DNA of 35,343 nt from Propionibacteriales bacterium (GTDB lineage: Bacteria; Actinomycetota; Actinomycetes; Propionibacteriales; Nocardioidaceae), in NCBI GenBank assembly GCA_009379735.1, contig WHTB01000010.1, forward strand, positions 1 to 35,343, read 5' to 3'. Below are positions 1 through 35,343 of the stretch, one piece after another. The position numbers and the translations under genes are program-made. Each line of letters starts with the position of its first letter. Positions within the stretch are counted from its first letter, which is position 1. The notes under the pieces are model-generated. The model saw only the letters and a list, made by a program, of their open reading frames with translations. It made no database searches and was not told where the DNA came from.

Positions 1-163
1 GCACGTCGGCTGGGCTCCCGAGATCCCGATCTGGTTGTCGCTGCTGTTCATCGTCGGCACGCTGGCCATCACCGCGGTGGCGAGCCTGCTCTACTCGCGC
101 AGCAAGTCGGTTCAGCAGCTCGACGATGCCACCGGGCCCCGCCGGGACTGGGAGAACGACTGA
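1..163 (+). CDS. C-terminal end of TerC-family integral membrane protein (partial)
   Basis: Only the last 53 residues are inside the window, read in frame from base 2 and ending at TGA 161-163. The fragment starts HVGWAPEIPIWLSLLFIVG, runs through one hydrophobic membrane segment (about residues 11-31 of the fragment) and ends in a short charged cytoplasmic tail (RRDWEND). The EIPxWLSLxxIVGTLxxT pattern followed by ASLL resembles the last helix of TerC/Alx-type membrane proteins, which are implicated in metal (manganese) homeostasis and tellurite resistance. From memory, a terC-like gene also lies near uvrA in other actinobacteria. The catalytic and metal-binding part is outside the window, so the name rests on the tail and on synteny. 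Confidence 0.6.
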   Translation, partial: HVGWAPEIPIWLSLLFIVGTLAITAVASLLYSRSKSVQQLDDATGPRRDWEND

Positions 164-206
164 CCCGCTCGTCCCGGGACCGCCAGCGATCCCCACGCCC
201 GCCCAG

Positions 207-228
207 GTAGAAAATTGCCCAGTTGGGG
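207..228 (+). repeat. Copy A of a short dispersed repeat with core ATTGCCCAGTTGGG
   Basis: The 14-base core ATTGCCCAGTTGGG at 214-227 recurs exactly at 30545-30558. Both places also carry a GTAGAAA run beside the core: here directly upstream, at the other copy on the opposite strand. The core is nearly self-complementary (TTGCCC/GGG), so it can be read in either orientation. It lies 44 bases after the TerC-like stop codon, as the other copy lies close to gene ends. It may be a transcription terminator or a small dispersed repeat. Confidence 0.55.
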
Positions 229-237
229 CTCCTGTGA

Positions 238-454
238 CCTTTGTGTGGGTGGGTTGAGCGCGTGAGGCAGCCTTGGTGTGCGGTTTCCAGGGTCGAGGAG
301 ACCGTGACCGTGGATGTCGAGTTCGACGATGACGAGGACGTCATCGTGGCGTCGGTGCGGCTGGTGTCGCGGCTCTAACCGGGGCCGCGGTGAGCGTCGT
401 CGGTGGCGGGTCCTGGATCTGGGCACGGGTGCAGACCTGGACCTGCGACCAGTC
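238..454 (+). pseudogene. Decayed ISL3-type transposase N-terminal remnant
   Basis: From 238 to 378 one frame reads a fragment containing VEFDDDEDVIVASVR and then stops at TAA 376-378. A second frame, shifted by one, continues at 380 with RGRGERRRWRVLDLG to about 454. In ISL3-family transposases as I know them, these two blocks lie on either side of a Cys-rich zinc-binding segment. Here that segment is missing and the frame is broken, and no catalytic DDE region follows. It is best read as a dead remnant of an insertion sequence. The family call is from memory of the N-terminal pattern, without a search. Confidence 0.5.
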
Positions 455-457
455 GTT

Positions 458-513
458 GACTGGCGCGTTGCGTAGGCCTGGCGTCCGGTTTGTCCCTACC
501 GAACGCGCCAGTC
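458..513. terminator. Strong inverted repeat downstream of the ISL3 remnant
   Basis: GACTGGCGCGTT (458-469) is exactly complementary to AACGCGCCAGTC (502-513). After a two-base mismatch the stem continues with GTAGG (472-476) pairing with CCTAC (495-499), giving a 19-position stem with an 18-base loop. There is no U-tract on either strand. It may be a Rho-independent-like terminator for the minus-strand operon ending at 672, or a relic of an insertion-sequence end. The rest of 514-671 shows no gene, only GC-rich sequence with a short GGCCGG/CCGGCC palindrome near 632-650. Confidence 0.45.
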
Positions 514-671
514 GATGAGGTCAGGTGCCGGTCCGGTACCCAGGCCAGGTCGTCAACCGCCGTAACCGACGAAAGTGCGGTCACACGCGTCCGGAAACAG
601 CAATCTCGTTGGTTACGACCATTACCGAGTGGCCGGACCGGCCCGGCCCGCGCGCCGCAGGCCCGGTCGGG

Positions 672-1403
672 TCAGGCTGGGGCGAAGCGGCCGACGGCCA
701 CCAGCAGGTCGCGACGGTCGGCAGTCAGCTCCTCCTCGGCCACCACCCGGCCGGTCTCGGAGGCGTGCAGCATCACACCCGGCTCCACGACGTACCCCAC
801 GTGGTGGACGGTCTTGCCCGGCCGGGCGAAGAAGTAGAGGTCGCCCGGCTGCTCATCGCCGAGCGGCACGGGTGTGGCGGCGTCCCGCTGGTCGTGGGCG
901 TCGCGCGGCACCCGCAGGCCGAACCGGCGGCTCACCAGGTGCACCAGGCCCGAGCAGTCGACCCCGGCGTCGCAGGTGCCGGCCCACAGGTACTGCGACC
1001 CGACGAAGGGCCGCGCCGCGTCGAGCACGGCGAGGGGGGAGTACGGCGGGGCCGCGGCCTGCAGCCTCGCCCAGTCCGAGCCCGCCTGCGGCGTGCCGGT
1101 GAGATGGGCAATGGGTAGCCAGCCCGGGTAGCCGCGCCGGTCGAGACGGGACGGCTGCCACGGGGCGACCACCTCGGTCCACCCGTCCCGCTCGGACACC
1201 ACCTCGGCCGGCTCGCCCGCCAGCAGCTGGGTCACGACCAGTCCGTGCAGCCCCAGCCGACCTGCGTGGTCGGGCTCGGCGTCCAGCCTGGCGAGCCAGG
1301 CGTCGATGTCCGGCTGTTCGGCCACCGCCGCGAGGTCGAGGGCGCGCGGTGCGTCGGGCCGGGTCCACAGTGTCGCGACCGGCACCTGCACGTACGACGT
1401 CAC
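672..1403 (-). CDS. NlpC/P60 peptidase, YkfC-like gamma-D-glutamyl-diamino acid endopeptidase
   Basis: The predicted protein has 243 residues and starts at GTG 1403, whose GTGA overlaps the stop of the preceding gene. Residues about 50-100 form an SH3-like region ending in RRGYPGWLP, a pattern typical of the Bacillus YkfC group. The C-terminal NlpC/P60 domain has the catalytic Cys150 in GVDCSGL, His201 in HVGYV and His213 in MLHAS. YkfC enzymes cleave the gamma-D-Glu-diamino acid bond of murein peptides already trimmed to a free N-terminal L-Ala. No signal peptide is visible, so a cytoplasmic salvage role fits better than wall cutting. The family is well supported; the exact substrate is inferred from the SH3 pattern and the neighbours. 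Confidence 0.85.
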   Translation of the reverse strand: MTSYVQVPVATLWTRPDAPRALDLAAVAEQPDIDAWLARLDAEPDHAGRLGLHGLVVTQLLAGEPAEVVSERDGWTEVVAPWQPSRLDRRGYPGWLPIAHLTGTPQAGSDWARLQAAAPPYSPLAVLDAARPFVGSQYLWAGTCDAGVDCSGLVHLVSRRFGLRVPRDAHDQRDAATPVPLGDEQPGDLYFFARPGKTVHHVGYVVEPGVMLHASETGRVVAEEELTADRRDLLVAVGRFAPA

Positions 1404-2230
1404 GGCCGGCTCCCGGTCAGGTCGGTGTACGCCGCCGCGGCGATCCGGGCGGTGAGCGCGTCGGCCGCGGACCGCTCGAGGTCGGTGGTGGTGAGCACGA
1501 CCAGCACGAACGGCTCGGCATCGGCGGGCTGCACCAGGGCGGCGTCGTGGCAGACCCGGTTCTGCCAGCCGTTCTTGTGGGACACCCGGGTGCCGGCGGG
1601 CAGGCCGGCCGGGATGCCGTCGTTCCACTCGTTGGCGGCGCAGACGTCGAGGATCTCCTTGCAGGCCGCCGGGTCCGCGGCGCGTTCGGCGACCAGCGTG
1701 ACCAGGACCGCCGCCAGTCCGGGCGCGGTGACCATGTTGTCGAGACCGTGGTCGCGGGCCTGGTAGTCCTCGATGCCGCGGGCGACCGTGGTCGCCGTAC
1801 TCCCGCAGGCGTCGAGTGCCTCCGCGACGGCGGGCACGCCGACCTGGTCGAGCACCAGGTTGGTGGCGAGGTTGCTGGAACGGACGATCATCCGCTGCGT
1901 CAGCCAGCGCAGCGGGCGCGACGTCCCGATGGCGTCCCACACCTGGTCGTCGCTGTCCTCCGCGTGGTCGAGCGAGTACGCGGACCCGTCGTGCACGCTG
2001 GCGAACTCGTTGTGCACCGGCACGGCGGCGTCCAAGTCGAGCCCACCGGCGGCCGCGCGGCGGTGCGCCGCGACGAGCACCGGGAGCTTCATCGTGCTGG
2101 CCGCGTAGTGCTGCTGGTCCGGCAGCCGGGTCCAGACCGGGGTGCCGTCGGCGCGGCCGCACCAGACCGACACCTCCCCGCCGACCGCGTCCAGCTCGGG
2201 CGCGAGCAGGTCCAGGTGCGAGGCCGTCAC
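1400..2230 (-). CDS. Class A beta-lactamase-fold serine hydrolase without signal peptide
   Basis: The protein has 276 residues with the start at GTG 2230, overlapping the amidase stop by four bases. The active-site motifs of the serine beta-lactamase/penicillin-binding superfamily are present: S45-T-M-K48 (SxxK), S118-S-N120 in place of SDN, and H-K219-N-G221 in place of KTG. The reading frame extends upstream to 2536, but that stretch is the antisense-like shadow of the amidase and is rich in Arg and Pro. The real N-terminus begins TASHLDLLAPELD and carries no signal peptide or lipobox, which is unusual for this fold and suggests a cytosolic peptidase or amidase rather than a drug-resistance enzyme. 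It sits between an amidase and a YkfC-like peptidase, which points to peptide or murein-fragment breakdown. Confidence 0.82.
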   Translation of the reverse strand: MTASHLDLLAPELDAVGGEVSVWCGRADGTPVWTRLPDQQHYAASTMKLPVLVAAHRRAAAGGLDLDAAVPVHNEFASVHDGSAYSLDHAEDSDDQVWDAIGTSRPLRWLTQRMIVRSSNLATNLVLDQVGVPAVAEALDACGSTATTVARGIEDYQARDHGLDNMVTAPGLAAVLVTLVAERAADPAACKEILDVCAANEWNDGIPAGLPAGTRVSHKNGWQNRVCHDAALVQPADAEPFVLVVLTTTDLERSAADALTARIAAAAYTDLTGSRP

Positions 2231-3837
2231 TGGCCGATCCTGGCCGCCTCGAGCGCCGAGAGCCGCGCCGGTGCCAGGCTCGGCGCGCGGGGAGCCGCCG
2301 AGGCCGCCGGGGCGGGCGGTAGCTCGGGGCGGCGGCGGTGCCAGTCGGTGACGTCCTGGTATGCGGCGACGACCTCGAGCAGCCGGTCCTCGGCGTACGG
2401 CTGGCCGCCGAGGATCGTTCCGATCGGCAGCACCGGGGTGTCGGAGGTCGCGGCGCGCAAGCCGATCGGGAAGCCGATCTCGGGGAGCCCGATGATGTCG
2501 AAGGGCACGGGTTGGGCCTGCACGACGACATCGCACGCGTCGAAGACCTCGTCCATCACCCGCTCGAACATCACCACCTTGGCACGTTGGCCGGTGAGGT
2601 ACTCGTCGCCGGACAGCAGCAGGCCGCCGAGCCAGTTCAGCACGGAGACACCGAACAGCTGCAGGTCCTGTCGGAGGTACTCACGGAACGGTTCGGTGCG
2701 CTCCGGGAGCCGCACGTTGTTGAAGGCCGTGCCGGTCAGCAGGTCCCACTCCGCCGGCAGCGGCACCTCCACCACGGTGGCGTGCCGGAGCCCGGCGAGC
2801 GCGTCGAGGTAGCTGCGCCGGGCCGCGGCCGTCTCGGGGTTGGAGCTCGCGAGGAAGTCGGGCGTGACCCCGATCCGGGTGCGGCGGCGCAGCACGGTCT
2901 GCCCGCCTTGTCGCACCGGCGTCGCCGCGCGGGTGAGGTCGGGCAGCTGCGGCAGCCCCAGGGTCCGGAAGTCGGCCGGGTCGGGACCGGCCATCGCGGT
3001 CAGCATGATCGCGCAGTCCATGGCGTCGCGCGCGATCGGTCCGGGGTGGTCACGGGTGAAGGTGAGCGGGATGATCCCGTGCAGCGATACCCGGCCCATG
3101 GTCGGCTTGAGCCCGGTCAGCCCCTGGGCGTTCGACGGCGCCGTGATCGACCCACCGGTCTGGGTGCCGACGCTCGACAGCGCCATGCCCGTCGCGGTCG
3201 CGGTCGCCGAGCCGGTCGACGAGCCACCGGGGTTGATGTTCGGATGATCTGGCGCCCAGGCGTTGACGGTGGTGATCACGCCCGCAGGGGTGGTGGCGCG
3301 GGTCGTGGCGAGCGGCCCCATCTGGGTCTTGCCGATCATCACACCGCCGGCGGCCTCGAGGCGGCTCAGCGCCGTGGCGTCGTACGGCGGCTCGAAGTCG
3401 GCGAAGATGAACGAGTTGGCCGTGGTGCGTACACCTCGGCTGAAGTAGTTGTCCTTGATCGCGAGTGGGATGCCGTGCAGGGCCGTACGCGGGCTGCTGC
3501 CGTCCAGCTGGCGAGCGCGGGCCAGCGCGGCGTCGGCGAGCACCAGGTTGAACGCTTGGAACAGCGAGTCGTAGCCCTCGATCCGTTCCAGGCACGCCCG
3601 GACGAGCTCCTCGCTGGTCAGCTTCCCGCGCCGGATCAGGGTCGCGGCCTCCGCCACTGTCAGCGAGGTGGGATCAGTGGTCGCGCCGTCCGGTGCGTCG
3701 ACGTCCACCAGTGTCGGCGGCGCCGTCGTGGCGGCCGAGGCCACGCCGGGCAGCAGGGCGGAACCGGTGGCTCCGGCCGCGAGCGCGCTGAGCCGGGCAA
3801 GGAACAGTCGACGAGAGAGACCGTCGTCGATGCTCAT
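2227..3837 (-). CDS. Tat-exported amidase signature family hydrolase
   Basis: The 536-residue protein opens with a twin-arginine signal (SRRLFLARL at residues 8-16, hydrophobic stretch to about 36, likely cleavage after ASA). The amidase signature catalytic triad is visible: Lys128 in AIKDN, the cis-Ser in GGSST (206/207) and the nucleophile Ser230 in TQTGGSI. Members hydrolyse amide bonds in diverse substrates, including aryl amides, amino acid amides and peptide amides, and the sequence does not fix which. The ATG at 3837 overlaps the stop of the small upstream gene (ATGA). It is the only gene of this four-gene set with an export signal, so it should act outside the membrane while its two downstream neighbours appear cytosolic. 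Confidence 0.88.
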   Translation of the reverse strand: MSIDDGLSRRLFLARLSALAAGATGSALLPGVASAATTAPPTLVDVDAPDGATTDPTSLTVAEAATLIRRGKLTSEELVRACLERIEGYDSLFQAFNLVLADAALARARQLDGSSPRTALHGIPLAIKDNYFSRGVRTTANSFIFADFEPPYDATALSRLEAAGGVMIGKTQMGPLATTRATTPAGVITTVNAWAPDHPNINPGGSSTGSATATATGMALSSVGTQTGGSITAPSNAQGLTGLKPTMGRVSLHGIIPLTFTRDHPGPIARDAMDCAIMLTAMAGPDPADFRTLGLPQLPDLTRAATPVRQGGQTVLRRRTRIGVTPDFLASSNPETAAARRSYLDALAGLRHATVVEVPLPAEWDLLTGTAFNNVRLPERTEPFREYLRQDLQLFGVSVLNWLGGLLLSGDEYLTGQRAKVVMFERVMDEVFDACDVVVQAQPVPFDIIGLPEIGFPIGLRAATSDTPVLPIGTILGGQPYAEDRLLEVVAAYQDVTDWHRRRPELPPAPAASAAPRAPSLAPARLSALEAARIGQ

Positions 3838-4124
3838 GCCAGACCTCGCCCGGTCCAGGCGTCGGTGCTGGACGGGTAGAGCGCCGGCGGGGCGACCTGT
3901 TGGGCCAGAGCCGGGTCGTCGGGTGGGGGAGACCAGCCGCTGAGTGTCACCGCGGTGTTGCGCAAGACCGACCGCAGATAGGTCAGCGCCTCCTCGCGCG
4001 TCGGTGAGCCGGTGGTCGGGTCCTCTGTCGTGGGGAGCTGCGCGAGGTCGACACCGACCAGTCGCAGCCGTGCCTCGATCAGGGCGTCGAGCTCATCGTC
4101 GGTTGGTGCTGCCACGTCGGCCAT
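3834..4124 (-). CDS. Uncharacterised 96-residue protein, first gene of the amidase operon
   Basis: I do not recognise this family. The ATG at 4124 follows a clear GGAGGA ribosome site (4130-4135) with a five-base spacer. The product is acidic in its first half (DDELDALIEARL), probably helical, and has a Pro-rich tail near PPPDDPALAQ and PPALYPS. It has no signal peptide or membrane segment. The last four bases (ATGA) are shared with the amidase start, so translation is coupled. Small helical partners are known beside some amidase-family enzymes (AtzG with AtzE), but similarity to AtzG is not evident, and this amidase carries a Tat signal. A chaperone or accessory role is only a guess. Confidence 0.7.
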   Translation of the reverse strand: MADVAAPTDDELDALIEARLRLVGVDLAQLPTTEDPTTGSPTREEALTYLRSVLRNTAVTLSGWSPPPDDPALAQQVAPPALYPSSTDAWTGRGLA

Positions 4125-4239
4125 GGGGGTCCTCCGTCACCCGTTTCCCGAGTCCGGACCGAGCCGAGCTGGCCCCACCGGTGCGATGACGCCGAGCCTT
4201 CCATGCGGACCGGTGCGGGGCAACCGTCAATGCAGGGGA

Positions 4240-4893
4240 TTACCAGCCGCGCTCGCGCCACTCGGCGAGGTGCGGTCGCTCCGCCCCGACGGTGGTGTCA
4301 TTGCCGTGGCCGGGGTAGACCCACGTCTCGTCCGGCAGCCGGTCGAACACCTTGGCCACCAGGTCGTCCATCAGCGAGGTGAACGCCTCCGGACTCTCCG
4401 TCCGGCCCGGCCCACCTGGGAACAGCGAGTCGCCGGTGAACAGGTGCGGCATGCCGTCGGGGTCGTCGTACAGGAGGGCGACGGACCCCGGCGTGTGGCC
4501 GACCAGCTGGATAACCTCCAGCCGACAGTGGCCGACCTCGACGGTGTCACCGTCGTCGACCCTGGTGGTCACCTCGACCGGGAGCTCGTCGGCGTCGGGC
4601 GCACCGGCCGCGGTCTGCGCGCCGGTCAGCTCGACGACCTCGGCCAGCGCCTGCCAATGGTCGCCGTGCCGGTGGGTGGTGACGACCGTGGTCAGCCCGC
4701 CGTCGCCGACCACCCGCAGCAGGGTGTCGGTGTCGTTGGCGGCGTCGACGAGCACCTGGTCGTCGGTGCGGCGGCAGCGCAGGAGGTAGGCGTTGTTGTC
4801 CATCGGGCCGACCGCGACCTTGGTGATGACCAGGTCCGCCAGCTCGCGGGTGTCCGGTGTCCCACCGACCTTGACCTTGCCGTGGTAGCTCAT
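4240..4893 (-). CDS. Metallo-beta-lactamase-fold hydrolase, glyoxalase II-like
   Basis: The 217-residue protein contains the HxHxDH zinc signature as H74-R-H76-G-D78-H79, followed by the other metal ligands expected for this fold: His133 in VGHTPGS, Asp155 in FTGDSLF and His196 in PGHGND. The spacing and the GHTPGS and GDSLFPG blocks match the hydroxyacylglutathione hydrolase-like branch. Because actinobacteria use mycothiol, a thioester of mycothiol or another small thiol is a likely substrate class, but this is inference. The start at ATG 4893 shares ATGA with the stop of the upstream mycothiol-dependent isomerase-family gene, so the two are translated together. The pairing of these two families upstream of uvrA is, from memory, seen in other actinobacteria. 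Confidence 0.88.
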   Translation of the reverse strand: MSYHGKVKVGGTPDTRELADLVITKVAVGPMDNNAYLLRCRRTDDQVLVDAANDTDTLLRVVGDGGLTTVVTTHRHGDHWQALAEVVELTGAQTAAGAPDADELPVEVTTRVDDGDTVEVGHCRLEVIQLVGHTPGSVALLYDDPDGMPHLFTGDSLFPGGPGRTESPEAFTSLMDDLVAKVFDRLPDETWVYPGHGNDTTVGAERPHLAEWRERGW

Positions 4894-5600
4894 CGCCAGT
4901 CTCCGATCTCGGGGAGGGATCCCTCGGGTACGACGGCCAGGCCGGAGCCGTCGGCGCGCCCGGTCACCCAGGCCAGCAATGCGTTCTGCGGACCTTCAAC
5001 GGTGCGGGTCGGCGACGCGCCGTACTCGAACGTCCCCCAGGTGTCGGTCGCGACCAGCCGGATGGGGCCGGACGCTCGCTCGTCCAGATTCTCAGCGGCG
5101 TAGGGGAGCGCTTGTTTGACCAGCTCGCAGGGCCACTCGACGAACGCGTGCCCGAGGCCGAGGTCGGTGTGGTGCAGCTCGACCTCGGTGACGCGCAGCG
5201 TCGGGACCTGGGCGGCCGGGCCGCCCCGGTCCTCGGCCCCCCACACGACCTGGTGCTGCCACGCGGCGTCGTCGAGCTCCTCGGCGGTCTGCAGGAACCG
5301 GGTGTGTGCGCGGGCGATGTCGTCGCGCTGCGCCGCGGCCGAGCGGCCGGCCCCGGCCTCGATGTCGGCGTTGCGGACGGCGCGGGACGGGTACATCGGT
5401 GTCCGGTCGCCGGTCCGCGCCCAGGTCAGCAGGTTGCCGAGCGCGTCGGCGTTGCGGGCGATGTGGGTGAGGACGTGGCCCCGGGTCCACCCGGGCAGCA
5501 GGGACGGCGCCGCGACGTCGGCGTCGGTGAGGTCGGACAGCGCTGCGAGCAGGGTTCGCGTCGAGCTGTCGACCTGGGCGAGCATCATGTCGGGAGTCAC
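4890..5600 (-). CDS. Maleylpyruvate isomerase family mycothiol-dependent enzyme
   Basis: The protein has 236 residues when started at GTG 5600. The DinB/MDMPI-type N-terminal domain is recognisable from LLPGWTRGHVLTHIARNADAL (about residues 34-54), with His42 and His46 as likely metal ligands and a further His pair in EVELHHTDLGLGH. Family members use mycothiol as a cofactor for isomerisation or conjugation; the true substrate here is unknown. The frame is open up to 5708, but the added residues are atypical for the family and would run through the divergent promoter. No Shine-Dalgarno sequence precedes GTG 5600. A TACATT hexamer ends six bases upstream, which suggests a leaderless mRNA. Confidence 0.8.
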   Translation of the reverse strand: MTPDMMLAQVDSSTRTLLAALSDLTDADVAAPSLLPGWTRGHVLTHIARNADALGNLLTWARTGDRTPMYPSRAVRNADIEAGAGRSAAAQRDDIARAHTRFLQTAEELDDAAWQHQVVWGAEDRGGPAAQVPTLRVTEVELHHTDLGLGHAFVEWPCELVKQALPYAAENLDERASGPIRLVATDTWGTFEYGASPTRTVEGPQNALLAWVTGRADGSGLAVVPEGSLPEIGDWR

Positions 5601-5606
5601 GTGTGC

Positions 5607-5612
5607 AATGTA
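5607..5612 (-). promoter_or_regulatory. Candidate -10 element of a leaderless promoter for the isomerase-family gene
   Basis: On the minus strand TACATT fits the TANNNT actinobacterial -10 pattern. Six bases separate it from GTG 5600, so transcription would begin at or next to the start codon. No convincing -35 is seen. Confidence 0.45.
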
Positions 5613-5669
5613 GCCAGACCACCGGTCGGGCCGAGTGTCGGTACCGTCTGGCAGTGTGGTGTGCCGGGG

Positions 5670-5692
5670 TAGGATGGCGAACGTCTGTTCGA
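5670..5692 (+). promoter_or_regulatory. uvrA promoter with LexA (SOS) box
   Basis: CGAAC-GTCT-GTTCG at 5678-5691 is a perfect match to the Gram-positive LexA operator CGAAC-N4-GTTCG. TAGGAT at 5670-5675 fits a -10 element (TANNNT), so the expected start site falls inside the operator, the usual arrangement for repression. uvrA is a classical SOS gene, which supports the reading. The box lies 29 bases before the uvrA GTG. Confidence 0.85.
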
Positions 5693-5720
5693 ATGCGAGA
5701 GGTGACATGAGGGGTCAACG

Positions 5721-8700
5721 GTGGCCGACCAGCTGATCGTGCGCGGGGCGCGCGAGCACAACCTCAAGGACGTGTCGATCGACCTTCCCCGCGACTCGCT
5801 CATCGTGTTCACGGGACTGTCCGGGTCGGGCAAGTCGAGCCTGGCGTTCGACACGATCTTCGCCGAGGGGCAGCGCCGGTACGTCGAGAGCCTGTCGGCG
5901 TACGCGCGGCAGTTCCTCGGGCAGATGGACAAGCCCGACGTCGACTTCATCGAGGGCCTGTCGCCGGCGGTGTCGATCGACCAGAAGTCCACCTCCCGCA
6001 ACCCCCGGTCCACGGTCGGCACCATCACCGAGGTGTACGACTACCTCCGGCTGCTGTTCGCCCGGGCCGGCCGCCCGCACTGCCCGGAGTGTGGCCGTCC
6101 GATCGCCCGGCAGACGCCGCAGCAGATCGTCGACCGCGTCCTCGAGCTCGAGCAGGGCACCCGGTTCCAGGTGCTCGCTCCGGTCATCCGTGGTCGAAAG
6201 GGTGAGTACGCCGAGCTGTTCCGGCAGCTGCAGGCCCAGGGCTTCTCCCGGGTCCGGGTCGACGGCGAGGCCCACCCGCTGACCGACCCGCCCAAGCTGG
6301 ACAAGCAGAAGAAGCACACCATCGAGGTGGTGATCGACCGGCTCCAGGTCAAGGCGTCCGCGAAGCGGCGTCTCACCGACTCGGTCGAGACCGCGCTCGG
6401 GCTGTCCAGCGGTCTGGTGACGCTCGACTTCGTCGACCTGCCCGAGGACGACGCCGAGCGGGAGCGCACGTTCTCCGAGCATCTGGCCTGCCTGTACGAC
6501 GACCTGTCGTTCGAAGAGCTCGAGCCGCGGTCGTTCTCGTTCAACTCTCCGTTCGGCGCGTGCACCGAGTGCCACGGCATCGGCACCCGGATGGAGGTCG
6601 ATCCCGAGCTCGTCGTCCCCGACCCCGGCAAGTCGCTGGCCGAGGGTGCGCTGTCGCCGTGGGCCTCGGCACATGTCGCCGACTACTTCGGCCGGCTGGT
6701 CGACGCGCTCGCCGACGAGCTGGGCTTCTCGACGTCGACACCGTTCGGCGACCTGCCGGGCAAGGCCCAGAGCGCGCTGCTGCTCGGCCATCCGACCAAG
6801 GTGCACGTCCGCTACAAGAATCGCTACGGCCGGGAGCGGTCGTACTACTCGACGTTCGAGGGCGTGATCCCGTACATCGGGCGGCGGCACGCGGAGGCCG
6901 AGAGCGACACCAGCCGGGAGCGCTTCGAGGGCTTCATGCGGGAGGTGCCGTGTCATGCCTGCGACGGCAGCCGGCTGAAGCCGATCTCGCTCGCGGTGAC
7001 CATGGGCGGCAAGAACATCGCCGAGGTGTGTGCACTGCCGGTCGGCGAGACAGCGGTCTTCCTGCGTGAGCTCGAGCTGAGTCCGCGCGAGCGGCAGATC
7101 GCCGAGCGGGTGCTGAAGGAGATCAACGAGCGGCTGCGCTTCCTGCTCGACGTCGGCCTGCACTACCTCACCCTCAACCGGCCGTCCGGCTCGCTGTCCG
7201 GCGGCGAGGCGCAGCGGATCCGGCTGGCCACCCAGATCGGCGCCGGCCTGGTCGGCGTGCTGTACGTCCTCGACGAGCCGTCGATCGGGCTGCACCAGCG
7301 AGACAACCACCGGCTGATAGAGACACTGCTGCGACTCCGCGACCTCGGCAACACGCTGATCGTGGTCGAGCACGACGAGGACACCATCCGGACGGCCGAC
7401 TGGGTCGTGGACATCGGGCCGGGCGCGGGCGAGCACGGCGGCCAGATCGTGGTTTCCGGCACGGTCGAGGACCTGCTCACCCATGGTGACTCGATGACCG
7501 GCGCGTACCTGTCCGGCCGGAAGGAGATCCCGCTCCCTGCGGTGCGGCGTCCGCTGACGCCGGGGCGTGAGGTCGTCGTGCACGACGCTCGCGAGCACAA
7601 CCTCCGCGAGCTCGACGTGACCTTCCCGCTCGGGGTGTTCATCGCGGTCACGGGTGTCTCCGGGTCCGGCAAGTCGACCCTGGTCAACGACATCCTCTAC
7701 ACCGCGCTGGCGCGGCGGATCTACAACGCCCGTGACATTCCCGGTCGGCACCGCACGATGACCGGCGCCGACCAGGTCGACAAGGTGATCCACGTCGACC
7801 AGTCACCGATCGGGCGTACTCCTCGGTCCAACCCCGCCACGTACACCGGTGTCTTCGACCATGTGCGCAAGCTGTTCGCGCAGACGCCCGAGGCCAAGAT
7901 GCGGGGCTATCTGCAGGGCCGGTTCTCGTTCAACGTCAAGGGCGGGCGCTGCGAGGCCTGCGCCGGCGACGGCACGATCAAGATCGAGATGAACTTCCTG
8001 CCCGACGTCTACGTTCCGTGCGAGGTCTGCCACGGCGCGCGCTACAACCGCGAGACGCTGGAGGTGCACTACAAGGGCCGCACCATCGCGGAGATCCTCG
8101 ACCAGTCGATCGAGGAGGCGGCGGACTTCTTCGCGGCCATCCCGGCGATCGCCCGGCATCTGCGCACGCTGGTCGACGTCGGCCTCGGCTACGTCCGGCT
8201 CGGTCAGCCCGCCCCCACGCTCTCGGGTGGTGAGGCGCAGCGGGTCAAGCTGGCCGCGGAGCTACAGAAGCGCTCGACGGGTCGCACGCTCTACGTCCTC
8301 GACGAGCCCACGACCGGCCTGCACTTCGAGGACATCCGCAAGCTGCTCGGCGTGCTCGGCCGGCTGGTCGACCAAGGCAACACGGTGATCGTGATCGAGC
8401 ACAACCTCGACGTGATCAAGACCGCCGACTGGCTGATCGACCTCGGTCCCGAGGGTGGCAGCGGCGGCGGCCTGGTGATCGCCGAGGGCACGCCCGAGCA
8501 GGTCGCCGACGACCCGGCCAGCTACACCGGCGCGTTCCTCAAGCCGGTGCTGGCGGGGCGGGAGGCAATGGTCGCGGCAGCGCCGAAGCCGGTGGCGGCG
8601 AAGAAGACGGCCGCAGCGCGCAACGCGACCGGCGGGAAGGCTGCCGCGAAGACGGCGGCAAAGCGTGCCGCCACCAAGAAGACCGCCACCAAGACCGCCA

Positions 8701-8780
8701 AGACTGCCGCCAAGAAGACCGCGCGGACAACCGGCGCGCGGAAGGCGGCGACCGGCAATCGGGCGGCCCGCGCCGAGTAG
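5721..8780 (+). CDS. uvrA: Excinuclease ABC subunit A with a histone-H1-like C-terminal tail
   Basis: UvrA is the damage-recognition ATPase of nucleotide excision repair; as a dimer it loads UvrB on lesions. The 1019-residue product has the first Walker A at residues 32-39 (GLSGSGKS), a CPECG zinc motif near residue 115, a CHACDGSR zinc motif near 411, an ABC signature [11 protein letters not shown], the second Walker A near 645 (GVSGSGKS), the CEAC...CEVC zinc finger and a second [14 protein letters not shown] 5721 follows AGGGG (5710-5714) with a six-base spacer. The family length is usually about 940-1000. The surplus here is a roughly 70-residue tail after about residue 950 made almost only of Ala, Lys, Thr and Arg, with about 13 Lys. 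It resembles actinobacterial histone-like basic tails and probably binds DNA without sequence preference. Confidence 0.98.
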
Positions 8781-8818
8781 TGTGCCCTTCAACCACCTTG
8801 TGCGAGGAGGCACCACCG

Positions 8819-9295
8819 ATGTCCGACCTCAACCGCCGAACTGTGCTCCGAGGGGTAGCCGCGACGGGCGCGATCGGGGCCGTCGGCTCGCTGCTTGCCG
8901 GCTGCGGGTCAGAGGAGGAGCCCGGGTCGGGCGGCAGCACGGGGGACAGCACGGGGGGCAGCACGGCGGAAGAGCCGAGCGAGAGCCCGACCGAAGGGGG
9001 CGGTGGCGGTGAGGCGCTCGGCGCCACGTCGGACGTACCCGTCGGTGGCGGCGCGGTCTTCAAGGACCAGGAGATCGTGGTGACGCAGCCGACCGCGGGC
9101 GACTTCCTGGCGTTCAGCGCGATCTGCACCCACCAGGGCTGCGTCGTCGAGGAGGTCGCCGACGGCACCATCAACTGCGGCTGCCACGGCAGCAAGTACT
9201 CCATCGAGGATGGCAGCGTCGTCGGCGGCCCCGCGCCTGAGCCGCTGGCCGAGGAGAAAGTCACCGTCGAGGGCGACCAGATCACCCTGGGCTAG
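8819..9295 (+). CDS. Rieske [2Fe-2S] protein, Tat-dependent lipoprotein
   Basis: The 158-residue product starts at ATG 8819 behind GAGGAGG (8804-8810). It carries a twin-arginine motif (NRRTVLRG), a hydrophobic segment and a lipobox LLAGC, so it should be exported folded and anchored outside the membrane by a lipid. A Gly/Ser/Glu-rich linker (about residues 28-65) tethers a small Rieske domain whose cluster ligands are in CTHQGC and CGCHGSKYS; the second Cys of each block probably forms the stabilising disulfide. The partner is not visible in sequence; it may act as a small electron carrier rather than as part of a bc1 complex, as no cytochrome b gene is nearby. TAGTGT overlapping the uvrA stop (8778-8783) could be its own -10. 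Confidence 0.9.
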   Translation: MSDLNRRTVLRGVAATGAIGAVGSLLAGCGSEEEPGSGGSTGDSTGGSTAEEPSESPTEGGGGGEALGATSDVPVGGGAVFKDQEIVVTQPTAGDFLAFSAICTHQGCVVEEVADGTINCGCHGSKYSIEDGSVVGGPAPEPLAEEKVTVEGDQITLG

Positions 9296-9327
9296 GCGCG
9301 AGCGATCAGCCTGGGGGAGTGCCCCGG

Positions 9328-9333
9328 TACGGT
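9328..9333 (+). promoter_or_regulatory. Candidate -10 element of a leaderless promoter for uvrC
   Basis: TACGGT fits TANNNT and ends six bases before the uvrC GTG at 9340. No ribosome site lies at a usable distance before that GTG, so a leaderless transcript is the simplest reading. Confidence 0.4.
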
Positions 9334-9339
9334 TGAGCC

Positions 9340-11334
9340 GTGGCAGATCCGGCGACCTATCGACCAGCAGCGGGGTCGATTCCGGAAGGTCCGGGCGTCT
9401 ACCGGTTCCGCGACGAGTCCGGCCGGGTCGTCTACGTCGGCAAGGCCAAAGGTTTGCGCGCGCGGCTGTCGTCGTACTTCCAGGACCTGCACAACCTGCA
9501 CCCCCGCACGCAGACCATGGTGACGACGGCGGCGTCGGTCGAGTGGACGGTCGTGGCGACCGAGGTGGAGGCGCTGCAGCTGGAGTACTCCTGGATCAAG
9601 GAGTACGACCCGCGGTTCAACGTGAAGTACCGCGACGACAAGTCGTACCCCTGGCTCGCCGTGACCCTCAACGAGGAGATCCCGCGGGTGATGGTCGGCC
9701 GGGGGCCGAAACGCAAGGGCGTCCGCTACTTCGGGCCGTACTCCCACGCCTGGGCGATCCGCGAGACCGTCGACCTGCTGCTGCGAGTGTTCCCGATGCG
9801 CTCGTGCTCCAACGGCGTGTTCACGCGCTCACGGCAGGTCGGGCGGCCCTGCCTGCTCGGCTACATCGGCAAGTGCGCGGCGCCCTGTGTCGGCCGGGTC
9901 AGCGCCGAGGAGCACCGCGCGATCGTCGACGACTTCTGCGCCTTCATGGGCGGTCAGACGAGCGTGCAGATCAAACGTCTCGAGCGGGAGATGCAGACCG
10001 CGTCGCAGCATCTGGAGTACGAACGGGCGGCCCGGCTGCGCGACGACATCGGCACACTGGAGCGGGCGCTGGAGAAGAACGCCGTCGTGCTCGGCGACGC
10101 CACCGACGCCGACGTGGTCGCGCTGGCCGAGGACCCGCTCGAGGTCGCGGTCCAGATCTTCCACGTGCGTGGCGGGCGGGTACGCGGCCAGCGCGGCTGG
10201 GTCGCCGACAAGGCCGACGGCATGGCCGAGGCCGGCGACCTGGTCGAGCGGTTCTGTCAGCAGCTCTACGCCGAGGGCAACGAGGTGCCGCGCGAGGTGC
10301 TGGTGCCCGCGCTGCCGGACGACGCCGACGCGCTCGCCGAGTGGCTCAGTACGCTGCGCGGCAGCCGGGTCGACCTTCGGGTGCCGCAGCGCGGCGACAA
10401 GCGGGCGCTGATGGAGACGGTCGGGCGCAACGCCGGCCAGGCGCTCACCCTGCACAAGACCCGGCGGGCCAGTGACCTGACCACCCGCAGCCGGGCGCTC
10501 GAGGAGCTGCAGGAGGCGCTCGGCCTGTCCGCGGCGCCGCTGCGGATCGAGTGCTACGACATCTCCAACCTGCAGGGCACCGAGATCGTCGCGTCGATGG
10601 TGGTGTTCGAGGACGGGCTGCCGCGCAAGGGCGAGTACCGCCGGTTCGTGATCCGCGGCATCGAGGGACAAAACGACGTTGCCGCGATGCACGAGACCGT
10701 CGCCCGCCGGTTCCGGCGCTACCTCGAGGAGCGTGCCGACAGTCCCGACATCGAGCTGGCGCAGGGTGAGGGCAGCCCCGGCCTGGTCGACCCCGACACC
10801 GGGCGTCCGCGCAAGTTCGCGTACGCACCCGGTCTCGTGGTGGTCGACGGTGGTCCGCCCCAGGTCGCCGCCGCGCAGCGCGCGCTCGACGAGCTCGGCA
10901 TCGACGACGTACCCGTGGTCGGGCTGGCCAAGCGGCTCGAGGAGGTGTGGCTGCCGAGCGAGGACGACCCGGTGATCCTGCCGCGCACCAGCGAGGGGTT
11001 GTACCTTCTGCAGCGGGTGCGCGACGAGGCGCACCGGTTCGCGATCCGGCACCACCGGCAGCGCCGGTCCAAGTCGATGACCGAGAGCACGCTCGACGGC
11101 GTGACCGGGCTCGGCGAGGTCCGCCGCAAGGCGCTGCTCAAGCACTTCGGGTCGCTGAAGAAGCTGCGGGCGGCGACCGTCGACCAGGTCGCGGAGGTGC
11201 CTGGCCTCGGGCGGCGGACGGCCGAGAGCGTCGTCGCGGCCCTCGCCGCCGACCGGGCGGTCCCGCGCGAGCCGGCGGTCAACACCGCGACGGGTGAGAT
11301 CCTCGACGACGAACCACCGGCAGAGGGGGAGTGA
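9340..11334 (+). CDS. uvrC: Excinuclease ABC subunit C
   Basis: UvrC makes both incisions around a lesion held by UvrB. The 664-residue protein has the N-terminal GIY-YIG nuclease domain ([10 protein letters not shown] at 19-28 and VVYVGKA at 30-36), the Cys-rich block near [13 protein letters not shown], a UVR UvrB-binding motif around residues 205-240, the RNase H-like 5' nuclease domain ([16 protein letters not shown]) and a C-terminal helix-hairpin-helix pair ([28 protein letters not shown]). Length is normal for actinobacteria. It starts at GTG 9340 and its TGA overlaps the rapZ ATG, so it heads the uvrC-rapZ-yvcK-whiA run. No LexA box is seen directly before it, unlike uvrA. Confidence 0.97.
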
Positions 11335-12203
11335 TGGCGACAGCGAGCGACGACCTCGTGGTCGTGACCGGCATGTCCGGCGCCGGCCGCAGCACCGCCG
11401 CCAAGGTGCTCGAGGACCTCGGCTACTTCGTGATCGACAACATCCCGCCGCAGCTGGTGCCCGAGCTGGTCCGGCTGATCCGGGCCGAGGAGACCGGCAA
11501 CTCGCGCATCGCGGTGGTGGTCGATGTCCGGTCCCGGTGGTTCTTCACCGCGCTGCGTGGCGCGCTCGAGGACCTCGTCGCTTCCGGTCAGCGGCTGCGG
11601 CTGCTCTTCCTCGAGGCATCCGACGACGTCCTCGTCCGTCGCCAGGAGGCCGTGCGGCGCCCGCACCCGCTGCAGGGGACCGGCCGGCTGCTCGACGGCA
11701 TCCTGCGTGAGCGGGAGATGCTGGCCGACCTGCGCGGCGGTGCCGACGTCATCATCGACACCTCCGACCTCAACGTGCACCAGCTGGCGGAGCGGGTGCT
11801 CACCGCGTTCAGCGACGACGGCGAGGTCCGGCTCACCGCGACCGTGATGTCGTTCGGCTTCAAGTACGGCATCCCGGTCGACGCCGACCTGGTCGTCGAC
11901 ATGCGGTTCCTGCCCAACCCGTACTGGGACCCCGCCCTGCGCCCGCACTCCGGGCTCGACGACGACGTCCGCGAGTACGTCACCGGGCAGCCGGACGCCC
12001 AGGCCTTCCTCGACGGGTACGAGCGAGTGCTGCAGACGATGACGGCCGGCTACCTGCGCGAGGGGAAGCGGTTCGTCACCGTGGCGGTCGGCTGCACTGG
12101 TGGCAAGCACCGCAGCGTTGCGATGTCCGAGGCGCTGGCGCAGCGGCTCCGTGACGCCGGCGTACCCACCCTCGTCGTCCACCGCGACCTGGGGCGCGAG
12201 TGA
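11334..12203 (+). CDS. rapZ: RapZ-family nucleotide-binding protein
   Basis: The 289-residue protein starts at ATG 11334, sharing the A of the uvrC TGA, behind GAGGGGGA; a GTG three bases earlier is also possible. The N-terminal P-loop reads GMSGAGRS (13-20), with Arg where most P-loops have Lys; to my recollection this is usual for actinobacterial members. The C-terminal half holds the conserved FGFKYGIP, VDMRFLPNP and CTGGKHRSV blocks typical of the family. In enterobacteria RapZ controls decay of the GlmZ small RNA and so amino-sugar synthesis; that role cannot be assumed here. The conserved linkage with yvcK and whiA suggests a link to envelope or carbon metabolism. Confidence 0.93.
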   Translation: MATASDDLVVVTGMSGAGRSTAAKVLEDLGYFVIDNIPPQLVPELVRLIRAEETGNSRIAVVVDVRSRWFFTALRGALEDLVASGQRLRLLFLEASDDVLVRRQEAVRRPHPLQGTGRLLDGILREREMLADLRGGADVIIDTSDLNVHQLAERVLTAFSDDGEVRLTATVMSFGFKYGIPVDADLVVDMRFLPNPYWDPALRPHSGLDDDVREYVTGQPDAQAFLDGYERVLQTMTAGYLREGKRFVTVAVGCTGGKHRSVAMSEALAQRLRDAGVPTLVVHRDLGRE

Positions 12204-13189
12204 CCGAGCCGCTGGTCGCACCGAGCACTGAGCGGGTGGTCGCCCTTGGCGGCGGCCACGGACTCGCCGCGTCGCTGGGCGCCCTGCGCCGTGTGGTCGA
12301 GGACCTGACCGCCGTGGTCACGGTCGCCGACAACGGCGGGTCGTCGGGGCGGCTGCGCCGTGAGCTCGGCGTGCTCCCACCCGGCGACCTGCGCCAGGCC
12401 CTCGCCGCCCTGTGCGGTGACGACGACTGGGGGCGCACCTGGGCGCGGGTGTTGCAGCACCGGTTCGCCAGCAGCGGTGAGCTGCACAACCATGCGGTCG
12501 GCAACCTGCTGATCGTGGCGCTGTGGGAGCTGCTGCAAGACGACGGCGGTCCGGCAGCGGGGCTGGAGTGGGTGGCCCGGCTGCTGGGTGCGCAGGGCCG
12601 GGTCCTGCCGATGTCGGAGGTCCCGCTCGACATCACCGCGCAGGTCATCGGGCTCGACCCGGCCGACCCGCAGCGGGTCGAGGAGGTGCGGGGCCAGGTC
12701 GAGGTCGCGCGCACGGCCGGCCAGGTGGTCGGTGTCTCGATCGACCCCGAGGACGCGGCGGCGAGCCCGGCGGCCGTGGCTGCCATCAAGGACGCCTCGT
12801 GGGTGGTGCTCGGGCCGGGCTCGTGGTTCACCAGCGTGATCCCGCACCTGCTGGTGCGTGACCTCGGTCAGGCACTGCGGACGACCCCGGCGCGCCGGCT
12901 GCTCACCCTCAACCTGGCCCCGCAGCCAGGGGAGACCGAGGGCTTCTCGCCGGACAACCATCTCGAGGTGCTGGCCGCCCATGCACCCGACTTCGAGGTC
13001 GACGTCGTGCTGGCCGACAGCCGGTCGGTGAGCGACGTACATGGGCTGCGCACCACGGCTCACCACCTCGGCGCCGAGCTGGTGGTGGCCGACGTGTGCG
13101 TGGACGACGGTTCACCCCGTCACGATGCGGAGCGACTGGCCGCGGCGTACGCTTCGATCTTTGAGAGCACTGCACGGCCACGAGATTGA
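12200..13189 (+). CDS. yvcK: YvcK/CofD-like family protein (gluconeogenesis factor)
   Basis: This 329-residue protein belongs to the CofD-like fold. Visible marks are the N-terminal [11 protein letters not shown] (17-27), [23 protein letters not shown], a HNHAVGNLL block and GPGSWFTSV. In Bacillus and mycobacteria the family binds UDP-sugars and is needed for cell-wall homeostasis and growth on gluconeogenic carbon. GTG 12200 overlaps the rapZ stop by four bases (GTGA), so the genes are co-translated, and whiA follows 13 bases after its stop. No 2-phospho-L-lactate transferase context (F420 genes) is nearby, which favours YvcK over CofD itself. Confidence 0.93.
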
Positions 13190-13202
13190 ACGGGGATATT
13201 CG

Positions 13203-14189
13203 ATGGCGATGACGGGGCAGGTCAAGTCCGAGTTGGCGAGTACGTCGGTGACAAAGTCCTGCTGCCGCAAGGCCGAGGTCTCCACCACACTGCGGTTCGC
13301 CGGCGGTCTGCACATCGTCAGTGGTCGCATCGTGGTCGAGGCCGAGCTCGACACCGGAGCGTCGGCCCGGCGTCTTCGCCGCGACATCGCCGAGGTCTAC
13401 GGCCACCCCAGTGACGTCGTCGTGGTGTCCGGCAGCGGGCTGCGCAAGGGCACGCGGTACGTCGTCCGGGTGATCCGCGAGGGCGAGGCGCTGGCCCGCC
13501 AGACCGGGCTGCTCGACGGCCGCGGCCGCCCGGTGCGCGGGCTGCCGCCGCAGGTCGTCTCCGGTGCCGGCTGCGACTCCGTGGCGGCGTGGCGAGGTGC
13601 GTTCCTGGCGCACGGCTCGCTCACCGAGCCGGGCCGGTCGTCCGCGCTCGAGGTCACCTGCCCCGGCCCGGAGGCGGCGCTCGCGCTGGTGGGTGCGGCC
13701 CGCCGCCTCGGCATCCAGGCGAAGGCCCGAGAGGTACGTGGGGTCGACCGTGTCGTGATCCGTGACGGCGACGCGATCGGCGCGCTGCTCACCCGGCTCG
13801 GCGCGCACGAGTCGCTGCTCGCGTGGGAGGAGCGCCGGATGCGCCGCGAGGTGCGGGCGACGGCCAACCGGCTGGCCAACTTCGACGACGCCAACCTCCG
13901 GCGATCGGCCCGGGCCGCCGTCGCCGCCGGTGCACGGGTGGAGCGGGCACTGGAGATCCTGGGCGAGGACGTACCCGACCACCTCAAGCTGGCCGGCGCA
14001 CTGCGGCTGGAGCACAAGCAGGCCAGTCTCGAGGAGCTCGGCACGCTGCACGACCCCCAGCTGACCAAGGACGCCATCGCCGGCCGGATCAGGCGACTGC
14101 TGGCGATGGCCGACAAGCGCGCCTCCGAGCTCGGCGTCCCCGACACCGAGGCAAGCCTGACCGCAGACATGCTCGCTGAGACTCCCTGA
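13203..14189 (+). CDS. whiA: WhiA DNA-binding developmental/cell-division regulator
   Basis: The 328-residue product starts at ATG 13203 behind GGGGA (13192-13196), six bases upstream; the frame is open farther upstream but overlaps yvcK and looks non-coding there. The N-terminal [10 protein letters not shown] block and the following domain are the LAGLIDADG-like fold that has lost nuclease activity, and the C-terminal part ([34 protein letters not shown]) is the helix-turn-helix. In Streptomyces WhiA works with WhiB to switch on division genes during sporulation; homologues in non-sporulating Gram-positives act in division and chromosome segregation. It closes the uvrC-rapZ-yvcK-whiA set. 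Confidence 0.97.
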
Positions 14190-14210
14190 TCCGGCCCGAC
14201 CGGCAGAGGG

Positions 14211-15269
<1,059 letters not shown>

Positions 15270-15279
15270 CGCTCGCGCC

Positions 15280-16461
<1,182 letters not shown>

Positions 16462-16464
16462 GGA

Positions 16465-17259
16465 ATGACAACCACACGGGTCCCGCTGATGGCGGGCAAC
16501 TGGAAGATGAACCTCAACCACCAGGAAGCGGTGCTGCTGGTCCAGAAGCTGGCCTGGACGCTGTCGGACAAGAAGCACGACTTCGACAAGGCCGAGGTCG
16601 TGGTGCTGCCGCCGTTCACGGACCTGCGTTCGGTGCAGACGATGGTCGACGGCGACCGGCTGAAGATCAAGTACGGCGCCCAGGACGTGTCACCGCACGA
16701 CAACGGCGCGTTCACCGGTGACATCTCGGTGGCGTTGCTCGCCAAGCTGGGCTGCAGCTATGTCGTCGTCGGGCACTCCGAGCGCCGCGAGATCCACGGC
16801 GAGGACGACGCACTGGTCAACGCGAAGGCGCATAAGGCGGTCGCCGCGGGGATCACGCCGATCGTCTGCGTCGGCGAGGGGCTCGACGTGCGCCAGGAGG
16901 GTCGTCATGTCGAGCACACCCTCGCGCAGGTCGACGGGTCGCTGGCCGACTTCACCCCGGACCAGGTCGCGGATCTCGTGCTGGCGTACGAGCCGGTGTG
17001 GGCGATCGGCACCGGCGAGGTCGCGACCCCCGCGGACGCCCAGGAGGTGTGCGCGGCCATCCGTGGCCGGATCGCCGAGACGGCGTCGGCCGAGGCGGCC
17101 GCCGCTGTCCGCATCCTGTACGGCGGCTCGGTGAAGGCGGCCAACGTGGCAGCCATCATGACGGAGCCGGATGTCGACGGCGCGCTGGTCGGTGGGGCCA
17201 GCCTGCAGGCCGACGAGTTCGGCGGGATCTGCCGGTTCTATGATCTGCCAGTTATCTGA
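16465..17259 (+). CDS. tpiA: Triosephosphate isomerase
   Basis: TpiA interconverts dihydroxyacetone phosphate and glyceraldehyde 3-phosphate. Catalytic residues are visible: Lys14 in GNWKMN, His104 in VVGHSERR and Glu176 in [11 protein letters not shown]; the phosphate-gripping YGGSVKAAN follows. The 264-residue length is normal for high-GC Gram-positives. ATG 16465 lies three bases after the pgk stop, with GAGGA overlapping that stop as its ribosome site. It ends the gap-pgk-tpiA unit; secG follows after 28 bases. Confidence 0.98.
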
Positions 17260-17275
17260 TCGGCCAACGACGGGT

Positions 17276-17281
17276 TAGGCT
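17276..17281 (+). promoter_or_regulatory. Candidate -10 element of a leaderless promoter for secG
   Basis: TAGGCT fits TANNNT and ends six bases before the secG GTG at 17288. No ribosome site precedes the GTG. The same geometry is found before uvrC and at 5600. Confidence 0.4.
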
Positions 17282-17287
17282 TTCGCA

Positions 17288-17515
17288 GTGATTCTCGCCT
17301 TCCAGATTCTGCTCATCGCGTCCAGCCTGCTGCTGGTCGGGCTCGTGCTGCTGCACAAGGGACGCGGCGGCGGCCTCTCCGACATGTTCGGCGGCGGCAT
17401 GTCCAGCGGGCTCGGCGGCTCGTCGGTGGCAGAGCGCAACCTCGACCGACTGACGATCGGCACCGGCATCATCTGGGCCTTGTGCATCGTCGCGCTCGGT
17501 CTGCTGATGAAGTGA
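17288..17515 (+). CDS. secG: Preprotein translocase subunit SecG
   Basis: SecG is the small non-essential subunit of the SecYEG channel that eases insertion by SecA. The 75-residue protein has two membrane helices (about residues 3-22 and 55-73) joined by a Gly-rich cytoplasmic loop with HKGRGGGLSDMFGGG, which is the family hallmark. Start GTG 17288 gives a normal length. Its position just after tpiA is conserved in many actinobacteria. A possible leaderless promoter sits directly upstream. Confidence 0.95.
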   Translation: MILAFQILLIASSLLLVGLVLLHKGRGGGLSDMFGGGMSSGLGGSSVAERNLDRLTIGTGIIWALCIVALGLLMK

Positions 17516-17555
17516 CCGACCCTGCGAGACACGACGGACACCGAGGAGTGAGCTA

Positions 17556-17912
17556 GTGGCTGGTGGTAGCGCCATCCGGGGCAGCCGAGTAGGCGCCGGA
17601 CCGATGGGCGAGGCGGAGCGTGGTGACGCGGCACCGCGGGTGCAGGTGTCGTACTTCTGTGCCAACGCGCACGAGACGCAGCCGACCTTCGCCGTCGACG
17701 CACAGCTCCCCGATTCGTGGGACTGCCCACGCTGCGGCCTCCCCGCGAGCCGCGACGAGGAGAACCCGCCGCCGCCGCCGAAGATCGAGCCCTACAAGAC
17801 GCACCTCGCCTACGTGAAGGAACGCCGCTCCGACAAGGAGGCGCAGGAGATCCTCCAAGAGGCCCTGCAAACCCTCCGCGACAAGCGCAAGTCCGGCGAG
17901 ATCGTCTTCTGA
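17556..17912 (+). CDS. rbpA: RNA polymerase-binding protein RbpA
   Basis: RbpA binds the housekeeping sigma factor and stabilises open complexes; it is confined to actinobacteria. The 118-residue product begins AGGSAIRGSRVGAGPMGEAE, the conserved N-terminal tail that reaches into the polymerase cleft. The core carries Cys35, His39, Cys57 and Cys60 (CANAH, CPRC), which can bind zinc. The basic linker is PPKIEPYKTHLAYVKERRS (about 74-92), followed by the helical sigma-interaction domain. GTG 17556 has a GAGGAG site (17543-17548) seven bases upstream. The inserted repeat unit begins 30 bases after its stop. Confidence 0.96.
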   Translation: MAGGSAIRGSRVGAGPMGEAERGDAAPRVQVSYFCANAHETQPTFAVDAQLPDSWDCPRCGLPASRDEENPPPPPKIEPYKTHLAYVKERRSDKEAQEILQEALQTLRDKRKSGEIVF

Positions 17913-17942
17913 CCGCACTGCCCGCCGCCCCCTCTCGCCCGG

Positions 17943-17972
17943 GTTTTTCTGGTACGGGGGCGCCCCGTTCCA
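17943..17972 (-). repeat. Left terminal inverted repeat of the 1.26-kb unit
   Basis: This is the reverse-oriented copy of the repeat whose core reads TGGAACGGGGCGCCCCCG, including the outer AGAAAAAC extension. Its centre GGGGCGCCCC is itself a perfect palindrome. Confidence 0.8.
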
Positions 17973-18002
17973 ATAGGTCTGGAACGGGGCGCCCCCGTAC
18001 CA
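17950..18002. terminator. Perfect 23-bp inverted repeat after rbpA
   Basis: Bases 17950-17972 are fully complementary to 17980-18002, with the seven-base loop ATAGGTC. It is formed by the left terminal repeat and a second, direct copy of the same unit. It would form a very stable hairpin in RNA from either strand and probably ends rbpA transcription. The only T-run (17944-17948) lies before the stem on the plus strand, so it is not a textbook intrinsic terminator. Confidence 0.6.
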
Positions 18003-18040
18003 ATCACAATTGGACCGTGCTCACCCAGCGGGCCGGTGAA

Positions 18041-19018
18041 TCAGCCAGTCGATTGTGCCGGCCGCCGGCGGACGATGATTTGAGGGACGGGCCGGGCAGC
18101 GCCCTGACGAAGTAACGCCTCGACCTCTCGGCAGAATTCGAGCGGTTCGGCGGCTATGTCGCCGGGTGCGATCTCGAGGATGAGGATGCCGTTTCGGTTG
18201 TAGCTGCGGTTGCGTCGCTGCGTCTTCTTGTACGGCTTCGGCGCCAAGTGGAACTCCATCGAGTCGATCTGGATCGCGACCGCGACGTCCTCGTAGTAGC
18301 CGTCGGGATCCCCGATGAACGCGCCGTCCTTCGTGTAGAGCGAAACGTTCCATTGGGGCTCGCGTACGCCATGCCTGCGTAGCGTGTCGCGTGCCCTCGC
18401 TTCGGCAACCGAGCGGATGCCGGCTTCGATCTCTGACATCACGATGCGCGAGAGTGCTGAGCGCTGTCGGGCAGTCTGTCGGATCTGTTCGGCGATCTCG
18501 CGGGGTGTGCAACGTCCGGATTGGACGACTTCGGCGACGATCGCCCGCACCCTGTCGAGGTTCTCCTCCCGGCGGCACGAATCGATGACCGCGCGAGGCA
18601 GGGGAGCGAGTGGCAGACCTCTGCTGAGTCGTGGTTCGGGGCGCAGGCGTGTCCGCTCGACCACGATGAAGCTGTGCGAGTTGCGCTGACAGTCATGCGG
18701 GACGAGCACATGTTCGCGGGCCGAGCCAGTCGCCGCCTTGACGCCGTACTCGGCGAGCGCGCTCATCCCCGTGAGCATGGCGCGATCGCCTGCGTAGCGC
18801 AGTGCGCCGATCCGTCGTTCACGCCGAGTCGGTGTGCCGCGGTGGGCAAGGACGACTCCGGGCAGTATGCGCTGCCACCTGCCGCTCGGCGCGATCCAGC
18901 TGCAGATGGTCGACTTGGCGAGGCCTAGGGCCGCTAGATCTGTATGCGTGGCGACGCGCTCACCTGAACGCAGCAATGCGTCGAGTGCGGCGAAGTCGGT
19001 GAACGTCCGTCGAGGCAT
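18041..19018 (-). CDS. AbiEi antitoxin-domain/DUF559-like protein in the repeat-bounded unit
   Basis: The 325-residue protein starts at ATG 19018 (MPRRTFTDFAALDALL); an in-frame ATG at 19081 would add 21 residues unlike the rest. No ribosome site is clear for either. Residues about 8-60 form a winged-helix-like region as in AbiEi-type antitoxins, and about 70-150 is the second AbiEi-like part (TGMSALAEYGV, ERTRLRPEP). The C-terminal third resembles DUF559/Vsr-type PD-(D/E)xK proteins: GDPDGYYED (236-244) then Q250-I-D252-S-MEFH. In relatives I know, position 250 is Glu (EVDS), so nuclease activity may be lost. No AbiEii toxin gene is adjacent. The sequence is visibly richer in A/T than neighbouring genes. 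Function unknown; a defence or regulatory role is inference. Confidence 0.72.
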   Translation of the reverse strand: MPRRTFTDFAALDALLRSGERVATHTDLAALGLAKSTICSWIAPSGRWQRILPGVVLAHRGTPTRRERRIGALRYAGDRAMLTGMSALAEYGVKAATGSAREHVLVPHDCQRNSHSFIVVERTRLRPEPRLSRGLPLAPLPRAVIDSCRREENLDRVRAIVAEVVQSGRCTPREIAEQIRQTARQRSALSRIVMSEIEAGIRSVAEARARDTLRRHGVREPQWNVSLYTKDGAFIGDPDGYYEDVAVAIQIDSMEFHLAPKPYKKTQRRNRSYNRNGILILEIAPGDIAAEPLEFCREVEALLRQGAARPVPQIIVRRRPAQSTG

Positions 19019-19145
19019 TCGACGACTCTGGCCCGGTTCGCGCGACCTCGGTGCATCCAGTCCCGGCCCTGTGGACAGCACTGCTGACGCGGCCGGCTGT
19101 GGACAATTTCCGGGCCGGTTCGGGCGAGTCCCGTACCACTGGGTT

Positions 19146-19205
19146 TGGAACGGGGCGCCCCCGTACCAATAGGTCTGGAACGGGGCGCCCCCGTGCCAGA
19201 AAAAC
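19146..19205 (+). repeat. Two tandem repeat copies, including the right terminal repeat
   Basis: Direct copies at 19146-19167 and 19176-19197 (core TGGAACGGGGCGCCCCCG) are joined by the eight-base spacer AATAGGTC. The second differs by one base (GTGCC for GTACC) and carries the AGAAAAAC outer end. A degenerate piece, CCCGTACCACTGGGTT, lies just before at about 19130-19145. The pgl stop codon begins six bases after the end. Confidence 0.85.
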
Positions 19206-19210
19206 GGGGG

Positions 19211-19990
19211 TCAGGTTGAGGGCATCTGGGCGAGGGCGGTGGGGAGCTCGGCGGCGGCGTCGTGGTCGAGCAGCCACAGCGTTTGGCGGGTGCCGGTCAC
19301 GCCGGCCGCGGGGACCTGCATCAGGCCGGCGCCGGACAAGGCGAGCCGGACCGCCTTGGCCTTGTCGGAGCCGGCGACCACGAACCACACCTCGCGCGCC
19401 TGGCGGAGCGTCGGCAGGGTCAGCGTGACCCGGGTCGGCGGCGGCTTGGGGGCGTGCCGGACGGCCGCGGCCGTCCGCTCGTCGTACAGCTCCGGCCGCT
19501 CCGGGAACAGCGACGCCACGTGGCCGTCCGGTCCCACGCCGAGGAGTACGACGTCGAAGACCGGCACCGGGCCGTGGTCCTCGGGCTGCGCCGCGGCCGC
19601 CAGCGCGTCGGCGTACGCGTCGGCGGCGGCATCCGGGCTCCCGGCGTACGGACCGCCGTCGGCGGGCATCGCGTGCACCCGCGCCGGGTCGAGGCGCAGC
19701 CGGTCGAGCAGCGCCGCCCGGGCCTGGGTCTCGTTGCGGTCGGCATGGCCGGGAGGCAGGAACCGCTCGTCGCCCCACCACAGCTCGACCCGTGACCAGT
19801 CGACGGCGTCGCGTGCCGGCATCGCCGCCAGCGCGGCGTACATCCGGGTCGCGATCGACCCGCCGGTCAACACCAGCGACGGCACCCGGCCGGTGCTCTG
19901 CACGTCCACCAGACGCGTGACCAGCCGGGCGGCCGCCGCCGCGGCCAGCAGGTCGGCGCCCCGGTGGGTCACCACGATCGGCGAGGTCAC
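19211..19990 (-). CDS. pgl: 6-phosphogluconolactonase
   Basis: Pgl hydrolyses 6-phosphoglucono-lactone, the step after G6PDH in the oxidative pentose phosphate pathway. The 259-residue product has the NagB-like sugar-phosphate signatures LVLTGGSIATRMYAAL, WSRVELWWGDERFLPPGHADRN and FDVVLLGVGPDGHVASLFP. GTG 19990 shares GTGA with the opcA stop. It is the last gene of the tkt-to-pgl run and converges on rbpA, with the repeat-bounded unit lying between. The longer frame upstream of 19990 is the shadow of opcA. Confidence 0.95.
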   Translation of the reverse strand: MTSPIVVTHRGADLLAAAAAARLVTRLVDVQSTGRVPSLVLTGGSIATRMYAALAAMPARDAVDWSRVELWWGDERFLPPGHADRNETQARAALLDRLRLDPARVHAMPADGGPYAGSPDAAADAYADALAAAAQPEDHGPVPVFDVVLLGVGPDGHVASLFPERPELYDERTAAAVRHAPKPPPTRVTLTLPTLRQAREVWFVVAGSDKAKAVRLALSGAGLMQVPAAGVTGTRQTLWLLDHDAAAELPTALAQMPST

Positions 19991-20919
19991 GGTCGTTGTC
20001 CCTTCGCGACCAGCGCGTCGAGCTTGCACAGCCGCTGGACGGTGTCCTCGTAGATGTCGTCGTTGTCGAGGCGGCGCAGCTCCTCGGCCAGCAGCTCGGC
20101 GACCGGACGGCGTTTCAGCGCCACCGGCCGGTCCGGCTGCTCCGGGCTCGACAGCATCGCGAGCCGACCGTCGGGCCGGGCGATGGTGATGTCGCCGGCC
20201 CGGGTGCCCAGCTGGACCGACGTGATCCCCGGGCCGCGGGAGACCTTGCGCTGCATCGGCACCCGCAGCCGGTCGGTCAGCCAGCCGCGCAGCAGCTCGG
20301 CGCTCGGTGAGACGCGCTCGGCGGTGATCTCGGCGGCCGTGACCTTGGTGTCGTACTCGTCCAGCGACGCCGCCAGCAGTGCCCGCCAGCCGGTGAGCCG
20401 GGTCCAGGCGAGGTCGGTGTTGCCCTTGGAGAACACCGCGCACTGCTGCTCCAGCGCCGCCTGCCTGCCCCGCGGCACCGACGCGCAGTCGGTGATCCGC
20501 CGCTGAGCGAGCGCCCCGAGCGGGTCGGCGGCAGGGTCGTCGGGAGCCCTGCGCGGCCACCAGATCACCACCGGGGAGTCCGGCAGCAGCAACGGGAGTA
20601 CGACACTCTCGGCGTGCCGGGTGACCTCGCCGGTAAGCCGGATCAGGATCGACTCACCCGGTGCGTGATGGCCGATGTTGATCTCGGCGTCGACGCGGGA
20701 CGTGCCGGTCGCGCGGCCGCGGATCACGCCCAGCACGCGCGCCGGGTGCTCGGTCGATGCCGCCCTGGCCGCGCCGAGCGCCTCCTCGGAGCCTTCCTCG
20801 TCGGTGTCGACGATCAGGGTCAGGACCATGCCCATCGCCGGGCTGCCGGCCTTCCGCCGCGCGGTCAGGAGCTCGGCCGCGATAGCCGCGGAGTTGGTGT
20901 CGGTGAGTTCGGTGCTCAT
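19987..20919 (-). CDS. opcA: Glucose-6-phosphate dehydrogenase assembly protein OpcA
   Basis: OpcA is needed for assembly and activity of G6PDH in cyanobacteria and actinobacteria, where it is linked to redox control. The 310-residue product starts at ATG 20919 (STELTDTNSAAIAAELL). It contains the conserved blocks MVLTLIVDTDEE, SRVDAEINIG, LLLPDSPVVIWWP and DLAWTRLTGWRALLAA. It lies between zwf and pgl, the canonical actinobacterial order. The start is 21 bases after the zwf stop, with GGAG about eight bases upstream. Confidence 0.95.
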   Translation of the reverse strand: MSTELTDTNSAAIAAELLTARRKAGSPAMGMVLTLIVDTDEEGSEEALGAARAASTEHPARVLGVIRGRATGTSRVDAEINIGHHAPGESILIRLTGEVTRHAESVVLPLLLPDSPVVIWWPRRAPDDPAADPLGALAQRRITDCASVPRGRQAALEQQCAVFSKGNTDLAWTRLTGWRALLAASLDEYDTKVTAAEITAERVSPSAELLRGWLTDRLRVPMQRKVSRGPGITSVQLGTRAGDITIARPDGRLAMLSSPEQPDRPVALKRRPVAELLAEELRRLDNDDIYEDTVQRLCKLDALVAKGQRP

Positions 20920-20939
20920 CTCGCTCCGTTCGGGAGGGC

Positions 20940-22454
20940 TCAGGGACGGCGCCAGGCACGCCCGTCGCGGGCGAGCATCGCGTCGGCCGACGCGGGACCC
21001 CAGGTGCCGGATGGGTACGGCTCCGGCGAACCCTTCTTGGCCCAGTGCTCGATGATCGGGTCGAGGATCTGCCAGGACAGCTCGACCTCCTCGTGCTGGG
21101 GGAACAACGGCGGGTCGCCGAGCAGCACGTCGAGGATGAGCCGTTCGTACGCCTCCGGGCTGGACTCGACGAACGAGCCGCCGTAGGCGAAGTCCATGCT
21201 CACGTCGCGGATCTCCATCGCCGTACCCGGCACCTTGGAGCCGAACCGGACCGTGACGCCCTCGTCGGGCTGCACCCGGATCACCAGTGCGTTCTCGCCG
21301 AGGGCCTCGGTCACCGTCTCGTTGAACGGCAGGTGCGGTGCCCGCTTGAAGACCACCGCGACCTCGGTGACCCGCCGCCCGAGCCGCTTGCCGGCCCGTA
21401 GGTAGAACGGCACGCCGGCCCACCGGGCGCTGCCGATCTCCAGCTTGATCGCGGCGAACGTCTCGGTGCGGCTGTCGGCCGGGATGTCCTCCTCGGCGGT
21501 GTACCCGGGGACCTTGACGCCGCCTGACCACCCCTCGGCGTACTGTCCGCGGGCGGTGTGCAGGTCGAGCCGCCGCGGCAGCCGGACCCCCTCCAGCACC
21601 TTCTGCTTCTCGATCCGCAGGCTGCGCGCGTCGAACGAGATCGGCTCTTCCATCGCGATCAGCGCCATCAGCTGCAGCAGGTGGTTCTGGATCACGTCGC
21701 GGGCGGCGCCGATCGCGTCGTAGTAACCCGCCCGGCCACCGATACCGATGTCTTCGGCCATGGTGATCTGGACATGGTCGACGTAGTGGGTGTTCCAGAT
21801 CGGCTCGAACAGCGCGTTCGCGAAGCGCATCGCCAGGATGTTCTGGACGGTCTCCTTGCCGAGGTAGTGGTCGATCCGGAAGACCGACTCGGCCGGGAAC
21901 ACCTCGGACACGACGGTGTTGAGCTCGCGTGCCGTCTGCAGATCCGAGCCGAACGGCTTCTCGACGACCACCCGGCGCCAGGAGTCGTCGTGTGCGGCGA
22001 GGCTGTGCTCCTTGAGCTGACCGACGACGTCGGGGAAGAACCGCGGCGGGATCGACAGGTAGAACGCGTGGTTGCCGCCGGTGCCGCGCTCCTTGTCGAG
22101 GTCCTCGATGGTCTGCCGCAGCCGGTCGAACGCCACGTCGTCGGCGAAGTCGCCGGGGACGAACCGGAAGCCCTCGGACAGCTGCCGCCAGACCTCCTCG
22201 CGGAACGGCGTCCGGGCGTGCTCGGCGACGGCGTCGTGCACGATCTTGGCGAAGTCCTGGTTGGCCCAGTCGCGGCGGGCGAAACCGACCAGCGCGAAGC
22301 CCGGCGGCAGCAGGCCGCGGTTAGCGAGGTCATAGACGGCCGGCATCAGCTTCTTGCGGGCCAGGTCGCCGGTGACGCCGAAGATTACGAGGCCGCACGG
22401 ACCGGCGATCCGGGGGAGCCGCCGGTCCTGCGGGTCACGGAGCGGGTTGTTCAT
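20940..22454 (-). CDS. zwf: Glucose-6-phosphate 1-dehydrogenase
   Basis: Zwf oxidises glucose 6-phosphate to 6-phosphoglucono-lactone with NADP. The 504-residue protein has the nucleotide-binding GVTGDLARKK (26-35), EKPFGSDL, and the active-site RIDHYLGKE with catalytic His196. Further conserved blocks are FYLRAGKRL and the C-terminal YERLILDVLLGD. Length is typical. ATG 22454 lies 13 bases after the pgi stop and is followed closely by opcA, its assembly partner, so supply of enzyme and assembly factor is tied together. Confidence 0.98.
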   Translation of the reverse strand: MNNPLRDPQDRRLPRIAGPCGLVIFGVTGDLARKKLMPAVYDLANRGLLPPGFALVGFARRDWANQDFAKIVHDAVAEHARTPFREEVWRQLSEGFRFVPGDFADDVAFDRLRQTIEDLDKERGTGGNHAFYLSIPPRFFPDVVGQLKEHSLAAHDDSWRRVVVEKPFGSDLQTARELNTVVSEVFPAESVFRIDHYLGKETVQNILAMRFANALFEPIWNTHYVDHVQITMAEDIGIGGRAGYYDAIGAARDVIQNHLLQLMALIAMEEPISFDARSLRIEKQKVLEGVRLPRRLDLHTARGQYAEGWSGGVKVPGYTAEEDIPADSRTETFAAIKLEIGSARWAGVPFYLRAGKRLGRRVTEVAVVFKRAPHLPFNETVTEALGENALVIRVQPDEGVTVRFGSKVPGTAMEIRDVSMDFAYGGSFVESSPEAYERLILDVLLGDPPLFPQHEEVELSWQILDPIIEHWAKKGSPEPYPSGTWGPASADAMLARDGRAWRRP

Positions 22455-22467
22455 ACGGCGGCGTCGT

Positions 22468-24084
22468 TCATCGAAGGGTCTCCAACAGCTGGCGTACGCC
22501 GGCTTCGGGGTCGGTGAGGTGCAGCCGAAGCACGGGACGGCCGCGTTCGGCGAGTACGCGGGCGTCGCCGGTCGCCTGTGCCGCGATCAGGGTGCCGAAC
22601 GTGAACGGCCGGTCGGGGATCTCGACGTCGACGAGCTCGGTGCTGGTGACCTGCAGGAACACCCCCTGCTCGGGGCCGCCCTTGTGGTACTGCCCGGTGG
22701 AGTGCAGGAACCGAGGCCCCCAGCCGAACGTCGTCGGGCGCTCGGTACGACGGCACAGCGTCGACCGGACCCCGGCCAGGTCGGCGTCGCGCTCGGAGTC
22801 GAGGTAGGCCATCACGGCGAGGTAGCCGTCGTCGGCCAGCCGCGACAGCAGCGCCTCGACCGCACTGGCCAGCGTGTCCACGCCGTCGAGCAGGCCGGCC
22901 GACCCGCGCACCTCGACCGCGCCGTCGGTGAACGCCGCGTCCTCCGGCTCGGGCCGGTGGTCGAGCAGCCCGCGGGCCGCCTCCTTGGCGCTCTCGACGT
23001 CGGGCTGGTCGAACGGGTTGATGCCGAGCATCCGGCCGGCCACTGCGGTCGCGGTCTCCCACAACAGGAACTGCGCGCCGAGCGGCCCCGCGACGGTCGC
23101 GACCGGCGTGCCGTCGTCGGTGGTCGGGCGGTCGGCGCGCGGAGCGACCAACGCGACCGGCGTGACGTCGGCGGCGGGCCAGCGCACCTCGGCCGCCTGC
23201 ACGCCCTCGACGGCCACCGGCAGGACCCCTTTGCCCTGCTTGCCAGTGCTCTCGGCGATCAGCTGCTCCGCCCAGCCGGCGAAGCCGGTCAGCCCGGACC
23301 CGTGCTCGGCGATCGCCAGCTTGTCACGGGCCGGGTCACTGGCCGGGTCGCCGGCGAGCACGGCGGCGAGCAGCAGGGCCGGGTTGTCCGGGTCGTCGGC
23401 GCGCAGCGCGGCCGCCACCTCGTCGGCCTCGTCCAGCAGCTCGGCCACGTCGACACCGGCCAGCGCCGACGGCACCAGCCCGAACGCGGTGAGCGCGCTG
23501 TAGCGGCCGCCCACCTGCGGGTCGGCCAGGAAGATCTTGCGATAGCCCTCGTCGACGGCGAGCTGCTCGAACGGCGAGCCCGGGTCGGTCACGACAACAA
23601 TCCGCGACGCCGCGTCGATGCCGGCGTCGGTGAACGCCTGGACGAAGGCACGCCGCTGACTGTCGGTCTCGACGGTGCCCCCGGACTTGCTGGAGACCAC
23701 CACGACGGTGCTCTCCAGGTCGCCGGCGAGCGCTCGGGCGATCACCGACGGGTTGGTCGAGTCCAGCACCACGAGCTCGGCGCCGTAGCTCGTGGTGATG
23801 ACCTCGGGCGCCAGCGACGAGCCGCCCATGCCGCACAGCACGACCCGGGTGACGCCCTCGCCCCACAGCTCGGCGCGCAGCGCGTCGACCTCGGCGAGCA
23901 GCGGCCGCGAGGTCTCGTGCAGGTCGACCCACCCCAGCCGGATCGACGCCTCGGACTCCGCGTCCGGGCCCCACAAGGTGGCGTCCTTGGCGGCCAGCCG
24001 GGAGGCGACCTTGTCGGTGACGAGGGTGCTGAGCGTGTCTTCCCGGGTGGCACCGTCGGCGACGACGGTGAGCGGGTCCCTCAC
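22468..24084 (-). CDS. pgi: Glucose-6-phosphate isomerase
   Basis: Pgi interconverts glucose 6-phosphate and fructose 6-phosphate. The 538-residue product has the SIS sugar-phosphate fold with [12 protein letters not shown] and the phosphate-binding [12 protein letters not shown], plus [11 protein letters not shown] and a C-terminal [13 protein letters not shown]. This is the divergent form common in actinobacterial pentose phosphate operons, rather than the E. coli-like form. GTG 24084 shares bases with the tal stop (GTGA). Placing an isomerase between tal and zwf lets the cell recycle fructose 6-phosphate into the oxidative branch. Confidence 0.93.
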
Positions 24085-25205
24085 GCCTCGGCCCCCGTCG
24101 GAGCCGCGTCCTTCAGGGCCGTCGTGACGGTCTCGAGCAGCTCGGTCCAGGAGGCCTCGAACTTCTGCACGCCCTCCTCCTCGAGCACCTGGACGACGTC
24201 GTCGTACTCCACGCCCAGCGCGGCGAGCCGGTCGAACACGTCCTGTGCGTCGGCGTACTGCGTGCTCACGAGGTCGCCCTTCAGCTCGCCGTGGTCGGCG
24301 AACGCCTCGATGGTGCCTTCCGGCATCGTGTTGACGACATCAGCGACTACCAGCTCGGTGACGTACCTCGTGTCCGGCAGGTTGGGGTCCTTCACGGACG
24401 TCGACGCCCACAGCGGGCGCTGCTTGTGCGCACCCGCGGACTCGAGCGCCGCCCAGCGCGCACCGGTGAAGACCTTCTCGAAGCGCTGGTACGCGAGCCG
24501 CGCGTTTGCGATGGCCGCCTTGCTACGCAGCGCCGCCGCCTCGTCGGAGCCGACCTTGTCGAGCCGCTTGTCGACTTCGGTGTCGACCCGGCTGACGAAG
24601 AACGACGCCACTGAGTGGATCGTCGCGATGTCGTGGCCGTTCTCCTTGGCCTGCTCGAGCCCGCTCAGGAATGCCTCCATCACCTCGGAGTAGCGGTCGA
24701 GGGAGAAGATCAGCGTGACGTTGACGCTGATGCCCTCGGCCAGCGTCGCGGTGATCGCCGGCAGGCCGGCCTTGGTGGCCGGGATCTTCACGTACAGGTT
24801 GGGCCGGTCGATCATCCACGACAGGCCCTTGGCCTCGGCGATGGTCGCCTCGGTGTCGTGCGCCAGCCGCGGGTCGACCTCGATCGAGACGCGGCCGTCG
24901 ACACCGTCGCTCGCGTCATAGGCCGGTCGCATCACCTCGCAGCCCCAGCGCACGTCGAACGTCGTGATCATCCGCACCGCCTCGTCGACGCTGAGGTCAC
25001 GGACCGCGAGGTCGTGGATTTGCTCGGCGTAGTCGTCGGCGTCGGTGACCGCCTTGGCGAAGATCGTCGGGTTGGAGGTGACCCCGACGACGTGCTTGTC
25101 TTCGAGCAGCTGCTGGAGCTGGCCCGTGCGCAGCCGCTCGCGGGAGATGTCGTCGAGCCAGATGGACACGCCCGCTTCGGACAGCGCCTTCAGCCGATCG
25201 TTCAT
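24081..25205 (-). CDS. tal: Transaldolase
   Basis: Transaldolase moves a dihydroxyacetone unit between sugar phosphates. The 374-residue protein belongs to the long actinobacterial/cyanobacterial subfamily. The Schiff-base Lys140 lies in NLYVKIPAT, and the N-terminal [12 protein letters not shown] and [11 protein letters not shown] blocks are characteristic. ATG 25205 has AGAAGGG eight bases upstream. It follows tkt after 39 bases and overlaps pgi by four, so it is part of the same operon. Confidence 0.97.
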
Positions 25206-25244
25206 TGCTACGACCCTTCTCTGCGTGGACTACGTACGGCGTAC

Positions 25245-27425
25245 TCAGCCCTCGTCGGCCGGACCGACAGGACCGTGGGCGGAGGTGAAGACGGAGGCGG
25301 CCTTGCCGCCCAGCTCGGCGGCGGCGGCGATGCTGTCGCGAGCAGCCTGGGCCACCGCCTCGGCGGTCACCCCGAACTCGCGGTACACCGTCGCGAAGTC
25401 CGCGGATGCCCCGTAGTGGTCGATGCTGACGATCCGGCCGGCGTCGCCGACCACCTCGCGCCAGCCCTCGGCCACCCCGGCCTCGACGGACACCCGCGCC
25501 TTGACGGTCGGTGGGATCACCGCGTCGCGGTAGTCGGCGTCCTGCTCGTCGAACCACTCCTTGCACGGCATCGAGACGACCCGAGCCTGCACTCCGTCGG
25601 CGGCCAGGGCGGTCCGCGCCGCGACGGCGAGCTGCACCTCCGACCCCGTGCCCACGAGGACGACGTCGGGGTCGCCGTCCTCGGTGTCGAGGAGTACGTA
25701 GGCGCCCTTGGCGACTCCCTCGACGTCGGCGTACCCCTCCCTGCCGCGGGGGAACGTCGGGACGTTCTGCCGGGTGAGCGCCAGGCCGGCGGGCCGGTCG
25801 GTGTGCCCGAGCACGGTGCGCCAGGCGACGGTGGTCTCGTTGGCGTCGGCGGGCCGGACCACGTCGAGACCCGGGATCGCGCGCAGCGCAGCCAGGTGCT
25901 CGATCGGCTGGTGGGTCGGGCCGTCCTCGCCGAGGCCGATCGAGTCGTGCGTCCAGACGTACGTCACCGGCAGCTTCATCAGCGCCGCCAGCCGGACGGA
26001 CGGGCGCATGTAGTCGCTGAACACCAGGAACGTGCCGCCGTACGGCCTGGTCCCGCCGTGCAGCGCGATGCCGTTGAGGATCGAGCCCATGCCGTGCTCG
26101 CGGATGCCGAAGTGCAGGACCCGGCCGTACCAGTCGCCTGGCCACATCTTGGTGGCGTGCTCAGGCGGGACGAACGACGGCTCGCCCTTCGGCGTCGTGT
26201 TGTTGGACTCGGCCAGGTCGGCCGAGCCGCCCCACAGCTCGGGCAGCCCGGCGGCGATCGCGGACAGCACCTCGCCGCTCGCCTTGCGGGTCGCGATGCC
26301 CTTCTCGTCCGCGTCGAAGCTCGGCAGCGTCTCGGTCCAGCCGTCCGGGAGCCGGCGCTCACGCATCCGGTCGAACAAGTCGGCGCGGTCGCCGGCCGAC
26401 GCCCGCCAGGAGTCGTACCGGCCCTGCCACTCCTGCTGCTCCGCGGCACCGCGCTCGCGCAGCCCACGGGTGTGCGCGAGTACGTCGTCGGCGACCACGA
26501 AGCTCTGGTCCGGGTCGAAGCCGAGCACCTTCTTGGTGGCGGCGACCTCCTCGGCGCCGAGTGCCGATCCGTGCGCCTTGCCGGTGTTCTGCGCGTTGGG
26601 GGCGGGCCAGGCGATGATCGTCCGCAGCTGGATGAAGCTGGGCCGGCCGGTCTCGGCCCGGGCCGCCTGCAGCGCGTCCCAGAGGCCCTGCACGTCCTCC
26701 TCGTAGCCGTCGCCGTCGTTGGTCCAGTCGACCACCTGCACGTGCCAGCCGTACGCCGCGTAGCGCGCCGCGACGTCCTCGGTGAACGCGATCGTCGTGT
26801 CGTCCTCGATCGAGATCTTGTTGTCGTCGTAGAGCAGGGTGAGATTGCCGAGCCGCTGGTGGCCGGCGAGCGACGACGCCTCCGACGCCACGCCTTCTTG
26901 CAGGTCGCCGTCGCTGGCGATGCAGTAGATCTGGTGGTCGAACGGGCTGTCGCCCTCGGCGGCGTCCGGGTCGAGCAGGCCGCGCTCACGGCGGGCCGCC
27001 ATCGCCATGCCGACGGCGTTGCCGACGCCCTGGCCCAGCGGACCGGTCGTCGTCTCGATGCCCTTGGTGTGGCCGTGCTCGGGGTGACCGGGGGTCTGGC
27101 TGTTCCAGGTGCGCAGCGACTGCAGGTCGTCGAGCTCGAGCCCCCAACCGCCCAGGTAGAGCTGGATGTACTGGGTGAGACTCGAGTGTCCGGCGGACAG
27201 CACGAACCGGTCGCGGCCAGCCCAGTCGGGGTCGTCCGGGTTGTGCCGCATGAGCTTCTGGAAGAGCAGGTACGCGGCCGGCGCGAGGCTCATCGCCGTA
27301 CCCGGGTGGCCGTTGCCGACCTGCTCGACGGAATCCATCGCGAGCACCCGGATCGTGTCGACCGCACGCTGGTCGAGGTCGGTCCACGGCAGCGGAGTCG
27401 TGGCGGCTGGCTCGGCGATGCCCAC
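25245..27425 (-). CDS. tkt: Transketolase
   Basis: Transketolase transfers two-carbon units using thiamine diphosphate. The 726-residue product has catalytic and cofactor residues in [10 protein letters not shown] (His40), SAGHSS (His80), SDGDLQEG (ThDP/Mg motif, 171-178), FGIREHGMG (proton-relay Glu) and [19 protein letters not shown] 27425 has GAAGGG about eight bases upstream. It is the first gene of the tkt-tal-pgi-zwf-opcA-pgl run and is divergent from ctaB. The usual length is about 660-720, so this is slightly long at the N-terminus. Confidence 0.98.
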
Positions 27426-27457
27426 GGCGGTGAGCCCTTCTGTCAGGTCACGGGTCG

Positions 27458-27463
27458 GACAGG
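27458..27463 (-). promoter_or_regulatory. Candidate -10 element for the tkt operon
   Basis: On the minus strand TAGCGT matches TANNNT and would give a leader of about 25 bases that contains the GAAGGG ribosome site. No -35 is convincing, so the call is weak. Confidence 0.25.
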
Positions 27464-27533
27464 CACGACGCTACCGCCGCCACCCCAGCCGCTGCACCCT
27501 CGGGGCGGGTCGGACGACGCGGCTGTGCGGCAC

Positions 27534-27539
27534 TAGACT
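27534..27539 (+). promoter_or_regulatory. Candidate -10 element for ctaB
   Basis: TAGACT fits TANNNT, lies in the divergent tkt-ctaB gap and would give a leader of about 52 bases before GTG 27598, with GAGG at 27589-27592. Confidence 0.35.
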
Positions 27540-27597
27540 CGGGGCGATCCGCCGGGCGGAAGCTCCGGCAACTCTCGCTGAGCAGACCGAGGTTTTC

Positions 27598-28548
27598 GTG
27601 ACGGCCATCGAACCGCAGGTGCCGGTGCTTGCGCACGGCACGGTCCGGCCCGATGCGTCGTCGTGGCGGGACGTGGTCGGGGCCTACGTCGGCCTGACCA
27701 AGCCACGCATCATCGAGCTGCTGCTCGTCACCACGGTCCCGGTGATGTTCCTGGCCGAGCGCGGGATCCCCGGGCTGTGGCTGGTCGTCGCGACCATGGT
27801 CGGCGGCACCCTGTCGGCCGGGTCGGCCAACGCGCTCAACTGCGTACTCGACCGCGACATCGACGAGCGGATGCGCCGCACCCGGCGCCGTCCGCTGCCG
27901 CGGCACGCGGTCACCCCCACCGCCGCACTGGTCTTCGGCCTGGTGCTCGGCGTCGTGTCCACGCTCTGGCTCGGCCTGCTGGTCAACTGGCTGTCGTCGA
28001 TGCTGGCGCTGACCGCGAACCTGTTCTACGTCCTCGGCTACACCCTGCTGCTGAAGCGGCGGACGGCGCACAACGTCGTCTGGGGCGGGGCGGCCGGCTG
28101 CTTCCCGGCCCTGATCGGCTGGACCGCGGTCACCGGGTCGCTCGCGTGGACTCCCGTCGTGCTGTTCGTGGTGGTGTTCTTCTGGACGCCGCCGCACACC
28201 TGGGCGCTGGCGTTCCGCTACCGCGACGACTACGCCGCCGCCGACGTGCCGATGCTGCCGGTCGTCGCGACGCCACGCCGGGTGGCGGCCGAGATCACCG
28301 CGTACTCCTACCTGACCGTGGCGACCAGCCTCGTGCTGTGGCCGGTCGCGGGCACCGGCTGGTTCTATCCCGTCGTCGCCGGGCTGCTCGGCGGGTGGCT
28401 GCTGGTCGAGGCGCACCTGCTGCAGTGGCGTGCTCGGCGCGGTGCGGAGGGTGCCGGGCTCCGGCCGATGCGGCTGTTCCACTGGTCGAACATGTATCTC
28501 GCCATCCTGTTCGTGGCGGTCGCGGTCGACCCAATCCTGCTCGGCTGA
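27598..28548 (+). CDS. ctaB: Protohaem IX farnesyltransferase (haem O synthase)
   Basis: CtaB adds a farnesyl group to haem B, giving haem O for cytochrome c oxidase. The 316-residue protein is a UbiA-type membrane prenyltransferase. The first Asp-rich motif is N81-x3-D85-x3-D89 within [13 protein letters not shown], the second is in [15 protein letters not shown], and several hydrophobic helices surround them. GTG 27598 has GAGG five bases upstream; the frame extends farther upstream but is non-coding there. The divergent tkt-ctaB arrangement is common in actinobacteria. The next enzyme, CtaA, is encoded 2 kb away on the opposite strand. Confidence 0.97.
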
Positions 28549-28648
28549 GCCACCCGCTGACTCACCTGCTGGGGCATACCCGTTGTCATCTGTCGGCGGC
28601 GAGGCGCAGACTGGGGCAAAGTGTTCGTGTCCCTTGTGGGGTGAGCTC

Positions 28649-29353
28649 GTGGCTGTCAGTACCGACCATCTGGACCTGCTCCCATTGCTCGCGCGGGGCA
28701 AGCACCGCAACCCGCGTCGCGGTGCCTGCTTCATGGAGCTCGCGTCCTTCCTCGCCGGCGAGCGATGGAGCGACCATCCGTCCTGCACCCATCCGCTGCT
28801 GTCCTCGCTGGCGCGGTTGGTCAACGACCACACGTCCGATGCGACACGGCCGCGGCTGGCGCCGTTGATCCCGTCGGTCATCGGGTTGACCAGCGAGGAG
28901 GTGCGCTGGGACGCCGAGATCGCCCTGCGGACTGCGACCAGCGCGCTGCCGATCGCGCCCGCGGAGCGTCAGCAGGCGCTCGCGGTGGGCGTGTTCGCCT
29001 GCGAGCGGATGCTGGCCGACCTCGACGGCCGCGAGCCGGGCTCGTTGCGGGACTCCAGCCGGCAGGCGCTGGGCTCGGCCCCGCACGCCGAGCGGTGGGC
29101 GCGCAAGTTCTCCCGCTACACGCAGGTGTCGGTCCGCCGCTTCCGCCGCGACTCGGCACCGACGATCGTGCGCTGCGGCGTCCAGGGCATCGCGACGGCG
29201 TGCGTGTCCGACGCGGACGAGCGGATGTACGACCTGCTGGTGGCCGTCATCGACGACTGCGTGCTGTGGTCGGGCCGCGACCGGTCGGCCGCACCGCTCG
29301 AGCCGGCCGTCTGGGCCGATGTGTGCCGCCCGGCGGAGACCGCCGCCCACTGA
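28649..29353 (+). CDS. Uncharacterised actinobacterial protein (234 residues)
   Basis: I cannot assign a function. The start at GTG 28649 is chosen because the text AVSTDHLDLLPLLARGKHRNPRRG begins a well-formed protein there, with a GGGGTGAG stretch upstream. The product is predicted soluble and largely helical, without a signal peptide or membrane segment. A distinctive N-terminal region reads KHRNPRRGACFMELASFLAG (18-37) followed by SCTHPLLSSLARLVND. From memory, proteins with this opening occur in other high-GC actinobacteria, all unnamed. It has GC-rich third positions like its neighbours, so it is a real gene. It follows ctaB by 100 bases and precedes the YihY-like gene by 19. Confidence 0.8.
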   Translation: MAVSTDHLDLLPLLARGKHRNPRRGACFMELASFLAGERWSDHPSCTHPLLSSLARLVNDHTSDATRPRLAPLIPSVIGLTSEEVRWDAEIALRTATSALPIAPAERQQALAVGVFACERMLADLDGREPGSLRDSSRQALGSAPHAERWARKFSRYTQVSVRRFRRDSAPTIVRCGVQGIATACVSDADERMYDLLVAVIDDCVLWSGRDRSAAPLEPAVWADVCRPAETAAH

Positions 29354-29372
29354 CGCCGTACCGTCGGGGAGC

Positions 29373-30359
29373 ATGACGGAGCGGTTGGACGCGTTCCAGC
29401 GGCGCCATCGGTGGGCCGGCTTCCCGCTTGCGGTTGTTTACAAGTACTTCGACGACCAGGGCCACTACCTGGCCGCGCTGATCACGTTCTACGCGTTCTT
29501 GTCCATCGTCCCGTTGCTGCTGCTCGGCTCGTCGGTCCTCGGCATCTTGCTGCAGGGCAACCCGGACCTCCGTGACTGGATCCTCGACTCGGCGCTCAGC
29601 CAGTTCCCGGTGATCGGTGACCAGCTCGGCCGGCCGGAGGGTCTGCCGGGCAGCGGCGCCGGGGTGCTGGTCGGTGCCCTCGGCCTGGTGTACGGCGCGC
29701 TCGGCATCGCCCAGGCGACGCAGAACGCGATGAACGTCGCCTGGGCGGTCCCACGCAACCGGCGCCCCAACCCGTTCCTGTCGAGGCTGCGCAGCATGGT
29801 CCTGCTCATCACCGCCGGATTCGCCATCCTCGGCACGACCTTGCTGTCGGCGCTCGGCAGCCGGGTCGATGTGTTCGGGGTCGACCTGGGTGGCTGGCCC
29901 AAGCTGCTGGTCACGCTGGCCACCATCACGCTCAACGCCGCCATCTTCGTCGTGCTGCTGCGGATGGCGACGGCGCACCGCCAGTCGCTGCGGGCGGCCG
30001 CGCCGGGCGCGGTTCTCGCTGCGGTGGTCTGGCACCTGCTGCAGCTGTCCGGCGCGGCGTTCGTCGACGGGGTCGTCCGCGAGGCGAGCATCACCAACAG
30101 CGTGTTCGCGCTGGTGCTCGGCCTGGTCGCCTGGATCTACCTCGGCGCGGTGACCGTGGTGATCGCGGCCGAGGTCAACGTCGTCCACGACCAGCGGCTC
30201 TACCCTCGAGCCCTGCTCACGCCGTTCACCGACAACGTCGACCTGACACCGGCCGACCGGCGCGCCTACGCCGGGTACGCCAACGCGCAGCGCACCAAGG
30301 GCTTCCAGTCCGTCGACGTCAGGTTCGCCAACAAAGGCCAGAACCGCGACAAGTCCTAG
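29373..30359 (+). CDS. YihY/virulence factor BrkB family membrane protein
   Basis: The 328-residue protein has about six membrane helices and the hallmark N-terminal block GHYLAALITFYAFLSIVPLLLL, followed by a conserved amphipathic region and VAWIYLGAVTVVIAAEVNVV. The family was once annotated as ribonuclease BN, which is now known to be wrong; its transport or other function is undefined. The C-terminal 60 residues are hydrophilic (DQRLYPRALLTPF onward). ATG 29373 is preceded by GGGGAG at a short distance. It converges on ctaA, with a palindrome-bearing gap between. Confidence 0.9.
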   Translation: MTERLDAFQRRHRWAGFPLAVVYKYFDDQGHYLAALITFYAFLSIVPLLLLGSSVLGILLQGNPDLRDWILDSALSQFPVIGDQLGRPEGLPGSGAGVLVGALGLVYGALGIAQATQNAMNVAWAVPRNRRPNPFLSRLRSMVLLITAGFAILGTTLLSALGSRVDVFGVDLGGWPKLLVTLATITLNAAIFVVLLRMATAHRQSLRAAAPGAVLAAVVWHLLQLSGAAFVDGVVREASITNSVFALVLGLVAWIYLGAVTVVIAAEVNVVHDQRLYPRALLTPFTDNVDLTPADRRAYAGYANAQRTKGFQSVDVRFANKGQNRDKS

Positions 30360-30452
30360 CCCCGGCGCCCCGACTCGCGCCGAGGTTGCGCGTATGCACT
30401 GGCGGCGGCCACCGGTGTGCGGCCCGTGAACGAGGCGTAACCGCGTGTTCCA

Positions 30453-30488
30453 CGTACACCCCGAGCCTTGCAAGGCGCGGGGCGTACG
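30453..30488. terminator. 36-bp near-perfect palindrome between convergent yihY-type gene and ctaA
   Basis: The left half reads CGTACACCCCGAGCCTTG and the right half CAAGGCGCGGGGCGTACG. They are complementary at 16 of 18 positions with no loop bases, centred between 30470 and 30471. It sits 94 bases after the YihY-family stop and 83 bases from the end of ctaA, where a bidirectional terminator would be expected. No T-run follows. A protein-binding site or DNA extrusion structure is also possible. Confidence 0.5.
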
Positions 30489-30543
30489 AACTTCGGGTGG
30501 GGCGGAACCGTATGCCAGCCGCGAAACACACCTGCGCGTCGAA

Positions 30544-30569
30544 GATTGCCCAGTTGGGCAAATTTCTAC
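30544..30569. terminator. Copy B of the short dispersed repeat; likely terminator at the end of ctaA
   Basis: TTGCCC (30546-30551), loop AGTT, GGGCAA (30556-30561) form a hairpin followed on the plus strand by ATTTCT. The same core is found at 214-227. It ends two bases before the ctaA stop codon on the minus strand. The T-rich plus-strand tail would suit termination of the upstream plus-strand gene. Confidence 0.5.
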
Positions 30570-30570
30570 G

Positions 30571-31485
30571 TCACCCCGAGCGTGCGCGGACCGTCAGCAG
30601 CAGGTGGGTGACCGTGGCCGTGAGCAGGGCGGCACCCAGCAGGTGGAGGCCGACCAGCAGGGCGGGCAGGTCGAGGTAGTACTGGGTGAAGCCGACGACG
30701 CCCTGGCCGGCCTCGACGGCGAGCAGCGCGTACGCCGGCCGGACCGCCGCGGCCGGACCGGAGCGCCGCAGCAGCACGACCGTGAGCACGGTCAGCCCGA
30801 CCAGCAGATACACCCCGGCGGCGTGGACGTGGCTCCACAGCTGCGGGTCGAGCCCGTTGCGCGGTGCGTCGACGTCTCCCGCGTGCGGGCCGGAGCCGGT
30901 GACCACGGTCCCGAGGTACAGCACCACGAACGCGACGCCGGCCAGCGCCGGCGCGACCCGCTGCACCGCCGAGTCGCGGACGAGCGGGGGCGCTCCGGCC
31001 GGCCGGAGCAGGTGCAGCAGCATCACCGACCACGCGATCAGCACCATCGACAGCATCAGGTGCAGGCCGACGACCCACGGGTTGAGGTCGGTCAGCACCG
31101 TGACACCACCGAGCAGGGCCTGTCCCGGGATGCCGAGGGCCAAGACGGTGGCTAGGCGCACCAGGTCCGGACGCCGGCGGCTCAGGTTGACGGCGGCGAC
31201 CCAGGTCGCGATGGCGATCGCCGCCAGGACGAACGTCATCATCCGGTTGCCGAACTCGATCGCGCCGTTGATGCCGAGCGCGCCGTGCGGCACGAACGAC
31301 TCCTCGGTGCACCGAGGCCACGAGGGGCAGCCCAGGCCTGAACCGGTCAGCCGCACGGCGCCGCCCGTGACGACGATGCCGATGTTGCCGGCCATCGTTG
31401 CGACCGCCAGTGGCCGCATCCAGCGGTCCGCCCAGGGTTGCAGCCGCGGCCGCCGGACCGGCCCAGCCGTCGCCGTCACTCCCAT
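30571..31485 (-). CDS. ctaA: Haem A synthase
   Basis: CtaA oxidises a methyl group of haem O to make haem A for aa3-type oxidase. The 304-residue protein has about eight hydrophobic helices. It has the outward Cys pair of the Gram-positive type (C53-PSWPR-C59) and conserved His in VGLHLMLS, LWSHVHAAGVY and VGLHLLGA as haem ligands. ATG 31485 overlaps the end of the ABC permease by 10 bases; a GTG at 31479 is an alternative. It is last in the ABC ATPase-permease-ctaA run. Its partner ctaB lies about 2 kb away, convergent. Confidence 0.94.
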   Translation of the reverse strand: MGVTATAGPVRRPRLQPWADRWMRPLAVATMAGNIGIVVTGGAVRLTGSGLGCPSWPRCTEESFVPHGALGINGAIEFGNRMMTFVLAAIAIATWVAAVNLSRRRPDLVRLATVLALGIPGQALLGGVTVLTDLNPWVVGLHLMLSMVLIAWSVMLLHLLRPAGAPPLVRDSAVQRVAPALAGVAFVVLYLGTVVTGSGPHAGDVDAPRNGLDPQLWSHVHAAGVYLLVGLTVLTVVLLRRSGPAAAVRPAYALLAVEAGQGVVGFTQYYLDLPALLVGLHLLGAALLTATVTHLLLTVRARSG

Positions 31486-32246
31486 CGGAACGTCCGTGCG
31501 GTGAGTGCCGACCCGAGCGCCGCCCACACCACGAGCACGCCGCAGGCGCCCCAGGCGATCGACCCGTCGCCGAGAGCGGAGGCGATTGCCTCGTGCAGCG
31601 CACCGGACGGCAGCAGCCGGAGTACGTCGCCCACCTCTCCGTACTCCCGCGGCGACACCACCACCCCGCCGCCGATCGCGAGCAGCACGAAAACCAGGTT
31701 GGCCGCGGCCAGCGTCGCCTCGGCGCGCAGCGTCCCGGCCATCAGCAGGCCGAGCGACGCGAACGCCAGCGTGCCGAGTCCGACCGCGAGCACTAGGCCC
31801 AGGGCTCCGGCGGCGCCGGGTGTGGGCCGCCAGCCGAGGGCGTACGCGGCGGCGGCGATGCAGCCGATCTGCCCGACCTCGACCAGCAGCAGGGCGGACG
31901 TCTTGCCGAGCAGCAGGCCGGCCCGGGGGAGGGGCGAGCTGCCCAGCCACTTGAGCACGCCGTACCTCCGCTCGAAACCGGTGGCGATGGCCAACGACGT
32001 GAAGGCGGTCGACATCACCGCGAGCGCGACGACACCCGGTGTGAGGTGGCCGACGGCGTCTCCCTCAACAAGGTCGAACCGCTCCGCGGCCAGCACGCCC
32101 GCGACCAGCACGACGAGCGGGATCACCAGCGCGAGCACGAGCTGCTCGCCGTTGCGCAGCAGCAGCCGGGCCTCCATCACGGTCTGGGCCCGCACCATGC
32201 GGTGCAGCGGTGCGGCCGACGCGGCCGGTGCGAACGTGCCGTTCAT
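31476..32246 (-). CDS. ABC transporter permease (ABC-2 type)
   Basis: The 256-residue protein has six predicted membrane helices and the ABC-2 fold. The region GFERRYGVLKWLGSSPLPRAGLLLGKTSALLLVE is the typical cytoplasmic stretch between helices 2 and 3 of DrrB-like exporters. ATG 32246 shares one base with the stop of the ATPase gene (TGATG), so the two subunits are made together. The substrate is unknown. Linkage to ctaA and to the suf genes recurs in actinobacteria and has led to suggestions of a haem- or Fe-S-related substrate, but nothing in the sequence proves it. Confidence 0.88.
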   Translation of the reverse strand: MNGTFAPAASAAPLHRMVRAQTVMEARLLLRNGEQLVLALVIPLVVLVAGVLAAERFDLVEGDAVGHLTPGVVALAVMSTAFTSLAIATGFERRYGVLKWLGSSPLPRAGLLLGKTSALLLVEVGQIGCIAAAAYALGWRPTPGAAGALGLVLAVGLGTLAFASLGLLMAGTLRAEATLAAANLVFVLLAIGGGVVVSPREYGEVGDVLRLLPSGALHEAIASALGDGSIAWGACGVLVVWAALGSALTARTFRWE

Positions 32247-33193
32247 CAGCGCAGGTCCCGTCCGGTCAGCTCCAGGAACACGTCCTCGAGGGTCCGTCGG
32301 CCGATCTGCAGGCCCTCCGGGAGTACGTCGTGGTCCGAGCACCAGGTGGTCACCCGCGCCAGCGTGCCGGGCGCCACCGGGCCGAGCACGGCGTACTCGC
32401 CGGCCGGCTGCTCCAGGACCTGGAACCCGGACGGCAGGGTGGCCTCCAGCGACGCGATGTCGAGACCGGGTCGGGCCCGGAAGCTCAGGCTGGCCTGCTG
32501 CGGCCCCACGGTCGACGCCGCGGTCAGCGCCGCGGGCGTGCCGGCCGCGACCACCCGACCGTGGTCGACGACGTAGACCTGGTCGGCCAGCCGCTCCGCC
32601 TCGTCCATGAAGTGCGTGGTGAGCACCACCGTGACGCCGCCGGAGCGCAGCTCGCGGAGCAGGTCCCAGACCGTGTGCCGCGCCTGCGGGTCGAGGCCGG
32701 CGGTCGGCTCGTCGACGAACAGCAGCTCGGGCCGTCCGACCAGCGACATCGCCAGGCCGAGCCGCTGCTGCTGGCCGCCCGACAGCCGCCGGTAGGGCGT
32801 GCGGCCGCACTCGCGCAGCCCGAGCCGCTCAACGAGTACGTCGACCGGCAGCGGGTCGGCGTGGAGTGCGGCGACATGGCGCAGCATCTCGTGCGCGCGG
32901 ACGCCCGACCAGGCTCCGCCGCTCTGCAACATCACGCCGATCCGGGGCAGCAGCGCCCGCCGGTCGGCGACCGGGTCGAGGCCGAGCACCCGCACCCGGC
33001 CCGACTGCGGGCGGCGGTAGCCCTCGCAGGTCTCCAGCGTGGTGGTCTTGCCGGCGCCGTTCGGCCCGAGGACGGCCGCGATGACCCCGCCGGGCACGCT
33101 GAGGCTGAGCCCGTCCACGGCGACCGTGTCGCCGTAGCGCATCACCAGGTCGGCGATGACGACCGCGGGCTCACCGGACGGGGGCTGGGGCAC
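32246..33193 (-). CDS. ABC transporter ATP-binding protein (DrrA-like)
   Basis: The 315-residue product has Walker A GPNGAGKTT (43-51), a Q-loop in VMLQSGG, signature LSGGQQQRL, Walker B LLFVDEP and the switch His in LTTHFMDEA. A C-terminal extension of about 90 residues ending in TLEDVFLELTGRDLR is typical of DrrA-type exporters. GTG 33193 was chosen because the frame above it is Arg/Pro-rich shadow sequence and a -10-like TACACT ends seven bases before it. It is divergent from sufR and heads the transporter-ctaA operon. Confidence 0.92.
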   Translation of the reverse strand: MPQPPSGEPAVVIADLVMRYGDTVAVDGLSLSVPGGVIAAVLGPNGAGKTTTLETCEGYRRPQSGRVRVLGLDPVADRRALLPRIGVMLQSGGAWSGVRAHEMLRHVAALHADPLPVDVLVERLGLRECGRTPYRRLSGGQQQRLGLAMSLVGRPELLFVDEPTAGLDPQARHTVWDLLRELRSGGVTVVLTTHFMDEAERLADQVYVVDHGRVVAAGTPAALTAASTVGPQQASLSFRARPGLDIASLEATLPSGFQVLEQPAGEYAVLGPVAPGTLARVTTWCSDHDVLPEGLQIGRRTLEDVFLELTGRDLR

Positions 33194-33200
33194 GGCGTCG

Positions 33201-33206
33201 AGTGTA
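33201..33206 (-). promoter_or_regulatory. Candidate -10 element of a leaderless promoter for the ABC-ctaA operon
   Basis: On the minus strand TACACT (TANNNT) is followed by seven bases and GTG 33193. GGACGT lies 17 bases upstream of it as a weak -35. No ribosome site is visible. Confidence 0.45.
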
Positions 33207-33295
33207 GGTACGCGCTGCCGGCCACGTCCCGGAAGGGGGCAGATTGAGGCTGGGCCAGGCAATGTTAGGGGACCCTTGCTTGAATGCGCTCGGGG

Positions 33296-33318
33296 TAATA
33301 AGACAACATGGGTGTTGT
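33296..33318 (+). promoter_or_regulatory. sufR promoter with SufR operator across the start codon
   Basis: ACAAC (33303-33307), six bases, GTTGT (33314-33318) is a perfect inverted repeat and contains CAAC-N6-GTTG, the operator described for cyanobacterial SufR. The six spacer bases begin with the sufR ATG (33308). TAATAA at 33296-33301 can serve as the -10, ending six bases before the ATG. The gene would then be leaderless and repressed by its own product at the transcription start. Confidence 0.7.
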
Positions 33319-34072
33319 GAAAAAGGCAGGAGCCACGGAGGCGCGCCGAGCCGGCGTCGCAGCCGTCGACGAGACGCCCACGCGGGAGCGTGTGGCGCAG
33401 TCGATCCTGCAGCAAGGCCCGTCGACCACGGCCGACCTGGCCGCTCGCCTCGACCTCACCACCGCGGCCGTCCGCCGGCACCTCGACCACCTGGTCGAGG
33501 AGGGCCTGATCGAGTCCCGCGAGCAGCGGGTCTACGGCCACCGGGGGCGCGGCCGCCCGGCCAAGGTGTTCGCGCTGACCGACTCGGGTCGCGACGAGTT
33601 CCGCCAGGACTACGACGACCTCGCGGCGAGTGCCCTCCGGTTCCTGGCCGAGCAGGGCGGCGACGGTGCGGTCGAGGCATTTGCCCGGCGCCGCGTCGCC
33701 GACCTCGAGGAGCGTTACGCAGCTCTCGTCGAGGCCGCCGGTCCGGAACATCGGGCCGACGCCCTCGCGGAGGCGCTCACCCAGGACGGCTACGCCGCGT
33801 CCGTACGCGACGTCCAGTCCGGTCAGCAGCTGTGCCAACACCACTGCCCGGTGGCACACGTCGCCACCGAGTTCCCCCAGCTGTGCGAGGCCGAGACGGA
33901 GGTGTTCGCCCGGCTGCTCGGGCGGCACGTCCAGCGGCTGGCCACCATCGCCCACGGCGACGGGGTGTGCACGACTCACATCCCCAACGCCGTACGCGCC
34001 CTGTCCCACCCGTCTGACAACCCAGCAGACCCCTCCGAAGAAATCGCAATAGAGAGGACCCGTCTTTCATGA
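33308..34072 (+). CDS. sufR: SufR, Fe-S cluster-sensing repressor of the suf operon
   Basis: SufR is a winged-helix repressor that binds a [4Fe-4S] cluster and turns down the suf operon when clusters are plentiful. The 254-residue protein has an N-terminal helix-turn-helix (about residues 27-85, [20 protein letters not shown], then GRGRPAKVF in the wing). Four Cys lie in the C-terminal half at 176, 180, 193 and 221 (CQHHC, LCEAE, GVCTTH). These match the conserved cluster ligands of the family. ATG 33308 is chosen because of the -10 and operator around it. The stop overlaps the sufB start (ATGA). Confidence 0.95.
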
Positions 34073-35343
34073 CGACCACTGCGCATCCCGAGCTCGACGG
34101 TCTAGGCCGCTACGAGTACGGCTGGTCTGACTCCGACGCCGCCGGCGCCACCGCGAAGCGTGGCCTGTCCGAGGCCGTCGTCCGCGACATCTCTGGTCGC
34201 AAGGGCGAGCCCGAGTGGATGCTCGACCTGCGTCTGAAGGGTCTGAAGCTGTTCCACCGCAAGCCACTGCCGACCTGGGGCGGCGAGGTCGGCGCCATCG
34301 ACTTCGACAACATCAAGTACTTCGTCAAGTCGACCGAGAAGCAGGCGACCTCGTGGGAGGAGCTCCCCGAGGACATCAAGAACACCTACGACCGGCTGGG
34401 CATCCCCGAGGCGGAGAAGCAGCGGCTGGTCGCCGGCGTCGCCGCGCAGTACGAGTCCGAGGTCGTCTACCACCAGATCCGTGAGGACCTGGAGGAGCAG
34501 GGCGTGCTGTTCCTCGACACCGACACGGCGCTGCGTGAGCAGCCCGAGCTGTTCAAGGAGTACTTCGCCACGGTGATCCCGGTCGGCGACAACAAGTTCG
34601 CGTCGCTCAACACCTCGGTGTGGTCCGGCGGCTCGTTCATCTACGTGCCGAAGGGTGTGCACGTCGACATCCCGCTGCAGGCCTACTTCCGGATCAACAC
34701 CGAGAACATGGGCCAGTTCGAGCGCACGCTGATCATCGTCGACGAGGACGCCTACGTGCACTACGTCGAAGGCTGCACGGCGCCGATCTACTCGTCCGAC
34801 TCGCTGCACTCGGCGGTCGTCGAGATCATCGTGAAGAAGGGCGCACGCTGCCGCTACACGACGATCCAGAACTGGTCCAACAACGTCTACAACCTGGTCA
34901 CCAAGCGGGCGACCTGCGAGGCCGGCGCGACGATGGAGTGGGTCGACGGCAACATCGGCTCGAAGGTGACGATGAAGTACTCCGCCGTCTACCTGATGGG
35001 TGAGCACTCCAAGGGCGAGACCCTGTCGGTCGCGTTCGCGGGTGAGGGCCAGCACCAGGATGCCGGCGCCAAGATGGTGCACTGCGCCCCGCATACGTCG
35101 AGCTCGATCATCTCGAAGTCGGTGGCCCGCGCCGGCGGCCGCACGTCGTACCGCGGCCTGGTCCAGGTCGACGAGGGCGCCCACCACTCCGCGAGCATCG
35201 TCAAGTGCGACGCGCTGCTGGTCGACCAGATCAGCCGCTCCGACACCTACCCGTACGTCGACGTCCGCGAGGACGACGTGTCGATGGCGCACGAGGCGAC
35301 GGTGTCCAAGGTCAGTGAGGACCAGCTGTTCTACCTGATGAGC
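34069..35343 (+). CDS. sufB: Fe-S cluster assembly protein SufB (partial, runs off the window)
   Basis: SufB is the scaffold subunit of the SufBCD complex that builds Fe-S clusters. The first 425 residues are present; family members are about 470-480, so only the last 50 or so are missing. Conserved blocks include [40 protein letters not shown] and [17 protein letters not shown] 34069 shares ATGA with the sufR stop; GAGAGGA (34052-34058) is the ribosome site. The Cys in VEGCTAP, where many mycobacterial SufB proteins carry an intein, is uninterrupted here. Other suf genes (sufD, sufC, sufS, sufU) are expected downstream. Confidence 0.97.

Follow-up and report, generated by a model that had tools for sequence, protein, structure and literature searches.

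An actinobacterial AbiEi-nuclease gene family is paired with its own hairpin repeats and may supply the enzyme of a REPIN-like system

Introduction

In a Propionibacteriales bacterium of the family Nocardioidaceae, a single gene lies between the convergent genes rbpA and pgl, enclosed on both sides by copies of one palindromic repeat. Does this arrangement mark a mobile unit, and does the enclosed protein act on the repeats around it? One point of comparison is provided by REPINs and RAYTs, in which dispersed hairpins share a genome with a resident enzyme gene (PMC3116915; PMC8266576); the RAYT enzyme is an HUH-type tyrosine transposase (Y1 family), and a GTAG tag is usual in the repeats that go with it (PMC8266576, PMC3733652). 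For CGTC-tagged and untagged REP-like palindromes no dedicated enzyme is known, and this absence has been described as an unsolved problem (PMC3733652). AbiEi antitoxins offer a second comparison: binding as monomers, they recognize paired inverted repeats of 23 bp within their own promoter (PMC7319586). Our search of the open-access literature turned up nothing that connects AbiEi/DUF559 genes with palindromes on their flanks.

Results

We analyzed a window of 35,343 nucleotides, the whole of the stretch under study. An earlier note on this DNA had described a unit with inverted 30-bp ends, additional repeat copies inside each end, a sole gene of AbiEi-like, nuclease-fold type, and a fit that fills the entire rbpA-pgl gap, and the sequence bears out all of these points (Table 1). 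Read on opposite strands, 17943-17972 and 19176-19205 agree at 29 of 30 positions, and an extended match covers 35 nt at 91% identity. Exact TGGnACGGGGnnnCCCCGTnCCA half-sites occur at 17950-17972, 17980-18002, 19146-19168 and 19176-19198; against these four, 0.05 would be expected in the window by chance at up to three mismatches. Each end of the unit is a 53-bp hairpin in which a 7-bp spacer separates two palindromic half-sites of 23 bp each, and the two ends differ in half-site orientation: inverted on the left, where a perfect 23-bp stem is predicted, and direct on the right. The outer-arm motif TTGGACCG..CACCCAG, which adjoins the left hairpin on the side facing the gene, also occurs beside other hairpin copies in the genome. 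Elsewhere in the window (24291-27536), a simple gene caller favors long plus-strand ORFs that are possibly antisense to a real gene.

Table 1. Features of the hairpin-bounded unit and its neighbors, in window coordinates
Feature	Position	Strand	Basis
rbpA, convergent conserved left neighbor (stop at 17912)	17556..17912	+	Pfam RbpA, E=1.4e-41
TTTTTC tract, outer edge of left hairpin	17944..17949	+	
Left hairpin: two 23-bp half-sites in inverted orientation, ATAGGTC spacer; 30-bp period	17950..18002	+	
Outer-arm motif of the dispersed element (TTGGACCG..CACCCAG), inner side of left hairpin	18010..18034	+	
Gene for a 325-aa protein with AbiEi-like DNA-binding domains and a Vsr/I-Bth0305I-type nuclease domain	18041..19018	-	PADLOC, AlphaFold, Foldseek
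Degenerate third half-site adjoining right hairpin	19116..19138	+	Repeat family copy and inspection by eye
Right hairpin: two 23-bp half-sites in direct orientation, ATAGGTC spacer	19146..19198	+	
GAAAAA tract, outer edge of right hairpin	19199..19204	+	
pgl (6-phosphogluconolactonase), conserved right neighbor (stop at 19211)	19211..19990	-	ORF; directly after rbpA in many relatives

The ends of the unit belong to a dispersed family. The host genome holds about 44 hairpins of this kind, mostly single and nearly all intergenic, often 10-60 bp past a stop codon and in about half of cases between convergent genes; among the hairpins seen in this genome, only the pair in the window brackets a gene. 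Across 36 aligned copies the half-site is invariant except for its centre and two flanking positions, an invariance not forced by the collection pattern, which allowed up to two mismatches per half-site and leaves degenerate copies under-represented. The spacer consensus is NTAGGT(C/A). The orientation of the half-site centre flips freely (>< in 21 copies, << in 9, >> in 4 and <> in 2), TTTTTC or CTTTTC precedes 14 of the 36 oriented copies, GAAAA(A/C) follows 16 of them, and an additional inverted motif, CACTGGGCGGCTCCGGTCCA / TGGACCGGAGCCGCCCAGTG, accompanies some copies. The earlier note had pointed to a search with the 30-bp end in both the host and its relatives; this was fruitful in the host genome, and the half-site was found in 0 of the 58 relatives searched. 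Isolated hairpins at many gene ends, which that note had set against its own reading, do exist, together with matched pairs around the gene family.

Three further observations concern the hairpins of this genome. Contigs C171, C252, C300 and C438 start about 128-132 bp ahead of a hairpin, so that the repeats probably break the assembly and the copy number is a lower bound. A second, related subfamily has CGTCACGGGG-type half-sites and an ATAGGTT spacer (L102:2990-3012 on contig C471; L107:2987-3009 on contig C314). At L075:3021-3218 (contig C95), two hairpins lie within a 145-bp tandem duplication.

Pairing of gene and repeats is not peculiar to this locus. In relatives, similar and often self-complementary repeats stand on both sides of the homologous gene at most loci. 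When identical 300-bp flanks were taken for all called genes and pairs of at least 50 bits were counted, paired repeats were found at 16 of 20 family genes, drawn from several genera and families, versus 1 of 362 other genes at the same loci of the related genomes (Fisher p=1e-23). Among 80 loci from named Actinomycetota, at a 45-bit threshold, the corresponding counts were 37/69 and 1/417 (Fisher p=4e-35, a value that does not count independent events, as many of these loci are orthologous); the sole positive control adjoins a family gene and has that gene's repeat type. With a wider flank and a lower threshold, pairs were detected at 79 of 112 family genes. The 33 genes with no detectable pair include the host's second family gene (L080). 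The unit is one instance of a wider pattern, in which a gene and its own hairpins recur across many actinobacteria.

Within this pattern, each gene goes with a hairpin type of its own. In one genome (G038), no two of the family genes with paired repeats share a repeat. Similarity between proteins and similarity between their hairpins are correlated (Mantel rho 0.25, reached in 0 of 2000 permutations); hairpin similarity drops fast with protein distance, yet still tracks it. The tested hairpins are also dispersed in their own genomes. The repeat of the closest homologue in G038, which keeps the 30-bp period and the ATAGGT spacer, gave 196 candidates in a first look across that genome, and the hairpin of the homologue in G008 occurs at about 12 sites. 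Amycolatopsis regifaucium has 173 hairpin candidates, and most of the 40 copies scored are 100% identical over 57-60 nt to the copies that flank the gene; A. coloradensis and A. pittospori have diverged versions of this hairpin, and none was found in the one Pseudonocardia in which it was sought. The G038 genome also contains a MITE-like, non-coding element of about 490 bp in tens of copies (L235:5282-5776), bounded by the hairpins of the G038 gene unit, for which an Rfam search gave no match.

The 325-aa product combines an AbiEi-like N-terminal two thirds with a nuclease-like C-terminal domain. By sequence, the PADLOC AbiEi model matches it at E=4.6e-11, and PADLOC AbiEi models match 29 of 30 family members; Pfam gave matches below cut-off only, no NCBIfam model matches the family, and a PDB sequence search with the family profile returned nothing significant; known structures were matched by fold comparison only. 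The AlphaFold model (pLDDT 93.4) matches the AbiEi antitoxin (6y8q), Rv2827c (1zel) and I-Bth0305I (3r3p) in Foldseek. For the C-terminal domain against 3r3p, the catalytic domain of I-Bth0305I, the probability is 0.91, at a significance below that of the AbiEi and Rv2827c matches. Distant members in similar units reach the Pfam cut-offs for AbiEi_4 and MTES_1575. Neither PADLOC models nor Foldseek gave a transposase match. Residues E205, D238, D251 and H256 are conserved. Position 249 is E in most relatives and Q in the window protein and the G008 homologue, which makes the nuclease activity of the window protein itself uncertain. In seven close pairs of family genes dN/dS is 0.08-0.14, indicating purifying selection.

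Comparisons between relatives reveal both empty and re-used slots. The earlier note had suggested the rbpA-pgl junction of relatives as the place to seek empty sites, and these are indeed found: the gene is absent from about 15 of the 29 relatives' loci read. In G024 and G002 the same slot is occupied by other AbiEi/DUF559 genes, which share 59% identity and are bounded by their own inverted 61-62-bp repeats. Three of the gene-free junctions (L011 in G023, L015 in G003 and L019 in G010) carry other palindromic repeats that are genus-specific and may be solo hairpins belonging to other systems. In one genus (g27), a unit is present in two species and absent from the same site in three others, and homology stops no more than about 25 bp from the repeats. 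One of the three species that lack this unit carries another AbiEi-nuclease unit at the site.

Polymorphism was also examined in Rhodococcus; for G038, the comparison found no congener. R. jostii and R. wratislaviensis share unit flanks that are 93-94% identical, and homology ends at the hairpins; the genes in this slot are 74% identical in DNA, lie in opposite orientation and have unrelated hairpins. A solo hairpin present in R. jostii is absent in R. koreensis, and at another Rhodococcus junction a solo hairpin stands in place of a different one. No clear target-site duplication was evident at the polymorphic sites inspected, and no excision intermediate was seen. Nine Amycolatopsis loci share one common context, and within genera in-place inheritance of units is commoner than free hopping.

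Discussion

In our best reading, the unit houses the enzyme gene of a REPIN-like system whose hairpins are recognized, and probably spread, by an AbiEi/PD-(D/E)XK nuclease and not by an HUH transposase; we put the probability of this reading at roughly 60%. The comparisons show that the gene family goes with its own hairpin type, that several of these hairpins are dispersed, that slots are re-used or empty, and that the gene is under purifying selection; we infer binding, cutting and copying by this protein as follows. The AbiEi part would bind the half-sites, which is plausible because AbiEi antitoxins bind 23-bp inverted repeats (PMC7319586); the nuclease domain would nick or cut at the hairpin; and repair or replication would then copy the hairpin, or on rare occasions the gene together with both of its hairpins, into gaps between convergent genes. 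The earlier note had proposed, as one option, a mobile cassette with a passenger protein that acts on its repeats. This option is favored in part, by the cognate hairpins across genera, the re-use of slots and the empty sites. It needs amending in that the repeats are not simply the termini of one unit but a dispersed, REPIN-like population, and in that the unit is more often inherited in place.

Several points weigh against our reading. No pair was detected for 33 of the 112 family genes, the window protein carries Q in place of the usual E249, neither a clean target-site duplication nor an excision intermediate was seen, and the unit is mostly inherited in place within genera. Further, an association of gene and hairpin could also arise if the hairpins, and not the protein, drive movement.

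The main rival is a selfish gene that behaves like a homing endonuclease: the protein would cut a solo hairpin or an unoccupied slot, the gene would be copied in by repair, and the dispersed hairpins would be targets or by-products of repair. The likeness of the C-terminal domain to I-Bth0305I speaks for it, as do the re-occupation of single slots by different units (at rbpA-pgl, in g27 and in Rhodococcus) and the other palindromes in some relatives' empty rbpA-pgl slots. However, a homing gene interrupts a unique, conserved target, and here tens to hundreds of near-identical hairpins lie at unrelated sites, so that hairpin copying would be needed in addition to homing. We consider this explanation unlikely.

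It is very unlikely, in our judgment, that an unrelated enzyme (an HUH transposase of the IS200/RAYT type, or another IS) moves the hairpins and that the gene is cargo, even though the layout of the hairpins is REPIN-like and the host genome has a single Y1-type transposase ORF of IS200 size (contig C33:29765-30130). We found no hairpin of the window's family on contig C33, 7 of 8 unit-bearing genomes lack Y1_Tnp, and the hairpin type goes with the AbiEi-nuclease gene, not with the genome. The dependence on an outside enzyme that the earlier note had offered as one option is disfavored on the same grounds, and because the RAYT/IS200 enzyme is missing from those 7 genomes, the AbiEi-nuclease itself as propagator is the best reading.

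Still less probable is a toxin-antitoxin or phage-defense gene whose flanking hairpins serve as operators for AbiEi-style autoregulation. PADLOC AbiEi models do match the protein, and the promoter repeats bound by AbiEi antitoxins are of the same 23-bp length (PMC7319586), but no toxin gene is adjacent, the neighbors being rbpA and pgl, and autoregulation leaves unexplained the hairpins downstream of the gene and the dozens elsewhere. The least probable alternative, that ordinary transcription terminators at gene ends account for the hairpins and that these bracket the gene by coincidence, would fit their frequent position shortly after stop codons and between convergent genes, and we reject it because a T-tract before and an A-tract after the stem is the reverse of a bidirectional intrinsic terminator and because a terminator scan misses the hairpins; the 16/20 versus 1/362 enrichment around the gene family also speaks against it.

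Compared with known systems, the AbiEi-nuclease units come closest to REPINs and RAYTs in layout. Both have dispersed extragenic hairpins built from two inverted palindromic half-sites (the > < arrangement, in 21 of 36 copies here), a resident nuclease gene flanked by its own cognate repeats, distinct enzymes within one genome that each have their own repeat type, and inheritance mostly in place. Unlike in REPIN/RAYT systems, the enzyme here is a fusion of AbiEi with a PD-(D/E)XK/Vsr-like domain and not an HUH Y1 transposase, and the repeats have no GTAG tag; by reading of the copies, the half-site feet are TGG/CCA and the spacer is NTAGGTN. With the type IV antitoxin AbiEi of AbiE and with Rv2827c, the protein shares the fold of its N-terminal two thirds (a winged helix and a C-terminal domain), and with AbiEi it shares inverted repeats of 23 bp, which AbiEi binds (PMC7319586). 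By contrast with AbiE, no AbiEii nucleotidyltransferase toxin gene adjoins it, and it differs from AbiEi in its additional C-terminal nuclease domain and in repeats that lie on either flank of the gene as well as across the genome.

That C-terminal domain resembles Vsr-like/EDxHD homing endonucleases such as I-Bth0305I in fold; of the candidate acidic/His active-site residues, E205, D238, D251 and H256 are conserved and the common E249 is Q in the window protein. Unlike I-Bth0305I, the gene lies outside any intron or intein, interrupts no gene and has dispersed hairpins on its flanks. CGTC-tagged and untagged REP-like palindromes differ in that a candidate enzyme is here physically paired with the repeat, and classical insertion sequences and transposons have a transposase gene and terminal inverted repeats with a target-site duplication, where here the only gene is the AbiEi-nuclease and the polymorphic sites inspected showed no clear duplication. 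The system lacks a defining feature of each known family considered; functionally, it would be a counterpart of REPtrons.

More broadly, we see an even chance that mobile hairpin populations are widespread in actinobacteria with an AbiEi and PD-(D/E)XK (Vsr-like) fusion as their dedicated spreader, enzyme and hairpin diverging together, which would make them a REPtron analogue evolved independently of HUH transposases. The family is a candidate source of enzymes for REP-like palindromes that lack one, and it suggests a possible role for the common, uncharacterized AbiEi/DUF559 proteins of actinobacteria. It also offers a large natural set of enzyme-hairpin pairs that could be used for studies of specificity. 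If confirmed, the system would show that bacteria have evolved, a second time and independently, a means of keeping a domesticated population of mobile hairpins.
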